Shown here: piece after piece, positions 1-64,000 of the stretch | Position numbering within the stretch: position 1 is the stretch's first letter | How the letters are laid out: every line of letters begins with the position of its first letter | Origin: Selenomonadaceae bacterium | GTDB lineage: Bacteria > Bacillota > Negativicutes > Selenomonadales > Selenomonadaceae | Assembly: GCA_030523645.1 (NCBI GenBank) | Contig: JAUNIB010000001.1 | Coordinates: 1-64,000, forward strand | Direction: 5' to 3' | Length of the DNA: 64,000 nucleotides | The notes under the pieces: generated by a model | Database searches by the model: none | What the model was told of the DNA's origin: nothing | The model's input: the letters and a program-made list of their open reading frames with translations, nothing else | Program-made: the position numbers and the translations under genes

Positions 1-1
1 T

Positions 2-241
2 TTTGCACATGAGAGGTCTTTGCATAGACATACGAGCAATGCAGCAGGAACACAGCTTTCCCATATTTTTGGCGTTGTCGCTTTTGACTTCCTTTGCGTT
101 CCCGATGGGTGCCTTTGTGTCAGGTTTGTAGACACTCAGCATCCCTAGCTGCTGAATATCATCCGATACATCAGCACCCACCGGGGAGAAGAGTTTTTCT
201 TCGCTCACGCCGAAGCGGTGAAGCAGCGAGACCGATACCTT
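2..241 (-). pseudogene. unrecognised reading-frame fragment at window edge
   Basis: On the minus strand one frame stays open for 80 codons from an in-frame TAG (fwd 242-244) to the window edge. The peptide includes the segments SLLHRFGVSEEKLFSPVG and GMLSVYKPDTKAPIGN. It has protein-like composition but no ATG near its upstream end, so it looks like the tail of a broken or frameshifted gene continuing left of the window. I do not recognise the family. The plus-strand frames across the same DNA look less protein-like. Confidence 0.25.
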
Positions 242-308
242 CTAGGGCAGATATCAGCTTCGCTGCCGCGCTCCGACGCTTGCAGCCGATTTGCTCTTCT
301 CACTGGCG

Positions 309-415
309 ATATGGCTTATGTGCGATGTTTTGAAATAGTAAAGGAAGAAATTTTAGAAAATTTTGACAGATATCGGAAGAATATGGTTGATGTTGGTGCT
401 ATGTTGCTTGCGTGA
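309..415 (+). pseudogene. possible short C-terminal gene remnant
   Basis: A plus-strand frame ends at TGA 413-415 and reads RCFEIVKEEILENF then DRYRKNMVDVGAML. This resembles a helical protein tail, while the codons before position 309 look random. There is no ribosome binding site. It may be the end of a decayed gene; function unknown. Confidence 0.15.
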
Positions 416-436
416 GTACTGTAAGAGCATAAGAAA

Positions 437-482
437 AAGCAGTCCTGAGGGCGATGGTTGACCATCACTTTTCGGACTGCTT
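437..482. terminator. bidirectional hairpin terminator
   Basis: AAGCAGTCC (437-445) pairs with GGACTGCTT (474-482). A nested GATGGT/ACCATC stem sits inside. It lies 25 nt beyond the stop codon of the minus-strand helicase gene and so probably ends that transcript. Confidence 0.7.
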
Positions 483-506
483 CTCTTGAGGCAAAGAGTA
501 ATTGTT

Positions 507-3500
507 TTAAGCAACAACGAGCTTGTTGGTTTTCTTGAGGAATTTTGCAGGAATCTGCTTATCCAAGTGCCAAGTGATATTCATCGGGCGCGAGCCTTCG
601 TGACTTACATATTGTGCTAGGCCTAAGAAGGTATAATTGGCAGCGCCGCCGGTAAGACTGTCCTTTTTATACTCACGGACAAAGAGAATAATTTTAGACC
701 CATGAGAAACGTGATGTATATATCTCTGACCAGTAGCAGAGGTCTCTGACGTTGTGCTTTGACTTTGCCAATGGAACAACTCATCATTTATTGAGTAATC
801 GTTATACATTGTTGTTGGAGAATATTCTTTGTCAGATTTATTGAGTGTTATGAAGAACAAGTCTAATTTCTTGTCATCGAGCCACTTAACACCTTGGCGC
901 ATTGCACCTAAATTCATATAATCCAATGCCACAAGAATTTGGTCACGGGAATAAGAACAATGTAGCTCCAATGGGCAGTCAAAGCCGAGTTCTACAGGCT
1001 CGTCTATGAAATCAATCTGTTCGTACCTGTACATAAGCAATTCCTGCATTTCATTTAGCATGACTGGGCAGTTGGAGAGGGCATGAAGATTGTTGATGAC
1101 CTCATCATCTTTCCAATCACTGGCAGGCTTATTCCAAACTGTTACATAGAACATCTGCAACATACGCTTTTCGCAATCGGAGAGGCTTTCAAAATCAATA
1201 TTGCTGAGGTGGGGTAGAGTGTTAAGTAAAAATTCTATCCAATGGCGTGAATCGATAGAAGCAAATTTCATTAAGGATTTTGCGATGAGTCCTTCAAGTG
1301 ACTCAGAAAAGTCCTGGGCTACTCCTGCTCGGGCACACAATCTTGAAAAAGAATCAAACCGATACAGTGAACGCGCGTCAATATGGTAATAATCAAGGAA
1401 ATTGCTTAGTGTAAGCTCTTTTCCAGTATCTTCTGTGAATGTTGAGATTTTATTGATAAAGCTGGCGGCTTTGCCGTAGGTGGAATTAATGTTTTCTAAA
1501 ATATATCGAGAGGCTATCTCTTCTAATTGGATATAGCAACCTTTGGGAACAGCAACAAAGCCGTCCTTGATTTGGCTGGCAACCCCTTTTTCAGTATGCG
1601 ATAGTAGGGCTGAGAATTTTTCCTCGAACTTATATTTTTGATTGGCTTGGCCGATAAAGTCGAGGGCAGTTAGGCAATCTTTTCCTGCAGCTAAGCGGAG
1701 GCCACGGCCAAGCTGCTGAAGAAATACTGTGAGAGATTCGGTTGGTCGCAGGAAAAGAACAGTGTTTACTTCGGGAATGTCTACACCTTCATTGTAAATG
1801 TCGACAACAAATATAAAGCGAACTTCTCCGGATATGAGGCGCTTCTTTGCGCCTTCTCTTTCTTCCTCGGACGACTGGCCTGTCAAGCTCATGGCAGGGA
1901 TGTTGTGAGAATTAAAGTAGCGACTCATGAAGTTGGCGTGTTCTATAGAGACGCAGAATCCGAGGCCTTTAACATCGTTAATGTCTGTGACGTACTTATC
2001 GATTGAGCGGATTATCATATCGGCTCTTGCTTCTGCTACTACCGAGTTGATGGTGTATAGGGATGTCAATTCGTTTCGGTCATATCCACCACGAGACCAG
2101 CGGAGGGATCTTAGGTCAGCAATGTCTGTTACGCCGAAGTATTGGAACGGACAGAGAAGTTTTCTGTCAATAGCCTCCGGTAAACGAATTTCAGCAGCTA
2201 TGCGGTTGTCGAAATATTTAAGTATATTTTCTCCGTCCATACGTTCAGGAGTGGCGGTGAGTCCAAGAAGAATCTTGGGCGAAAAACAGTCAAGTAGCTG
2301 CTTGTAGGATGTGGCAGAGCCTGTATGATGTGACTCGTCAATTACAATGAAGTCGTAGAAATCTGAATCTATATTTTCGTAAAACTTATGTGAATTGAAA
2401 GTTTGAATAGACATAAACAAATGATTAGAGTTTTCGGGTCTATAATGACCGACGAACAGTTCACCAAAGTTTGCGTCTCTTAATACAGCTCGATAAGTTT
2501 CCAGACTCTGTTTTAGTATTTCTTCTCTGTGGGCGATAAATAGTAATCGACAGGGACTTTGTGGATTTTGCTGACGGAAACGACGATAATCTAGGGCAGA
2601 AATAACGGTTTTTCCTGTACCAGTTGCAGCAACCACTAGATTTCTAAAATGACCACGAACACTTCGTTCAGCTTGTAGTTTGTCAAGAATTTCCTGTTGG
2701 TAAGTATAAGGTCTGACCTCTAATGTGTATATTCGACTGTTGTCAGAATTGGGTGTTCGTTCTCCCTTTAAGGCGACTAGCAGCTTGTTCCTTTGTTCGG
2801 GCGTGTATGTTTCAAATTCTTTGTCATTCCAATAAAATTCAAAGGTTGCCAAAATTTTGCTGATTGTCTCCGGTAAATCTTTTTTCGTGACCTTCGTGTT
2901 CCACTCCAGTCCACTTGTCAGAGCGGCATTTGAGATGTTTGACGAGCCGACATAAGCGGTCGTATATTCATTATTGCGATGGAAAATGTAGGCCTTGGCA
3001 TGAAGCCGCGTAATCTTTGTGTTGTAGCTTACCTTTATGGTAGTGTTTGGTAATTTGCTGAGTTCTTCGATAGCCTTTGGGTCAGTGGCACCCATGTATG
3101 TTGTGGTGATAACTCGCAGTTGACCACCATTCTGAGTGAAGTCTTTAAGCTCTTGCATAAAAAGACGTAGTCCACTCCAGCGCACAAAGGAGACTAGCAT
3201 ATCAACCTTGTCGGCTGAAGCAATCTCTTTTTTTAGCTCTGAAAACATTTGAGGCTCATGGGCTGCTCCTGTAAAAAGAGAACTTTGGGCAATAGAAGTT
3301 ACAGGACGCACTACGTCCTTTGCACTTTTTCCTATGGCAAGTCTGGGGTCATTTTCTTGCAGAAGAACCTTCAATTGTTCAGCCTGCGAAGTTATGCTCA
3401 TATTCTTAAAGGTGTCTTCGTCAGTATTTCTTTGTATAAGCGATACAATATCGTTAGCAAGATTAACCTGCGATGAAAGATTACCGCCGTTGTCTGAAAT

Positions 3501-3665
3501 GTGGTCTAAACCCTGCTTTACAATTTCTGACAGATATTGTGATAGAATCTTTGAGGCTTCTGCTTCATCGATTTTTTCCGTGTCTTTGCGGGAAGCGGCA
3601 ACGATTGCGAGTTCTTTGTCGATTTGCTCGTTTATTACTTGTTCATATAGTCCGGGCTGCAGCAT
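507..3665 (-). CDS. PLD-like nuclease / SF2 helicase / DUF3427 protein
   Basis: A 1052-residue multidomain protein. Residues about 130-260 form a phospholipase D-like domain with the HxK motif (LHAKAYIF, H222/K224) followed by VGSSNISNAAL. A DEAD/DEAH superfamily 2 helicase follows: Walker A AATGTGKT near 346-353, motif II DESHH near 443, LTATPERM, and the C-lobe motif QQLGRGLR. The C-terminus has the DUF3427 signature (FHWQSQS, then GQRYIHH and ILFVREY). Such proteins are annotated as type III restriction res-like helicases and may act on foreign or damaged DNA; the substrate is unknown. Start ATG 3665 lies 2 nt after the Nudix stop, with its GAGGAGG inside the upstream gene, so translation is probably coupled. 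The region is AT-richer than the core genes, suggesting acquisition. Domain calls are firm; role is inference. Confidence 0.92.
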   Translation of the reverse strand: MLQPGLYEQVINEQIDKELAIVAASRKDTEKIDEAEASKILSQYLSEIVKQGLDHISDNGGNLSSQVNLANDIVSLIQRNTDEDTFKNMSITSQAEQLKVLLQENDPRLAIGKSAKDVVRPVTSIAQSSLFTGAAHEPQMFSELKKEIASADKVDMLVSFVRWSGLRLFMQELKDFTQNGGQLRVITTTYMGATDPKAIEELSKLPNTTIKVSYNTKITRLHAKAYIFHRNNEYTTAYVGSSNISNAALTSGLEWNTKVTKKDLPETISKILATFEFYWNDKEFETYTPEQRNKLLVALKGERTPNSDNSRIYTLEVRPYTYQQEILDKLQAERSVRGHFRNLVVAATGTGKTVISALDYRRFRQQNPQSPCRLLFIAHREEILKQSLETYRAVLRDANFGELFVGHYRPENSNHLFMSIQTFNSHKFYENIDSDFYDFIVIDESHHTGSATSYKQLLDCFSPKILLGLTATPERMDGENILKYFDNRIAAEIRLPEAIDRKLLCPFQYFGVTDIADLRSLRWSRGGYDRNELTSLYTINSVVAEARADMIIRSIDKYVTDINDVKGLGFCVSIEHANFMSRYFNSHNIPAMSLTGQSSEEEREGAKKRLISGEVRFIFVVDIYNEGVDIPEVNTVLFLRPTESLTVFLQQLGRGLRLAAGKDCLTALDFIGQANQKYKFEEKFSALLSHTEKGVASQIKDGFVAVPKGCYIQLEEIASRYILENINSTYGKAASFINKISTFTEDTGKELTLSNFLDYYHIDARSLYRFDSFSRLCARAGVAQDFSESLEGLIAKSLMKFASIDSRHWIEFLLNTLPHLSNIDFESLSDCEKRMLQMFYVTVWNKPASDWKDDEVINNLHALSNCPVMLNEMQELLMYRYEQIDFIDEPVELGFDCPLELHCSYSRDQILVALDYMNLGAMRQGVKWLDDKKLDLFFITLNKSDKEYSPTTMYNDYSINDELFHWQSQSTTSETSATGQRYIHHVSHGSKIILFVREYKKDSLTGGAANYTFLGLAQYVSHEGSRPMNITWHLDKQIPAKFLKKTNKLVVA

Positions 3666-3667
3666 GA

Positions 3668-4087
3668 TTACGCCTCCTCGCTTGTGGAACAGTTAACTTC
3701 TATTTCTTCCTTTATCAAATTCAGAACCTCTATATCTGCCGGCAGCCAAGCCACTTCATCGAGTTCATTTTTATCAAGCCAACGGGAGCCTAAATGCTCT
3801 GTGAGTACGAAAGTGTTGCTTTTCAGATGGCAGAGATAGCATTTCATTGACAGGTGAAAGTTTTCATAGTCGTATTCTACTGTTGTCAGAAACTTCTCTA
3901 TTGTAATATCTGCCCGGAGTTCTTCGCGGATTTCTCGTATGAGGGCAGCTTCGGGAGTCTCGCCGGGCTCTATTTTTCCTCCGGGGAATTCCCAGCCGCC
4001 TTTGAAGTCTCCATACCCTCGCTGCGTGGCGAGAATCTTCCTGTCCTTTTCGATGACAGCGGCAGCAACATTGACTGTTTTCATCAT
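3668..4087 (-). CDS. Nudix hydrolase (MutT-like)
   Basis: A small protein of about 139 residues with a complete Nudix box: GGKIEPGETPEAALIREI followed by REELRAD, fitting GX5EX7REUXEEXGU. Family members hydrolyse nucleoside diphosphates linked to another moiety, including 8-oxo-dGTP, in the cytoplasm; the substrate here is not determinable. I prefer ATG 4087 (or the adjacent ATG 4084) because GAGGTG sits just upstream; a longer frame from 4114 has no ribosome binding site. It is the first gene of a two-gene unit with the PLD-helicase, whose start is 2 nt beyond this stop. The tight pairing suggests joint function in nucleotide or nucleic-acid surveillance. Confidence 0.9.
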   Translation of the reverse strand: MMKTVNVAAAVIEKDRKILATQRGYGDFKGGWEFPGGKIEPGETPEAALIREIREELRADITIEKFLTTVEYDYENFHLSMKCYLCHLKSNTFVLTEHLGSRWLDKNELDEVAWLPADIEVLNLIKEEIEVNCSTSEEA

Positions 4088-4133
4088 TGACACCTCGTTT
4101 TTAATATTCGACAAGACCGGACGGTTTCCTGTT

Positions 4134-4150
4134 TTTCAAATGATTTGAAA
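4134..4150. promoter_or_regulatory. perfect 17-bp palindrome upstream of Nudix-helicase unit
   Basis: TTTCAAAT-G-ATTTGAAA is perfectly symmetrical around position 4142. It is 47 nt upstream of the Nudix start and about 235 nt upstream of the ftsZ-like gene, in the divergent gap. Without a U-run it is more likely a dimeric-repressor site than a terminator. No regulator gene is adjacent. Confidence 0.45.
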
Positions 4151-4384
4151 GAGAATTTCGATGCTTTATCCAAGAATAAGCCAAATGCGGTACCGAAATC
4201 TGTACAGTGATTATAAAAAGATGCACTTTTGAAATTTTGGCACAGGTTAAGGTCTAGAGAAAATATTTTTATGTATACCCTCTCAAAAAGCAGGAAAAGA
4301 GGATGTATATAGAGAATAGATGAGAGATAGGGGAGTGTCCCCTTTTGCAGTATTTGTTTTATCGTTTGAGAGGAGGCCGGGGAT

Positions 4385-5668
4385 ATGGCAGCTGAGAGAT
4401 TGGAGCAGGCCATCAGAAAACCGGTTGTAAATATAAAGGTTATCGGTGTCGGCGGCGGCGGCAACAGTGTATTGCTTCGCATTGCCGAGGACAACAAGGC
4501 CTTCAAGGTTGACCTGATTGGTATCAATACAGACAAGAAGACCCTCCGCAATCTGGAGGAAAAGGGCATCCGCACCATCGCCATAGGTGAGAGCATTACC
4601 GGCGGCCGCGGTACCGGCAGCAATGTGGAGCTGGGCGCAAATGCGGCCCGGATTGATGAGCGGAAGATTGCTCAGGCTCTTTATGGGGCAAATCTTGTCT
4701 TCATCACTGCCGGCATGGGTGCCGGTGTCGGTACCGGTGCAGCACCGGTCGTGGCAAAGGTGGCTCGGGATCTTGGCATCATGACCATCGGCGTCGTGAC
4801 TGTTCCTTTCTCCTGGGAAGGCAAGCGCAAGCTGATGCTGGCGCAGGGCGGCATAGATAAGATGAAGGGCTGCATGGATGCCCTCATCACTGTGAAAAAC
4901 GACAATCTGCTGAAGCTGCCTGAGTACAAGAGCATGTCCCTGGTAGATGCCTTCAAGGCGGCGGACAATATTCTCCGTCAGGCCATTGAGTGTATCGCCG
5001 ATACGATTCTCACCACCGGCAAGGTAAATGTTGACTTCGCCGATGTACGGACGATTCTCTGCCGCAACAACACCAACAGTGATGTTGTCTGGGGTATCGG
5101 TGAGGATGAGAACGGCTCCGTGGTGAAGGCTGTGGAGTCAGCTATCTCCAGTCCGCTTATCGAGCGTCCTCTCCGGGGCGCCCGGGGCATTATCCTCAAT
5201 ATTTTCGGCAACGAGGATGTTTCTATTTTCGACATCAACGATGCTTCTCAGTATATCAACAGCCGTACTTCGCCGGATGTGGACATCATCTTCGGTGTTG
5301 TCACGGTGCCGGAGATGGGTACGAAGGTCAGAGCGACGATTATCGCAGCAGACTTTGAGGGCAGTGCGCCTCCCATCGCACCCCGCAGCGTCGGTCTGCC
5401 GGGCAAGGCTATGACCGCCAGAGATTTGCTCCAGCAGGTCCGTGCGCAGAAGGCAGGGAACAGCGCTCCTGCTGTAGAGACGCCGGCTCCTGCACCGGCA
5501 GTGCAGGCAGCCCCTCAGCCGCAGGGCGTCGATTTGATGCCGCCGTCCTTCATGGCGAAGCCGCAGGCAGGCAGCGAAGAGGCTGCGAATAACGAGCCGC
5601 TGAGGCCAATCGGCTTGGGGCGGATGACAGTTCCTCGCTGGTCAAATGATTTCGGCAAGGACAGATAA
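4385..5668 (+). CDS. divergent FtsZ-family GTPase (paralogue-like)
   Basis: A 427-residue tubulin/FtsZ-superfamily protein. The N-terminal nucleotide-binding domain has GVGGGGNSV (21-29) and the T4 glycine loop as AGMGAGVGTGAAP near 109-121, where bacterial FtsZ normally has GGGTGTG. The T7 synergy loop NVDFADV near 215-221 keeps the acidic residues used for GTP hydrolysis. The helix after T7 departs from FtsZ (RTILCRNNTNSD in place of the usual small-residue-rich segment), and the Ala/Pro-rich C-terminal linker ends in a basic tail rather than the canonical D-I-P-x-F-L/I peptide. It sits outside any division cluster, between a defence-like unit and an AI-2E permease. It may be a second FtsZ with a specialised role or the main FtsZ of an unusual lineage; I favour the former. 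GAGGAGG precedes ATG 4385. Confidence 0.85.
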   Translation: MAAERLEQAIRKPVVNIKVIGVGGGGNSVLLRIAEDNKAFKVDLIGINTDKKTLRNLEEKGIRTIAIGESITGGRGTGSNVELGANAARIDERKIAQALYGANLVFITAGMGAGVGTGAAPVVAKVARDLGIMTIGVVTVPFSWEGKRKLMLAQGGIDKMKGCMDALITVKNDNLLKLPEYKSMSLVDAFKAADNILRQAIECIADTILTTGKVNVDFADVRTILCRNNTNSDVVWGIGEDENGSVVKAVESAISSPLIERPLRGARGIILNIFGNEDVSIFDINDASQYINSRTSPDVDIIFGVVTVPEMGTKVRATIIAADFEGSAPPIAPRSVGLPGKAMTARDLLQQVRAQKAGNSAPAVETPAPAPAVQAAPQPQGVDLMPPSFMAKPQAGSEEAANNEPLRPIGLGRMTVPRWSNDFGKDR

Positions 5669-5724
5669 CACCGGATTGGGAAAGGTTGTGTCACAGCTTC
5701 TTTGATAAATAGTTGGAAATTGAA

Positions 5725-5774
5725 GGGCGGGCATAGGTCACGAGTGAATTTGTGGCCGGCTCGCCCGGTTTTTT
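5725..5774 (+). terminator. intrinsic terminator of the ftsZ-like gene
   Basis: GGGCG (5725-5729) pairs with CGCCC (5762-5766). An inner GGTCAC/GTGGCC stem lies within, and six T residues follow (5769-5774). It suggests the ftsZ-like gene is transcribed alone. Confidence 0.8.
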
Positions 5775-5801
5775 GAAGATGACTGAGGAAAGGAGGTACC
5801 C

Positions 5802-6815
5802 ATGAGCAGTAGACAATATACATCTCTTGGCATAGGACTGTTCTTCGCAGCGATTATCCTGTCCATTGCCTATCTGCCCCAGTTTGCCACGATAATATTT
5901 GTGTCGCTGATTCTTCATTCGCTGCTGGTTGATACGGTTGACTCCATGTCCGCCGGACGGATGCCCCGGGCGCTGGCGGCCCTCAGTGTCCTTGGCTGCT
6001 TCGTGCTTCTGATGATTGTTGTGTTCGTCCTGCTTTCGGCTACGGTAGTTCCTATGGGGCAGGATTTCATCAATCGTCTGCCGCAGATGGTCAAGACCTT
6101 CATGGCGCTGCCATGGGTCAAGGATTTGCCGATAGTGGGCCAGGAATTAAACAATGTATGGATGCAGCTGACTAATTTTTCCGTAGACTTGATGAGCAGC
6201 TCTATATCGGTACTGGTTTCCGTGTTTACAAGGGTTATTGATATTCTGCTGACGATGCTGGTAACTTATTATTTTCTGGCCGACGGAGAGAGGATAAAGC
6301 ATTGGCTGGCCTCGCGCTTCGCGGATGACCAGCAGGGGAGAATAACGCAGCTTATCGAGGGTATCCTCGGTTCACTGCGTGTGTTTATCGTCAGTCAGCT
6401 GAAGATTTGCGTTCTGATGGGACTGCTTGTCTACAGCTACTTTGCCTATCGGTCGCTGCCTTACGGGCCGGTGTTCGCCATATTCTCAGGGGTCTGCGAG
6501 TTCCTTCCGGTCGTTGGTCCGACCATTGCTTCCTGCTTTGCCTCGCTGGTGATGGTGACGATTTCACCGGTCATCGGTTTGCAGACCATTATATTCTTCC
6601 TGATAATAACGCAGATTAATCACAATCTCATATATCCCGCCTTTGTTGGCCACTACCTGCGGCTTCATCCGCTGGCAATTATCCTCGGGCTGACTCTGGC
6701 CGGAGAGCTTATCGGGCCGCTGGGTATGTTCATGGCGGTGCCGACGATGGTCATTGGGCGGATGATTGTGGAGGATATATACAAGTCATTGGTGGAGAGC
6801 GAAACAAATGAGTGA
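5802..6815 (+). CDS. AI-2E family (UPF0118/PerM-like) membrane permease
   Basis: A 337-residue polytopic inner-membrane protein. It has two N-terminal hydrophobic helices, a pair near 60-85, an extracytoplasmic or amphipathic stretch near 95-130, and a helical bundle in the second half including FAIFSGVCEFLPVVGPTI, typical of the AI-2E transporter family. Members have been linked to autoinducer-2 export or Na+/H+ exchange; no substrate can be assigned. GGAGG stands 5 nt before ATG 5802. Its end overlaps the rsmI start by 8 nt, so the two are co-transcribed. Confidence 0.9.
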   Translation: MSSRQYTSLGIGLFFAAIILSIAYLPQFATIIFVSLILHSLLVDTVDSMSAGRMPRALAALSVLGCFVLLMIVVFVLLSATVVPMGQDFINRLPQMVKTFMALPWVKDLPIVGQELNNVWMQLTNFSVDLMSSSISVLVSVFTRVIDILLTMLVTYYFLADGERIKHWLASRFADDQQGRITQLIEGILGSLRVFIVSQLKICVLMGLLVYSYFAYRSLPYGPVFAIFSGVCEFLPVVGPTIASCFASLVMVTISPVIGLQTIIFFLIITQINHNLIYPAFVGHYLRLHPLAIILGLTLAGELIGPLGMFMAVPTMVIGRMIVEDIYKSLVESETNE

Positions 6816-7686
6816 AACTGAGAATACTGTGGGTACCCTCTATCTTGCGGCGACACCCATCGGCAATCTGGAGGATATGACTTACAGAGCTGTCCGGGTG
6901 CTGGGCGAGGTAGATGTGATTGCCGCCGAGGATACCCGTCATACCCGGGGGCTGCTCACCCACTTCGATATTCATACTCCGCTGGTGAGCTATCACGAGC
7001 ATAATAAGGATACTGCCGGTCCGCCTCTCGTAGAGCGGCTGCTGGCCGGAGAAAATATTGCCTGCGTCAGTGATGCGGGGCTGCCGGGTATTGCCGATCC
7101 GGGAGCCGATCTGGCCCGGCGGGCTATAGCCGCGGGGATAACCGTCACCGTCCTGCCGGGAGCGAATGCGGCTCTCACAGGGCTGATAGCCTCGGGCCTC
7201 GATACGGTGCGATTTTCCTTCGTAGGCTTTCTGCCCCGGACGAAGGACAAGCGCCGTGAGCTGCTGGCAGAGGTAAAGAGCCATCGGGAAACGCTGATAT
7301 TCTACGAGGCACCTCACCGTCTGGCTGAGTCTCTGAAGGAGCTGACGGCAGGACTTGGCGGCAGCCGCCCGGCGGTTCTCTGCCGGGAGCTGACCAAGAA
7401 GTACGAGGAATATCGCCGTGGTACGCTGCAGGAGCTGCTTGACAGTCTGTCGGACAATGAGCAGCGGGGAGAGTTCGTCATCATCGTCGGCGGCTGCAAT
7501 ACGGCGGCCGAGGCAGGGGCAGATGAGCAGGCGGCAGATGAGCTGAACGCCAACAATCCTGAGGCGGTGAAGGCAGCTGTGGCGGTGCTGACGGAGCAGG
7601 GGATGCCCGAGAAGGAAGCCATGCGTCAGATCGCCAGACAGACGGGGCTGTCCCGCCGGGACATTTACCGTATGTGCATTGAATGA
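6808..7686 (+). CDS. rsmI: 16S rRNA (cytidine1402-2'-O)-methyltransferase
   Basis: A 292-residue SAM-dependent tetrapyrrole-methylase-fold enzyme. The family hallmarks are LYLAATPIGNLEDMTYRA at the N-terminus, AEDTRHTRGLL, VSDAGLPGIADPG and FEAPHR-type IFYEAPHRL. RsmI methylates the ribose of C1402 in 16S rRNA, tuning the ribosomal P site. ATG 6808 is chosen because it matches the family N-terminus and has GGAGAG upstream; the longer frame from 6766 lies wholly inside the permease gene. The C-terminal extension with a helix-turn-helix-like end (ARQTGLSRRDIYRM) is normal for the family. Confidence 0.95.
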   Translation: MSETENTVGTLYLAATPIGNLEDMTYRAVRVLGEVDVIAAEDTRHTRGLLTHFDIHTPLVSYHEHNKDTAGPPLVERLLAGENIACVSDAGLPGIADPGADLARRAIAAGITVTVLPGANAALTGLIASGLDTVRFSFVGFLPRTKDKRRELLAEVKSHRETLIFYEAPHRLAESLKELTAGLGGSRPAVLCRELTKKYEEYRRGTLQELLDSLSDNEQRGEFVIIVGGCNTAAEAGADEQAADELNANNPEAVKAAVAVLTEQGMPEKEAMRQIARQTGLSRRDIYRMCIE

Positions 7687-7719
7687 GGCAGCGAGGCTGT
7701 ACCTAATAACAGTCGTTGA

Positions 7720-7748
7720 TTTACAGGGACAGCTAAAGCGTGTATAAT
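7720..7748 (+). promoter_or_regulatory. sigma-70 type promoter of metG
   Basis: -35 TTTACA (7720-7725), 17-nt spacer, perfect -10 TATAAT (7743-7748), about 40 nt before the metG start. No T-box or riboswitch-like leader is possible in the short gap. Confidence 0.8.
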
Positions 7749-7788
7749 AGATAGAATAATTTCTAATCGCGTATTTAGGAGGAAAATC

Positions 7789-9417
7789 ATGAATCTCAGT
7801 GAAAATAGAAAGAGTTTCTACATTACTACCCCGATTTATTATCCCAGTGCAAAGCTCCACATCGGCCATGCTTACTGCACTACTATTGCTGACTCTATTG
7901 CCCGCTTTAAGCGCCTTGCCGGCTACGATGTTTTCTTCCTCACCGGCAGTGACGAGCACGGTCAGAAGATTCAGACTGCGGCTGCGGCTGCCGGGGTAAC
8001 TCCAATCGAGTATGTAGACAAGATTGTTGCCGGCTTCCAGAATCTCTGGGAGCGTCTGAATATCTCCAACGATGATTTCATTCGCACCACCGAAGACCGT
8101 CACATGAAGCTGGTGCAGGAGATTTTCCGCCGCATTTACGACAAGGGCGACATTTACCTCGGCGAGTACAAGGGTCTGTACTGCACTCCCTGCGAAAGCT
8201 ACTGGACCGAGCATCAGCTGGACGAGAACGGCTGCTGCCCCGACTGCCACCGCGCTGTACAGGAAGTAACCGAGAAGGCCTACTTCTTCAAGATGTCCAA
8301 GTATGCTGACCGGGTGCTGGAATACATCGAGAACAATCCCGATTTCATCCAGCCGGTTGCCCGCCGCAATGAGATGATTAACTTCATCAAGCAGGGTTTG
8401 GAGGACCTCTGCATTTCCCGTACTTCCTTCGACTGGGGCATTCCTGTTCCCATCGATGAGAAGCATGTAATCTATGTATGGTTTGACGCGCTTTCCAACT
8501 ACCTGACTCCTATCGGATTCATGGATGATCAGGAGAAGTTCAATAAGTACTGGCCGGCGGATATGCACCTTGTAGGCAAGGAAATCGTCCGCTTCCACTC
8601 TATCATCTGGCCCTGCATGCTGCTGGCTCTTGATATGCCGCTGCCGAAGATGGTCTACGGTCACGGCTGGCTGGTTGTTGACGGCGACAAGATGAGCAAG
8701 TCCAAGGGCAATGTGGTTGACCCGAATCTCCTTATCGACGAGTTCGGTGCCGACGCTATCCGCTACTTCCTGCTCCGTGAAATCAATCTCGGTCAGGATG
8801 GCAATTTCTCCCGTGATGCCCTCATCAAGCGCATCAACTCCGACCTTGCCAACGATATCGGCAACCTTCTCCACCGTACCCTCAGCATGGTGACCAAGTA
8901 CCGTGACGGTGTCGTACCGGCAGTGGGAGAGCAGGATGAAATCGGCAAGAGCCTTATCGCTGATGCCGAGAAGACTGTCGCCGACTACGAGAAGAATATG
9001 GAAGCTTACTCCCTGTCCGATACTATTAAGCTGGTCTGGGCTTTCATCGGCCGGGCCAATAAGTATATCGATGAGTCTCAGCCCTGGGTACTGGCCAAGG
9101 ATGAGGCTGACAAGGCAAAGCTGGACACCGTTCTCTACAATCTTGCCGAGAGCCTCCGGGTATCTGCCGTGCTGATTTCTCCCTTCATGCCGCAGACCTC
9201 TCCCCGTATTTGGAGCCAGCTTGGTCTTGACGGCGTAAAGGCATTCGCTGATGTTCAGCTTGATGAAATCAAGAGCTGGGGCGGCTATCCTGCCGGCAAT
9301 CATATCGGTACCGCCGAGCCTATCTTCCCCCGTATCGAGACCGATGAGGAGAAGGCGGCCAAGGCTGAGAAGGCGGCCAAGAAGCAGGCTAAGCAGGCAA
9401 AGAAGAAGCAGCAGTAA
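7789..9417 (+). CDS. metG: methionyl-tRNA synthetase, short form
   Basis: A class I aminoacyl-tRNA synthetase of 542 residues that charges tRNA-Met. The HIGH motif appears in AKLHIGHAYCTT, KMSKS in DKMSKSKGNVVDP, and the zinc-knuckle cysteines in CTPCESYW and CCPDC. Many Firmicute MetGs of about 650 residues end in a Trbp111-like tRNA-binding domain. This one stops after the anticodon-binding helices and carries instead a Lys/Ala-rich tail (EKAAKAEKAAKKQ and on) that could bind RNA by charge. RBS AGGAGG precedes ATG 7789. tatD follows, a common Firmicute arrangement, though here palindromic repeats separate them. Confidence 0.97.
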   Translation: MNLSENRKSFYITTPIYYPSAKLHIGHAYCTTIADSIARFKRLAGYDVFFLTGSDEHGQKIQTAAAAAGVTPIEYVDKIVAGFQNLWERLNISNDDFIRTTEDRHMKLVQEIFRRIYDKGDIYLGEYKGLYCTPCESYWTEHQLDENGCCPDCHRAVQEVTEKAYFFKMSKYADRVLEYIENNPDFIQPVARRNEMINFIKQGLEDLCISRTSFDWGIPVPIDEKHVIYVWFDALSNYLTPIGFMDDQEKFNKYWPADMHLVGKEIVRFHSIIWPCMLLALDMPLPKMVYGHGWLVVDGDKMSKSKGNVVDPNLLIDEFGADAIRYFLLREINLGQDGNFSRDALIKRINSDLANDIGNLLHRTLSMVTKYRDGVVPAVGEQDEIGKSLIADAEKTVADYEKNMEAYSLSDTIKLVWAFIGRANKYIDESQPWVLAKDEADKAKLDTVLYNLAESLRVSAVLISPFMPQTSPRIWSQLGLDGVKAFADVQLDEIKSWGGYPAGNHIGTAEPIFPRIETDEEKAAKAEKAAKKQAKQAKKKQQ

Positions 9418-9464
9418 ACCTCATCCGGCAGCCTATGGCTGCCACCTTCCCCAAAGGGGAAGGT
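9418..9464. repeat. interspersed palindromic repeat, family A
   Basis: Reads ACCTCATCCGGCAGCC, a short loop, GGCTGCC, then ACCTTCCCC/GGGGAAGGT. Two stacked hairpins are evident. It begins right after the metG stop codon and may act as a 3' RNA stabiliser or weak terminator. Confidence 0.85.
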
Positions 9465-9484
9465 CATTAGACGGAGCATGGGTT

Positions 9485-9531
9485 ACCTCATCCGGCTGCC
9501 TGCGGCAGCCACCTTCCCCAGCGGGGAAGGT
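9485..9531. repeat. interspersed palindromic repeat, family A (second copy)
   Basis: Same layout as the copy at 9418, in the same orientation, with compensating changes in the hairpins (GGCTGCC-TGC-GGCAGCC, then ACCTTCCCC/GGGGAAGGT). Paired changes keep the stems, so structure seems to be conserved. Confidence 0.85.
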
Positions 9532-9582
9532 CTAACCCTCTCCTTTGGAGAGGGGGGACCGGCGAAGCCGGTGGGTGAGGTT
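9532..9582. repeat. interspersed palindromic repeat, family B
   Basis: CCCTCTCCTTTGGAGAGGG followed by GGACCGGCGAAGCCGGT and GGGTGAGGTT. The repeat's own GTGAGG (9575-9580) lies 6 nt before the tatD ATG, so the repeat provides the ribosome binding site. Confidence 0.85.
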
Positions 9583-9586
9583 GAAT

Positions 9587-10456
9587 ATGAACACAGTTGC
9601 AAACTGCAATAAATACCGGGAAAAAATAATGGAACTTTTTGAAAATCCCGATACTCTGCCGGTGTTTTCCGGTGGGGACGAGGATATATTTCTGGTAGAT
9701 ACTCACTGTCACATTGACGGCGAGGAGTATGACCACGACCGGGACGGGATGATTGCCCGGGCTGCCCGGGCCGGAGTGAAGCTCATGGTAAACATGGGCG
9801 ACCGGATGGAGTCAAGCCAGCGCAGCGTGAAGCTGGCGGCCCGCTATGAGAATGTCTATACCGGTGTCGGCGTTCACCCGGAGGAAGCATTTCCCTTCAC
9901 TCAGGCAGACGATGACCGTCTGGCGGCATGGACAAAAGAGCCGCGGGTAATCGCCATCGGCGAAATCGGTCTTGACTACTACTGGGAGAAGGACGAGGAC
10001 AAGCGGCAACTTCAGCGGGATATTTTCATCCGTCAGCTGGCTCTCGCCCGTGACCTTGACCTGCCGGTGTGCATTCACGACCGGGATGCCCACGGAGATG
10101 TGCTGAAGATTCTTCAGACCGAAGGACGGCAGAACAGGGGCGTTGTTCACTGCTTCTCAGGCAGTGTGGAGCTGGCCCGGGAGCTGCTGAAGCTGGGCTG
10201 GTATCTTGGCGTTGATGGGCCGATTACCTACAAGAATGCAAAGAAGGGCATTGAGGTCGTCCGGGAAATCCCTCTGGACAGACTGCTGCTGGAGACCGAT
10301 AGCCCATACCTGACACCGCATCCCTATCGGGGACGGCGCAACGAGCCGGGTCTTGTCCGGGTGGTAGCAGAGAAGGTCGCAGAGCTTAGAGAAATGTCCC
10401 TCGCCGACCTGGCGGCCCGGACAACGAAGAATGCAAAAGAAATATACGGATTATAA
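9587..10456 (+). CDS. tatD: TatD family metal-dependent hydrolase
   Basis: A 289-residue TIM-barrel hydrolase with metal ligands in DTHCHID, GEIGLDYYW, CIHDRDAHGD and HCFSGS and the C-terminal ETDSPYLTP. TatD proteins have DNase or 3'-5' exonuclease activity in bacteria; a cytoplasmic role in DNA turnover is likely. ATG 9587 is chosen for its repeat-derived GTGAGG; an alternative ATG at 9629 would remove 14 residues. A further upstream in-frame ATG at 9545 lies inside the repeat and is unlikely. The N-terminal 40 residues before DTHCHID are longer than usual for TatD. Confidence 0.93.
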   Translation: MNTVANCNKYREKIMELFENPDTLPVFSGGDEDIFLVDTHCHIDGEEYDHDRDGMIARAARAGVKLMVNMGDRMESSQRSVKLAARYENVYTGVGVHPEEAFPFTQADDDRLAAWTKEPRVIAIGEIGLDYYWEKDEDKRQLQRDIFIRQLALARDLDLPVCIHDRDAHGDVLKILQTEGRQNRGVVHCFSGSVELARELLKLGWYLGVDGPITYKNAKKGIEVVREIPLDRLLLETDSPYLTPHPYRGRRNEPGLVRVVAEKVAELREMSLADLAARTTKNAKEIYGL

Positions 10457-10495
10457 GAAGGGCTGCTGCATTAAGTAACTGCACCCAGCTCCACG

Positions 10496-10597
10496 GCTCC
10501 CCTTTAGGGGAGCTGTCAGCGAAGCTGACTGAGGGGTAACAGAGAATTTTACCCCTCCGAGCTGCTGCGCAGCCCACCTCCCCTATAGGGGAGGCTT
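10496..10597. repeat. interspersed palindromic repeat, family C (pair)
   Basis: First half: GCTCCCCTTTAGGGGAGC, then GTCAGCGAAGCTGAC and TGAGGGGT. Second half in opposite sense: ACCCCTCCGAGC, GCTGCGCAGC, then CCTCCCCTATAGGGGAGG with a short T-run after it. The two halves form an inverted pair and may also end transcription from tatD. Confidence 0.8.
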
Positions 10598-10654
10598 TTA
10601 CTTCTCAAGGCGGCTGTATTTTGAGACAGCCCTATATCTAAACGGAGAACTCTC

Positions 10655-11842
10655 GTGATAAGCGTTACAAAACTTCTTTTTCAGGACGATTATGATGGCG
10701 ACAGGCTCCGCTATGTCCACGGCGCTCATGCCATGAAGCATGGGGCGGCCCCCGGTATCGGGCCGGTGGTGGTCTGGAACAGTACCCGCACCTGCAATCT
10801 AAGCTGCCGTCATTGCTACATGGAGGCGGACAGTGCCTGTCATCAGGGGGAGCTGTCCACCGATGAGGCCAAGCGCTTCATTGATGATTTAGCAGCCTAC
10901 CGCGTACCGGCACTGCTTTTCTCCGGCGGCGAGCCGCTTATGCGGAAGGATTTCTTCGAGCTGGCGGAGTACGCCGGGGCTAGGGGAGTCCGTCCTACGC
11001 TCTCAACAAACGGAACACTGATAACCCCGGAGATAGCTCAGCGGATAAAGGGCATCGGCGTGACCTATGTGGGAATATCCCTCGACGGTCTCGAGGATGT
11101 AAATGACAGCTTCCGCGGCAAGGCCGGTGCCTACGAGCGAGCCATGGCAGGAATAAGAAACTGCGTCGCCGTAGGTCAGCGGGTGGGGCTGAGATTTACC
11201 ATCAACAGCCACAATATAGCTGAGCTGGATAATATTTTTGATTTCATCGAGCGGGAAGAGATAAACCGGGTCTGCTTCTATCATCTGGTTTATTCCGGCC
11301 GGGGAGCAGGCATGACTGCCGAGGATGTGACCCCGGCGGAGTCGCGGCGGGCGATGGACACCATTATTGCCCGGACGAAAGATTTTGCCGAGCGCGGTCT
11401 GAAGAAGGAAATCCTCACGGTGGACAACCACTGTGACGGTGTCTATATGTATCTGAAGGCTTTGGCCGAGGGCGATGAGGCTCTGGCAAAGCAGATAAAA
11501 GACTTCATCGGGACAAACGGCGGCAATCGCTCCGGTATTGCCTTCGGTGAGGTTGACCCGGAGGGTTTTGTTCACCCCGACCAGTTTACCCGGCACATTA
11601 CCTTCGGCAATGTGAAGGAGAAGCCTTTCGGGGAAATCTGGCAGGACACGGAGAACAATGAAATCCTCGCCGGGCTGAAGGACAGAAAGCCGCTGCTCAC
11701 CGGCCGCTGCAGTACCTGCAAATTCCTCGGAGCCTGCAACGGAAACTTCCGGGCAAGAGCCGAGGCCATCCACGGCAGCTTCTGGGCCAGTGACCCGGCC
11801 TGCTATCTGACTGACGAAGAAATACAAAAGGGCTTTGTATGA
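10655..11842 (+). CDS. radical SAM protein, NirJ1/AhbC-like
   Basis: 395 residues. The radical-SAM cluster motif CNLSCRHCY is near residue 47 and the SAM-binding FSGGEPL follows. A C-terminal cysteine set (CSTCKFLGAC, then C near the end) fits an auxiliary FeS cluster of the SPASM/twitch type. The short lead segment before VVVWNSTRTCN matches NirJ1/AhbC proteins, which act on didecarboxysiroheme in siroheme-dependent haem synthesis. The gene is followed with a 4-nt overlap by a NirJ2/AhbD-like gene, the pair seen in Clostridia and Negativicutes. Start GTG 10655 has GGAGAA 5 nt upstream. The exact reaction is inferred. Confidence 0.85.
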   Translation: MISVTKLLFQDDYDGDRLRYVHGAHAMKHGAAPGIGPVVVWNSTRTCNLSCRHCYMEADSACHQGELSTDEAKRFIDDLAAYRVPALLFSGGEPLMRKDFFELAEYAGARGVRPTLSTNGTLITPEIAQRIKGIGVTYVGISLDGLEDVNDSFRGKAGAYERAMAGIRNCVAVGQRVGLRFTINSHNIAELDNIFDFIEREEINRVCFYHLVYSGRGAGMTAEDVTPAESRRAMDTIIARTKDFAERGLKKEILTVDNHCDGVYMYLKALAEGDEALAKQIKDFIGTNGGNRSGIAFGEVDPEGFVHPDQFTRHITFGNVKEKPFGEIWQDTENNEILAGLKDRKPLLTGRCSTCKFLGACNGNFRARAEAIHGSFWASDPACYLTDEEIQKGFV

Positions 11843-12825
11843 TAGTATCGTGGAACACTACCAATGCCTGCAACCTCAAATGCGCTCACTGTTATCGTGA
11901 TGCGGGGGTGAAGGCGGCGGAGGAACTGAATACCGCCGAGGCGAAAGCTCTCCTTGAAGGGATTGCCCGGGCCGGATTCAAGATAATGATATTCTCCGGC
12001 GGTGAGCCGTTGCTCCGGCCGGATATTACCGAGCTGGTGGCATACGCCACCGGACTGGGACTCATAGCGGTCTTTGGCACCAACGGCACCCTGATTACCC
12101 GGGAAAAAGCAATGGAGCTGAAGGCGGCCGGGGCAAAGGGCATGGGGATTTCTCTCGACTCCCTTGACCCGGAAAAGCACGACCGGCTCAGAGGTGAGAC
12201 CGGTGCGTGGCAGCAGGCGGTAGAGGGCATGAAGAACTGCCGGGAGGCAGGGCTGCCCTTCCAGATACACACCACGGTGATGGGGTGGAACGAGGCCGAG
12301 CTGGAAGCCATGACGGACTTCGCCGTTGAGATTGGTGCCAGGGCTCATCACTTCTTCTTCCTTGTGCCTACCGGCCGGGGAGCGGACATCGGGGACAGCG
12401 TGCTGACCCCGGAGCAGCACGAGGCTGTTCTCGCCCGGATTATGAAGAAGCAGCAGACGGTGGATATCGAGCTGAAGCCTACCTGCGCTCCCCAGTTTAT
12501 CCGCATTGCGGCGGAGCTGGGTGTGAAGACGAGATTTCGCAGAGGCTGTCTGGCGGGACTGGCCTATGCCATCATCAGCCCCAAGGGACTGGTGCAGCCC
12601 TGCGCTTATCTGCCCATGTATCTGGGAGATGTCCATGAGAGGCCCTTCGATGAGATATGGCGGGACAGCGAGGTGCTGAAGAAGCTGCGGACGCTGGAAT
12701 ACAGCGGAAGCTGCGGTCAGTGCAGATTTCGGCATGGCTGCGGCGGCTGTCGGGCAAGGGCAGCCGTATACGCCGACGGTGACTACATGGCGGCCGACCC
12801 GTGGTGCCGCCTGAATGAAAGCTGA
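11839..12825 (+). CDS. radical SAM protein, NirJ2/AhbD-like
   Basis: 328 residues. CNLKCAHCY near residue 11 ligates the radical-SAM cluster, with FSGGEPLLRPD after it. The tail CGQCRFRHGCGGC with a final C near the end suggests a second FeS cluster. AhbD-type enzymes oxidatively decarboxylate Fe-coproporphyrin III to haem b, and NirJ2 is the related Firmicute family. ATG 11839 overlaps the stop of the preceding gene (ATGA), so both are translated together. No other tetrapyrrole genes lie nearby. Confidence 0.85.
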   Translation: MIVSWNTTNACNLKCAHCYRDAGVKAAEELNTAEAKALLEGIARAGFKIMIFSGGEPLLRPDITELVAYATGLGLIAVFGTNGTLITREKAMELKAAGAKGMGISLDSLDPEKHDRLRGETGAWQQAVEGMKNCREAGLPFQIHTTVMGWNEAELEAMTDFAVEIGARAHHFFFLVPTGRGADIGDSVLTPEQHEAVLARIMKKQQTVDIELKPTCAPQFIRIAAELGVKTRFRRGCLAGLAYAIISPKGLVQPCAYLPMYLGDVHERPFDEIWRDSEVLKKLRTLEYSGSCGQCRFRHGCGGCRARAAVYADGDYMAADPWCRLNES

Positions 12826-12890
12826 TATAAAAAGAGAAACCATTTGATGCATAATTACACAGGCAAATGATTTAAGATTGGAGCAAGACA

Positions 12891-13712
12891 ATGATCAAGA
12901 TGATTTTTACCGACATGGATGGTACCCTGCTGGATGACAACGGCAATCTCCCTCCTGACTTTGATGCTACCATGGCTCGTCTGAAGGAGCGGGGCTGCCG
13001 CTTCTGCCCGGCCAGCGGAAGGCAGTATACTGCGCTGGTAAGTCACATGATGGACTATTTCGATGATTTTGCCTTTATCTCCGAGAACGGCACCTGTGCC
13101 TTCTTCCGGGGGGAGGAGCTTTTCTCCTATCCGATTCCCGGTGAGCTGGTTCGTCAGGTTGCCCGCTTTGCCGATGAGCTTCCGGGGGCATATCCTGTCC
13201 TTTGCGCTCCCACGGTAGCCTATGTCACCGAGAAGTGGCGTCCATATACCGCCGCCATGGACAAATTCTTCACCCATCACGAATTTGTCGATGACCTTGA
13301 GCAGGTGGCAGACGACCCGGAGAAGTACGGCCACATCGTAAAGATTGCTACCTCCGTCGCTGCCGGCGGTACTACCCTTGAGCTTACCTACCCGGCACTT
13401 CGTGATAAGTTTGAGCCGGAGCTGCAGGTCATTCACAGCTCCGACTTCTGGACCGACATTCAGATGCCTGGCTTCAACAAGGGCAAGGCCGCTATCCGCA
13501 TGGCGGAGAAGTTCGGCATCAAGGCTGAGGAGTGTGCGGCCTTCGGTGACTTCATGAACGACTTCGAGATGGTCAGAGATGTGGGCATGGGCGTAGCGGT
13601 AGAGAATGCCTATGTAGGGCTGAAAGAGGTCGCTGACTACATATCCCCGCCCAACTACGAGTACGGCGTAACAAAGACCATAAACAAATGGCTGGACGAG
13701 GGACTTATCTGA
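12891..13712 (+). CDS. HAD superfamily Cof-type phosphatase
   Basis: A 273-residue class IIB HAD hydrolase. Motif I is DMDGTLLDD with the nucleophile Asp and acid Asp; motif II lies in CPASGRQY; the motif III Lys is near FNKGKA; motif IV is FGDFMNDFEM. Cof-type enzymes dephosphorylate sugar phosphates or flavin-related compounds; the substrate cannot be told. GGAG precedes ATG 12891. A strong terminator follows, so it ends its transcription unit. Confidence 0.93.
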   Translation: MIKMIFTDMDGTLLDDNGNLPPDFDATMARLKERGCRFCPASGRQYTALVSHMMDYFDDFAFISENGTCAFFRGEELFSYPIPGELVRQVARFADELPGAYPVLCAPTVAYVTEKWRPYTAAMDKFFTHHEFVDDLEQVADDPEKYGHIVKIATSVAAGGTTLELTYPALRDKFEPELQVIHSSDFWTDIQMPGFNKGKAAIRMAEKFGIKAEECAAFGDFMNDFEMVRDVGMGVAVENAYVGLKEVADYISPPNYEYGVTKTINKWLDEGLI

Positions 13713-13741
13713 GCAGGCGTTAACAGCAGTAAATAATAGAG

Positions 13742-13782
13742 AAAGACCACTGTGCAGGACTTGTGCAGTGGTCTTTGTTGTT
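13742..13782 (+). terminator. intrinsic terminator after HAD gene
   Basis: AAAGACCACTG (13742-13752) pairs perfectly with CAGTGGTCTTT (13766-13776), followed by a T-rich stretch. Confidence 0.85.
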
Positions 13783-13789
13783 TTATAAT
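13761..13789 (+). promoter_or_regulatory. candidate promoter of the ArsR gene
   Basis: -35 TTGTGC (13761-13766) and -10 TATAAT (13784-13789) with 17 nt between; the -35 lies inside the preceding terminator hairpin. Just downstream (13799-13816) stand two direct copies of ATATGARC, like half-sites of ArsR/SmtB operators, which suggests autoregulation. Confidence 0.5.
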
Positions 13790-13846
13790 GTAAGCAGATA
13801 TATGAGCAATATGAACAAATAAACAAATGAGAGAGCGAGGTAAATC

Positions 13847-14371
13847 ATGCTCCATTTGAAAATTGAAAGCCCTGAGATGGGCAGCCATTTGACCGCGAAA
13901 GGCGGACGAATCCGGGCCAAGCACGCAGAGAAGTTTGCTGAGATGGAACGAAAGGCGAGAGAAGAAGCCGAAGCACAGGGACTCGAGCTGGATGACGATG
14001 TTCCCGTACCGGTCACTGCCTCGGCGAAGCCAAGACAGGCAGCACCTTGCGTTGCCGACGCAGATTTGGCCGCAGAGCTTTCCTCTATGGATGATGCCGT
14101 GGGCAGCACTCTGTCCGACCTGTTCAAGATGCTGGGTGATACCACCCGCATAAAGCTGCTGGGCAAAATTGCCGCCGGTGAGATGCGGGTAGGGGATATT
14201 GCCGATGCACTGGGCATGCAGCCATCGGCTATCAGCCACCAGCTCCGGGTTCTCCGGGCAGCCAGGGTTGTCACCTGCCGCCGTGAGGGCAAGGAGGCCT
14301 GGTACTCCCTTGACGATGACCATGTTGTGAAACTGATGCGTCTCGGCCTCGAACATGTTCGCCACGGCTGA
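13847..14371 (+). CDS. ArsR/SmtB family regulator with N-terminal extension
   Basis: 174 residues, about 75 more than typical members. The C-terminal winged helix runs from LSDLFKMLGDTTRIKLL through the recognition helix MQPSAISHQLRVLRAA to the wing. The last helix reads DDHVVKLMRLGLEHVRH, which keeps the D-x-H...H-xx-H spacing of the alpha-5 zinc site in SmtB/CzrA. The alpha-3 cysteines of ArsR/CadC are absent (EMRVGDI). A zinc- or cobalt-responsive repressor is therefore likely. The first 85 residues are charged, probably partly helical, and unlike anything I know. No metal transporter gene is adjacent. GAGGT precedes ATG 13847. Confidence 0.88.
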   Translation: MLHLKIESPEMGSHLTAKGGRIRAKHAEKFAEMERKAREEAEAQGLELDDDVPVPVTASAKPRQAAPCVADADLAAELSSMDDAVGSTLSDLFKMLGDTTRIKLLGKIAAGEMRVGDIADALGMQPSAISHQLRVLRAARVVTCRREGKEAWYSLDDDHVVKLMRLGLEHVRHG

Positions 14372-14385
14372 CGGCGGGTATTGAT

Positions 14386-15141
14386 ATGAGAAAAATGAGG
14401 AAATTCTTGGCTCTTTTGACGGCAGTGTGCTTTCTGCTGCTGCCGGGAGCTGTCTCCTCTGCGGCACCGTCTCCGATGGATAAGCCGGCCAAGGTGCCGG
14501 CGGACGGAAAGCCTTCTGCGGCGAAGACAGCACCGAAGCCCGAGCCTGCCGTAAGCAGAGGGCAGCCGAAGCCCGTCACAAAACCGGCCCCGGCGCAGCC
14601 GCCGGCGGCGAAGCCCCCTGCGGCAAAGCCTGCCAAGCCCAAGAAGGCACCGAAAAAAGCGAAGAAGACGAAGCCTGCCAAGCAGGATAAGAAGACCGGG
14701 AAGACAGACAGCAAAAAAACCGGCAGCATAAAGATTGCCTGCAAGGAAACGGCACCTTTCTTCCCGGAAAAGAAGGTAGATGCCCTCATAAAGACCGCCA
14801 AGAGCTATATGGGCGTGAAGTATGTGTACGGCGGAGCCGACCCAAAGGGCTTTGACTGCTCCGGCTACATCATGTACATCTTCAAGAAGCACGGTGCCTC
14901 GGTCCCCCGGACGGCTGACGACCAGTACGATGTTGGCAGGAAGGTAGCCGATGGCAAGAGCCTTGTGAAGGGCGACCTTGTATTCTTCTCCGAGGACCGG
15001 CGGGAGATAACCCATGTGGGGCTTTATCTCGGCAACGGGAGCTTTATCCATGCTTCCTCCTCCAAGGGAATCAGGATAGACAGCCTTTCCAACGATTACT
15101 GGAAACCTCGCTATGCCGGGGCAAAGCATTTGATAAAATAA
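14386..15141 (+). CDS. secreted NlpC/P60 peptidoglycan hydrolase
   Basis: 251 residues. A signal peptide (MRKMRKF then LALLTAVCFLLLPGAVSSAA) is followed by a roughly 100-residue linker almost wholly of Pro, Ala and Lys, then an NlpC/P60 catalytic domain. The cysteine is in GFDCSGYIMY and the histidines in HVGLYLG and FIHASS. Such enzymes cut D-Glu-diamino acid bonds of peptidoglycan stems. The basic linker could span or bind anionic cell wall. It follows the ArsR gene by 14 nt and precedes a permease by 8 nt, so all three may be one operon. Confidence 0.93.
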   Translation: MRKMRKFLALLTAVCFLLLPGAVSSAAPSPMDKPAKVPADGKPSAAKTAPKPEPAVSRGQPKPVTKPAPAQPPAAKPPAAKPAKPKKAPKKAKKTKPAKQDKKTGKTDSKKTGSIKIACKETAPFFPEKKVDALIKTAKSYMGVKYVYGGADPKGFDCSGYIMYIFKKHGASVPRTADDQYDVGRKVADGKSLVKGDLVFFSEDRREITHVGLYLGNGSFIHASSSKGIRIDSLSNDYWKPRYAGAKHLIK

Positions 15142-15149
15142 CTGACTCA

Positions 15150-16271
15150 ATGATGGACAAAATAAAATCATTCGTAAAACAGGAGGCCGTTCTCTGCTTA
15201 GCAATCCTGCTGGCGGCGGCTTCTTCCTTTTGGCAGACTCCGAAGCCGGAGTACATCGACTTCGGGGTGCTGAGCATTCTCCTTTCCCTTATGCTGGTGG
15301 TGGCCGGACTGAAATCAATTCGGTTTCTGGACTGGCTGGCTGTGCTGCTGCTGAACCGCTGCCGCAGCGGTCGTCAGGTGACGGCGGCGCTTCTGACAGT
15401 CACCTACATTTCCTCCATGTTTGTCACCAACGATGTGGCGCTCATTACCTTCGTTCCCTTGGCGCTCGTCATCGGGCGAACCATAAAAATGGACATGAGC
15501 CGGACTGTCATCCTGCAGACGCTGGCCGCCAATCTTGGCAGTATGGCTACTCCGCCGGGGAATCCGCAGAATCTTTTCCTCTATGCCTTCTTCAATTACG
15601 ATGTGGCCGGATTTTTCCGGGCGATGCTGCCCTCCACTCTGCTGGCAATCGTGTTCCTGCTGGTGCTGACCTTCGTTACGAAGAACAAGCCCTTGGAGCT
15701 GACCCTGCCGGAGCCGGAGCAGCCGGAGCAGGGGAAAACGCTGATTTATCTGGCCCTGCTGCTGCTGAACATCGGGGCGGTTGTTCACTTTGTGGACAAA
15801 TATCTGGCCCTTGCGGTGACGGTGCTGTTCTTTGCCGCCCGGGAGCGCAGACTGCTCCGGGTGGTGGACTACAGCCTGCTGATAACCTTTGTGGGCTTTT
15901 TCATCTTCATCGGCAATATCAGCCATACGGATATTGTGGAGCTGATACGGACTGGGCTGCTGTCGACTCCCGGCGGAACATATCTGGCCGGACTGGGACT
16001 CAGTCAGGTTGTAAGCAATGTGCCGGCGGCCATGCTGCTGGCGGGACTCACCAATCCGATGAATGCCGATGCCCTGCTGGTGGGAGTCAATGTAGGCGGC
16101 ATGGGAACCCTCATCGCCTCCATGGCCAGTGTCATATCCTTCAAGCTCTTTGTGCTGGAGTACCCGGCTCAGGCAGGCGCCTATATGCGGATGTTCACCT
16201 ACTACAATGTTATCGGCTTGGCGGTAATCGGTGCCTTGACATATTATTTACAAATTTTTCCGTCCTTCTAG
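15150..16271 (+). CDS. SLC13/ArsB-like anion permease
   Basis: 373 residues with about ten membrane segments. It contains the inverted-repeat signatures of the ion transporter superfamily: FVTNDVALITFVPLAL and GNPQNLF in the first half, VVSNVPAAMLLAGL in the second. These mark CitT/ArsB/NhaD-like carriers for dicarboxylates, arsenite or sodium. The neighbouring ArsR-type regulator makes an arsenic link tempting, but that regulator lacks arsenic-site cysteines. No good ribosome binding site is seen before ATG 15150 (ATG 15153 is equally possible), so coupling to the NlpC gene is likely. Confidence 0.85.
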   Translation: MMDKIKSFVKQEAVLCLAILLAAASSFWQTPKPEYIDFGVLSILLSLMLVVAGLKSIRFLDWLAVLLLNRCRSGRQVTAALLTVTYISSMFVTNDVALITFVPLALVIGRTIKMDMSRTVILQTLAANLGSMATPPGNPQNLFLYAFFNYDVAGFFRAMLPSTLLAIVFLLVLTFVTKNKPLELTLPEPEQPEQGKTLIYLALLLLNIGAVVHFVDKYLALAVTVLFFAARERRLLRVVDYSLLITFVGFFIFIGNISHTDIVELIRTGLLSTPGGTYLAGLGLSQVVSNVPAAMLLAGLTNPMNADALLVGVNVGGMGTLIASMASVISFKLFVLEYPAQAGAYMRMFTYYNVIGLAVIGALTYYLQIFPSF

Positions 16272-16377
16272 CAGGAATATTCTTCTATAGCTAGAATATA
16301 TAATAGGTCAGTACATCATTAGTTAATTGAATCGGTGATGATGGATATTTTTGTTGTAAAGAAAAGGGGGGAAAACA

Positions 16378-16722
16378 ATGGCTAATGATTGCATTTTCTG
16401 CAAAATCGCTGCTAAGGAGATTCCCTCTGCTTTGGTATATGAGGATGATCAGGTAGCAGTTTTTAATGATTTGGAGCCGCAGGCCCCGGTCCATGTCCTC
16501 ATTATTCCCAAGAAGCATGTGGCAAATGTGCTGGGTTTGAAGGCAGAGAAGGAATTGGCCGGTCACATTCTCGGTGAGGTTGTTCCGGCTCTGGTAGAGA
16601 AGCTGGGTCTCAAGGACGGCTTCCGTCTGGTAGCCAATACCGGCGCTCAGGGCGGTCAGACCGTCATGCATCTGCATTTCCATCTGCTGGGTGGCCGCGA
16701 CATGGCTTGGCCTCCCGGCTGA
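16378..16722 (+). CDS. hinT: HIT family hydrolase (HinT-like)
   Basis: 114 residues with CIFCKIAAKEIP at the N-terminus and the histidine triad MHLHFHLLGGR near the C-terminus. HinT proteins hydrolyse AMP-lysine and nucleoside phosphoramidates in the cytoplasm. The length is normal. GGGGGG precedes ATG 16378. A weak hairpin (TCAGAAA/TTTCTGA, 16725-16742) follows. Confidence 0.96.
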   Translation: MANDCIFCKIAAKEIPSALVYEDDQVAVFNDLEPQAPVHVLIIPKKHVANVLGLKAEKELAGHILGEVVPALVEKLGLKDGFRLVANTGAQGGQTVMHLHFHLLGGRDMAWPPG

Positions 16723-16766
16723 TCTCAGAAATTTTTTCTGAAACCGCCTATTTTGCCGATAGTGGT

Positions 16767-16795
16767 TTGACAATACAAGCAAATTTCGGTATAAT
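16767..16795 (+). promoter_or_regulatory. perfect consensus promoter of rpsU-yqeY
   Basis: TTGACA (16767-16772), 17-nt spacer, TATAAT (16790-16795): both boxes match consensus exactly, as expected for a ribosomal protein gene. The RNA start should be near 16802. Confidence 0.92.
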
Positions 16796-16845
16796 AGGCG
16801 AGTATCACACTACAACCCCATGTTTGGTGGAGGGGGGGAAACACG

Positions 16846-17028
16846 ATGGCTAACGAAGTAAAAGTCGGCAAAAACGAAAGCATTGACAGCGCTCTGCGTC
16901 GTTTCAAGCGCACCTGCCAGAAGGCCGGCACTTTGGCCGAGGTCAGAAAACGCGAGCACTATGAGAAACCCAGTGTCCGCCGCAAGAAGAAGTCCGAGGC
17001 TGCCCGCAAGCGTAAATTCCGTGCGTAA
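16846..17028 (+). CDS. rpsU: 30S ribosomal protein S21
   Basis: 60 residues starting [20 protein letters not shown] with the basic end [16 protein letters not shown], full length for S21. It belongs to the small-subunit platform and helps mRNA binding. A GGAGGGGGG stretch lies upstream of ATG 16846. yqeY follows at 34 nt, the usual Firmicute pairing. Confidence 0.97.
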
Positions 17029-17062
17029 GCTTTCGTAGCTGCGCCGATGACGGAGGTATAGT

Positions 17063-17512
17063 ATGTCCCTGAAGGAAAAGCTCGCTAATGACATGAAAGA
17101 GGCCATGAAGGCTCGCGAGGCCGGAAAAGAGCGCCTGAGCGTCATCCGACTGGTCCGCGGGGCTATTCGTCAGATTGAGATTGACCAGAAGGTCGAGCTG
17201 GACGACGAAGGAGTTCTGGCCGTCATCAGCAAAGAAGTCAAACAGCGCCGCGACTCCATCGAGGAGTTCAAAAAAGGCGGTCGAGAGGATCTCGTAGCTC
17301 AGAATGAAGCAGATATAGCCGTTCTCATGGAATATCTGCCGGCTCAGCTCTCCGAGGCAGAGGTAAAGGCTCTGGTAGATGAGGCTGTTGCTGCTGTAGG
17401 CGCGAAGGATCCCAAGGACATGGGCAAGGTAATGAAAGAGCTCATGCCGAAAGTCAAGGGCAAAGCCGACGGCAAGCTGGTAAACCAGCTGGTCAAAGCT
17501 GCTATTGGCTGA
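17063..17512 (+). CDS. yqeY: GatB/YqeY domain protein
   Basis: 149 residues forming one GatB/YqeY domain: SLKEKLANDMKEAMKAREAG at the N-terminus, LMEYLPAQLSEAEV in the middle and GKVMKELMPKVKGKADG near the end. This domain resembles the tRNA-binding tail of amidotransferase subunit GatB; the free-standing protein has no settled function. Its place behind rpsU suggests a translation link. GGAGG precedes ATG 17063. Confidence 0.96.
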   Translation: MSLKEKLANDMKEAMKAREAGKERLSVIRLVRGAIRQIEIDQKVELDDEGVLAVISKEVKQRRDSIEEFKKGGREDLVAQNEADIAVLMEYLPAQLSEAEVKALVDEAVAAVGAKDPKDMGKVMKELMPKVKGKADGKLVNQLVKAAIG

Positions 17513-17548
17513 TTAGAACAGGCTGTTTTGACAAACAAAAGATTAATG

Positions 17549-17579
17549 GGTCTTGCAGATTTGCAAGACCTATTTTTTT
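17549..17579 (+). terminator. intrinsic terminator of rpsU-yqeY
   Basis: GGTCTTGCA (17549-17557) pairs with TGCAAGACC (17562-17570) and is followed by TATTTTTTT. Confidence 0.92.
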
Positions 17580-17664
17580 ATGCCTTCATATTGTTGGGTG
17601 ATTTCGTGAAGGACTGTGCTGACGGCTTTCGGCTATCTGCTGTGGCATAGATTTTGCCCCGGAT

Positions 17665-17711
17665 ACCTTCCCCATTGGGGAAGGTGACAGCCGTAGGCTG
17701 ACGGATGAGGT
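17665..17711. repeat. interspersed palindromic repeat, family A (inverted)
   Basis: ACCTTCCCC/GGGGAAGGT followed by CAGCC-gta-GGCTG and ACGGATGAGGT: the reverse complement layout of the copy at 9418. It sits between the yqeY terminator and the Fic control region. Confidence 0.85.
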
Positions 17712-17715
17712 AATT

Positions 17716-17823
17716 CTTAGGGAGAAAATGTTAAAAATATTGACATAAAGTCACCCTAAACTGAATGGAATCTTGAATTTTAGGGTGAAAAATACTAAAA
17801 TGATGACAGAAAATCACCCTAAA
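17716..17823. promoter_or_regulatory. duplicated inverted-repeat operator array before fic-like gene
   Basis: Half-sites: CTTAGGGAGA (17716), TCACCCTAAA (17751), TTTAGGGTGA (17779), TCACCCTAAA (17814). They form two inverted pairs, each with exactly 25 nt between arms, and the second pair is displaced 63 nt from the first, indicating a tandem duplication. A promoter with -35 TTGAAT (17773-17778), 17-nt spacer and -10 TAAAAT (17796-17801) has one half-site in its spacer. The last half-site touches the ribosome binding site AAAAGGAGG. This looks like cooperative repression, perhaps autoregulation. Confidence 0.6.
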
Positions 17824-17836
17824 AGGAGGCCGTCGT

Positions 17837-18772
17837 ATGAGTGATATCGGTACACTGCAGAAGCTGTTAAATGATAAAGCCGATTTGCAGGCACAGCTCA
17901 ATGTATCTGCATTTGATGGCAGTATTGAAATAAAAACCATAAATAATGAAAAATACATTTATGTCAGGAAAAAAGAGGCGGGTAAGTACAAGTCTAAGTA
18001 TATAGACAGGTACTCAGAAGCACTTTATGCGATGGCGGTGAGCCAGTCACAGCAAATTAGAGCGATAAAGAAAAAGCTCAGACAAATTGAAAAAGAGCTG
18101 GCGAAACTTGGATATGAAGAATCAGAACTCAGTCCGCGAGTCCGATTAAACATTGATTTTGCCAGGGCGAATGTGAAGAGCCTGATTTATGATCAGGCAG
18201 TACTGGAAGGTGTAGCAACTACTTTCCCCCAGACAGAGACAATTCTGGAAAATGGAGAAGTCAACGGTGTAAAAGCCAGTGACGTTCAGAAAATATTAAA
18301 TCTGAAGCACGCATGGGAATTTATCGTTGACCCTGATGTGGTATCGTCACCTTGCGATTTCTATCTGCTTAGTCATGTGGCACGATTGGTAAATGAAGGA
18401 TTTTTTGACAATGGCGGTTATGTCAGAAGTGTACCGGTAACTATTGGCGGCTCTGCCTATGTTCCGCCTATTCCTGATGAATACGCCGTAAAAGATAGAA
18501 TTAGTGACATAATCAATTCCACTCTTGCAGAAGAAGACAAAGCAGTGGAATTGGCACTTTACTGTATGAAGACACAGATCTTTATTGACGGCAATAAAAG
18601 AGCAGCAATTATTTTCGCAAACCATTTTATGATTAAACATGGATTAGGGCTGCTTGTAGTTCCGGAAAGTCTTGTTCCGGATTTTAAGAAACTTCTTGTT
18701 GCTTATTATGAGGATAAAAGCGTTGAGATGATAAAGCGATTCTTAAAAGAAAAGTGCTGGCGTAAATTCTGA
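17837..18772 (+). CDS. Fic/DOC-fold protein with altered active site
   Basis: 311 residues. Residues 1-95 hold a coiled, charged segment with a short basic domain (EKYIYVRKKEAGKYKSKYID). The second half contains TQIFIDGNKRAAIIFAN, clearly the Fic loop HxFx(D/E)GNxRxxR, but the catalytic His is Gln and the last Arg is Ile. The GNKR phosphate-binding part is kept. Fic enzymes transfer AMP or phosphate groups to proteins; this one may bind nucleotide without the usual chemistry, act as an antitoxin-like partner, or use another base. Codon use is AT-rich relative to neighbours, and it stands alone with its own operator array, suggesting acquisition. Confidence 0.8.
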   Translation: MSDIGTLQKLLNDKADLQAQLNVSAFDGSIEIKTINNEKYIYVRKKEAGKYKSKYIDRYSEALYAMAVSQSQQIRAIKKKLRQIEKELAKLGYEESELSPRVRLNIDFARANVKSLIYDQAVLEGVATTFPQTETILENGEVNGVKASDVQKILNLKHAWEFIVDPDVVSSPCDFYLLSHVARLVNEGFFDNGGYVRSVPVTIGGSAYVPPIPDEYAVKDRISDIINSTLAEEDKAVELALYCMKTQIFIDGNKRAAIIFANHFMIKHGLGLLVVPESLVPDFKKLLVAYYEDKSVEMIKRFLKEKCWRKF

Positions 18773-18836
18773 GAACTGTAAACGAAAGAAGAATATTTGT
18801 CAGATGCAAGTATACAATGGACATGAAGCGTTTAGA

Positions 18837-18864
18837 TTGACTTTTTTTCTCCCTGTGTTATGCT
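18837..18864 (+). promoter_or_regulatory. promoter of aminotransferase gene
   Basis: -35 TTGACT (18837-18842), 16-nt spacer, -10 TATGCT (18859-18864), about 75 nt before the start codon. Confidence 0.65.
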
Positions 18865-18941
18865 ATGCAGGTAACTTTGAAGCTGTAGTTGTTTATCAGC
18901 GTTTTGCATAATATTTTGAAAGATTATAGGGGGATTTTACA

Positions 18942-20180
18942 ATGTCTATGGCAGCAAGTCATGCCGCTAACAAGAAGCTTAGCGATGCAATTTTCGGAGC
19001 CAGTGCCGCTTGTCAGGCAGCCGCCGCCAAGGTCGGTGCCGACAAAGTAACCAATGCCACCATCGGTGCCATCATGGATGAGCAGGAGAAGCTTGCCTGC
19101 ATCCCTACCATGGAAAAGGTATTCCGCGCTCTGCCCATCACCGATGCTATTGCCTACGCACCCATCACCGGCCTGCCGGGCTATCTTGACACCGTTGTTG
19201 ATCTGACCTTCGCTGATATGCGTCCGCAGGGCTACACCGCTGCCTGCGCTACTGCCGGCGGTACCGGTGCCATCCATCATGCTATTGCCAACTACTCTGA
19301 GATCGGCGACGAGGTCCTCACCAGTGACTGGTACTGGGGTCCCTACAGCGTTCTCTGCCAGGAGCAGGGCCGCAAGCTGGCTACCTATGAGCTTTTCGAT
19401 GCTCAGCAGAATTTCAATATCAAGGGCTTCACCGCTAAGGTAGAGGAGCTCCTCGGCAAGCAGGAATCCCTCCTTGTCATCATCAACACTCCGGCGCACA
19501 ATCCGACCGGCTACAGCCTCAGCGAAGAGGACTGGGGGCAGGTCATCGATGTAGTAAAGGCTCAGGCCGCTAAGGGCAAGAAGGTAACTGTCCTTGTCGA
19601 TATCGCCTACATCGACTATGCCGGTGAGAAGAACGAGACCCGCAAGTTCATGAAGATGTTCGAAGGCATGCCTGAGAATGTCATGATTCTCTTCGCCTTC
19701 TCCATGTCCAAGGGTTATACCATGTACGGCCAGCGCTGCGGCGCTATTATCGGACTCACCCAGTCCAAGGCCGTCATCGATGAGTTTGCCGATGCTGTTA
19801 AGTTCTCCAGCCGTGCTACCTGGTCCAACTGCAACCGCGGTGCCATGACTGTCCTCACCACCATTCAGCAGGACAAGGCTCTCCTTGCTCAGTTCGAGAA
19901 GGAGCGTGCCGAGTACTACGAAATCATCAAGCAGCGCGGTGCTATCTTCATGGAAGAGGCAAAGGCCTGCGGCCTCAATGCTCTTCCCTACAAGGCTGGT
20001 TTCTTCCTCTCCATCCCGTCTGTTGATCCGGGTGCCGTCTGCGACAAGCTCCATGACGACCTCATCTTCGCAGTACCTCTCAAGAAGGGCGTCCGCGTAG
20101 CTGTCTGCGCCGTTTCCATTGCCAAGATGAAGGGCATGGCTCAGAAGATTAAGAATGCAATGACTGCTGTCGGTCAGTAA
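18942..20180 (+). CDS. class I/II PLP-dependent aminotransferase
   Basis: 412 residues of fold-type I. The PLP-binding lysine is in FSMSKGYTMYGQRCG, the glycine-rich cofactor loop in ATAGGTGAIHHAI, and NTPAHNPTGY carries the conserved Asn-Pro. The family includes aspartate and aromatic aminotransferases; substrate preference is not determinable, though the sequence resembles TyrB-type enzymes. Codon use is highly biased (nearly all GCC/GCT, AAG, CTC), suggesting high expression. GGGGG precedes ATG 18942. It has its own promoter and terminator. Confidence 0.93.
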   Translation: MSMAASHAANKKLSDAIFGASAACQAAAAKVGADKVTNATIGAIMDEQEKLACIPTMEKVFRALPITDAIAYAPITGLPGYLDTVVDLTFADMRPQGYTAACATAGGTGAIHHAIANYSEIGDEVLTSDWYWGPYSVLCQEQGRKLATYELFDAQQNFNIKGFTAKVEELLGKQESLLVIINTPAHNPTGYSLSEEDWGQVIDVVKAQAAKGKKVTVLVDIAYIDYAGEKNETRKFMKMFEGMPENVMILFAFSMSKGYTMYGQRCGAIIGLTQSKAVIDEFADAVKFSSRATWSNCNRGAMTVLTTIQQDKALLAQFEKERAEYYEIIKQRGAIFMEEAKACGLNALPYKAGFFLSIPSVDPGAVCDKLHDDLIFAVPLKKGVRVAVCAVSIAKMKGMAQKIKNAMTAVGQ

Positions 20181-20196
20181 TAATTTGACATTTTCC

Positions 20197-20240
20197 AATA
20201 ATCCAAGTGCGATTGAACATCTCACTTGGATTATTTTTTT
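20197..20240 (+). terminator. intrinsic terminator of aminotransferase gene
   Basis: AATAATCCAAGTG (20197-20209) pairs with CACTTGGATTATT (20223-20235), followed by TTTTT. Confidence 0.92.
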
Positions 20241-20320
20241 ACCCGGCACCGTCGGCAGATAATTTCTTGAAAAGGTTTGCAGGTAAAGCAGGAAAATACA
20301 GCAAAAATATAGAATAATTG

Positions 20321-20350
20321 TATTGGGTAAGTCTGCAGATTTGCCCAATA
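20321..20350. promoter_or_regulatory. 30-bp near-perfect palindrome upstream of glgC
   Basis: The arms TATTGGGTAAGTC (20321-20333) and GATTTGCCCAATA (20338-20350) pair fully in RNA with two G-U wobbles around a TGCA centre. It lies 88 nt before the glgC start and has no T-run on the plus strand. It could be an operator or a leader hairpin controlling the glycogen operon. Confidence 0.5.
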
Positions 20351-20437
20351 AGAAAATAAAAGAAGTCCTGCGGAAAAATAAAAAAAGACAGCCGGAAAAG
20401 CAGTGTCCGGCACCTATATTTTTGGGGAGGGAAATCT

Positions 20438-21580
20438 ATGAAGATTCAATGTCTGGCCATGATTTTGGCCGGTGGTCAGGGAAGCCGTCTCGGCGTTCTC
20501 ACCAAGTCGGTGGCAAAGCCGGCGGTAATGTTCGGCGGAAAATATCGAATTATCGACTTTCCTTTGTCCAACTGTGCCAATTCCGGAATCAAGCGCGTTG
20601 GTGTTCTGACTCAGTACAGACCGCTGGAGCTGAACAACTATCTGGGTACCGGCGGTGCCTGGGATCTTGACCGTCATGAGGGCGGCGTTTTCATTCTGCC
20701 TCCGTATGCTCGTGAGAAGGGGGCGGACTGGTACAAGGGGACAGCCGATGCCATCTATCAGAATATAAACTTCATAGAGCTGTCCGACCCGGAGTATGTA
20801 CTTATCCTTTCCGGTGACCATATCTATACTATGGACTACTCCAAGATGCTGGACAGCCACATTGCCAACGGCGCGGAAGCCACCATCGGCGTATTTGAGG
20901 TGCCCTGGGATGAGGCTCCCCGCTTCGGTATTATGAACACCGATGAATCGGGACGGATTACCGAGTTCGAGGAGAAGCCGGCTCAGCCCAAGAGCAATCT
21001 GGCTTCCATGGGAATCTATATTTTCAACAAGGATTTCCTGCTGAAATATCTGGAGGAGGATGCCGAGCTGGAAAGCTCCAGTCATGACTTCGGCAAGGAC
21101 ATCATCCCCAAGATGCTGGCAGACAAAGCAAGAATGTTCTCCTACGCCTACGAGGGATACTGGAAGGATGTAGGTACCATCGAGAGTCTATGGCAGGCAA
21201 ATATGGATCTGCTGGAGGACGAGCCGCCCATCGATACAGACGGAAAATGGCAGATAAGCTCCAGCAACCTCTCTATGCCGCCCCACTTTGTAGGCAAGGA
21301 TGCGAAGGTCAGCCGCTCCATGATAAGTGAGGGCGCGCAGATTCTCGGCTCCGTAGTCGGCTCAGTGATATTCCACGGCGTCCGGGTAGCGGCTGGCAGC
21401 GAAATCGAAAGCTCCGTTGTCATGCCCTTTGCGAAGATTGGCGAGGGTGCCAAAGTGGAGTATGCCATCATCGCCACAAATGCGGTGGTTGAGCCGGGCG
21501 CAGTAGTGAAGGGCGAGCCGGGCAGCATTGCCGTGGTGGCCGAGGGTGAAGTCGTAAAGGCTTCCGGCGCACAGGGCTGA
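20438..21580 (+). CDS. glgC: glucose-1-phosphate adenylyltransferase
   Basis: 380 residues. Makes ADP-glucose from ATP and glucose-1-phosphate, the committed step of glycogen synthesis. The N-terminal nucleotidyltransferase motif is [18 protein letters not shown], and [12 protein letters not shown] carries the metal-binding Asp; FEEKPAQPK follows, then a left-handed beta-helix C-domain. GGGGAGGG precedes ATG 20438. It heads glgC-glgD-glgP-glgB-glgA, and glgD begins 14 nt after it. Confidence 0.97.
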
Positions 21581-21594
21581 GGGGAGGAAAAGTC

Positions 21595-22704
21595 ATGAAG
21601 AATGTATTGGGCATAATCAGTCTTGTTCAGGATAATTCCCGGATTAAAGAGTTTACCGCGAAACGGCCGATCGGTGCTATTCCCATTGCCGGCCGTTACC
21701 GCCTCATAGATTTCAGCTTGTCCAATCTGGTCAATTCCGGAGTGGACAATGTAGGTATCATGCTGCCGCCCCGTTCCCGCTCCCTCCTTGATCATGTGCG
21801 AAGCGGTAAGGATTGGGATTTGGCCAGAAAGCGGAAGGGTCTTATCTACCTGCCGCCGACCATTGACGGTGAGCGCAGCCGCCTCGGCAATATAATGAGC
21901 GCTTACGACAATATTGATTTCGTCAACCAGAGCGAAGAGGAATATGTCCTGCTGGTAGGCGGCGATATTGTTTACAATATGGATTTCACACCGGTATATG
22001 ACTGCCTGCAGGAGTCCGGGGCCGACATTGTAGTAGTCTATACGAAGGCCCGGGAGAACAAGAATGATTTCGGTGCCGTGCTGACCACGACTCAGGGGTC
22101 CAATGTGGTAACGGATATTGCCGTGAAGTCCACAGTGAAGGCCGGTGACAATGTCGGTCTGGGCATCTACCTGATGAAGAAATCGGTATATGCCGATCTT
22201 GTTACTACTGCCTATGAGCACGGCGGAGTAGACTTCCTGCGGGATGCTATCATGACCATGGGCGACAGATACATCGCCGTCGGCTATGAGCACAGCGGCT
22301 ATGCCGTCACCATCGGCTCTACTATGACCTACTACCGGGTCAGCATGGAGATGCTGGAGCCGGCAGTCTGGGAGGAGCTGTTCATGTGCGGCCGGACAAT
22401 CTACACGAAGCTGAGAGACAAGGCCCCGGTAGAGTACAAGTCCACCGCAGAGGTCAGCGATACGCTGGCGGCCAACGGCTGCATCATCCGCGGCAAGGTT
22501 GAACACAGCGTTCTCTTCCGCGGCGTCGTGGTGGAGGAAGGAGCGGAGGTAAAGAACTGCATCATCATGCAGGATGCGGTTATTCATGCCGGAGCTCATA
22601 TTGCAAATGCCATTCTGGATAAGAATGTCGTCATAACCGAGGATAAGCGTCTCAGCGGCGCCTTTAACTATCCAATGATTATTGGTAAGGATATCACGAT
22701 TTAA
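21595..22704 (+). CDS. glgD: ADP-glucose pyrophosphorylase regulatory subunit
   Basis: 369 residues, homologous to GlgC over its length but with the active motif lost: the N-terminus reads LGIISLVQDNSRIKEFTAKR instead of the G-G-x-G-x-R-L loop. In Firmicutes GlgD pairs with GlgC and raises its activity. The beta-helix end is retained (IIMQDAVIHAGAHI). GGGGAGG precedes ATG 21595. Confidence 0.96.
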   Translation: MKNVLGIISLVQDNSRIKEFTAKRPIGAIPIAGRYRLIDFSLSNLVNSGVDNVGIMLPPRSRSLLDHVRSGKDWDLARKRKGLIYLPPTIDGERSRLGNIMSAYDNIDFVNQSEEEYVLLVGGDIVYNMDFTPVYDCLQESGADIVVVYTKARENKNDFGAVLTTTQGSNVVTDIAVKSTVKAGDNVGLGIYLMKKSVYADLVTTAYEHGGVDFLRDAIMTMGDRYIAVGYEHSGYAVTIGSTMTYYRVSMEMLEPAVWEELFMCGRTIYTKLRDKAPVEYKSTAEVSDTLAANGCIIRGKVEHSVLFRGVVVEEGAEVKNCIIMQDAVIHAGAHIANAILDKNVVITEDKRLSGAFNYPMIIGKDITI

Positions 22705-22735
22705 TCATCGCTTCCTTTACCGGGAGGGACCTTTA

Positions 22736-25219
22736 TTGACTATCGAACCAAAAAGACCGCAGATGAAGGATTTCAAGGACCGCTTCATAATAACGGCCAG
22801 AACCCTTTACGGCCGTGACCTGACCGACCTCAGCAAAGAGGAACTGTATCAGACACTGGCAGCTACCGTGAAGCAGTATGTGTCGGAAAACTGGGTAAAG
22901 ACAAACCGGGCTTACAAAGACCGGGGCGTGAAGCAGGTCTATTATTTCTCCGTAGAATTTCTCCTGGGCCGTCTGCTGAATACCAATCTGGTAAATCTCG
23001 GTATTCGCCGGGAAGTAGAGGAGCAGCTTAAGGAGCTGGGCGTAGACCTGGAGGAGCTTATTCCCGAGGAGCGGGACGCCGGCCTGGGCAACGGTGGCCT
23101 CGGCCGTCTGGCTGCCTGTTTTATCGACTCCATGGCCTCTCTCGGCCTGCCGGGCAACGGCTGCAGCATCCGCTACCGCTACGGCCTCTTTGAGCAGCAT
23201 ATACTGGATGGCAATCAGGTAGAGATACCCGACAACTGGTTGAAGAATGCCTTTGCCTGGGAGTACCGCAAGCCGGACAAGTCTGTCCATGTCCACTTCG
23301 GCGGCAACGCCTACATGGCGGAGAACGAGGACGGCTCACTGAAGCTGGTTCACGAGGGCGGCTACAAGGTGCTGGCTGTCCCCTACGATGTGCCGGTAGT
23401 GGGCTATGATAATTCCACCGTCAATACTCTCCGCCTGTGGAACAGTGAGGTGGACGAGGACTTCCAGACCAATATGGTCATGACTGAGGAGCAGGTGGCC
23501 GCACACCATCAGTACTACGACTCTGTGCAGAATATCACCAAGTTCCTCTATCCCAACGATAATACCTACGAGGGCAGAGCCCTCCGTCTGGTGCAGGAAT
23601 ACTTCTTCGTATCCGCCGGTATACAGAGCATCGTGCAGCATCATCTGAAGGAAGGCGTGAAGCCGGTACAGCTCCCCGACCGGGTGGAAATCCACATCAA
23701 CGATACCCATCCTGCCCTCTGCGTAGCGGAAATAATGCGTATCCTCGTAGACGAGCAGGGGATGGACTGGGAGCCGGCCTGGGAGACTACCCGCCGGATG
23801 ATTGCCTATACCAATCACACCATCCTGCCGGAGGCGCTGGAGAAGTGGCCGGTGGAGATGGTGAAGCGCTTTATCCCCCGTATCTACATGATTATCGAGG
23901 AGATAAACCGCCGCTTCCTTATTGATGTACGCCGCCGCTACCCCGGAGACGAGGAGCGGGTGCGGGCTATGTCCATCATTCAGGACGGCAGCGTCCACAT
24001 GGCAAGACTTTCCGTAGTGGGCAGCCACAGCGTAAACGGCGTAGCGAAGATACACTCCGAGATTCTCTGCCGGGAGACTATGCAGAAATTCAGCGATTTC
24101 TATCCCGGCAAGTTCAATAACAAGACAAACGGCATTACCCATCGCCGCTGGCTCATTGCCGCCAATCCCCAGCTGGCCGACCTGCTGGACGAGACTATCT
24201 CCACTGACTGGCGCAAGACACCGGAGCGGCTGGCTGACCTGAAGCCCTTCGCTGACGACAGCTGCTTCCGGGATAAGCTGGAGCTGGTGAAGGATAAGCG
24301 CAAGGATGAGCTGGCTGCCTATGTGGCAAGGAACAACGACATCATCATTGACCCGGAGTCGGTGTTCGACATACAGGTAAAGCGGATCCATTCCTACAAG
24401 CGTCAGCTTATGAACATCCTGCATATCATGTATCAGTACGACAGGCTGAAGAATGACCCGTCCTACGATGTGCAGCCCATTACCTACTTCTTCGGCGGCA
24501 AGGCGGCTCCCGGTTACTATATTGCAAAGGAGACCATCCGCCTTATCAATGCTGTAGCTGAGAAGGTAAACAAAGATCCGCTGGTCCGCGGCCGGATGAA
24601 GGTAGTCTTCCTCGTGAACTTCGGTGTATCGGTAGGCGAGCTGGTATATCCTGCCGCCGATATAAGCGAGCAGATTTCTACCGCCAGCAAGGAGGCCTCC
24701 GGTACCGGCAACATGAAGTTCATGATGAACGGTGCCATCACCCTCGGTACCATGGACGGTGCCAATGTGGAAATCTGTGATATCGTAGGCCATGACAACT
24801 GCGTTATCTTCGGTCTGCGGGCGCATGAGGTCATCAGCTTCTACCGCAACGGTATGTACTCCGCCTGGGATGAATATAACAGCAACGCCTCCCTGCGCCG
24901 GGTAGTTGACCAGCTTACGGATGGCACTTACGGAGACTTCGGATCCCTTCGTGACTATCTGCTGAACCACAACGATGAATTCTTCATCCTCAAAGACTTC
25001 GAGGCTTACCGCGGCGCCCATGAGGAAATTGTCCGCCGCTACAGCCAGCGAGATGCCTGGCTGAAGTCCTCGGCGATAAATATTGCCGGCTCCGGCTTCT
25101 TCTCATCTGACCGTACCATCAGAGAGTATGCCCGGGACATCTGGCACATCAGTCCGCTGGAGATACAGGGGACGAAGAAGGCGAAGCCTATAGAGCCGCT
25201 GCGGCCCTACGGCTTCTGA
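22736..25219 (+). CDS. glgP: glycogen/maltodextrin phosphorylase
   Basis: 827 residues of GT35. Releases glucose-1-phosphate from alpha-1,4-glucan. N-terminal markers include YYFSVEFLLGR and AGLGNGGLGRLAAC; the PLP-binding lysine is in SGTGNMKFMMNG and NGITHRRW is conserved. TTG 22736 is preferred because GGGAGGG lies 8 nt upstream. ATG 22763 lacks a binding site, and the longer frame from 22682 overlaps glgD without one. Its operon position lets synthesis and breakdown share control. Confidence 0.96.
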   Translation: MTIEPKRPQMKDFKDRFIITARTLYGRDLTDLSKEELYQTLAATVKQYVSENWVKTNRAYKDRGVKQVYYFSVEFLLGRLLNTNLVNLGIRREVEEQLKELGVDLEELIPEERDAGLGNGGLGRLAACFIDSMASLGLPGNGCSIRYRYGLFEQHILDGNQVEIPDNWLKNAFAWEYRKPDKSVHVHFGGNAYMAENEDGSLKLVHEGGYKVLAVPYDVPVVGYDNSTVNTLRLWNSEVDEDFQTNMVMTEEQVAAHHQYYDSVQNITKFLYPNDNTYEGRALRLVQEYFFVSAGIQSIVQHHLKEGVKPVQLPDRVEIHINDTHPALCVAEIMRILVDEQGMDWEPAWETTRRMIAYTNHTILPEALEKWPVEMVKRFIPRIYMIIEEINRRFLIDVRRRYPGDEERVRAMSIIQDGSVHMARLSVVGSHSVNGVAKIHSEILCRETMQKFSDFYPGKFNNKTNGITHRRWLIAANPQLADLLDETISTDWRKTPERLADLKPFADDSCFRDKLELVKDKRKDELAAYVARNNDIIIDPESVFDIQVKRIHSYKRQLMNILHIMYQYDRLKNDPSYDVQPITYFFGGKAAPGYYIAKETIRLINAVAEKVNKDPLVRGRMKVVFLVNFGVSVGELVYPAADISEQISTASKEASGTGNMKFMMNGAITLGTMDGANVEICDIVGHDNCVIFGLRAHEVISFYRNGMYSAWDEYNSNASLRRVVDQLTDGTYGDFGSLRDYLLNHNDEFFILKDFEAYRGAHEEIVRRYSQRDAWLKSSAINIAGSGFFSSDRTIREYARDIWHISPLEIQGTKKAKPIEPLRPYGF

Positions 25220-25245
25220 CAGGAATTTATAAAGGGGGAGCGTTT

Positions 25246-27192
25246 GTGAAACCATCGGCAATAGAGGACTTCGACCTCTATCTGTTCCATCAGGGCACGA
25301 ACTTCCACGCATACCGGCTGCTGGGAGCGCATCCCATGGAAGAAAACGGCAGGGCCGGTGTCCGCTTCGCCGTCTGGGCACCGGACGCGGCGGAGGTCAG
25401 CGTGGTTGGCGACTTCAACCAGTGGAATCCGCAGGCGAACCCCTTGACCCGCCAGTCGGACGGAGAAATCTGGTCAGGCTTTGTCGGCGGACTGGAGCAG
25501 GAGGAAATATACAAGTACTCTATCCTGCCGCTGAATGCCCAGGCCGAAGGCCGGCTGCTGAAGGCAGACCCCTTTGCCATCTATGCCGAGGTGCCGCCTC
25601 AGACCGCTTCCAAGGTCTATGAGTTCGGCCGGTACGAATGGCATGATGAGGAATGGCAGCAGGCGAAAAAAGGCGCAGCGTCATACGGCCGCCCCATGCT
25701 CACCTATGAGGTACATCTCGGCTCGTGGCGCAGAACTCCCGACGGAGAAACTCTAAGCTACCGTGACTTGGCGGAGCAGCTTATCGACTACTGCGTGGAT
25801 ATGCACTACACCCATCTTGAGCTTATGCCGTTGGCGGAGCATCCCTTCGGCGGCTCATGGGGCTATCAGGGCACCGGCTACTTTGCCGCCACCAGCCGCT
25901 ACGGACGGCCGGAGGATTTGATGTACCTGATTGACCGGGCTCATCAGAAGGGCATAGCGGTGATTATGGACTGGGTGCCAGGCCATTTCTGCAAGGATGC
26001 CCACGGTCTCTATCACTTCGACGGCCGCAATCTCTATGAGTCGGACAACGAGCAGCGGGCAGAGAACAGGGAATGGGGAACGGTAAACTTTGACTACGGA
26101 CGCACCGAGGTTAGGAGCTTCCTTATTTCCTCGGCCATGTTCTGGTTGGAAGAATACCACATCGACGGACTCCGTATCGATGCGGTGGGCAATATGCTGT
26201 ATCTGAACTACGGCCGCAAGGATGGGGAATGGCAGCCCAATAAGTACGGAGAGAACGGCAATCTGGAGGCAATCGACTTCCTCCACAAGCTGAACGAAGC
26301 GGTATTCAAGTATCACCCGGAGGCTCTGATGATAGCCGAGGAGGCTACTGACTGGCCGAATATGTCCCGCCCCACCTACATGGGCGGCATGGGCTTCAAC
26401 TACAAGTGGAACATGGGCTGGATGAACGACATGCTCCGCTACATGGCCCTCGATCCCATCTACAAGAAGTGGAATCACGACAAGCTCACCTTCTCCATAA
26501 TGTACGCCTTCAAGGAGAACTATGTTCTGCCGCTCTCCCATGACGAGGTTGTCCACGGCAAGAAATCTCTGCTGGACAAAATGCCAGGCGACTACTGGCA
26601 GAAATTCGCCAATCTCCGGGCTTTCTACGGCTACTGGATGGCCCATCCCGGCAAGAAGCTGCTGTTCATGGGCGGCGAGTTCGGACAGGTCATCGAGTGG
26701 AAGTACGACGACAGCCTCGACTGGCATCTTACGGAAATGTATCCGAAGCATGAGGAAATGCTTCGCTACAGCAAGGCTCTCAACGAGTTTTATGTGACGA
26801 ACAGAGCGTTCTGGGATATTGATTGTGACTATGAGGGCTTTGAGTGGATAGACTGCAACGACGCCGAGCGTAGCATTATCGCTTTTCAGCGTCGGACGGA
26901 AGACCACGACGATTTTGTCATTGCAATTATAAACTTTACCCCGGAGGTGCGGCAGGGCTACAGGCTGGCGGTACCGAGACGGGGCATATACAGAGAGGTA
27001 TTCAACAGCGACCTTTATTGCTACGGAGGCTCAGGAGTGCAGAACGAGGGGGATTTTGCAGCAGAAGCGGTTCCCCACATGGGCAAGGACTACAGCATAC
27101 AAATTACGCTGCCGCCCCTGTCGGCGGTGTACTTCAGACGGATGAAGTCCTGTGTTCCCCAGCCGGATAAAGCAGCGATTGACGAGGAGTGA
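25246..27192 (+). CDS. glgB: 1,4-alpha-glucan branching enzyme
   Basis: 648 residues of GH13 subfamily 9 with an N-terminal CBM48 (VRFAVWAPDAAEVSVVGDF). The catalytic Asp is in GLRIDAVGNML, the acid Glu in LMIAEEATDWP and the third Asp in LSHDEVVHGK. It forms the alpha-1,6 branches of glycogen. GTG 25246 has AAAGGGGGAG upstream. Its last codons overlap the GlgA ribosome-binding region. Confidence 0.97.
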   Translation: MKPSAIEDFDLYLFHQGTNFHAYRLLGAHPMEENGRAGVRFAVWAPDAAEVSVVGDFNQWNPQANPLTRQSDGEIWSGFVGGLEQEEIYKYSILPLNAQAEGRLLKADPFAIYAEVPPQTASKVYEFGRYEWHDEEWQQAKKGAASYGRPMLTYEVHLGSWRRTPDGETLSYRDLAEQLIDYCVDMHYTHLELMPLAEHPFGGSWGYQGTGYFAATSRYGRPEDLMYLIDRAHQKGIAVIMDWVPGHFCKDAHGLYHFDGRNLYESDNEQRAENREWGTVNFDYGRTEVRSFLISSAMFWLEEYHIDGLRIDAVGNMLYLNYGRKDGEWQPNKYGENGNLEAIDFLHKLNEAVFKYHPEALMIAEEATDWPNMSRPTYMGGMGFNYKWNMGWMNDMLRYMALDPIYKKWNHDKLTFSIMYAFKENYVLPLSHDEVVHGKKSLLDKMPGDYWQKFANLRAFYGYWMAHPGKKLLFMGGEFGQVIEWKYDDSLDWHLTEMYPKHEEMLRYSKALNEFYVTNRAFWDIDCDYEGFEWIDCNDAERSIIAFQRRTEDHDDFVIAIINFTPEVRQGYRLAVPRRGIYREVFNSDLYCYGGSGVQNEGDFAAEAVPHMGKDYSIQITLPPLSAVYFRRMKSCVPQPDKAAIDEE

Positions 27193-27197
27193 TTTTA

Positions 27198-28649
27198 GTG
27201 TCGGAGAAAAAACTGAATGTCCTTTTTGTGGCAGCGGAAGCAGTTCCCTTTGTGAAAACCGGCGGTCTGGCCGATGTGGCCGGCTCTCTGCCCAAGGCTC
27301 TGCTGGCTGAGAATATTCAGCCGGTGGTGATAATGCCCAAGTATGAAAGCATTCCTGCCGATATGCGCTGCCGGATGGAGCATATTTACGACGGCAGCAT
27401 TCAGCTTGCCTGGCGGCAGAAATATATCGGCCTTGATATGCTGGAGCATGACGGCGTGAAATATTACTTCGTGGACAACGGAGACTATTTCAACCGGGAG
27501 AAACTCTACGGCTACGATGATGATGCCGAGCGGTTTGCTTTCTTCTGCCGCGGTGTTCTGTCCCTGCTGCCGGCCATGGATTTCTGGCCGGATGTCATTC
27601 ACATGAACGACTGGCATACGGCAATGGTGGCTCCCTATTTGAAATACGACTTCAGCGGCGATGAACGCTACAGAGGAATAAAGACCGTATTTACCATCCA
27701 CAATCTGAAGTATCAGGGTGTATTCAACCCTGACTATGTAACCGATGTGCTTGGTCTTGACCGGTCGCTCTTTGACAACGGAGTGCTGGAGCAGAGCGGC
27801 GCGCTGAACTACATGAAGAGTGCCATCGTCTGCAGCGACCATATCACTACCGTCAGCCGCACCTATGCGGAGGAAATCCGCTATTCCTACTTCGGTGAGG
27901 GACTTGACGGTCTGCTTAATCAGCGGGCCGGTGATTTGTCCGGCATTGTGAACGGCATTGACGGAGCCTCCTACAGCCCGGAGGATGATAAGTGCCTGTA
28001 TCACAACTACAACATCCGCTCTATTGACAAGAAGCTGGACAACAAGCAGGAGCTGCAGAAGCAGCTGGGGCTGGAGGAAAATCGCGGCGTTCCTATGCTG
28101 GCTATCATCAGCCGCCTTGTGGAGCAGAAGGGCTTCGACCTCTGCGTGAGAATAATGGATGAGCTGCTGCGGACGGACAAGGTGCAGCTTGTGGTGCTGG
28201 GTACCGGCGACAAGTTCTATGAGGACTGGTTCATGGGTCTTGCCTGGCGCTTCCCCGGCCGGGTGTCGGTGAATATCGGCTTCTCCGATGAGCTGTCCCG
28301 CCGGATTTATGCGGCGGCAGACCTGTTCCTGATGCCCAGTGTATTTGAGCCCTGCGGACTCAGCCAGCTCATTGCCATGCGCTACGGAGCTATCCCGGTA
28401 GTTCATGCCATCGGCGGACTGAAGGACACAGTAGTGCCATTTGACAAGCTGAATCTCACCGGCACCGGCTTTACCTTCGAGAGCTACAATGCCCACGATT
28501 TCCTCTATGCCATTCGCCGGGCGCTTGGTGTCTGCGAGGACTATGAGCTGCGGAGCAGCGTTATGAGAAACGCCATGGAGGCAGACTTCAGCTGGGCGCA
28601 GAGCGCCGGAGAGTACGCCGAGCTTTACGGTCGGCTGTGTGATAGGTAA
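27198..28649 (+). CDS. glgA: glycogen synthase (ADP-glucose)
   Basis: 483 residues of GT5. KTGGLADVAGSLP near the N-terminus binds ADP-glucose, and the C-terminal GT-B lobe has MPSVFEPCGLSQLIAMRYG. It elongates alpha-1,4 chains. GTG 27198 is chosen since GAGGAG of the glgB end lies 8 nt upstream; another in-frame GTG at 27189 overlaps the glgB stop. It is the last gene of the operon. Confidence 0.96.
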   Translation: MSEKKLNVLFVAAEAVPFVKTGGLADVAGSLPKALLAENIQPVVIMPKYESIPADMRCRMEHIYDGSIQLAWRQKYIGLDMLEHDGVKYYFVDNGDYFNREKLYGYDDDAERFAFFCRGVLSLLPAMDFWPDVIHMNDWHTAMVAPYLKYDFSGDERYRGIKTVFTIHNLKYQGVFNPDYVTDVLGLDRSLFDNGVLEQSGALNYMKSAIVCSDHITTVSRTYAEEIRYSYFGEGLDGLLNQRAGDLSGIVNGIDGASYSPEDDKCLYHNYNIRSIDKKLDNKQELQKQLGLEENRGVPMLAIISRLVEQKGFDLCVRIMDELLRTDKVQLVVLGTGDKFYEDWFMGLAWRFPGRVSVNIGFSDELSRRIYAAADLFLMPSVFEPCGLSQLIAMRYGAIPVVHAIGGLKDTVVPFDKLNLTGTGFTFESYNAHDFLYAIRRALGVCEDYELRSSVMRNAMEADFSWAQSAGEYAELYGRLCDR

Positions 28650-28660
28650 GACAGGATAAA

Positions 28661-28681
28661 AGAGATGGTGAAACCATCTCT
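28661..28681 (+). terminator. hairpin after glgA (weak terminator)
   Basis: AGAGATGGT (28661-28669) pairs with ACCATCTCT (28673-28681). Only a short pyrimidine run follows, so termination may be partial. Confidence 0.5.
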
Positions 28682-28696
28682 CCTTAATGTAAAAAA

Positions 28697-28834
28697 GACG
28701 GCATACTGTCTATGAAGAAACTATTATGAACGCCGGCACTTAGCGAGCTGCGAATAAGCATATGAAGCAGGAGCTTAGTGCCGCTGCGTGAATAAATTAG
28801 CGAGAGCGTGTTTCTGATAGACAGTAGTGCCGTC
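28697..28834 (+). other. 138-nt structured element (possible RNA or MITE-like unit)
   Basis: The ends GACGGCA-TACTGTCTAT (28697-28713) and ATAGACAGTA-G-TGCCGTC (28817-28834) make 17 base pairs with one bulged G. Inside, GGCACT-T-AGC...CTGC pairs with GCAG...GCT-T-AGTGCC, giving a 13-bp arm with matching mismatches. A short CGCT/AGCG third arm (about 28782-28804) suggests a three-way junction. It fills the gap between glgA and the amylase fusion. I know no RNA family that fits; a mobile inverted-repeat unit is the alternative. Confidence 0.5.
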
Positions 28835-28863
28835 AATTAATAAAGATCTTAAAAGGTAGTATT

Positions 28864-31800
28864 ATGCTGAACATTTTCCACGACTCCCACTTACCCGTGT
28901 ATCGTCAGCCCTTCGGTGCCGCCGAAGCCGGCAGTGATGTCATGCTCTCCCTCTCAATAGAGGGGGAGGAGACTGCGGCCGGTGTCTTCGTGCGCCTGTG
29001 GACGGACGAGTCGGGAGAGCGTATTGTCCCTATGAAGCAGACCGGTGAGGGGAGCAGCGTGGCATACTATAGAGCCGTGGTACAGATGCCAGAGGAGGGA
29101 ACCCTTCTCTGGTATTACTTTATCATCGAGACTGACGACGGCTGCCGCCTCTGCTACGGCAACAACCCTCAGCAGCAGGGAGGAGAAGGCTGCCTCTATG
29201 ACCATGAGCCGCCGTCCTATCAGATAACGGTGTACGACCGGGGAGCAAAGACCCCTGACTGGTTTAAGCATGCCGTCATGTATCAGATTTTCCCCGACCG
29301 CTTCTGCCGGGTAGGGAACGAGCTGATTGAGAAGAAGGGAGCCGTCTACAGGGGCAGCTGGCAGGATGAGCCGTGCTACTACCGCGACCCGAAGACGGAC
29401 GATGTCATCGCCTATGACTTTTTCGGCGGCAATCTGGCAGGTGTCGAGTCGAAGCTGGACTATCTCCGGGAGCTTGGCGTCAGCGTTATCTACTTCAATC
29501 CCATATTTGAATCGGAATCAAATCACCGCTACGACACTTCGGACTATCTGGCTGTCGACAATGTACTGGGCGGCAATGACGCTTTTGCTCGCCTTTTGGC
29601 AGCGGCAGAGAAGCGGGGGATAGCCGTCATTATTGACGGCGTATTCAGCCACACCGGCATGAACAGCCGCTACTTCAATCGTGACGGCCGCTACGATACA
29701 ATAGGGGCTTATCAGTCTGAGGACTCACCGTATCATCAGTGGTACCGCTTTGAGAATTTTGCGGAGAATAAAGATAAATACGACAGCTGGTGGGGCTTCA
29801 AAAATCTCCCCAATGTAGATGAGTGCAGCAAGAGCTATCAGGACTTCATCATTCACGGCGAAGACAGCGTGCTTCATCACTGGCTGAAGGCCGGTGTCCG
29901 GGGGTGGCGGCTTGATGTTATCGATGAGCTGCCGCCGGAATTCTCCCGGAGCTTCTACAAAGAGCTGAAGAAGACGGATAAGGACGCCGTCCTCATCGGT
30001 GAGGTCTGGGAGGACGCCTCCAACAAGGTGAGCTATGACCGCCAGCGGGCCTATCTCTCCGGACACGAGCTGGACGGAGCAATGAACTATCCCCTGAGGA
30101 AGATTATCCTTGATTTCCTGCTGGGACAGCCGGGAAATGACAGCGGAGCCATCTACAGGCGGCTGATGAATATGCTGGAGAACTATCCGGCAGAGAATTT
30201 GGCGGCCATGATGAATCTTCTCTCCGGCCACGATGTAGAGCGAATGATGACGCTGCTGGGAGAGGCCCCTTCCGCTGACGGAATGACGGCGGAGGAGCAG
30301 AGGGGCTATCGCCTAACCGCAGAGCAGCGAGAGCTGGGCATGACCCGCAGTCGTCTGGCTGCCCTGTGGCAGTTTACCTTCCCCGGCGTACCCTGTATAT
30401 ACTACGGTGACGAGATTGCCATGGAGGGACACCGTGATCCGGTGAACCGCCGCCCCTACCAGTGGCAGCTCACCGATGAGAGCCGGCTGGCTCAGCGTGA
30501 ATGGTACAAGGCGCTGGCCCGGCTGAGAAATGAAAACATCGCCCTGCAGACCGGAAAAATATTCCCTCTGCAGACAGGGAACAATGGCTTCGCCTTCCTC
30601 CGCTATGTGAAGAACGGACAGGATATGTTTGGGGAGACCGCGGAGAACGCCGTGTTCCTCACCGCCATAAATCGCAGCCGGACGGAGCCGCAGGAGTTTT
30701 CCCTGCAGGTATCGGCATTCTCCGCCAACGACTATGAGGTGGTCTTCACTACCGACCGGGAAGACAGACCGGCGGGAGAAGGCTGCCCGGCAGGTACAGT
30801 TTTGCCGCTGGACTACGGCTGTCTTCATTTCACTCTGCCGCCTCTCTGCGGCATAATCCTGCGTGAGCAGGAGCCGGTGAGAAAGTACGAGCGGGAAGCG
30901 GGAGTCCTCCTGCATCCCACTTCATTGCCGGGCGCTTATCCCATCGGAGATTTAGGTGCCGGAGCCAGAGCCTTTGTGGACTTTTTGGCGGCGGCGGGAC
31001 AGTCTGTATGGCAGATACTGCCCCTTACCGAAGTGGACGAGGCGTTTTCTCCCTACCGCTCACCCTCAGCCTTTGCCGGCAATACTCTCCTCATCAGTCC
31101 CGACACGCTGGCAGAGGACGGACTGATAAGCCGTGAGGAGCTGGCAGCCGCAGCGGAGGAAATGCTTTCCGGCCGTGAGCCGCAGGCGCGGGTGGACTAC
31201 GAGCTGGCAGCGTCCTTCAAGGAAAAGCTGCTCCGCATCGCCTACGAGAATACCCGTCGGCAGGGCAGGACAGCCGAAGCTGTCCCGGAGAATGATGAGG
31301 ACAGCTGCTGGCTGCCGGACTACGCCTTCTACATGGCGCTGCAAAAACACTTCGGCTGCAGCTGGACATCATGGCCGGAGGATATAAGGAAGCGCCGGAA
31401 ACCGGCAATGGAAAAATACTCAGTCCTTTTGGCTGACGAGATAGAATACGAGAAATTCGCTCAGCAGGTATTCGACAGCCAATGGAAACGGCTTCGGGAA
31501 TACGCCGCAGGCAAAGGCGTGGAGATACTGGGGGATCTTCCTTTGTTCGTTGCCCCCGACAGCGCGGATGTGTGGGCGCACCCGGAGTATTTCGATCTGA
31601 ACGAAGACGGCACACCCCACACCGTAGCGGGCTGTCCACCTGATTATTTCAGTGCCGAGGGACAGCTTTGGGGTAATCCTCAGTACGACTGGCAGCGGAT
31701 GGAAGAAGACGGATACCGCTGGTGGGTACAGCGCCTTCGCCGTCTCTTTACTTTGGTTGACCGGGTGAGGATTGACCACTTCCGCGGACTGGAAGCCTTC

Positions 31801-32424
31801 TGGGAGATTCCCGGCGATGCGGAAACCGCCATGGAGGGCCGATGGGTGAAAGGGCCGGGAGAGAAGCTCTTTGCCGCCGTCTATGAGAAGCTGGGGGATG
31901 TGAAGATAGTCGCCGAGGACTTGGGAACTCTCACCCCCGAGGTAATCGCTCTGCGGAAGAAGCTGGGGCTTCCGGGCATGCGGATTCTCCAGTTTGAGCT
32001 GGGAGAGACGGGACAGCACAATGCGGGACTCAAGGCGGACGAGAACACAGTCGTCTACACCGGCACCCATGATAATGACACCGTCATCGGCTGGCTGAAG
32101 GAGCTGAGCCGTGGTGAGAAGGCCGATTCACGAGCCATGGCACTGGTGCTGCAGGAGCTGGGCCTGCCGCCGGCTGATACCGGGGAGACACCGGCAGCGG
32201 CGGAGCTGGCAGCGGCAGCCATCAGGTATATATACGGCACCGCGGCCCGGCTGGCGGTAGTACCGCTGCAGGACATACTGGCCCTCGACACTGATGCCCG
32301 GATGAATATTCCCGGTACACCGGCCGGAAACTGGGGCTGGCGGCTTGCGGACTTCTCTCTGCTCAGTCAGCGGCTGGCCGTAGAGATAAAGGCTCTTGCC
32401 GCCAAAGCTGGAAGAAGCGCATAA
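28864..32424 (+). CDS. GH13 amylase/neopullulanase - GH77 4-alpha-glucanotransferase fusion
   Basis: 1186 residues. Residues 1-130 form a beta-domain like CBM34; about 130-670 are a GH13 barrel (YQIFPDRFC, IDGVFSHTG, nucleophile in GWRLDVIDELP, acid in LIGEVWED, third Asp in LLSGHDVERM). From about 680 a MalQ/GH77 domain begins (GVLLHPTSLPGAYPIGDLG) with nucleophile in RIDHFRGLEAFWEIP and acid in VAEDLGTLTPEV. The two activities are normally separate proteins. Together they could debranch or hydrolyse malto-oligosaccharides and pass chains to transglycosylation, next to the glycogen operon. No signal peptide, so cytoplasmic. AAAAGG precedes ATG 28864. Confidence 0.95.
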   Translation: MLNIFHDSHLPVYRQPFGAAEAGSDVMLSLSIEGEETAAGVFVRLWTDESGERIVPMKQTGEGSSVAYYRAVVQMPEEGTLLWYYFIIETDDGCRLCYGNNPQQQGGEGCLYDHEPPSYQITVYDRGAKTPDWFKHAVMYQIFPDRFCRVGNELIEKKGAVYRGSWQDEPCYYRDPKTDDVIAYDFFGGNLAGVESKLDYLRELGVSVIYFNPIFESESNHRYDTSDYLAVDNVLGGNDAFARLLAAAEKRGIAVIIDGVFSHTGMNSRYFNRDGRYDTIGAYQSEDSPYHQWYRFENFAENKDKYDSWWGFKNLPNVDECSKSYQDFIIHGEDSVLHHWLKAGVRGWRLDVIDELPPEFSRSFYKELKKTDKDAVLIGEVWEDASNKVSYDRQRAYLSGHELDGAMNYPLRKIILDFLLGQPGNDSGAIYRRLMNMLENYPAENLAAMMNLLSGHDVERMMTLLGEAPSADGMTAEEQRGYRLTAEQRELGMTRSRLAALWQFTFPGVPCIYYGDEIAMEGHRDPVNRRPYQWQLTDESRLAQREWYKALARLRNENIALQTGKIFPLQTGNNGFAFLRYVKNGQDMFGETAENAVFLTAINRSRTEPQEFSLQVSAFSANDYEVVFTTDREDRPAGEGCPAGTVLPLDYGCLHFTLPPLCGIILREQEPVRKYEREAGVLLHPTSLPGAYPIGDLGAGARAFVDFLAAAGQSVWQILPLTEVDEAFSPYRSPSAFAGNTLLISPDTLAEDGLISREELAAAAEEMLSGREPQARVDYELAASFKEKLLRIAYENTRRQGRTAEAVPENDEDSCWLPDYAFYMALQKHFGCSWTSWPEDIRKRRKPAMEKYSVLLADEIEYEKFAQQVFDSQWKRLREYAAGKGVEILGDLPLFVAPDSADVWAHPEYFDLNEDGTPHTVAGCPPDYFSAEGQLWGNPQYDWQRMEEDGYRWWVQRLRRLFTLVDRVRIDHFRGLEAFWEIPGDAETAMEGRWVKGPGEKLFAAVYEKLGDVKIVAEDLGTLTPEVIALRKKLGLPGMRILQFELGETGQHNAGLKADENTVVYTGTHDNDTVIGWLKELSRGEKADSRAMALVLQELGLPPADTGETPAAAELAAAAIRYIYGTAARLAVVPLQDILALDTDARMNIPGTPAGNWGWRLADFSLLSQRLAVEIKALAAKAGRSA

Positions 32425-32470
32425 GTGAATTAATGTGATGTGAAATGGTATATAAAGTCCTAATTGGTCT

Positions 32471-32498
32471 TTGAATTTAGGTCTTTTTGTGGTATGCT
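32471..32498 (+). promoter_or_regulatory. promoter of DUF2225 gene
   Basis: -35 TTGAAT (32471-32476), 16-nt spacer, -10 TATGCT (32493-32498), 27 nt before the ATG. Confidence 0.65.
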
Positions 32499-32525
32499 AT
32501 ACCCAGTTCAAAAGGAGTTGATATC

Positions 32526-33287
32526 ATGGCTGATGCATCACTTGTTTTTACTGTGGAGAAAACCTGTCCCCTGTGCGGTGAAACGACAAGAGTAACCAAG
32601 GCAAAGTCCCGTCTCGTCGTCACTAAAACCGATTGGGATTTCTGCACTCACTATAGGGATTTCAATCCGTACTACTATGTCCCCTGGGTCTGTGAGAAAT
32701 GCGGCTACGCTGCTGATGAAAAGCACTTCACCTCCGCCATGCCCGCATCTCACAAGAAAACTCTGGGTGATTTCCTGAACCGCCGTCATGTAGGCTTCAA
32801 GTATTCACTGGAACGCTACATGCCGGATGTAGTAGCAGCCTACAAGCTGGCAATCTTCTACGAAGAAATGCTCCATACATCTATGGCTTACCGGGCAAGC
32901 CTCTACCTGAAGCTGGCCTGGATATACCGTATTGCCGAGGACACGGAGAATGAGCGCTCCTGCCTCATCAGAGCAGCCGAATCCTACGAGAAGTCCATCT
33001 ATACCGAGCGCTATCCCCTCGGCGACCTGACGGACACCATGGTCATGTACCTCCTCGGTGCCATCAATTACGAGCTGGGCGATTTGGAGAAAGCTACCCA
33101 GTTCATTGGCCGGATGGTCAACGACAACGGAGTAAGGGCAAGCAGCCCCAAGCTCATGGACAAGATTAAAGATCTGTGGACAGAGCTGAGAGAAAAGCGG
33201 GCAGAGGAGCAGGCCAAGCTGGCGAAGAAAAATGCCGCCGGCGTAGCCAAGCTGGATGCCGCACTGGAAAAGAGGGTCAAGAAGTGA
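32526..33287 (+). CDS. DUF2225 family protein
   Basis: 253 residues. CPLCG near the N-terminus and CEKCG about 50 residues on probably bind one zinc. The remainder is helical and TPR-like (AAESYEKSIYTER, LGAINYELGDLEKATQF), ending in a Lys/Ala-rich tail. The family is uncharacterised. ATG 32526 is chosen for AAAGGAG 9 nt upstream; 13 upstream codons in the open frame are non-coding. It overlaps the DUF4127 gene by 4 nt. Confidence 0.9.
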   Translation: MADASLVFTVEKTCPLCGETTRVTKAKSRLVVTKTDWDFCTHYRDFNPYYYVPWVCEKCGYAADEKHFTSAMPASHKKTLGDFLNRRHVGFKYSLERYMPDVVAAYKLAIFYEEMLHTSMAYRASLYLKLAWIYRIAEDTENERSCLIRAAESYEKSIYTERYPLGDLTDTMVMYLLGAINYELGDLEKATQFIGRMVNDNGVRASSPKLMDKIKDLWTELREKRAEEQAKLAKKNAAGVAKLDAALEKRVKK

Positions 33288-34996
33288 AAGGCTTTTCAAC
33301 CAAAGCCAGCCGAATAAAAAAACACCTTATAAGCCGAGGCTCATTACCGGTCTTGGCTTTTTCCTTTGTCTGCCTGATGTCGGTCTGTCTGCTGGTGATG
33401 GCCGGCGAAGCCGAAGCGGCGAAGAAAAAGACGCCGCAAATCGTCTTTGTTCCCCATGATAACAGACCAATATCTTCCGAGCAGACAGCTCAGGCGGTGC
33501 GGGAGCTGGGCTACGAAGTGATAATGCCTCCGGCAGAAATCCTCGGCGGCCGTGATATCTACGGCGAGCCGGAGAAGGTCTGGGCATGGCTGGACGAAGC
33601 GACGAAGAAGCAGAAGCCTGTAGCGGCGGTGCTTTCTTCCGACACACTTATCTACGGAAGCCTCGTAGGCTCCCGTATGCACAAATACGACGAGGCCACA
33701 CTGCGGCAGCGAGTGGCGAAGTTCGCAGAATTTCGCTCCGACCACAAGCGGACGCCTCTCTATGTATTCGGCTCCATCATGCGTACTCCCCGCAACGGAG
33801 AAGCCTCCGGCACACAGGAACCGAGCTACTATCAGAACCTCGGTGCCGATATCTTCCGCTATACGGCACTGGTAGACAAGTCCGAGACAAAGGGACTGTC
33901 CAACCGCGAGAAGAAGGAAGTAAAATTCCTGCAGCGGCTCATCCCAAAGGCAGCACTCAATGACTGGCTCAATCGCCGTGAAAAGAACTTTGCTGCTTCC
34001 CGGGGACTGATTGATCTGGCAAAAGCAGGTAACTTTGAATACCTCGCCTTTGGCCGTGATGACAACGCACCCTACTCCCAGACCCACATGGAGAGCCGCA
34101 AACTCACCGAGTACGGCCGGGGACTGGGCATCAGCCGCTTTCAGGCTATGGCCGGTATCGATGAATTTGGCATGCTGATGCTGGCCCGGGCGGTGAATCA
34201 TCACCGTAAGGAGCTGCCATTCGTATATGTAGCCTACAACTGGGGCAAGGGTGCCAAGACCATACCTGCCTACTCTGATGAGCCTATCGAAAACTCCATG
34301 CACGACCACATCGTCGCCGTGGGAGCCGTAGAGGTAAAGGCCCCGGAGAAAGCAGACCTTGTGCTGTGGGTTAATACAAACCCCACCGGCGTTACCTACG
34401 CCGCCAACGAGCCGAACAACGACGGCAAGCCCCGTGACGCCACGAAGTTCTTCGTGGAGCAGGTCACCGGCAGCGTAGCCGCCGGACGACCGACCGCCGT
34501 GGCTGATATTGCCTTTGCCAACGGAGCGGATAACGCTCTCATGGAAGGACTGCTGAAGAACGGTATCCTGTTCAGACTGCAGGCCTATGCCGGCTGGAAC
34601 ACTGCGACCAACAGCAGCGGCTTTGCCCTCGCGCAGGGCGTGCTGGCCAAGCACATGACCGACGAATCCCGCGACCGCCTCCTGCTGGTCAGATACCTTG
34701 ATGACTGGCTCTATCAGGCGAATATAAGGACCACGCTGGCCCAGCAGCTTGGCTGGTTCCGTGGCTTCTTCGCCTACGCGAAGCTGGACGACAAACGGCA
34801 GCCTGTAGAGATGCGGGCAACCCGGCTGATAAAGCAGATGGCGGACAGGAAGCTGCCGCCCTTCGGCGAACTGGAAAACCTCTCCGTGACCTTCCCGTGG
34901 AACAGAATGTTCGAAGCGAACTTCTCTATGATTCCGAAGGCTTCACCGGTAGATATCCTCCGCTCGAAGCTCACATTGAATTCTACAGCAGATTAA
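33284..34996 (+). CDS. DUF4127 family exported protein
   Basis: 570 residues. An N-terminal hydrophobic signal or anchor (VLAFSFVCLMSVCLLVMAG) is followed by a conserved body with FVPHDNRPISSEQ, VLSSDTLIYGSLVGSR and FGRDDNAPYSQTHMES. DUF4127 has no established activity; the His/Asp-rich motifs suggest a metal-dependent hydrolase, which is only inference. GTG 33284 overlaps the DUF2225 stop and has AGAGGG upstream. A sodium/proton antiporter gene begins 20 nt downstream, so the three likely form one operon. Confidence 0.88.
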   Translation: MKGFSTKASRIKKHLISRGSLPVLAFSFVCLMSVCLLVMAGEAEAAKKKTPQIVFVPHDNRPISSEQTAQAVRELGYEVIMPPAEILGGRDIYGEPEKVWAWLDEATKKQKPVAAVLSSDTLIYGSLVGSRMHKYDEATLRQRVAKFAEFRSDHKRTPLYVFGSIMRTPRNGEASGTQEPSYYQNLGADIFRYTALVDKSETKGLSNREKKEVKFLQRLIPKAALNDWLNRREKNFAASRGLIDLAKAGNFEYLAFGRDDNAPYSQTHMESRKLTEYGRGLGISRFQAMAGIDEFGMLMLARAVNHHRKELPFVYVAYNWGKGAKTIPAYSDEPIENSMHDHIVAVGAVEVKAPEKADLVLWVNTNPTGVTYAANEPNNDGKPRDATKFFVEQVTGSVAAGRPTAVADIAFANGADNALMEGLLKNGILFRLQAYAGWNTATNSSGFALAQGVLAKHMTDESRDRLLLVRYLDDWLYQANIRTTLAQQLGWFRGFFAYAKLDDKRQPVEMRATRLIKQMADRKLPPFGELENLSVTFPWNRMFEANFSMIPKASPVDILRSKLTLNSTAD

Positions 34997-35016
34997 TCTT
35001 AGGCAGGTTTTAATCA

Positions 35017-36630
35017 ATGAGTAAGAGACTCTATATCCCTTGTGTTGTTATTGCTATGGTGATGTCTCTGGCATTGCCGGTCTTTGCCGCTGAGGCAGCC
35101 CCCGAGCCGCCGAAGCCGGAGCTGTTCGCTACCTGTTGGGCGCTGGTGCCGCCGGTAGTTGCCATTATATTGGCACTGGTCACGAAGGAAGTATACAGCT
35201 CGCTTTTCTTCGGTATTGTCTTCGGTGCCGTTCTGTACTCCAACGGCAGCTTTGAAGGAACTATCCTCCATGTCTTCAACGACGGATTTATCAAGGTGCT
35301 GACCGACCCATACAACATGGGTATCCTCATCTTCCTTGTCCTTCTCGGAGCAATCATCTCCCTTATGAACAGAGCCGGCGGCAGTGCTGCCTTCGGTCAC
35401 TGGGCAGAGAGACATATAAAGACCCGCATCGGGGCACAGCTCAGCACGGTATTCCTCGGAGTGCTCATCTTCGTTGATGACTACTTCAACTGCCTCACCG
35501 TCGGCAGTGTCATGCGCCCCATTACCGACCGCCACAACATCTCCCGGACAAAGCTGGCCTACCTCATCGACTCCACCGCCGCACCTATCTGCATCATCGC
35601 TCCGGTTTCCTCCTGGGCGGCAGCCGTCAGCGGCTTCGTCGAGGGTGAGGACGGATTTGCCCTCTTTGTTCAGGCGATACCCTACAACTTTTACGCAATT
35701 CTCACCATCATCACCATGATTGCCATCACGCTGCTAAAGGTAGACTTCGGCCCCATGGAGAAGATGGAAAAGCTGGCCATCGACGGCCATGTTACCGATG
35801 CACCCTGCGCCCTTTCCGTTCAGGATGAGGAAGAGGCGGCTGCCGAGGAAAACAAAGCCGGAATGATTGACCTCGTAGTACCCATCATCAGCGTTGTTGT
35901 ATGCTGTGTTACCGGCATGATTTACACCGGTGGATTTTTCTCCGGCACCGGCTTCGTCGAGTCCTTCAGCAAGTGCGATGCTTCCGTTGGTCTCTCCATC
36001 GGCAGCTTCTTCGGCTTCATCATCACCCTCGTCGCCTATCAGGCACGGCGGATTATCCCCTTCCGTGATGCCATGGACTGCCTCCTTACCGGCATCAATG
36101 CCATGGCTCCGGCTATCCTGATTCTCACTATGGCCTGGACGCTGAAGGCTATGACCGACGGTCTCGGCGCCAAGGAATTTGTCGCCGCTTCCATGGCTCT
36201 CGTAGCCGGAAACCTTGTGGCGCTCCTACCGGCCATTATCTTCCTTGTGGGCTGGTTCCTTGCTTTCTCCACCGGCACCAGCTGGGGTACCTTCGGTATC
36301 CTCATCCCCATCGTTGTTGCTGTATTCCAGACCACCAACCACGAGCTGATGATGATTTCCATCTCCGCCTGCATGGCCGGTGCCGTTTGCGGCGACCACT
36401 GCTCTCCTATATCCGACACCACCATCATGGCCTCGGCGGGAGCACAGTGCAATCATGTTGACCATGTAAACACCCAGCTTCCCTATGTAGTAGTCGTGGC
36501 TGCGGTATCTTTCGTATCCTACATCGTAGCCGGCTACACCCAGTCGGCCCTGCTGTCCTTGCCTATCTCCATCGCTCTTATGCTGCTGGCGATATTCATG
36601 CTGAAGCGGCTGAAGACGAAGGCTGATTGA
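35017..36630 (+). CDS. NhaC family Na+/H+ antiporter-like permease
   Basis: 537 residues with around twelve membrane spans. An N-terminal signal-like segment (YIPCVVIAMVMSLALPVFAA) precedes the core. Signature parts are ALVPPVVAIILALVTKEVY, IFVDDYFNCLTVGSVMRPI and FSTGTSWGTFGILIPIVVA, with CGDHCSPISDTTIMAS near the end. Family members exchange Na+ for H+ or carry amino acids or malate with lactate; substrate not assignable. AGGCAGG precedes ATG 35017. Confidence 0.92.
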   Translation: MSKRLYIPCVVIAMVMSLALPVFAAEAAPEPPKPELFATCWALVPPVVAIILALVTKEVYSSLFFGIVFGAVLYSNGSFEGTILHVFNDGFIKVLTDPYNMGILIFLVLLGAIISLMNRAGGSAAFGHWAERHIKTRIGAQLSTVFLGVLIFVDDYFNCLTVGSVMRPITDRHNISRTKLAYLIDSTAAPICIIAPVSSWAAAVSGFVEGEDGFALFVQAIPYNFYAILTIITMIAITLLKVDFGPMEKMEKLAIDGHVTDAPCALSVQDEEEAAAEENKAGMIDLVVPIISVVVCCVTGMIYTGGFFSGTGFVESFSKCDASVGLSIGSFFGFIITLVAYQARRIIPFRDAMDCLLTGINAMAPAILILTMAWTLKAMTDGLGAKEFVAASMALVAGNLVALLPAIIFLVGWFLAFSTGTSWGTFGILIPIVVAVFQTTNHELMMISISACMAGAVCGDHCSPISDTTIMASAGAQCNHVDHVNTQLPYVVVVAAVSFVSYIVAGYTQSALLSLPISIALMLLAIFMLKRLKTKAD

Positions 36631-36652
36631 AAATTATTGAATAAATGTGAAG

Positions 36653-36690
36653 AACGCTCCCACTCCCGGAAAGGGAGGGGAGCGTTTGCT
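36653..36690 (+). terminator. terminator after NhaC-like gene
   Basis: AACGCTCC (36653-36660) pairs with GGAGCGTT (36679-36686), with an inner CTCCC/GGGAG stem and T-rich tail. Confidence 0.75.
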
Positions 36691-36729
36691 ATATCAGCAG
36701 TATTTTGTGTGTTTTTTACAGTTGAAAGA

Positions 36730-36758
36730 TTGTCAGATTTTTATTGTGAGAATATAAT
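36730..36758 (+). promoter_or_regulatory. promoter of second fic gene
   Basis: -35 TTGTCA (36730-36735), 17-nt spacer, -10 TATAAT (36753-36758). TGTCAG (36731) and CTGACA (36763) flank it as an inverted pair, a possible operator. Confidence 0.75.
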
Positions 36759-36791
36759 AAAACTGACAGACTTATTTTGATGGGTGATATT

Positions 36792-37472
36792 ATGAAGGAA
36801 TACAGCGTAAATTATATAAATGATTTAATGGTAAGAATGGCGCATCATAGCACTGCAATTGAAGGGAATACCCTCTCGCAGGGAGAAACAAAAAGCATAC
36901 TTATTGACAATTATTTGCCAAGAGCCATGAATATGCGTGAACTGTATGAGGTGCTGAATTACAAGACATTCATACCTTTTCTGCTTGAATCTCTGGAACA
37001 GGAAAGAAGGATGGATATAGGCTTCATCAAGGAGGTTCACAGAATACTTTGCAACAATGCTATTGAGTCTGTCCCTGGAGAGTTTAAGGTGACTCAGAAT
37101 ATGGTAATCGGCGCAGACTTTACTCCGACTCCGCCATATATGGTCGGTACGAAATTGACAGATTGGCAGCTCAATCTTGAATTTATGCTGGCAAATGCCA
37201 AGACTGAAAAAGAAAAAGTAGAAGCCATCTGCCGACAGCATATCGAGTTTGAGTATATACATCCATTCCCTGATGGTAACGGCAGAGTTGGCCGTGCCCT
37301 GATGGTCTATACCTGTATGCTTTGCGATATGCCGCCAATAGTAATACCGGTAAAAGAAAAGGCGGAGTATATTAATTATCTGAATACAGAAAATATTAAT
37401 GGCTTCGTGGAATATTGCCTGAAAATACAGAAAGAAGAAATTGAAAGAGAAAATGCAGTCAATAACTGCTAA
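36792..37472 (+). CDS. Fic family AMP-transferase with N-terminal inhibitory motif
   Basis: 226 residues. The active loop HPFPDGNGRVGR is complete, in contrast to the Fic-like gene at 17.8 kb. An inhibitory motif S/TxxxE(G/N) occurs near the N-terminus as STAIEGN, so this is a class II Fic protein with a built-in inhibitor helix whose Glu blocks ATP. It would AMPylate or otherwise modify target hydroxyls when relieved. ATG 36792 has GGGTGAT upstream; ATG 36780 is an alternative without one. AT-rich, with own promoter and terminator: a stand-alone acquired gene. Confidence 0.92.
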   Translation: MKEYSVNYINDLMVRMAHHSTAIEGNTLSQGETKSILIDNYLPRAMNMRELYEVLNYKTFIPFLLESLEQERRMDIGFIKEVHRILCNNAIESVPGEFKVTQNMVIGADFTPTPPYMVGTKLTDWQLNLEFMLANAKTEKEKVEAICRQHIEFEYIHPFPDGNGRVGRALMVYTCMLCDMPPIVIPVKEKAEYINYLNTENINGFVEYCLKIQKEEIERENAVNNC

Positions 37473-37474
37473 AA

Positions 37475-37515
37475 AGAGGCTACCGCATAATCGAGTTTGT
37501 GCGGTAGCCTTTTAG
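37475..37515 (+). terminator. intrinsic terminator of second fic gene
   Basis: GGCTACCGCA (37478-37487) pairs with TGCGGTAGCC (37500-37509), flanked by A-run and T-run, so it could work in both directions. Confidence 0.9.
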
Positions 37516-37578
37516 TTTAATAATTACGATATCCTTTTGGGATATTGCGGTACTCGAAAATCGTAGCGCGGATTTATA

Positions 37579-37658
37579 TTGAAATATCTGCACTTTTTCA
37601 AGTAAAACATATTGAAATATCTGCATTTTTTGCATCTCGCAATGTTGAAATATCTGCA
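37579..37658. repeat. three 33-bp-spaced direct repeats before AAA ATPase gene
   Basis: TTGAAATATCTGCA begins at 37579, 37612 and 37645, exactly 33 bp apart, with unrelated 19-bp spacers. Three turns of DNA separate each copy, placing all on one face. The third copy's TTGAAA serves as -35 of a promoter. Confidence 0.9.
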
Positions 37659-37673
37659 CTACGATGATAATAT
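37645..37673 (+). promoter_or_regulatory. promoter overlapping the third repeat
   Basis: -35 TTGAAA (37645-37650), 17-nt spacer, -10 TAATAT (37668-37673), 20 nt before the ATG. The repeats therefore probably control the ATPase gene. Confidence 0.6.
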
Positions 37674-37692
37674 AGCGTTTGGAGGTGGGCTT

Positions 37693-39048
37693 ATGTTCAG
37701 GCGAAAAGCGTATGACAGACTTCTTGAGTGGAAAGAAAAATATGGGAGAAAGTATGCAGCTCTGCTGCAAGGTGCGCGACGAGTCGGCAAGAGCACTATA
37801 GCAGAAGCCTTTGCTCGTCAGGAATTTAGGTCATATATACTTGTTGATTTTTCAACTGCTTCGGCAGAATTGATGGAATTGTTTGACGATATTGGAAACA
37901 TAGACCTCTTCTTTCGTCGCCTCCAAGCTGTGATTGGATGTACGCTGTATACTGGAGAGTCGGTAATAGTATTTGATGAGATACAGTTCTGCCCGAAGGC
38001 TCGTCAGGCTATAAAGCATCTGGTTCGGGATGGGCGGTATTTCTACATAGAAACAGGTTCTCTTATCAGCATAAAGAAGAATGTCAAGGATATACTAATA
38101 CCTTCTGAGGAGCATCGGATTGATGTACTGCCGATGGATTACGAAGAGTTTATGTGGGCAACTGGCAGCGGTAGTATGGACTTGTTTCGTCAGTTTGTTG
38201 AGACAGGACACCCTCTGGGAGCGGGTGTCAATCGCACGCTAATGCGCAACTATCGTATATACATGGCAGTAGGCGGTATGCCTCAGGCGGTAGAAGCATA
38301 TGTGGATGGCAAGAACTTTGCCGAAATAGATGAAGTGAAGAGGGAAATAATAGAGCTGTACAAAAATGACTTCCGAAAGATAGATCCAAGCGGCAGGATA
38401 TCAGCATTGTTTGAAGCTATACCGAGTCAGTTGGCAATGGGAAGAAAGCGCTTTGGCATGTCAACAGTGTTAAACAAAAGAATAACCTCAAAGGACGAGG
38501 AGCTGTTGTTTGACCTTTTGGATTCAAAAACGGTGTTGGCTTGCTACGATACATCCGAGCCGGGTGTTGGTTTAGCACAGGCAAAGAAACTGAATTCTTT
38601 TAAGCTTTATCTGGCAGACACCGGACTTTTTATCACGCTCATGCTATCTCTTGATGGCGGATTTGAAAACGAGATATACGCAAAAATGCTGAGCGATAAG
38701 CTTGAAGCCAATCTGGGCTATCTCTACGAGAATGCTATTGCACAGGCTATTACAGCGGCGGGAAAAAATCTATACTATCATTCATGGCGAAAGAAGGATA
38801 GTACGCACTCTTATGAAATAGACTTCCTGCTGCTGCAAAAGAATAAGGTCATACCTGTAGAAGTAAAATCTTCCAGTGTCCGTAATCATAAATCTATAGA
38901 CGCCTTTTGTGAGAAATATGAGAAGGTTGTTGGCAGACGGTGGCTCCTGTCACAGAAGGATATTGCAAAAGAGGGAATGACAGAACTTTGGCCGTTGTAC
39001 CTAGCTCCAGCATTGCTCGGGCAGATTGTGGGACAAGTTGTAATATAA
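37693..39048 (+). CDS. AAA ATPase with DUF4143-type nuclease-like C-terminus
   Basis: 451 residues. Walker A is LLQGARRVGKST, Walker B FDEIQFC and a sensor-like IETGSLISI follows. The C-terminal part (YEIDFLLLQ with VIPVEVKSS) shows the D...ExK pattern of PD-(D/E)XK-type DUF4143 domains. These archaeal/bacterial ATPases are widespread, AT-rich, mobile-looking genes with no settled function; nucleic-acid cleavage is possible. ATG 37693 has GGAGGT upstream; the frame extends back to 37612 into the repeats. Confidence 0.9.
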   Translation: MFRRKAYDRLLEWKEKYGRKYAALLQGARRVGKSTIAEAFARQEFRSYILVDFSTASAELMELFDDIGNIDLFFRRLQAVIGCTLYTGESVIVFDEIQFCPKARQAIKHLVRDGRYFYIETGSLISIKKNVKDILIPSEEHRIDVLPMDYEEFMWATGSGSMDLFRQFVETGHPLGAGVNRTLMRNYRIYMAVGGMPQAVEAYVDGKNFAEIDEVKREIIELYKNDFRKIDPSGRISALFEAIPSQLAMGRKRFGMSTVLNKRITSKDEELLFDLLDSKTVLACYDTSEPGVGLAQAKKLNSFKLYLADTGLFITLMLSLDGGFENEIYAKMLSDKLEANLGYLYENAIAQAITAAGKNLYYHSWRKKDSTHSYEIDFLLLQKNKVIPVEVKSSSVRNHKSIDAFCEKYEKVVGRRWLLSQKDIAKEGMTELWPLYLAPALLGQIVGQVVI

Positions 39049-39196
39049 TTAAGGGGAATATTAATAAAATTAGACGAGTATTGTTAATGTGAAGAAAGGG
39101 TGTTTAGAATGACATGTGACGATATAAAGGCTTTTTGCGTGAAGACGGAAAATCATTGGATGAGATATTGAAGAATTCTAGCGTTGTATTTTGTGA

Positions 39197-39364
39197 AACG
39201 TTTTCCTCGCTGTAGAGAAAACTGCCATGGCGGCTGAACAGGTTACCAAATACATCAACAGGATGAGGGTGTCGATGCTTGCCTAGGCGTTTCGTGGACA
39301 GCTCGGCATCAACGATTTCACGGATGAAAGCTGCAAGGAGTTGCTGAAGGAAATTCTGGACTAG
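39197..39364 (+). pseudogene. relic of type I restriction specificity subunit (hsdS) C-terminus
   Basis: One frame reads AEQVTKYINRMRVSMLA, a TAG stop, then AFRGQLGINDFTDESCKELL and KEILD before TAG. The second part closely resembles the usual HsdS end (KAFRGELGTNDPxEESA then ELLKEIL). With an internal stop and no N-terminal domains it is a decayed remnant. The 39049-39196 stretch before it is non-coding debris with one short open piece from ATG 39109. Confidence 0.6.
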
Positions 39365-39420
39365 CTACATTCGTTGAAGGAGTGTGTTTCATCATCTAAA
39401 CTGAATAGAAGCTATAAGCA

Positions 39421-39448
39421 AAAAGCCGTCCCAACCGGGACGGCTTTT
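39421..39448. terminator. bidirectional terminator
   Basis: GCCGTCCC (39425-39432) pairs with GGGACGGC (39437-39444), bracketed by AAAA and TTTT, between the hsdS relic and minus-strand small frames. Confidence 0.88.
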
Positions 39449-39452
39449 CATA

Positions 39453-39605
39453 TCAAATTCCAGACTGTATTGCTGGATTCTTTTTCGCTGCGCCAACCAG
39501 CAGCTTCTCATATCTCTGCTTTATATAGTATTTGTAAAATCGCTTTTGCTCCGCGGTCAGATATTCTTCAGTAGCTATAGGGGAATCTATACCATTTATA
39601 AATAT
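39453..39605 (-). pseudogene. out-of-frame continuation of the small upstream gene
   Basis: A 50-codon open frame without ATG, reading ATEEYLTAEQKRFYKYY and then IKQRYEKLLVGAAKK. It overlaps the end of the 68-residue gene by 10 nt in another frame, so a single indel near 39600 could have split one ancestral gene of about 115 codons. Confidence 0.35.
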
Positions 39606-39802
39606 TTATCGCGCAGATACTGAGCGTGTTCGTGAGAAATACAGCCTTCACTTATTTCGGCCCAGTTAATACTTCCATATAGCTCTCCCCACAAGCAATC
39701 CAGCAGGGAGGATTTTTCTTTCAGACCCTTTTTATATGCATCCAGATCATGCTGGAGGTACTCCGGCAGACCGTATTCCCATGAGCGTTCTATGATGTCC
39801 AT
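39596..39802 (-). CDS. small conserved-looking hypothetical protein
   Basis: 68 residues starting MDIIERSWEYGLPEYLQHDL, with SLLDCLWGELYGSINWAEI and an end HEHAQYLRDKYL. AAGGTGGTG precedes ATG 39802 on the minus strand. I recall similar short proteins in mobile parts of Firmicute genomes, but assign no function. It may be the intact front part of a frameshifted gene. Confidence 0.6.
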   Translation of the reverse strand: MDIIERSWEYGLPEYLQHDLDAYKKGLKEKSSLLDCLWGELYGSINWAEISEGCISHEHAQYLRDKYL

Positions 39803-39898
39803 GAACAACACCACCTTTTTACGGATTATACGTCGCTGTACAGAAATAGTCAATTGCCGGGTACTTGAGATAAATAGTAATTAGTAGGAAATATTTTC

Positions 39899-39927
39899 TT
39901 TACATCCCTGTCCTGTAGCCTTATAAT
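39899..39927 (+). promoter_or_regulatory. promoter of RNase J gene
   Basis: -35 TTTACA (39899-39904), 17-nt spacer, -10 TATAAT (39922-39927), giving a leader of nearly 190 nt before the TTG start. Confidence 0.8.
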
Positions 39928-39933
39928 AAAGGC

Positions 39934-40122
39934 GATAGTGATTTGTACGGCAGACATTATAAATCCGCTATGCAGAAAGGTTGGCTCGGAATATGCGCCT
40001 TTCCTGCCGGCGGAGTCATGATTCACCCGTGAGGGCGCTGTTTTTGTGTTCAATTTCGGCGGCAGTATGGGGGATTATTTTCATTTGTCTCGACAATCAT
40101 TACAGAAAACGGAGGTGTAATT
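39934..40122 (+). promoter_or_regulatory. structured 5' leader of RNase J mRNA
   Basis: GAAAGG (39975-39980) can pair with CCTTTC (39998-40003). This overlaps GCGCC (39995-39999), which can instead pair with GGCGC (40034-40038) followed by TGTTTTT. The two stems exclude each other, like an antiterminator/terminator switch. No known riboswitch consensus is seen; feedback by RNase J itself is conceivable. Confidence 0.45.
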
Positions 40123-41784
40123 TTGGCAAAACAATCGAAGCTGCAGATAATTCCCCTTGGCGGTCTGGGAGAAATCGGCAAAAATATGACCGTCATCCGC
40201 TATGACGATGAAATGATACTCATTGATGCTGGTCTGATGTTCCCGGATGAGGACATGCTGGGTATAGACCTGGTCATTCCCGATATAACATATCTGGTAG
40301 AAAATCAGGACAAACTGAAGGCAATCTTCCTGACCCACGGTCACGAGGACCATATCGGTGCGCTGCCCTATGTACTGAAGCAGCTTAGCGTTCCGGTGTA
40401 CGGTACCCGTCTGACCCTTGGTATCCTTGAGGGCCGTCTGAAGGAAAACGGAGTAGACAGCGGCAATCTGAAAGCCATCTCAGCCGGTGAGAGTGTAAAT
40501 GCCGGCTGCTTCAATGTAGGCTTTATCCGGGTCAACCACAGTATTCCCGATGCTGTCGGCTTCGCCATTAAGACCCCGCTGGGAATGATTGTCCACACCG
40601 GAGACTTCAAGCTGGACTACACACCCATTGACGGAAACATGACCGACTTCCGCCGCTTCTCCGACCTGGGCAACAAGGGCGTACTGGTCATGATGGCCGA
40701 CAGTACCAATGCTGAGCGCGATGGCCATACCCCCAGTGAGAAGACCGTAGGCGCTGCCTTTGAAAAGGCTTTCCACAATGCCCGGAAGCGAATCATCGTC
40801 GCTACTTTCTCCTCGAATGTTCACCGCATTCAGCAGGTTATTGATACAGCTGTGGCCCACAAGCGCAAGGTGGCAGTCCTCGGCCGCAGCATGGTAAATG
40901 TCGTCGGTATCTCTCTGGAGCTGGGCTACATCAACGCCCCGGAGGGAACTATCATCGACATAGATGAAATCAACCGGTACACTCCGGAGCAGCTGGTCAT
41001 CGTCACCACCGGCAGTCAGGGCGAGCCGATGTCGGCTCTCACCCGCATGGCCAACAGCGACCACCGGAAGGTCACCATCGACCCGGGCGATACCATCGTC
41101 ATTTCGGCCAGCCCCATTCCCGGCAACGAGAAGCTGGTCTCCCGCACCATCGACAATCTGATGAAGCTGGGTGCCAATGTCATCTACGGCAAGGCCGAGG
41201 GTGTCCATGTATCCGGTCACGCCAGTCAGGAAGAACTGAAGCTCATGCACAACCTTGTGCGGCCCAAGTACTTCATCCCTGTTCACGGCGAGTATCGTCA
41301 CCTTGTCACTCATGCCAAGCTGGCTCAGTCCCTCGGCATGCCCAAGGAAAATGTATTTATCGGCGAGAACGGCCAGATTATCGAGTTTACGCAGGACGGA
41401 GCAGGATTCGGCGGCAAGGTAACAGCCGGCCGGGTTCTCATTGACGGCCTCGGCGTCGGCGATGTAGGCAATATCGTCCTTCGTGACCGCCGCCAGCTTT
41501 CTCAGGACGGCATCATCATCGTGGTGCTGACTATGGACGGTGAGACCGGAGAGGTAGTAGCCGGTCCGGACATCGTATCCAGAGGCTTCGTCTATGTCCG
41601 CGAGTCCGAGGAGCTGATGGAGGAAGCCAGAGTCCGGGTAGAGACAGCCCTCGACCGCTGCCTCGACGGACGGAATGTAGAGTGGTCGGCTATCAAGTCC
41701 GGCATCCGTGATGCCCTCAGCCGCTACCTGTACGAGAAGACCCGCCGTCGTCCCATGATACTGCCTATCATCATGGAAGTCTGA
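40123..41784 (+). CDS. rnjA: ribonuclease J
   Basis: 553 residues. A metallo-beta-lactamase domain with HGHEDHIGALPY (zinc ligands), HSIPDAVGFAI and HTGDFKLDYTP, a beta-CASP insert, then ASGHASQEELKLMHNL and PVHGEYRHL, and a C-terminal domain. It is a 5'-3' exonuclease and endonuclease in mRNA and rRNA processing. TTG 40123 has GGAGGTG 5 nt upstream. Whether it is the J1 or J2 paralogue cannot be told. Confidence 0.96.
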   Translation: MAKQSKLQIIPLGGLGEIGKNMTVIRYDDEMILIDAGLMFPDEDMLGIDLVIPDITYLVENQDKLKAIFLTHGHEDHIGALPYVLKQLSVPVYGTRLTLGILEGRLKENGVDSGNLKAISAGESVNAGCFNVGFIRVNHSIPDAVGFAIKTPLGMIVHTGDFKLDYTPIDGNMTDFRRFSDLGNKGVLVMMADSTNAERDGHTPSEKTVGAAFEKAFHNARKRIIVATFSSNVHRIQQVIDTAVAHKRKVAVLGRSMVNVVGISLELGYINAPEGTIIDIDEINRYTPEQLVIVTTGSQGEPMSALTRMANSDHRKVTIDPGDTIVISASPIPGNEKLVSRTIDNLMKLGANVIYGKAEGVHVSGHASQEELKLMHNLVRPKYFIPVHGEYRHLVTHAKLAQSLGMPKENVFIGENGQIIEFTQDGAGFGGKVTAGRVLIDGLGVGDVGNIVLRDRRQLSQDGIIIVVLTMDGETGEVVAGPDIVSRGFVYVRESEELMEEARVRVETALDRCLDGRNVEWSAIKSGIRDALSRYLYEKTRRRPMILPIIMEV

Positions 41785-41797
41785 GAATAAGAAATAG

Positions 41798-41846
41798 AAA
41801 ATGGCTATGGAAAATGAACTTTCATCTTCCATAGCCATTTTATTTT
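41798..41846. terminator. shared terminator between rnjA and marR
   Basis: AAAATGGCTATGGAA (41798-41812) pairs perfectly with TTCCATAGCCATTTT (41827-41841); it can end both converging transcripts. Confidence 0.92.
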
Positions 41847-41863
41847 GTCGTATCTGGTGTGTC

Positions 41864-42307
41864 TTATTCCTTCTCCGCAATCAGCTCCACCGAACTGTTG
41901 AACTGATGGAAGGAAGCATACAGACTCTGCTGCTCCTCCGGAGACAGCTTATCAAGCCGCGTGAGGAAAAGGCTGCTCATATTGGAGAAGAATTCCTTTA
42001 TCACATTCATGCCCTTCTCCGTGAGCTTTATCTCGCTGTAGCGGCGGTCGCTGTCCTTTGAGGAGCGGCTTATGCAGCCGGCCGCCTCCAGACGGCTGAT
42101 GATGACGGTCATCTGCTGCTTCTTTATCTGCAGCGACTCGGAAAGCTCGTGGATAGTCACGGGGTAGGTCTCATTTGACAAATCCATGAGGATGGCGAAC
42201 TGATTCAACGGAAGGGGCAGCTTCTGCTTGCGGAAAAAATTATAGTGTATGCTCCAGATAGACGCCATGAACTCTTTGGCTATCTCATCACGATTCATCT
42301 GTGTCAT
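41864..42307 (-). CDS. MarR family transcriptional regulator
   Basis: 147 residues with a winged helix: TIHELSESLQIKKQQMTVII forms the HTH, and SRSSKDSDRRYSEIKLTEKG the wing with the conserved D-x-R. GGAGGGTGA precedes ATG 42307. It is divergent from the ECF transporter operon and may control it and itself through the two palindromes between them. The ligand is unknown. Confidence 0.93.
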   Translation of the reverse strand: MTQMNRDEIAKEFMASIWSIHYNFFRKQKLPLPLNQFAILMDLSNETYPVTIHELSESLQIKKQQMTVIISRLEAAGCISRSSKDSDRRYSEIKLTEKGMNVIKEFFSNMSSLFLTRLDKLSPEEQQSLYASFHQFNSSVELIAEKE

Positions 42308-42364
42308 ACTTCACCCTCCATTGTCTTTAATCGTTGATACCATTCTACACTATCATCCCCCGTC

Positions 42365-42382
42365 AGTAAATATCTATTTACT
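42365..42382. promoter_or_regulatory. MarR-type operator palindrome
   Basis: AGTAAATA-TC-TATTTACT: perfect 8-bp arms 58 nt upstream of the marR start, a typical place for autoregulation. Confidence 0.65.
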
Positions 42383-42443
42383 ACCAAGGTAAAGGAATGG
42401 CGTGGTATCTGAGACGGCGGAACATATCGCCAGCAAAATTGCG

Positions 42444-42473
42444 TTGCAATTCCCTTAACAAATGCTGTATAAT
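42444..42473 (+). promoter_or_regulatory. promoter of ecfA1 operon
   Basis: -35 TTGCAA (42444-42449), 18-nt spacer, -10 TATAAT (42468-42473). Confidence 0.75.
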
Positions 42474-42487
42474 ACCTTAGTTAAGGT
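42474..42487. promoter_or_regulatory. second palindrome directly after the ecf -10 box
   Basis: ACCTTA-GT-TAAGGT covers the likely RNA start of the ecf operon. A repressor here would block it; its AAGG may also be the ribosome binding site of GTG 42495. Confidence 0.5.
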
Positions 42488-42494
42488 TTTTTTA

Positions 42495-43352
42495 GTGTCA
42501 GAGATTAAGGATAGAAGTAAATTGTCTTTCATTGAAATAAAAAATCTCGTCCATCGCTACGAAGGCGCTGACGAGACGAAGCGTCCCGCTCTCAACGGAG
42601 TGAACATATCTGTTGAGAATGGAGAGTTCCTGGCTATCGTGGGGACAAACGGCTGCGGCAAGTCTACCCTTGCCAAGCACCTCAACGCAATCCTGCTGCC
42701 TACCGAGGGTACTGTCACCATAGACGGCAGGAATACCGCTGACCCTGAGGAGCTGTGGGAGATAAGGAAGACCGTGGGGATGGTCTTCCAGAATCCGGAC
42801 AATCAGATAATCGCTGCCATCGTGGAGGATGATGTGGCCTTCGGGCCGGAGAACCTCGGTGTCCCCCCTGACGAAATCCGTCAGCGGGTCACGGAGTCTC
42901 TGGCCAGCGTCCGCATGGAGAAATATCGGGAGTTCGCGCCCCATCTTCTCTCCGGCGGACAGAAGCAGCGCATAGCCATCGCCGGCGCTCTTGCCATGCA
43001 GACCCGCTGCCTCGTGCTGGACGAGCCGACCTCCATGCTTGACCCTGTAGGCCGCCGCAGTCTCATGGAGACCGTGAAGCGTCTCCACAAGGAGCAGGGA
43101 ATAACGATAATCCTCATTACTCACTTCATGGAGGAAGCCATTGCCGCCGACCGGGTAATCGTCCTCGGTGACGGACAGGTAGTCATGGAGGGAACACCCC
43201 GGCAGGTGTACTGCCGTGAGAAGGAAATGAAGGCACTTGGACTGGAAGTGCCGCTGGCAGCCGAGATAGCAGCCCGCCTGCGGAGGAACGGACTGAAGCT
43301 GCCGGAGGATATACTGACCGATGAGGAGTTGGCCGCTGCGCTATGTCAATAG
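42495..43352 (+). CDS. ecfA1: ECF transporter ATP-binding protein EcfA1
   Basis: 285 residues. Walker A GTNGCGKST, Q-loop FQNPDNQI typical of EcfA, signature LLSGGQKQR, Walker B CLVLDEPTSML and the H-loop ITHFMEE. It is one of two ATPases of an energy-coupling factor module importing vitamins or metals with separate S components. Start is uncertain: GTG 42495 has AAGG upstream; TTG 42522 is also possible. Its end overlaps ecfA2 by 10 nt. Confidence 0.94.
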   Translation: MSEIKDRSKLSFIEIKNLVHRYEGADETKRPALNGVNISVENGEFLAIVGTNGCGKSTLAKHLNAILLPTEGTVTIDGRNTADPEELWEIRKTVGMVFQNPDNQIIAAIVEDDVAFGPENLGVPPDEIRQRVTESLASVRMEKYREFAPHLLSGGQKQRIAIAGALAMQTRCLVLDEPTSMLDPVGRRSLMETVKRLHKEQGITIILITHFMEEAIAADRVIVLGDGQVVMEGTPRQVYCREKEMKALGLEVPLAAEIAARLRRNGLKLPEDILTDEELAAALCQ

Positions 43353-44242
43353 AAGTAAAAAATGTAAGCTACACATATATGCCCGGCACTCCCTTTGAGA
43401 GCAAGGCACTGGACAATGTGAGCCTCACTATTGAGGAAGGCTCCTTCACCGCCATTGCCGGACACACCGGCAGCGGTAAGTCCACCCTCGTTCAGCATCT
43501 GAACGGACTGCTCCAGCCCACAGCGGGACAGATTATCGTTGACGGGCAGACCCTGGCCGGCAAGGGCAAGGAAGTAAAGGCAGCCCGAGACAAGGTGGGC
43601 ATGGTGTTCCAGTATCCGGAGCATCAGCTCTTTGAGGAAACCGTAGAGGCGGATATTGCTTTTGGTCCCAAGAATAGGGAGCTGTCCGAAGCCGAAATCA
43701 CCGCCCGGGTAAAGATGGCTATGGAGTTCGTAGGTCTTGACTATGAGACCTATCGGAGCAAAAGTCCTTTCTCCCTCTCCGGCGGACAGATGCGCCGGGT
43801 GGCCATCGCCGGAGTCATCGCCCTGTCACCGAAATATCTGGTGCTGGACGAGCCTACCGCCGGACTGAATCCAGCCGGTCGTGACGAGCTGCTGGAGAAA
43901 ATACGGGAGTTCCACGACAAGCGGAACATGACGATAGTATTTGTTTCCCATGATATGGACGCTATCGCCCGCTACGCCGACCGGGTCATCGTTCTCTCCG
44001 GCGGCAATCTGGTGCTGGACGCTGCACCCAACGAGGTGTTTGCCAACAAAGAGACTATAGAGGAAGCCGGACTGCTTCTGCCCCGGCTGACTACACTGCT
44101 GAGAACATTGGAGGCCAATGGCCTGAAGCTGGATATGAAGCCGAAGGATATGCTCACCGTAGAGGGAGCCGTCCGGGCCATCATGGCGGCAAAGAAAGCC
44201 GCACCGAAGCACAAAGACAACAGGACAGGGGGCAAGGGCTGA
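43343..44242 (+). CDS. ecfA2: ECF transporter ATP-binding protein EcfA2
   Basis: 299 residues. Walker A GHTGSGKST, Q-loop FQYPEHQLFEE, signature SLSGGQMRR, Walker B YLVLDEPTAGL, H-loop VSHDMD. Works with EcfA1 as a heterodimer. The C-terminal tail is Lys-rich. It overlaps the ecfT start by one base (TGATG). Confidence 0.95.
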   Translation: MSIEVKNVSYTYMPGTPFESKALDNVSLTIEEGSFTAIAGHTGSGKSTLVQHLNGLLQPTAGQIIVDGQTLAGKGKEVKAARDKVGMVFQYPEHQLFEETVEADIAFGPKNRELSEAEITARVKMAMEFVGLDYETYRSKSPFSLSGGQMRRVAIAGVIALSPKYLVLDEPTAGLNPAGRDELLEKIREFHDKRNMTIVFVSHDMDAIARYADRVIVLSGGNLVLDAAPNEVFANKETIEEAGLLLPRLTTLLRTLEANGLKLDMKPKDMLTVEGAVRAIMAAKKAAPKHKDNRTGGKG

Positions 44243-45051
44243 TGATTTCTGATATAACTATTGGCCAGTTCTTCCCCGGTAAATCGGTACTTCATCGGAT
44301 GGACCCCCGGGTGAAGATAGTTCTGATGTTCTTCTTCATAGTCTCCATTTTTCTGATAGACGGACCGATTCCCTACGGGGCGCTGACACTGCTGACGATT
44401 ATTCTCGGAGCGGTGTCCGGCATACCGGCGCGAATCATCGCCAAGTCGGTGAAGCCCCTCTGGTGGATACTGCTTTTCACATTTCTCATCCACTTCGCCA
44501 CCATGCCCGGCAGGGTGGTGGCCCAGATTTGGATATTCCAGTTTACGGAGGAAGGCTTCTGGCGCGGCTTCTTCATTTCGCTGCGGTTGATACTGCTCAT
44601 CGTGCTGTCCTCCTACCTTACCCTTACCACCTCGCCGCTGATGCTGACAGACGCACTGGAGCGGCTGCTCAGCCCGCTGAAGTGTGTCGGCGTCCCGGCT
44701 CACGAGCTGGCCATGATGATGACCATCGCCCTTCGCTTCGTACCCACTCTCCTGCAGGAGACGGACAAGATAATGAAGGCACAGCAGTCAAGGGGCGTAG
44801 ACTTTTCCTCCGGCAATATGCTGACTCAGATGAGGAACATTATTCCCATACTGATACCGCTGTTCATCTCCGCCTTCCGCCGGGCCGACGAGCTGGCAAT
44901 GGCTATGGAAGCCCGCTGCTACCACGGCGGCGAGGGGCGCACCAGAATGAAATCGCTGGCTGTCAGCGGTGTTGACTACGGCGCTGTTGCTTTCTCGGTG
45001 ATATTCCTCGGAGCTGTCATCGGAGCCAGCTTCTTCCTGAAGCAGGCATAA
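44242..45051 (+). CDS. ecfT: ECF transporter transmembrane protein EcfT
   Basis: 269 residues, several membrane helices, with the coupling motifs ARG/ARS-like QQSRGVDF and EARCYHGG contacting the ATPases. No S component gene lies in the window, so this is a group II shared module. Followed by truA at 4 nt. Confidence 0.95.
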   Translation: MISDITIGQFFPGKSVLHRMDPRVKIVLMFFFIVSIFLIDGPIPYGALTLLTIILGAVSGIPARIIAKSVKPLWWILLFTFLIHFATMPGRVVAQIWIFQFTEEGFWRGFFISLRLILLIVLSSYLTLTTSPLMLTDALERLLSPLKCVGVPAHELAMMMTIALRFVPTLLQETDKIMKAQQSRGVDFSSGNMLTQMRNIIPILIPLFISAFRRADELAMAMEARCYHGGEGRTRMKSLAVSGVDYGAVAFSVIFLGAVIGASFFLKQA

Positions 45052-45055
45052 TGAC

Positions 45056-45856
45056 ATGAAGCCCGAGCATAAGGAAATGATGAAGGCCCGGAGCCGTAAC
45101 CTCTGGCTGCGGGTTGCCTACGACGGCACCGATTACCACGGCTTCCAGCGGCAGATACCGCCGGTGACGGCGGTACAGAATGTACTGGAGGAAGCGCTGG
45201 GGAAAATCTGCGGAGAGCTTATCGAGCTGACCGCCTCGGGACGCACCGATGCCGGTGTTCATGCCCGGGGACAGATAGTGAACTTCTTCACCGACAGCAC
45301 TATTCCGGTGGACAGACTGCCGGCAGTGGTCAACAGATTTTTGCCCGGCAGCATAGTGGTGACAGGAGCAGGGGAGACGGACGACCGCTTCTCGGCGCTT
45401 CACAGCCTCCACAACAAGACCTATTCCTACCGCCTCACAGAGACCGACGGATACGCCGATCCCTTTCGCTGCCGGTACAGCTGGCAGATAGACAGCCGGC
45501 TGGATATGAGCCTAATGCAGCAGGCGGCAGACCTGCTGCTGGGAGAGCATGACTTCTCGTCCTTCCGGGCGACCGGCTCAAATGACAACGGAAGTCCCGT
45601 GAAGACCGTATACACCGCGGAGCTGACCCGGCAGGGGAATGACATAGAGCTTCGCATAGCTGCCAGCGGATTCCTCTACCACATGGTGAGAAACATTGTG
45701 GGAGCACTGGTAAAGGTGGGCGAGGGCAGGCTGACGGTGGAAGACTTCGCCGCAGTTATCGCAGCGAAGGACAGAAACCTGCTGCCACCTATGGCCCCGG
45801 CCTCCGGCCTCTGCATGGAGCGAGTCACCTACAGAGACTATCCGGAAATCGGATGA
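45056..45856 (+). CDS. truA: tRNA pseudouridine(38-40) synthase
   Basis: 266 residues. The catalytic Asp is in ASGRTDAGVHARGQI, and FLYHMVRNIVGAL marks the C-terminal lobe. It modifies U38-40 of the anticodon arm. It commonly follows ecfT in Firmicutes. A second in-frame Met lies a few codons in; the family N-terminus (LWLRVAYDGTDYHGFQRQ) starts at residue 16. Confidence 0.96.
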   Translation: MKPEHKEMMKARSRNLWLRVAYDGTDYHGFQRQIPPVTAVQNVLEEALGKICGELIELTASGRTDAGVHARGQIVNFFTDSTIPVDRLPAVVNRFLPGSIVVTGAGETDDRFSALHSLHNKTYSYRLTETDGYADPFRCRYSWQIDSRLDMSLMQQAADLLLGEHDFSSFRATGSNDNGSPVKTVYTAELTRQGNDIELRIAASGFLYHMVRNIVGALVKVGEGRLTVEDFAAVIAAKDRNLLPPMAPASGLCMERVTYRDYPEIG

Positions 45857-45901
45857 AGTAGAAATCATCCTTCTACCGACATAGATGGCTGGTGATGATT
45901 G

Positions 45902-45949
45902 CCCCTCTCCTTTGGAGAGGGGGGACCGGCGAAGCCGGTGGGTGAGGTT
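45902..45949. repeat. interspersed palindromic repeat, family B
   Basis: CCCCTCTCCTTTGGAGAGG then GGACCGGCGAAGCCGGT and GGGTGAGGTT: nearly identical to the copy at 9532. Confidence 0.88.
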
Positions 45950-45960
45950 TATTTGATTTT

Positions 45961-46007
45961 ACCTCATCCGTCAGCCTTCGGCTGCCACCTTCCCCAGAGG
46001 GGAAGGT
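45961..46007. repeat. interspersed palindromic repeat, family A
   Basis: ACCTCATCCGTCAGCC, TTC loop, GGCTGCC, ACCTTCCCC/GGGGAAGGT. Lies 11 nt after a family B copy, repeating the B-next-to-A arrangement seen near tatD. Confidence 0.88.
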
Positions 46008-46038
46008 TTTAAAAATATTAGACAAGGGAGAAATTCGG

Positions 46039-46689
46039 GTGAATTGGGCATTTATTGCAAAATACCTGCCGATGTATGAAAAGGCAGCCTGGCTGACGGT
46101 GAAAACCGGCACCGCAGGCATCGTCCTGTCCGTCATCATCGGCATTATCTGTGCGGCAATTCTCTACTACCGGGTGCCGATACTGCGCCGACTGGTGAGC
46201 ATATATGTAGAGATTAGCCGCAATACACCGCTGCTGGTACAGCTGTTCTTCATCTACTACGGCATACCGAAGGTCACCGGCATCAAGACCGATGCCTTCA
46301 CCTGCGGCATAGTGGGCCTCGCCTTCCTCGGCGGCAGCTATATGTGCGAGACATTCCGCAGCGGCATCGAAGCCATCGAGCCGATACAGGAGGAAAGCGC
46401 CAAAGCACTGGGACTGAACAAGCTGCAGATTATGCGCTATGTCCTGCTGCCCCAGGCACTCTCCATCAGCTTCCCGGGCTTCGTGGCCAATGTCATCTTC
46501 CTTATGAAAGAGACTAGTGTATTCTCCGCCATCAGCCTTATGGATTTGATGTTCACAGCCAAGGACCTCATCGGCGTATTCTACAAGACCAAGGAATCCC
46601 TGTTCCTGCTTGTGGTATTCTATCTGATTATTCTCCTGCCGATATCCCTCTTGGGCAGCTTCATAGAGAGGAGGCTGCGCCATGACTGA
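46039..46689 (+). CDS. polar amino-acid ABC transporter permease
   Basis: 216 residues, GTG start with AAGGGAG upstream. About five membrane helices and the EAA loop ESAKALGLNKLQIMRYVLLP; EISRNTPLLVQLFFIYYG is the His/Glu/Gln/Arg permease hallmark. Overlaps the next permease by 8 nt. Confidence 0.94.
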   Translation: MNWAFIAKYLPMYEKAAWLTVKTGTAGIVLSVIIGIICAAILYYRVPILRRLVSIYVEISRNTPLLVQLFFIYYGIPKVTGIKTDAFTCGIVGLAFLGGSYMCETFRSGIEAIEPIQEESAKALGLNKLQIMRYVLLPQALSISFPGFVANVIFLMKETSVFSAISLMDLMFTAKDLIGVFYKTKESLFLLVVFYLIILLPISLLGSFIERRLRHD

Positions 46690-47374
46690 CCTCAATCTCG
46701 CCGCCATCGGTCTCGATGTGCTGTTCAAGGGCAAGAATCTGGCCCGTCTCATCGGCGGCCTCGGCGTTGCCTTGAAGATAAGCCTGCTGGCCGTGGCAAT
46801 CAGCATCCCCTCCGGCATCCTGCTGGGTGTCCTGATGACCTGGGAGAACAAAGTAGTTCGCTTCTTCCTCCGGGTTTATCTGGAATTTATCCGGATAATG
46901 CCTCAGCTTGTACTGCTCTTCATCGTATTCTTCGGCTCCACGAAAATACTGAAGCTACATGTCAGCGGCGAGCTGGCCTCCATCATAGTATTCTCCCTCT
47001 GGGGAACGGCGGAAATGGCCGACCTCGTCCGCGGCGCACTGGCCTCCATACCGAAGCACCAGTACGAGAGCGCGGCGGCCCTGGGACTGACAAAGACACA
47101 GACCTTCTTCCATGTCATCCTCCCCCAGACAGTCCGGCGGCTGCTCCCCATATCCATTAACCTTGTCACCCGCATGATTAAGACCACCAGCCTCGTGCTG
47201 ATGATTGGCGTAATAGAAGTGCTGAAGGTAGCCCAGCAGATAATCGAGGCGAACCGCGCCAAGAGTCCAAATGCCGCCTTCGGCCTGTATCTTGTAATAT
47301 TTATCCTTTACTTCCTTGCCTGCTGGCCCATCAGTATGCTGGCAAAATACCTTGAAAAGAAATGGAAGGTGTAA
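46682..47374 (+). CDS. second polar amino-acid ABC transporter permease
   Basis: 230 residues homologous to its neighbour. YLEFIRIMPQLVLLFIVFFG and the EAA loop YESAAALGLTKTQTFFHVIL are present. The two permeases should form a heterodimer in the inner membrane. Confidence 0.94.
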   Translation: MTDLNLAAIGLDVLFKGKNLARLIGGLGVALKISLLAVAISIPSGILLGVLMTWENKVVRFFLRVYLEFIRIMPQLVLLFIVFFGSTKILKLHVSGELASIIVFSLWGTAEMADLVRGALASIPKHQYESAAALGLTKTQTFFHVILPQTVRRLLPISINLVTRMIKTTSLVLMIGVIEVLKVAQQIIEANRAKSPNAAFGLYLVIFILYFLACWPISMLAKYLEKKWKV

Positions 47375-47376
47375 CG

Positions 47377-48135
47377 ATGGCAGAACCGTTGCTCTTTGTA
47401 GAACATCTCCTTAAGCAATACGGCGATAAGGTGATACTCAACGATATAAATCTCACAGTAAACAAAGGTGAGGTCGTGGTGATACTCGGCAGCTCCGGCT
47501 GCGGCAAAAGTACCTTCCTCCGCTGCCTGAATGCGCTGGAACCGATACAGGGCGGCACCGTCCGTCTCGGGGATGAGTCCATCACCCACGACAGCAAAAA
47601 CCTCACCGACATCCGACAGAAAATCGGCATGGTATTCCAGAGTTACGACCTGTTCCCACACCTCACGGTGCTGGGAAACATCCTGCTGGCCCCCACCAAA
47701 GTGCAGGGCAGAGATAAAGCCGAAGTAAAGGAAGAGGCACTGGCACTCCTTGACCGTGTAGGGCTGAAGGACAGAGCCGACAGCTACCCGGCGGAGCTGT
47801 CCGGCGGACAGAAGCAGCGTGTAGCCATCGTGCGGGCGCTGGCCATGCACCCGGAAGTCATGCTCTTTGACGAAGTAACTGCCGCCCTCGACCCGGAAAT
47901 GGTGCGAGAGGTACAGGATGTCATGCTTGACCTGGCTGAGCAGGGCAAGACCATGCTCATCGTCACCCACGAGATGCAGTTCGCCCGGGCGGTAGCCGAC
48001 CGGATACTGCTCATTGATGACGGACGCATCGTCGAGGATGAAGACCCGGAAATCTTCTTCACTGCACCTAAGACAGACAAAGCAAAGCAGTTCCTTAACC
48101 TCTTTGAATTCCATCGCCCGAAGAAAAGCAAATAA
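47377..48135 (+). CDS. polar amino-acid ABC transporter ATP-binding protein
   Basis: 252 residues. Walker A GSSGCGKST, Q-loop FQSYDLFPHLT, signature ELSGGQKQR, Walker B VMLFDEVTAAL (Val where Pro is usual), H-loop VTHEMQF: the GlnQ/HisP type. ATG 47377 has GGAAGGTG; the frame from 47362 overlaps the permease. No substrate-binding protein gene is present in this operon. Confidence 0.94.
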   Translation: MAEPLLFVEHLLKQYGDKVILNDINLTVNKGEVVVILGSSGCGKSTFLRCLNALEPIQGGTVRLGDESITHDSKNLTDIRQKIGMVFQSYDLFPHLTVLGNILLAPTKVQGRDKAEVKEEALALLDRVGLKDRADSYPAELSGGQKQRVAIVRALAMHPEVMLFDEVTAALDPEMVREVQDVMLDLAEQGKTMLIVTHEMQFARAVADRILLIDDGRIVEDEDPEIFFTAPKTDKAKQFLNLFEFHRPKKSK

Positions 48136-48146
48136 GAGAAGCAAAT

Positions 48147-48189
48147 AAAAAGTGTGTCAGCGGGACAAATCCCGTTGACACACTTTTTT
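48147..48189 (+). terminator. intrinsic terminator of ABC operon
   Basis: AAAAAGTGTGTCA pairs with TGACACACTTTTTT, with an inner GGGA/TCCC arm. Confidence 0.92.
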
Positions 48190-48269
48190 ATGTCTTAATG
48201 TAAAACGCCGGTGAATAATGTCTGTAAGAAAACCGTCTACAGGCATCGGCACTTTGGCTTATTTCTGAG

Positions 48270-48353
48270 ACTCCCCTGTGGGGAAGGCTTAGCTCTGGCA
48301 ATACGCAGAGGCCCCCATTCAGGGGGGCTGTCGCTGAAAGCGACTGGGGGGTA
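48270..48353. repeat. family C palindromic repeat cluster
   Basis: ACTCCCCTGTGGGGAAGGCT, then after a gap GCCCCCATTCAGGGGGGC, TGTCGCTGAAAGCGACTG and GGGGGGTAA. Diverged relatives of the elements at 10496. This is the only structure I see in the 48190-48396 gap. Confidence 0.7.
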
Positions 48354-48396
48354 ATATCTTCTATAATGTGAAACGCAGCTCATTATATTCCCAAAG

Positions 48397-49248
48397 TTAC
48401 GGAATAGGCACATAGTTGGCCAGTGTCTCCAGCCCCATATCCCGCAGTTTCGTCCTCACTGCATAGAGGACTGACAGCGCAGGCACCTTCTCGATGCGGA
48501 GCCGGAAATGCTCCAGCTCATTATCCAGACAGCCGAAGATAGGCACCCTCTGCAGGGACAGCATATCGTGCCCCGGCCTTACCGGCCCATAGTCTACAGT
48601 GAAAGCCGCCTCATAGCCGGCCTCCTTGACCAGCTTCTTTACCGTATCGTCATAGTAGCCGCAGGGATAAGCGAGAGCCCGGGCATTCCTGCCGAACTGC
48701 CAGCGGAACACCGCTTGACTCGTCTCCAGCTGGAACTTGGCATCCTTTGGGTCATTCTGACTCAGCATCGCATGACTGAGGGTGTGACTGCCGAACTCAA
48801 TGCCGTTCTTCTCCATCTCGTGTACCTGCGCCCAGGTCATATAATTCTTCTGCGTACCGATATAGTCGGTAATGATGAAGATGAGAGCCGGCATATTCCT
48901 CTCCTTCAGCAGCGGGAACGCATCCGTGTAGTTGTCCATGTACCCATCGTCGAAGGTAATCAATACCGGCTTATCCGGCAGGGTAGCCCCCTCATTCTGA
49001 TGCCTGATAAACTGGTCAAGGGAAATTACATGATACCCATGCTCTGTCAGATAGTCCAGCTCATCGGCGAAATTTCCCGGACGGACGGTGAGAGAGTTTG
49101 CATCCCTCGTGTTTATCTGATGATAGTTCAGCACCAGCACATCATCGGATGGCGTTACCTCCACCTCGAAGAGATAGTACAGCCGGCCGGCAGCAGCCAG
49201 CAGACAAAGAAAAAGAAGCCCGAAGATTACCCGTCGGACCTTATTCAT
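48397..49248 (-). CDS. polysaccharide deacetylase (CE4)
   Basis: About 283 residues. A membrane anchor (IFGLLFLCLLAAAGRLYYLF) precedes a NodB-fold domain: ITFDDGYMDNY with catalytic and metal Asp, SHTLSH with the metal His pair, and AYPCGYYDD. LVLNYHQIN at the start is typical of IcaB/PgaB-like enzymes acting on cell-surface polysaccharide outside the inner membrane. Start ATG 49248 has AAAAGG 11 nt upstream; an in-frame GTG at 49257 is too close to it. Confidence 0.92.
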   Translation of the reverse strand: MNKVRRVIFGLLFLCLLAAAGRLYYLFEVEVTPSDDVLVLNYHQINTRDANSLTVRPGNFADELDYLTEHGYHVISLDQFIRHQNEGATLPDKPVLITFDDGYMDNYTDAFPLLKERNMPALIFIITDYIGTQKNYMTWAQVHEMEKNGIEFGSHTLSHAMLSQNDPKDAKFQLETSQAVFRWQFGRNARALAYPCGYYDDTVKKLVKEAGYEAAFTVDYGPVRPGHDMLSLQRVPIFGCLDNELEHFRLRIEKVPALSVLYAVRTKLRDMGLETLANYVPIP

Positions 49249-49416
49249 TATTTTCACGACCTTTTGAGATTAAAATGTGTACACAATCATAATGCAGACC
49301 GGGAAAAGTGTCAAGGCTGACGGGATTGCTCTAGGCAGGGAAGTTGATTTGTGGTAATATAAATTGTTAAGTTTATTACAAAGGAAACAATACTGTGCCC
49401 TGGAAGGAGATTAACA

Positions 49417-50289
49417 GTGGATAGAAACGATAACTGCTGGTGCGGCAGCAAGAAAAAATACAAAAGCTGCCACCTGAAATTCGACGAAAAAATCAAAGGA
49501 ATAAAATACAGCTGGCTGCTTGGTCAGACCAGACCGCCCCGCCACATTATCAATAACGAAAAAGACATAGAAGGAATAAAAGCCAGTGCCGTCATCAACA
49601 ACGGCTGCCTTGACATGGTAGGAGAGCTGGTAAAAGCCGGTGTAGACACCGAGACACTGGACAATGCCTGCCACGAATACATAGTGTCTCACGGCGGCAT
49701 CCCTGCCTGCCTTGACTACGAAGGCTACCCCAAGAGCGTCTGCATTTCCCTGAATAATGTAGTATGCCACGGTATTCCCTCGAAGAATACCATCCTGAAG
49801 GACGGCGACATCCTCAACATAGACATTACCACCATCTACAACGGCTACTATGCCGATGCCTCCCGCATGTTTATGGTAGGCAATGTCAGCCCCGAAGCTG
49901 AGAAGCTGGTAAGGGTCACCAAAGAATGTATGGATTTGGGTATCGCTGCCGCCAAACCTTGGCACTTCCTCGGCGATGTGAACGCCGCCTGCGGCAATCA
50001 CGCCCTTGAAAACGGCTATACCGTCGTCACCGCCCTCGGCGGTCACGGCGTCGGCAAGCACTTCCACATGGAGCCCTATGTGGCTCATATCGGCGAGCCG
50101 AATACCGGAATGCTCATGGTACCGGGCATGGTCTTTACCGTAGAGCCGATGATTTCTGCCGGCCGGCCGGAGGTAGATGTGGATGAGGATGACGGCTGGA
50201 CCGTCACCACCCACGACGGCACTCTGTCCGCCCAGTGGGAAAAGACCATCCTCATCACCGAGACAGGAGCGGAGGTGCTGGCCTGGTGA
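49417..50289 (+). CDS. map: methionine aminopeptidase with N-terminal SEC-C motif
   Basis: 290 residues. A zinc-binding SEC-C motif (CWCGSKKKYKSCH) starts the protein, as in some Firmicute type I enzymes. The pita-bread domain keeps all ligands: Asp in NIDITTIY and YADASRM, His in GGHGVGKHFH, Glu in FTVEPMIS and QWEKTI. It removes initiator Met. GTG 49417 has AAGGAGA upstream. The DEAD-box gene starts inside its stop codon. Confidence 0.95.
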   Translation: MDRNDNCWCGSKKKYKSCHLKFDEKIKGIKYSWLLGQTRPPRHIINNEKDIEGIKASAVINNGCLDMVGELVKAGVDTETLDNACHEYIVSHGGIPACLDYEGYPKSVCISLNNVVCHGIPSKNTILKDGDILNIDITTIYNGYYADASRMFMVGNVSPEAEKLVRVTKECMDLGIAAAKPWHFLGDVNAACGNHALENGYTVVTALGGHGVGKHFHMEPYVAHIGEPNTGMLMVPGMVFTVEPMISAGRPEVDVDEDDGWTVTTHDGTLSAQWEKTILITETGAEVLAW

Positions 50290-51623
50290 GTAAGAGCTTC
50301 GCAGAACTGGGCGTGAATGAGGCGGCTCTCACTGTCCTGAAAAAATCCGGCATTATCGAAGCCACCCCCGTACAGGAAGCAGCCCTGCCGGCAGTCCGCG
50401 GCGGCCGTGATGTCATCGTACAGGCCCCCACCGGCACTGGCAAAACCATCGCCTTCCTGTTGCCCCTCATGGAGAGGATGAAGTCTGATATAGATGTCAT
50501 CCAGACCCTTATCGTCACTCCTACCCGGGAGCTGACCATCCAGATAGCCAAGGTCGCCCGTCAGCTGGGCGAAGCCTACGGAATCCGCTCCCTCGCCCTC
50601 TACGGCGGACAGGACATCGAGCGGCAGAAAGCAAAGCTGGGTCAGCATCCCCAGATTATCATCGGCACCCCGGGACGCCTTCTCGACCATTGGCGTCACG
50701 GCCGGCTGAACCTTGCCACCGCCAACAAAGTAGTCCTTGACGAAGCCGACGAAATGCTCAAGCGCGGCTTTATAGAGGATGTGGAAAAGCTGCTGAACGA
50801 GCTGGCCGGTGACCACCAGCTTCTCCTCTTCTCCGCCACCATCCCCGACGGACTTAGAGTGATTACCCGCCGCTTCATGGACAAGCCGGCGGAGATTACC
50901 ATCGAGGCCGAGCATGTTACCCTTGATACCATCCATCAGGTCGTCTATCCATCCACCGAAGAAACGAAGCTGGACAAGCTCTGCGCCTACATCAACGAAA
51001 GCCATCCTTATCTCATGATGGTATTCTGCTCCACCCGTGAGCGGGTCATCAAGCTCACCATGGAGCTGGCCGGTTGGGGCTACCTTGTAGACGAATTCCA
51101 CGGCGAGTTGACCCAGACCCAGCGTGCGCTGGTGCTGAAGCGCTTCCGTGATGCCAAGCTCCAGATTATCGTCACCACCGATATTGCCGCCCGCGGCCTT
51201 GACATCGAGGGCGTTACCCATGTGGTGAACTACGACATCCCCCGCACCGTCACCGACTACATCCATCGTATCGGCCGTACCGGTCGTGCCGGCAGGGAAG
51301 GCGAAGCCATCACCTTCGTCAATGATAAACAGCAGGAGCAGCTCCGCCGCATCGAGGCAGGAATCAAAGCTCACATCCGTCGTGAATCCATGAAGAAGAA
51401 ACAGGATAAACCCCGGAAGGAAGCTCCTGCGGAGAAAAAGCCCGAAGCAGAGGCTCGTCGTGACAAATGGGCAAAGCCCGAGAAAAAGCGCAAACCTCTC
51501 ACCCGGGCAAAGGCCAAAGCTGCTGCCCACAGCGGTCGTGACAGCCGGAACAAGAAGAACAGACCGGTCGCCCCCAAAGCCGCAAAAATCGGCGCACCTA
51601 TCAAAAAAAGAAATAAACGGTAA
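50286..51623 (+). CDS. DEAD-box ATP-dependent RNA helicase
   Basis: 445 residues. Q motif near TPVQEAALP, motif I APTGTGKT, PTRELTIQ, motif II LDEADEML, motif III FSATIP, motif V TTDIAARGLDI, motif VI HRIGRTGRAG. The last 70 residues are a Lys/Arg-rich tail of the RNA-binding kind (as in CshA/DeaD). GTG 50286 overlaps the map stop, with GGAGGTG 8 nt upstream; coupled translation is likely. Confidence 0.95.
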   Translation: MSKSFAELGVNEAALTVLKKSGIIEATPVQEAALPAVRGGRDVIVQAPTGTGKTIAFLLPLMERMKSDIDVIQTLIVTPTRELTIQIAKVARQLGEAYGIRSLALYGGQDIERQKAKLGQHPQIIIGTPGRLLDHWRHGRLNLATANKVVLDEADEMLKRGFIEDVEKLLNELAGDHQLLLFSATIPDGLRVITRRFMDKPAEITIEAEHVTLDTIHQVVYPSTEETKLDKLCAYINESHPYLMMVFCSTRERVIKLTMELAGWGYLVDEFHGELTQTQRALVLKRFRDAKLQIIVTTDIAARGLDIEGVTHVVNYDIPRTVTDYIHRIGRTGRAGREGEAITFVNDKQQEQLRRIEAGIKAHIRRESMKKKQDKPRKEAPAEKKPEAEARRDKWAKPEKKRKPLTRAKAKAAAHSGRDSRNKKNRPVAPKAAKIGAPIKKRNKR

Positions 51624-51627
51624 TAAA

Positions 51628-51671
51628 AAGGCTCCCCGCATCGGATACGCCATCCGACCGGGGAGCTTCTT
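51628..51671. terminator. shared terminator between convergent genes
   Basis: GCTCCCCG (51631-51638) pairs with CGGGGAGC (51659-51666), with an inner CGGAT/ATCCG stem. Confidence 0.88.
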
Positions 51672-51674
51672 GTA

Positions 51675-52715
51675 TTATTTCGTATTCCACGCCACGATAA
51701 GCTTAACGATATAGGGGTAAAACAGAATGATGAAAAGCAGCCGTGCCATCTGATAGGCGGTCATCATCGCGCTGTCCGCACCTACGGCCAGAGCAGTGAC
51801 ACCCATCTCCGCAATGCCGCCGGGGGCACAGCCGAGGAACGCCGTCGTCAGCCCGATACCGGTCAGCTTCTGCAGCCCGATGGCCATCACCATTGACGCC
51901 ACCAGTACGATGAAGATACCCTCGAAGATACTTGACCAGTAGCCATTGTAGCCACGCAGCTTTGCCGCATCTATGCCCGCCCCGATGTAGGTGCCGGCAC
52001 CGATTTGGGCGAGGCGGAGCCAGAAGTTTGGCAATACCGGTGCCGTCTCGCCGGAAGCTACGAGGTAAATACCGGTGGCAAGAAGCGGACCTATAAGGGA
52101 GGCCGCTGGCATACGGATAAGCTTGGCGACGAACATACCCACCACAGCCAGCACTGCATAAAGGGCGACATGTGACCACTCCGCCGATGATGACAGAGCA
52201 GCCGCAGCGGCGGCCTGAGCATTGGCATCGGCCAGCACATGGATGGTGAGGAAGGGGACGACCGCCACAGTGGACAGCATTCGAGTCGTCTGCAGGATAG
52301 TCACTGCCGTCATGTCGGCATCAGGTAGATCATCAGCCAGCATGACCATCTGGGTGAGACCGCCGGGCACACAGCCCAGCAGACAGCTCGTCATATTGAT
52401 GTCTGACCGCTTCATCAGCAGCCACGCGCTGGCCAGTCCGGCGCATACCGTCAGGACCGCCGCCAGCAGCATCAGCGGCAGTGCCTGTACTATCAGGGTG
52501 ACCGTCTCGGCGGTGAAGGAGCGACCCATCGCATAGCCGAGAAAAAGCTGTGACACCTCGCGTATCTGGAGAGGCCACACTACCCGCTTCTTCTGATAGT
52601 ATCCGGTCAAGGCTGTTACGGCTATAGGCCCCAGCATCCACGGCAGGGGAGCATGGATGAGACTTAGCAGGAAGCCGCCGATAGCCGAGAAGCAAAACGT
52701 TCTTAACAAATGCAT
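51675..52715 (-). CDS. AbrB family (ammonia monooxygenase-like) membrane protein
   Basis: 346 residues of two similar membrane halves, each with a P-G-G signature: LLGCVPGGLTQMV and FLGCAPGGIAEMG. This is the AbrB duplication family of putative regulators or transporters; function unproven. About ten helices. Confidence 0.88.
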   Translation of the reverse strand: MHLLRTFCFSAIGGFLLSLIHAPLPWMLGPIAVTALTGYYQKKRVVWPLQIREVSQLFLGYAMGRSFTAETVTLIVQALPLMLLAAVLTVCAGLASAWLLMKRSDINMTSCLLGCVPGGLTQMVMLADDLPDADMTAVTILQTTRMLSTVAVVPFLTIHVLADANAQAAAAAALSSSAEWSHVALYAVLAVVGMFVAKLIRMPAASLIGPLLATGIYLVASGETAPVLPNFWLRLAQIGAGTYIGAGIDAAKLRGYNGYWSSIFEGIFIVLVASMVMAIGLQKLTGIGLTTAFLGCAPGGIAEMGVTALAVGADSAMMTAYQMARLLFIILFYPYIVKLIVAWNTK

Positions 52716-52831
52716 TTAATTCATCTTCTTTGTCAGAGATGTTACCATTTTACCAAATTAGAATTAATAATAAAAGCCGTGCAGAATCAGGCAGTTGTCA
52801 ATTTTCAGGGTGGCATTATTTCAGCCTAAAG

Positions 52832-52866
52832 CTGCCATTCACGAACTATACCTGCTATTCACGAAC
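52832..52866. repeat. 15-bp direct repeat upstream of autotransporter
   Basis: CTGCCATTCACGAAC (52832) and CTGCTATTCACGAAC (52852) are 20 bp apart, just before a promoter. Two helical turns apart, they could bind an activator. Confidence 0.6.
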
Positions 52867-52872
52867 AAGGTC

Positions 52873-52901
52873 TTGATAAATTTCTCATGTTGTGGTAAAA
52901 T
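52873..52901 (+). promoter_or_regulatory. candidate promoter of autotransporter gene
   Basis: -35 TTGATA (52873-52878), 17-nt spacer, -10 TAAAAT (52896-52901). The leader to ATG 53128 is about 220 nt and holds the family A repeat. Confidence 0.65.
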
Positions 52902-52975
52902 CCCCCGCGGTTTGAAATGAGATTTAATGCCCGCTGTATACGGACATATCCGACAAGCACCGCCGACCACTAAAG

Positions 52976-53022
52976 ACCTTCCCCTCTGGGGAAGGTGGCA
53001 GCCGCAGGCTGACGGATGAGGT
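52976..53022. repeat. interspersed palindromic repeat, family A (inverted)
   Basis: ACCTTCCCC/GGGGAAGGT, GGCAGCC-gca-GGCTG, ACGGATGAGGT. A further CCGCCC/GGGCGG hairpin follows at 53028-53046. The rest of 52716-53127 shows only the direct repeat and promoter. Confidence 0.85.
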
Positions 53023-53127
53023 TGTGTCCGCCCATTTCAAGGGCGGTGGTGGGTTCGTCTGCCGACGATGACGGATAAGGTAACACAGTCAACAACTGCA
53101 ATTTACATAGACAACGGAGGAACAACC

Positions 53128-56030
53128 ATGAAACTTATGAGCAACCTGAAGAAGAAGCATATTTGCGCCGCCATCCTATGCGGATTTGTGTTCGCCGGGG
53201 GGGACACTGGGAGAAGGCTGAGGCGGCAGATGACACCATTTATGCTGTAACAGAAGGCGGTGCGCCTGAAATTACAGGAGTAAAGGCCGAGGGTGATACC
53301 CTTATTCTTATTGGTACGACTGGGAACATACCTGATAAGGTGAAGGCATCAGATGTCGTTTTTACCGTTTCAGGCGCATCGTGGAGCAATGTATATGGCG
53401 GAATAAATAGCATAAAAAACATTGGCAATGCAGAAAACAATAGCATAACCATTACCGGCGATGCAGTAGTATATAATGTTTATGGCGGTTACACTAACAA
53501 TAGTGCAAAAGCCGAAAATAATACAGCAGTTATCAGCGGAGGTACAGTTAATGGAGTCGTTTATGGCGGATACTCTTTCAACGGTGGTGCTGCTAATCTC
53601 AATAGGGGAATCATCAGCGGAGGTACAGTTAACGGAGACATTTATGGTGGATACGCCAGGACCGATTCTGCTAATAAAAATCAGGTGATTATCAGCGGCA
53701 CGGCAGATATTAATTCAAGTACAATTTATGGCGGTTATTCCGAGGCTGCTAACAATACGGTTGATGGCAATAGTGTAACGATTGAAGGCGGTACTTTTAC
53801 AGGCGCCAAGGTGATTTATGGCGGCTGGACAAAAGGCTACGGAAGCGGATTTGGCGAGACGAATGGCATCGCACAGAACAACACTGTAACTGTCAAAGAT
53901 GGTACCTTTAATCACAAGGTAAACATTTATGGCGGTTATTCCGGTTACGGCATTGCTTCCGGCAATAAGGCGGTTATCAGCGGAGGTAAGGTTGGCAACG
54001 TTTATGGCGGCAGTAGTCACAGTTATGCCAGCGGCAATAGTGTAAATATCAGCGGCGGCATTATTGGAGATGGAAGCGACTTTGTTTATGGCGGCAGCAG
54101 CAACAACCTTGCTGAAAAGAATGAGGTAAATGTCAGCGGCGGCTCTATTACAATCAAGGGGCTTTATGGCGGGTATTCCAATAATTCATCGGTCAAAAAC
54201 AATGTGGTAAATATCAGCGATGGCTCTGTTACAGGTTCTGGCAGAGACGGATCTGACGGGCTTGGCGGCGGGCATGCCGGTACTTACGGCACTGCCGAAG
54301 GAAATGTAGTAAATATCAGCGGTGGTACCTTTAAAGATATTAATATTTACGGTGCTTATAGCACTTATGCCGCCAGCAACAATGCCGTGAATATCAGCGG
54401 CGGAAGCTTTACCGATGTGGATGTCTACGGCGGCTATTCATCAAATCGCCCTGCTACCAACAACACTGTAACCATTGCCAATGGAACAGTTAATGGCAGT
54501 GTCTACGGCGGTAAAGGTAATCCTACACCTACATCCCCCATGGCAAACACCATCACTCTGGGAGATATAAATGATACCAATGGTCATGCCAATATCAAGC
54601 TGAATGTTTATCCGAATATAAATACTGCTGGTAGTCCAATCCTCGGTGGCGGCACCGTCAATGTTTACAACACAGGGAACATGATAGGCCGTTACCTCTC
54701 TGTTATCCCTTCTTCTGAAATGAGTGCTACCCTTAACTTCTACATCAATGCCGCTGATATGGATGCGACAGGTAGCAAGACCATGCTGACTGTTGAAAAA
54801 GAGGCTCAGGTAAACGGTACTACCATCTACGCCGGTGTGCGGAATGTCGGCAGTGTCAAGGCAGGCGATAAAATCACTCTGCTGCAAGCGGGAACAGCGG
54901 GAAAATTGACTGTTAATGAATTCACCACCTACAATACGATGTCCAGCGATGGCATAATGAAGGTAGACCTTGACTTCAAACTTTATGAAGGTGATAGAGA
55001 GGTACCGATTCCTACCACAGGAATGTTAACAAACGGCAAGCTCATCGCCATCGCTAAGAACGACGGCACACCTGACAACAGCCCGGACAGCGCCGCCAAG
55101 TCCCCGGTAGAGACAATGGCCGCCAGCGTTTCCCTCATCAACGCCGGTGCCGACATGATGGCCGGGGAGGCCATGACCGGTGCCGCTCAGTCCACTGCTA
55201 TCTCTGCTGCCGAGGGCAGTGCCTCCACTCTCGCTCCCTTCGCCGCTGTCGGCGGCAGCAAGACCAGAGTCGAGTCCGGCTCCCATGTAGACCTGAAGTC
55301 ATGGAATGTGGCGGTAGGCTTCGCCAAGGAAGTAGAGAACAAGCAGGGCAAGCTGATGTTCGGCCCTGTCGTCGAGTACGGCCGCGGCAGCTATGACTCC
55401 TACCTGGACAATGGCACCCACGGCGACGGAACCAGCAGCTTCCTCGGTATCGGCGTCATGGCGAAGCAGACCAACAAGGACGGTCTCTACTACGAAGGCT
55501 CCCTCCGGGGCGGCCGCGCCAAGAGCGACTACAGCAGCAACTTCACCGGCGTGGATAATGTAAACTACGATACCAGCGCCGCCTACTACGCTATGCATCT
55601 CGGTGTAGGCAAGGTAGTGAAGCTGGATGAGCATGACTCACTCGACTACTACGGCAAGCTCTTCTACAGCCATCAGGCAGGAGACCGAGCCCACCTCAGC
55701 AACGGCTACGACTACGACTTCAAGGCGGTTGACTCCATCCGTACCCGCCTCGGTGTCCGCTATACTCACAAGATAAATGACAAGAGCAGCATCTATACCG
55801 GCCTCGCGTGGCAGCATGAGTTCGACAGCAAGGCAAAGGCGACCATCATCAGCGGCGGCACTTCCTTCGATGCGCCCTCTCCCTCTATCAAGGGCGATAC
55901 CGGTATCTTCGAGCTGGGCTGGAAGATAAAGCCGGGCAAGGGTAACTTCGAGACTGGTCTCGGTCTCACCGGGTCGGTGGGCAAGCAGCGCGGCATCGGC
56001 CTCAATGCTCAGTTCCAGTGGATGTTCTGA
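53128..56030 (+). CDS. autotransporter adhesin-like protein, frame broken at a G7 tract
   Basis: From ATG 53128 (GGAGG upstream) a signal peptide MKLMSNLKKKHICAAILCGF leads to a run of seven G (53197-53203). The frame then ends at a stop near 53250, while the next frame continues for 2.8 kb. One extra G gives F-A-G-G-G-H-W-E-K-A-E-A-A-D, with a signal cleavage site at AEA/AD, and a protein of about 967 residues. The passenger has a dozen copies of a 25-35 residue unit (VNISGGS..., VYGGYS), a beta-helix pattern. From about residue 700 a C-terminal autotransporter barrel follows, ending QFQWMF with the terminal Phe of outer-membrane proteins. As written it is out of phase: either phase variation or a sequence error. 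Confidence 0.88.
53197..53203 (+). repeat. G7 homopolymer in signal peptide region
   Basis: Seven G residues between codons 23 and 26 of the autotransporter. Eight (or five) would join the signal peptide to the passenger; seven leaves it out of frame. Confidence 0.9.
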
Positions 56031-56033
56031 CGA

Positions 56034-56084
56034 ACCCTCCACCATGCTTCGCATGGTCCCCCTCCCTGCACGCAGGGAGGACTA
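56034..56084. repeat. palindromic repeat, family B variant
   Basis: CCCTCCACCATGCTTCGCATGG then CCCCTCCCTGCACGCAGGGAGG: same two-hairpin plan as family B, with paired changes. Confidence 0.7.
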
Positions 56085-56104
56085 CGCACCGCCAACACCC
56101 AAAT

Positions 56105-56151
56105 ACCTTCCCCTATGGGGAAGGTGGCAGCCGAAGGCTGACGGGTGAGGT
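56105..56151. repeat. interspersed palindromic repeat, family A (inverted)
   Basis: ACCTTCCCCTATGGGGAAGGT, GGCAGCC-gaa-GGCTG, ACGGGTGAGGT. Confidence 0.88.
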
Positions 56152-56156
56152 AATAT

Positions 56157-56207
56157 AACCTCACCCACCGGCTTCGCCGGTCCCCCCTCTCCAGAGGAGA
56201 GGGTCAC
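56157..56207. repeat. interspersed palindromic repeat, family B (inverted)
   Basis: AACCTCACCCACCGGC-ttc-GCCGGT then CCCCCTCTCCAGAGGAGAGGG. With its neighbours it fills most of the 56031-56402 gap. Confidence 0.88.
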
Positions 56208-56267
56208 GCACCGCCAACAACTAAAAAGGCACACCTATAGGGGAGACTTTAATATTACTAATTTCCA

Positions 56268-56301
56268 GTGCCACCGGCGACATTTCCGGTGGCACATTTT
56301 T
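56268..56301 (+). terminator. intrinsic terminator downstream of autotransporter
   Basis: GTGCCACCGG (56268-56277) pairs with CCGGTGGCAC (56286-56295), followed by ATTTTTAAT. Confidence 0.85.
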
Positions 56302-56402
56302 AATATCAAAAGATATTTTTTCTTCGGCAGGAAGGATTTCCCCTGCCGTATATTGAATAATTCAGAAAGATTATTTGAATTTGCGCGAGGGGAGAGCCAG
56401 CC

Positions 56403-57941
56403 ATGTTTGCAAGGACATACGGCGCGACTACACAGGGCGTTGACGGTTTTATCATTGATGTAGAGGTGGATGTCTCTGCCGGTATGCCGGGGACGGATAT
56501 CGTAGGTATGCCTGACACCGCTGTCCGTGAGTCCAAGGAGCGGGTACGCACTGCTATAAAGAACTCAGGCATAAGGTATGCCCCGCAGAAAGTGACGATA
56601 AACCTCGCTCCCGCGGATATAAAGAAAGACAGCTCCGGCCTCGACCTGCCGATGGCTCTCGGTCTGCTTATCGCCCACGGTCTCGTAAAGCAGGAGCGCG
56701 TGGAGGGGGCAATATTTGCGGCGGAGCTTTCACTGGAGGGAGAACTTCGCGGTATTCACGGCATCCTGCCTATGACGATAAAGGCTCGGGATAAGGGCTT
56801 TAAGAAGATTTTCCTCGCTGCTGACAACGCCAATGAGGCTCTGCTGGTGGAGGGAATAGAGGTCTATGCTGTCCGACGGCTCTGTGAGCTGGTAGACGGA
56901 CTTAACGGTGTCGGGGCGCTGAGTCCGGTGGTGCCGGTTGAGGCGGCAGAGGATGTGCCGGAGCTGATGGAGGATGATTTTGCCGATGTTCAGGGTCAGT
57001 TTCAGGCGAAGCGGGCCTTGGAGATTGCCGCCGCCGGCGGTCACAATGTGCTGATGGCCGGCTCTCCCGGCGCAGGCAAAACAATGCTGGCTCGGCGTTT
57101 CCCTTCGATTCTTCCAGCTATGACCGGGGCGGAGGCGTTGGAGGTCACAAAGATATACAGTATCGCCGGTCTTCTCTCTGGGGGCAGCGGTCTCGTGACG
57201 AAGCGGCCTTTCCGCAGTCCTCATCATACAACCTCCGCTACGGCAATCATCGGCGGCGGCAGTGTACCAAGACCCGGTGAGGTCACTCTCAGCCATCACG
57301 GAGTATTGTTCCTGGATGAGCTGCCGGAGTTTTCCAAGCAGACCCTTGAGGTGCTGCGTCAGCCCATTGAAGATGGCAAGGTGACTGTTTCCCGCGTCCA
57401 TGCTTCGCTGACATTTCCGTCTCAGTGTATTCTGATAGCGGCGATGAATCCCTGTCCCTGCGGCTGGCAGGGAGACAGCAGTCACGCCTGCAGTTGTCTG
57501 CCCAATGAGATAAAGCGTTATACCCGGAAGATTTCCGGACCGCTGCTGGACAGGATAGATATTCATATCAGAGTGCCGCGGGTGGAGTACAAGGAACTGA
57601 CGGCGGAGACAAAGGCTGAGTCCTCGGCCGCGATAAGGGCGCGGGTCACCGCCGCCCGGCAGCGGCAGCTGGAGCGCTTCTCGGTTATGGGCAGCAATGT
57701 TTTCTGCAATGCCCAGATGAATCATGCCATGCTGAAGAAGACCTGCCATCTGACGCCGGCCGCCCAGAATCTCTTAGCCAGCTTCTTTGCAGCGAAGAAT
57801 CTTTCCGCCCGTTCCTACGACCGGATTATCAAGGTGGGAAGAACCATTGCCGACCTGGCAGGGGAGAACAACATTACCGAGCGGCATATTGCGGAGGCAA
57901 TTCAGCTTCGCAACGACATCGGTCTGGATGCCGGCTGCTGA
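56403..57941 (+). CDS. comM: YifB/ComM family Mg-chelatase-like AAA ATPase
   Basis: 512 residues. An N-terminal Lon-like (ChlI) domain (MFARTYGATTQGVDGFIIDV) is followed by an AAA core: Walker A AGSPGAGKTMLARR, Walker B VLFLDELPEFS, and ARR/sensor parts; CPCGWQGDSSHACSC is a conserved cysteine-rich insert. ComM is a hexameric branch-migration helicase aiding DNA integration in transformation. GGGGAGAG precedes ATG 56403. Apparently single-gene. Confidence 0.95.
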   Translation: MFARTYGATTQGVDGFIIDVEVDVSAGMPGTDIVGMPDTAVRESKERVRTAIKNSGIRYAPQKVTINLAPADIKKDSSGLDLPMALGLLIAHGLVKQERVEGAIFAAELSLEGELRGIHGILPMTIKARDKGFKKIFLAADNANEALLVEGIEVYAVRRLCELVDGLNGVGALSPVVPVEAAEDVPELMEDDFADVQGQFQAKRALEIAAAGGHNVLMAGSPGAGKTMLARRFPSILPAMTGAEALEVTKIYSIAGLLSGGSGLVTKRPFRSPHHTTSATAIIGGGSVPRPGEVTLSHHGVLFLDELPEFSKQTLEVLRQPIEDGKVTVSRVHASLTFPSQCILIAAMNPCPCGWQGDSSHACSCLPNEIKRYTRKISGPLLDRIDIHIRVPRVEYKELTAETKAESSAAIRARVTAARQRQLERFSVMGSNVFCNAQMNHAMLKKTCHLTPAAQNLLASFFAAKNLSARSYDRIIKVGRTIADLAGENNITERHIAEAIQLRNDIGLDAGC

Positions 57942-57987
57942 TTGAGCAGTGCCATATAAAGATAGTTTGTTTATAAAGGAAAGTGCC

Positions 57988-58359
57988 ATGTCTGAAAAAG
58001 ATAATTCCTCAAAGGAACTGGTAATACTTGATGCTGAGTGGTCAGAGTCCGGGGACAACGGTAACGATGACAGTGGCCGAGTCCATGTGATGAGCGGCAG
58101 TGAGCGCCGCAGCTATGAGGGCGAGACTATTGATGAGAATGGGAAGCGGGTCGGTACGGAGTCCGAGAGCGATACCTTCCGTCCGCATGTCTATGTGGTG
58201 AACAGCAGTTCGAGCTTCCTGTCGAAGCTGGTGCTGATACTGGTGGCGGCAGCACTGCTGTGGTTTATTGTCTTTGTGGCTCTGCCCATCGGCTTCGTTT
58301 TCGTAGTGGTGGCTGCGGCTGCGTGGTATCTTCGCAGCTGGTGGCAAAAATATATGTGA
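57988..58359 (+). CDS. small membrane protein of unknown function
   Basis: 123 residues: an acidic, Ser/Glu-rich N-terminal region (MSEKDNSSKELVILDAEWSE), a PHVYVVNSSSS bridge, then a long hydrophobic stretch (LVLILVAAALLWFIVFVALP and a second helix) that may form a hairpin, ending RSWWQKYM. ATG 57988 has AAAGGAAAG upstream. No family recognised. Follows comM by 46 nt. Confidence 0.8.
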   Translation: MSEKDNSSKELVILDAEWSESGDNGNDDSGRVHVMSGSERRSYEGETIDENGKRVGTESESDTFRPHVYVVNSSSSFLSKLVLILVAAALLWFIVFVALPIGFVFVVVAAAAWYLRSWWQKYM

Positions 58360-58366
58360 AATAATA

Positions 58367-58396
58367 TTTACAAACTCATAACTTATAGCGTATAAT
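58367..58396 (+). promoter_or_regulatory. promoter of the rodZ operon
   Basis: -35 TTTACA (58367-58372), 18-nt spacer, -10 TATAAT (58391-58396). Confidence 0.75.
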
Positions 58397-58415
58397 CAAA
58401 TTGAAATAGAAACTT

Positions 58416-58458
58416 GGGGGACTGTCTGAACTGTATGTGAGGTGCAGAAGACAGCCCC
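58416..58458 (+). promoter_or_regulatory. leader hairpin of rodZ mRNA
   Basis: GGGG-x-ACTGTCT pairs with AGACAG-CCCC around a 21-nt loop, 30 nt before the start codon and with no T-run after it. It could modulate translation or protect the 5' end. Confidence 0.5.
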
Positions 58459-58489
58459 GATTAAAATACGGTTTTCATAAAGAAAGCGG

Positions 58490-59299
58490 GTGGCAGCATT
58501 GGTAGGAAAACTTCTCCGGGAGCAAAGAGAGACGAAGGGCGTTACAATCGAAGATGTTGAGAACAGTACCAGCATCCGGCGCTCATATATAGAAGCAATC
58601 GAACAGGAAAATTATGACAAGCTGCCGGGCTTGGTATATGCCCGTGGTTTTGTGCGGAATTATGCAGATTTTCTGGGGCTGGACGGCGATGAAATCGCGG
58701 CCCGGTTCAAGGAGGAGATGGAGCCTGAGCTGAAGGAGCAGGATACTGCTGCCGAGCCGGAGGCTCCCAAGGCGGCAGCTCCGGCAGTTCCGGTGAGGGA
58801 TGAGAGCCGCCGGGTTACTTTCAGCTCCGGCAGGGATTACAAGGCCCGGACTCAGGGTATGAGCACCTTGACGAAGCTGTTTACGGCAGCGGCGGTGGTA
58901 GTGGTTGCTTTCGTCGGAAGCGTTTATTATTTCTTCGGCAGCGAGCCTTCCTCTCAGGGGAAGGTCACTCAGACTGCTCCGAAGCAGGAGAGTACCGTCA
59001 TAGATGTGGCGAATTCTACTGCCTCTGCCTCCGGTATGACGGACGGCGTGGAGGTAGTGGCGACCTTCAGCAGCAACTGCTGGACCTGGGTCACTTCCGA
59101 CGGCAAGGATGTTTTTGAGGGCTTCGTGGAGAAGGGTCAGCGTCTCACCTGGAAGGGCAAGACGAATGTCAATGTGACCCTCGGCAATGCCGGTGCGGTG
59201 GAAATCGTCAGAAACGGCAAGCCTATGGGCAAGGCCGGCAAAAACGGCGAGGTCATAGAGATTCGCTATACAAAGGATAAGGCCGAAAGAGTTAAATAA
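58490..59299 (+). CDS. rodZ: RodZ-like helix-turn-helix membrane protein
   Basis: 269 residues. HTH_25 domain at residues 1-70 (LLREQRETKGVTIEDVENST, then YARGFVRNYADFLGLD), an Ala/Pro linker, one membrane span near 127-147 and a DUF4115 beta-domain outside. RodZ links MreB to cell-wall growth. Start is uncertain: GTG 58490 or TTG 58499 (GGGTGG upstream). Its TAA overlaps the ygiQ ATG by one base. Confidence 0.9.
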   Translation: MAALVGKLLREQRETKGVTIEDVENSTSIRRSYIEAIEQENYDKLPGLVYARGFVRNYADFLGLDGDEIAARFKEEMEPELKEQDTAAEPEAPKAAAPAVPVRDESRRVTFSSGRDYKARTQGMSTLTKLFTAAAVVVVAFVGSVYYFFGSEPSSQGKVTQTAPKQESTVIDVANSTASASGMTDGVEVVATFSSNCWTWVTSDGKDVFEGFVEKGQRLTWKGKTNVNVTLGNAGAVEIVRNGKPMGKAGKNGEVIEIRYTKDKAERVK

Positions 59300-61146
59300 T
59301 GCAGGATATTTCAGAAAAAAATAATAGAGGTTCGTTTAATCAGGATGGCTTTCTCCCGGTGTGCCGGGAGGACATGGAGCGCAGAGGCTGGGATGAGCTG
59401 GATTTCGTCTTTGTCTCCGGCGATGCCTATGTAGACCATCCGAGCTTTGGGCCGGCTATCATCTGCCGGCTGCTGGAGGCTCACGGTTATCGGGTCGGGA
59501 TTATTCCCCAGCCGGACTGGCGGAGGTCGGCGGATTTTCTCCGCTTCGGCCGGCCACGTCTGGCTTTTCTTGTTTCCAGCGGCAATATGGATTCGCTGCT
59601 GAATAAATTTACTGCGGCGAAGAAGCGCCGGAGTACCGATGCTTATTCACCGGGCGGGGCGCCGGACAAGCGGCCGCCTCATGCGGTGACTGTTTATGCC
59701 AATAAGCTGCGGGAACTGTTCGGTGATGTACCTATCATCATCGGCGGCATTGAGGCCAGTCTGCGGCGCTTTGCCCACTATGATTACTGGTCTGACCGTC
59801 TGAAGCGGTCTATTTTGGCTGATACAGCGGCGGATATTCTCATCTACGGTATGGGTGAGAAGCAGATACTGGCATTGGCAGCGGAGCTGCAGCGGGGTAC
59901 GCCGGTAGAGGCTATACAGGATGTTCCCGGTACCTGTTTCCGTGTGCCGGATTTCGATTATATTTACGATTATGTGAAGCTACCGTCCTTCGATGATGTG
60001 TTGGCGGACAAGAAGGTCTTTGCCGCAGCTTTCCGGGAGGAGTATCTGGAGCAGGATCCTATCCGGGGCAAGCGGCTGGCCCAGCAGAACGGCGAATGGT
60101 GTATCGTCCAGAATCCGCCGGCGATGCCTCTCTCCACAGAGGAGATGGATGAGATTTATGACTTGCCGTATATGAGGACTTATCATCCCATGTACCGGGA
60201 GGCAGGCGGTGTCCCGGCTCTGAAGGAAGTAGAGTTCAGTCTGGTGAGTCAGCGCGGCTGCTTCGGCGGCTGCAATTTCTGCGCCATTGTTTCCCATCAG
60301 GGACGAATCATTCAGGCCCGGAGTCAGGAGTCAATCATCCGGGAGGCTGAGCTGCTGACGAAGCAGCCGGGCTTCAAGGGGTATATTCACGATGTGGGCG
60401 GCCCTACGGCGAATTTCCGTATTCCCAGCTGTCAGGCACAGCTGAAGCGGGGTACCTGCCGGGGCAAGTCCTGTCTGTCGCCGGTACCCTGCAGCAATCT
60501 GGATGCCAATCAGGATGATTACCTTGTGCTGCTGAGAAGGCTGCGGAAGCTGCCGGGGGTAAAGAAGGTATTCGTCCGCTCCGGCATACGGTTTGATTAT
60601 CTGCTGAAGTGTAAGGACAGCTTCCTGACGGAGTTGTGCAAGTATCATGTGAGCGGTCAGCTGAAGATTGCTCCGGAGCATATCACCGACCGGGTTACTC
60701 ATCTTATGGGCAAGTCCGACCGGAGTACGTATCTGAAGTTCGTCCGCCGCTTTGAGGAGACGAATCAGAAGTTGGGGAAGGAACAGTACCTCGTTCCTTA
60801 CTTCATGTCGAGTCATCCGGGGGCGACGCTGAAGGATGCGGTGGAGCTGGCAGTGTTCCTGCGGGAGATGGGCTATCATCCCCAGCAGGTGCAGGATTTC
60901 ATTCCTACGCCGGGGACGCTCTCCACGGCGATGTATTACAGCGGTATAGATCCGCTGACCGGTGAGAAGGTCTGGACGGCGAAGCGGCCGGAGGAGAAGA
61001 AACTCCAGCGGGCGCTGATGCAGTACTGGCTGCCGGAGAATCGCCCTTTCGTAGAGGAAGCGTTGAAGAAGACAGGTCGGCTCGACCTTATCGGTTTTGG
61101 TGAAAAGTGCCTCCTGCGGCCAAGCAAAAAGAAGCCGCAGAAGTAA
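59299..61146 (+). CDS. ygiQ: YgiQ family radical SAM protein
   Basis: 615 residues, full family length. N-terminal part ELDFVFVSGDAYVDHPSFGP; the radical-SAM cluster motif is RGCFGGCNFCAI and a later CRGKSCLSPVPC could hold extra cysteine ligands. The reaction is unknown. Translationally joined to rodZ; nrdR follows 13 nt on. Confidence 0.94.
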   Translation: MQDISEKNNRGSFNQDGFLPVCREDMERRGWDELDFVFVSGDAYVDHPSFGPAIICRLLEAHGYRVGIIPQPDWRRSADFLRFGRPRLAFLVSSGNMDSLLNKFTAAKKRRSTDAYSPGGAPDKRPPHAVTVYANKLRELFGDVPIIIGGIEASLRRFAHYDYWSDRLKRSILADTAADILIYGMGEKQILALAAELQRGTPVEAIQDVPGTCFRVPDFDYIYDYVKLPSFDDVLADKKVFAAAFREEYLEQDPIRGKRLAQQNGEWCIVQNPPAMPLSTEEMDEIYDLPYMRTYHPMYREAGGVPALKEVEFSLVSQRGCFGGCNFCAIVSHQGRIIQARSQESIIREAELLTKQPGFKGYIHDVGGPTANFRIPSCQAQLKRGTCRGKSCLSPVPCSNLDANQDDYLVLLRRLRKLPGVKKVFVRSGIRFDYLLKCKDSFLTELCKYHVSGQLKIAPEHITDRVTHLMGKSDRSTYLKFVRRFEETNQKLGKEQYLVPYFMSSHPGATLKDAVELAVFLREMGYHPQQVQDFIPTPGTLSTAMYYSGIDPLTGEKVWTAKRPEEKKLQRALMQYWLPENRPFVEEALKKTGRLDLIGFGEKCLLRPSKKKPQK

Positions 61147-61159
61147 GAAGGTGAACAGT

Positions 61160-61624
61160 ATGCGTTGCCCGTTTTGCAAAGCAAAAGACAGCAAAGTAAT
61201 AGATTCCCGTTCGTCGGATGACGATATGTCTATCCGACGCCGCCGGGAGTGTATGGAGTGCGGCCGCCGCTTTACCACCTATGAAGAGGTAGAGCAGGTT
61301 CCCCTCATGGTCATCAAGAATGACGGCCGGAGGGTGGCCTTCGACAGCAGCAAGATTCTCAACGGTCTTATCCGCTCCTGCGATAAGCGGAATATTCCCA
61401 TGGATGAGATAATGAAGCTGTCCCGGGATATAGAGCGTTCCATAAGAAATTCCGCCGACCGGGAGATAACCACCAATAAGATTGGTGAGCTGGTCATGGA
61501 CAAGCTGCGGGACTTTGACGAGGTTGCCTATATACGCTTTGCTTCCGTGTATCGGAAGTTTGCCGATATAACCATGTTCCGGGATGAGCTGGAGCAGCTT
61601 CTGAACCGGTCGATGGGTAAATAA
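61160..61624 (+). CDS. nrdR: NrdR transcriptional regulator
   Basis: 154 residues. Zinc ribbon CPFC...CMECG, RRRRECMECGRRFTTYE, then an ATP-cone domain (VIKNDGRRVAFDSSKI). It represses ribonucleotide reductase genes according to dATP/ATP. ATG 61160 has AAGAAGGTG upstream; the frame from 61097 overlaps ygiQ. Confidence 0.97.
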   Translation: MRCPFCKAKDSKVIDSRSSDDDMSIRRRRECMECGRRFTTYEEVEQVPLMVIKNDGRRVAFDSSKILNGLIRSCDKRNIPMDEIMKLSRDIERSIRNSADREITTNKIGELVMDKLRDFDEVAYIRFASVYRKFADITMFRDELEQLLNRSMGK

Positions 61625-61648
61625 AGGCGGTAGCTTGGAGGAATACAT

Positions 61649-63403
61649 TTGAACTGGAAGCTGACAGAAAAACTGCGGCAGCGCCTTGCCAAAGAGCAGG
61701 GCTACTACCGCAGCAGCAGTGACGGCGGGGCCGTAAGGTTTGCATTGGGCTATCCCAATGCGTACGGTACCGGGATGTCGAATTTGGGCTTTCATATAAT
61801 TTACGATATTTTGAACCGCCGCAGCGATACTGTCTGCGAGCGGTTTTTTCTGCCGGAAAAAAAGGAGCTGGCGGAATATCAGCGGACGGATACGCCTATA
61901 ATGACCATGGAAAATCAGCGGCCCCTCGACCATTTTGATATTATCGGTCTGGCGGTGTCCTTTGAGATGGATTATTTCAATGTGCCGCTGCTGCTGGATA
62001 TGGGCAGAGTAACCGTCCGGGCAGCCGACCGGGGTGAGCGGGAGCCTATCGTCATTGCCGGCGGTCCCTGTGCGACCTTCAATCCGTCGGTGCTGTCTCC
62101 CTTTATTGATGCTTTCGTCATCGGCGAGGGTGAGGAGACGGTAGGGGAAATCGTAGATGCCGTCCAGCAGGCGAGGGCAGAGAAGCTGTCCCGCCGGGAG
62201 ACGATTCGGCGGCTGGCGGCGGTGCCGGGTGTCTTTGTGCCGTCCCTGTACGAGTGGCAGTACGATGAAGAGGGCCGGGTGTCCGGTGTCAGCCCCACCG
62301 CGGAGGCGGCAGGAGTGCCGGAGCGGATAAGCCGCCGTTGGGTGAAGAAGCTTGATGACTATCCGGCGCACACCGTGGTGGTCACTGAGGATACGGAGTT
62401 TAATCTCTATCTTGTAGAGACAGGCCGGGGCTGCGGCCGTCATTGCCGCTTCTGCATGGCAGGGTATGCTTTCCGCCGTCCCCGCAGCCGCTCACTGGCG
62501 GTGCTGAAGCAGGAGATAGAAGAGGCGAAGAAATTTGGCAAGCGTTTCGGTCTCATGGGGGCAGCCATTTCCGATTATCCGGAGATAGATGCGCTTTGCG
62601 AGTATATCCGGGGTGAGGGGCAGACTATGTCGGTGGCTTCCTTCCGGGCGGATTCTGTGACGCCTACGCTGGTAAAGGCACTGGCAGACAGCGGGATGCA
62701 GACTATCACCATCGCTCCCGAGGCAGGCAGCGCCGACATGCGATCGGTGATAAACAAGGGCATTGAGGAGGAGCATCTCTACAATACCATTCGTCTCGGT
62801 GTAGCGGCAGGAATCCGTCACTTCCGTATGTATATAATGGTGGGACTGCCTTGGGAGAAGCCGGAGGATATTGATGCTATAGCCGAGCTGACTCATCGGC
62901 TGAAGGATTTCATGGAGGCCGAAGGGAGCAGAGGAACATTCACCCTCAGCGTAAATCCGTTTATTCCCAAGCCTTTTACTCCCTTCCAGTGGTTGCCCAT
63001 GGCGGAGAAAAAAACGGTGGAGGAGTCGCTGAAGCGGCTGGCTGCCGGACTGAAGAAACGCAGGGGCATAGAGCTGAAGACGGAATCACTGAAGGAAGCG
63101 TACATTCAGGGCGTATTGTCCCGAGGCGACAGCCGGATAGGTGAGCTGCTCTGTCGGGCATACGAGGCAAGGGGAGCTGAGGCGCCGAAGGCGTTCCTGC
63201 GTACTATGAAGGATGAAGGCATTGATGCCGATTTCTATCTCTATCGGGAGAGAGAAGCAGAAGAAATCTTCCCGTGGGATATGATAGACATCGGTGTGCG
63301 CCGCGAGTATCTTCGGGCGGAGCTGGAGAATGCCCGTCAGAGAAAATTCACAAAAATGTGTTTTGATGGATGCAGGCGCTGCGGTGTATGCGCTCAGAAT
63401 TGA
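61649..63403 (+). CDS. B12-binding-type radical SAM protein
   Basis: 584 residues. N-terminal cobalamin-binding-like half (ALGYPNAYGTGMSNLGFHII, IAGGPCATFNPSVLSPFIDA), radical SAM motif GRGCGRHCRFCMAG, and a cysteine-rich end CFDGCRRCGVC. Related to the TIGR03960 family of uncharacterised enzymes; the partner TIGR03936 gene often near such proteins is not next to it. TTG 61649 has TGGAGGAA upstream. Confidence 0.88.
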   Translation: MNWKLTEKLRQRLAKEQGYYRSSSDGGAVRFALGYPNAYGTGMSNLGFHIIYDILNRRSDTVCERFFLPEKKELAEYQRTDTPIMTMENQRPLDHFDIIGLAVSFEMDYFNVPLLLDMGRVTVRAADRGEREPIVIAGGPCATFNPSVLSPFIDAFVIGEGEETVGEIVDAVQQARAEKLSRRETIRRLAAVPGVFVPSLYEWQYDEEGRVSGVSPTAEAAGVPERISRRWVKKLDDYPAHTVVVTEDTEFNLYLVETGRGCGRHCRFCMAGYAFRRPRSRSLAVLKQEIEEAKKFGKRFGLMGAAISDYPEIDALCEYIRGEGQTMSVASFRADSVTPTLVKALADSGMQTITIAPEAGSADMRSVINKGIEEEHLYNTIRLGVAAGIRHFRMYIMVGLPWEKPEDIDAIAELTHRLKDFMEAEGSRGTFTLSVNPFIPKPFTPFQWLPMAEKKTVEESLKRLAAGLKKRRGIELKTESLKEAYIQGVLSRGDSRIGELLCRAYEARGAEAPKAFLRTMKDEGIDADFYLYREREAEEIFPWDMIDIGVRREYLRAELENARQRKFTKMCFDGCRRCGVCAQN

Positions 63404-63422
63404 GCTTTTGAAAGGATAAATT

Positions 63423-64000
63423 ATGTTCTGCTTGAAAAACGGTGCGGATGCGCTGGCAAATCTCTGGTACGGAGAATTTTCCATTTTCCCCAAGACTATG
63501 GTTACGGCTGCGGTGAGTGCCAGACAGGGCGGTGTCAGCGAGGGCGTATATCGCTCACTGAACCTTGCCCTTCATGTAGGTGACAGGCCGGATGCGGTCA
63601 TTGAAAATCGCCGCCGGTTTCTCTCTGCTCTGGAGTTGGATTTTGATCGGCTGGTGACTGCTCAGCAGACTCACAGCGACCGGGTGGCGGTGGTTACCGC
63701 TTCCGATGCGGGCCGGGGAAATACGGTGTATGCGGATGCTTTGGATAATACCGATGCCATGGTCACGAATGTGCCGGGGCTGCCGCTGATGGTCTTTGTG
63801 GCGGACTGTACGCCGGTGCTGCTCTTCGATCCGATAAAGAGGGCAGTTGGTGCCGTCCATGCCGGCTGGCGGGGGAGCTACGACTCTATCGCTGCCCGGG
63901 CAGTAGAAACGATGACGGCTGCCTACGGCTCCAGACCGGAAGATATTCTCGCCTCTATCGGCCCTTCCATAAACGGTGCCGATTATGAGGTAGGCCGGGA
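63423..64000 (+). CDS. pgeF: YfiH/PgeF laccase-domain protein, partial at window end
   Basis: The first 192 residues; the gene runs past the window. Metal ligands are visible as His in TAQQTHSDRV, Cys in FVADCTPVLLF and His in GAVHAGWRGSY. The family acts as purine nucleoside phosphorylase/adenosine deaminase or muropeptide editing enzyme. GAAAGG precedes ATG 63423. Confidence 0.93.
   Translation, partial: MFCLKNGADALANLWYGEFSIFPKTMVTAAVSARQGGVSEGVYRSLNLALHVGDRPDAVIENRRRFLSALELDFDRLVTAQQTHSDRVAVVTASDAGRGNTVYADALDNTDAMVTNVPGLPLMVFVADCTPVLLFDPIKRAVGAVHAGWRGSYDSIAARAVETMTAAYGSRPEDILASIGPSINGADYEVGR

Follow-up and report, generated by a model that had tools for sequence, protein, structure and literature searches.

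An autotransporter gene of a Selenomonadaceae bacterium very probably has an on/off switch that works through slipped-strand variation in the length of a G tract at its signal peptide. The gene lies in the window analysed here, a 64,000-nt stretch that forms the first part of contig C9; the genome comprises 2.31 Mb, divided over 15 contigs. It encodes a classical autotransporter, for which we infer a probable function as an adhesin. Under the proposed mechanism, slipped-strand mispairing during replication would alter the length of a tract encoding Gly-Gly(-Gly) close to where the signal peptide ends, and one register in three would link the signal to the passenger. In that register, the Sec signal, passenger and barrel would form one protein, which is predicted to reach the surface; out of register, as in the assembled sequence, only a 40-residue peptide would be made. 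Slippage in the living population, its reversibility and surface display of the product are predictions from the DNA sequence.

A frame break at the signal peptide of a type Va autotransporter

Direct reading places the start codon, ATG, at 53128-53130, with GGAGG at 53116-53120 just 5' of it. Translation in the ATG frame gives a 40-aa product, MKLMSNLKKKHICAAILCGFVFAGGDTGRRLRRQMTPFML, with a stop that ends at 53250. Its leading part, MKLMSNLKKKHICAAILCGFVFAGG, has the lysine-rich N-terminal start and hydrophobic core of a typical Sec signal, as assessed by eye and by comparison with paralogues. The passenger/barrel frame, which contains ...EKAEAADDTIYAV, is open from 5' of the G tract to a stop at 56028-56030 and is undamaged, with 955 codons open. 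The first-pass annotation had placed the signal peptide and the passenger/barrel in separate frames, with the break on seven consecutive G residues; direct reading of the assembled sequence, with translation, confirmed each of these points, including the exact count of seven G, and placed the AEA/AD site in the passenger frame.

Given the promoter-like site 5' of the gene (such sites number 8 in the scanned region, against 4.3 expected) and the terminator-like hairpin 3' of it (Table 1), the autotransporter gene appears to form a transcription unit of its own. It is flanked on the left by a divergent gene and on the right by an ORF at 56403-57941. No Rfam families were found in the window. An intergenic palindromic repeat, ccttcccc...ggggaaggtggc...gacggatgaggt with the companion ccaccggcttcgccggtcccccc, occurs on both sides of the gene (52970-53060 and 56030-56210) and recurs several times elsewhere in the parts of the genome that were read.

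Evidence for the class of the protein came from a paralogue and from structure prediction. A Pfam and NCBIfam search with the window protein matched no model, including PF03797 and TIGR01414; the paralogue at C9:198745 matches both of these models, and it aligns to residues 320-955 of the window protein (E 2e-83). An AlphaFold model of the last 496 residues, built from an alignment of six sequences, predicts one long helix together with about 12 strands, with confidence that is low overall (mean pLDDT 48; barrel mostly 50-80). When the model was compared with the PDB using Foldseek, the top matches were autotransporter barrels: BrkA (E 7e-10, TM 0.82 by target length), followed by EspP and EstA, and then by the AIDA-I, NalP and Hbp barrels. 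These data indicate that the window barrel folds like solved autotransporter barrels. The hallmarks of type Va proteins include a 12-strand barrel with a helix through its pore, both of which appear in the model with moderate confidence for the barrel, and an aromatic last residue, here the final Phe of ...QWMF. They also include a Sec signal joined to the passenger and barrel; the signal is present in the window gene, out of register as assembled, and is joined in four paralogues. The window protein is a classical (type Va) autotransporter, and the first-pass annotation was right about both the gene type and the class of the organism (Negativicutes); the family is Selenomonadaceae. The window gene is read as an off allele of a type Va protein, with the frame break being the proposed switch itself.

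Table 1. Features of the window gene, paralogues in the same genome, and signal-peptide tracts by reading state. Positions without a contig name are those of the window; labels of the form G028 denote relatives and precede the tract.
Feature	Position	Strand	Basis or remark
Promoter-like site TTGATA-17-TG-TAAAAT, about 230 nt 5' of start codon	52873..52901	+	consensus match only
Ribosome-binding site GGAGG	53116..53120	+	equal spacing in paralogues
Signal-peptide frame MKLMSNLKKKHICAAILCGFVFAGG, then out-of-frame tail and stop	53128..53250	+	reading, translation; paralogues
G7 tract, proposed slippage switch	53197..53203	+	direct reading; paralogue runs G10, G7, G6 at same site
Mature autotransporter frame (AEA/AD cleavage region, passenger, linker helix, barrel)	53204..56030	+	intact, open, out of register with ATG
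Passenger, about 12 repeats of type [VIL]YGG...NN.V.I.GG	53391..54614	+	positions of YGG motifs
Helix predicted through barrel pore	55104..55205	+	model residues 189-222, low to moderate confidence
C-terminal beta-barrel, about 12 predicted strands, last residue Phe	55233..56027	+	model and Foldseek
Intrinsic-terminator-like hairpin 3' of gene	56268..56295	+	sequence scan
Paralogue, G10	C5:1134	-	out of frame, 34-aa product
Paralogue, G7 with different flanking bases	C6:1247	-	in frame
Paralogue, G6	C6:88257		in frame
Paralogue, Met-Gly-Gly-Gln at same place, G run broken	C9:198745		in frame
Paralogue, Met-Gly-Gly-Gln at same place, G run broken	C5:24167		in frame
Out-of-frame tracts, own genome			window G7; C5 G10
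Out-of-frame tracts, relatives			G028: G11 and G10; G027: G9; G021: G8; G179: G9; G082: G10 twice; G078: C9
In-frame tract, own genome			C6 G7
In-frame G tracts			G032: G9; G017: G10; G021: G7; G063: G7; G030: G8; G175: G8; G179: G8 and G9; G170: G8; G081: G10
In-frame C tracts			G019: C10; G183: C11; G078: C10
Tract of unclear state			G078: G9 (L259)

Tracts in paralogues and across the family

Five other genes of the genome share this signal peptide or have one that closely resembles it, and in four of these paralogues the signal sequence is closely similar and in frame. The first-pass annotation had pointed to homologues as the place to look for the homopolymer, and it was found there: the codon position that holds the tract in the window gene holds G10, G7 or G6 in paralogues, and relatives in about ten other genera have signal-peptide runs ranging over G7-G11 or C9-C11, some in the on and some in the off register. 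Among the paralogues, one peptide motif is encoded with and without an uninterrupted G run, and the uninterrupted runs vary in length and state. The window gene belongs to this set of genes, which includes some with uninterrupted runs of varied length and state, together with two broken-run genes, C9:198745 and C5:24167, that under the proposed mechanism would be locked on.

DNA conservation among the paralogues is about 82-88% at the gene start and up to 97% at the barrel start, while the passengers diverge. Three contig ends (C5:1, C6:1 and C6:89374; L078, L080 and L081) lie within autotransporter paralogues, in the conserved stretch where linker and barrel begin, with up to 97% DNA identity to the window gene over 156 nt. 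This points to homogenised barrels and, possibly, passenger exchange. Two large adhesins of this one genome each have a single amber codon: an autotransporter paralogue of the window protein (C12:19055-22162, L084) is broken by one in-frame TAG, and a two-partner-secretion-like haemagglutinin ORF (C9:319618-325000, L095) has a single in-frame TAG at 320266-320268 (EILF*TMNLW).

A signal-peptide G or C run of at least seven was found in 25 of 155 autotransporter ORFs of the family, from about 11 genera, and about 84% of the sampled ORFs have no tract. The signal-peptide frame was read by eye and then checked by translation; 14 tracts proved to be in frame and 10 out of frame, with 1 of unclear state. 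In length comparisons that cover paralogues and between-species homologues, with one genome per species, G10 and G7 occur at the same site in close homologues of a single genus, both in frame, and close homologues with a C tract have C10 in frame, C9 out of frame and a broken C5 in frame. The C9-C11 tracts lie just 5' of the signal peptide (L139 in G019, L237 and L262 in G078, and L194 in G183) and occur in and out of frame; in the orthologues of these genes from G081, G086, G087 and G089, a broken C5 takes the place of the tract. A scan of genome contigs with the window protein found no relative, and a scan with the paralogue alignment found only Selenomonas ruminantium homologues, which lack the tract but helped to assign the family.

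Contingency genes are recognised here by a homopolymer of at least seven G or C inside the 5' coding region, a cut-off taken from PMC6321876, the length of which sets the frame. The window gene has such a run (G7 at 53197-53203), and both registers occur among its homologues, which supports the interpretation, offered in the first-pass annotation, that this is a phase-variation tract. With rather less confidence than for the window gene, we favour a broader reading for the Selenomonadaceae, a family of outer-membrane Firmicutes: phase-variable autotransporters would occur throughout the family, the stretch that closes the hydrophobic core of the signal peptide having repeatedly turned into a G-tract switch, while some genes would have a C-tract switch directly 5' of the signal peptide. 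Several genes per genome, with shared barrels, divergent passengers and differing on/off states, would then provide combinatorial surface variation.

Background frequency of G runs and alternative readings

G runs of at least seven occur 39 times in the 2.3 Mb genome (overlapping matches, both strands), and they are found at the same place in three genes with a window-type signal peptide. Evidence that such runs are concentrated at autotransporter starts came from two samples. The first, which follows barrel similarity and is not a random draw, took the surroundings of 55 autotransporter ORFs from this genome and its relatives and set these ORFs against 238 other ORFs from the same regions, with a search range of 120 nt before to 240 nt after each open-frame start. 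Runs of at least eight G were found near the start of 8/55 autotransporter ORFs versus 0/238 others (Fisher p = 1e-6), and runs of at least nine near the start of 6 versus 0. The per-base rate of G runs inside autotransporter bodies is about 40 times lower than at the starts. In the second sample, also drawn by barrel similarity rather than at random, 100 autotransporter starts from the family contained 12 G or C runs of at least eight, versus 0.33 expected.

A search of 189 genomes for G7 followed after 0-15 nt by Ala-Glu-Ala gave mostly unrelated genes and was not clearly enriched over a reversed control, so the survey was redone starting from autotransporter ORFs. A separate candidate for phase variation is a 425-aa ORF without known function (C11:144179-145454, L088), which has G8 and C8 in frame.

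No part of an assembly is less certain than its homopolymer counts, and G-tract lengths in databases may differ from those in the population (PMC9187656). The homopolymer in the window gene might have been miscounted in assembly or sequencing, in which case the gene would truly be in frame and its product made constitutively. However, at least 14 other G7 or G8 runs inside ORFs of this genome all leave the ORF in frame, indicating that miscounting of such runs is not a general fault of the assembly. Moreover, out-of-frame tracts recur at exactly the same place in independent assemblies from many genera, and a count that is off by one would still leave long uninterrupted runs to be explained in many homologues. 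We consider a miscount unlikely.

We regard as very improbable a dead gene, in which a one-off frameshift marks a decaying autotransporter. Lineage-specific decay through frameshifts and stops is described for Campylobacter capC and capD (PMC7168839), and two other adhesin genes of this genome have an in-frame TAG, but the remaining 955 codons of the window gene are open, neither its ribosome-binding site nor its signal peptide is damaged, and the frame is lost exactly at a tract whose length varies in homologues. While an error or a one-off pseudogene is possible for the count in the window gene alone, it leaves the pattern unexplained. The tract pattern in the paralogues and the family is what slipped-strand phase variation predicts, and little of it would follow from a single assembly error or a dead gene. 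Least probable of all is ribosomal or transcriptional slippage giving constitutive low-level expression from unchanged DNA, since a G run can in principle be slippery for polymerase or ribosome but the locked Gly-Gly versions in paralogues, and lengths of 6-11 in and out of frame, are a better fit to variation in DNA length.

In Campylobacter G tracts, seven is the lower cut-off and switching has been demonstrated from eight upwards (PMC6321876), while the meningococcal nalP and mspA tracts reach down to 6 (PMC3723659). Given that G7 is at the short end relative to the lengths of eight or more with measured switching, the window allele may switch slowly.

Known switches and significance for diderm Firmicutes

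Neisseria meningitidis NalP and MspA are phase-variable autotransporters with poly-C in the coding sequence (PMC3723659). The window gene resembles them in being an autotransporter gene with a coding-sequence homopolymer (6-15 in the meningococcal genes) that would be ON in one of three registers (PMC3723659). In contrast, their tracts are poly-C, they belong to Proteobacteria, and their switching has been shown by tract sizing and immunoblot, whereas the tract described here is poly-G and its switching is predicted from sequence. Campylobacter has autotransporters with a G tract in the coding sequence (capD) or upstream (capC) (PMC7168839). The parallels are an autotransporter family with a shared barrel, divergent passengers and a coding-sequence G tract in some members and not in others; Campylobacter belongs to another phylum, however, and the comparison with capD covers the presence of a tract in the coding sequence.

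The sortase pilins bbr_0113 and bbr_1889 of Bifidobacterium breve have an intragenic G tract, and their tract lengths have been measured in populations (PMC9187656). As proposed for the window gene, the G tract in this gut commensal parts an ORF for the Sec signal from the rest of a surface protein, and slippage joins them (PMC9187656). Unlike the window gene, these genes encode Gram-positive pilus subunits and not autotransporters. Bordetella pertussis reportedly undergoes phase variation by a homopolymeric tract (PMC1891110); slippage at a homopolymer tract as the switch is shared, and the genes and the lineage differ.

No report of repeat-driven phase variation was found for Selenomonas, Veillonella, Megamonas or other Negativicutes, which is weak evidence given that subscription journals were mostly outside the search. 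The mechanism is known elsewhere and, within the literature searched, the lineage is new; the family-wide recurrence of tracts is the more interesting part. Slippage-controlled surface proteins are known mostly in proteobacterial pathogens. A 2025 review noted that the apparent restriction of such switches may reflect where they have been searched for (PMC11868660). If the proposed switch is real, automatic annotation may call such genes broken in error. Several switched autotransporters per genome in Selenomonas-like Firmicutes would, if confirmed, extend this strategy to the diderm Firmicutes.
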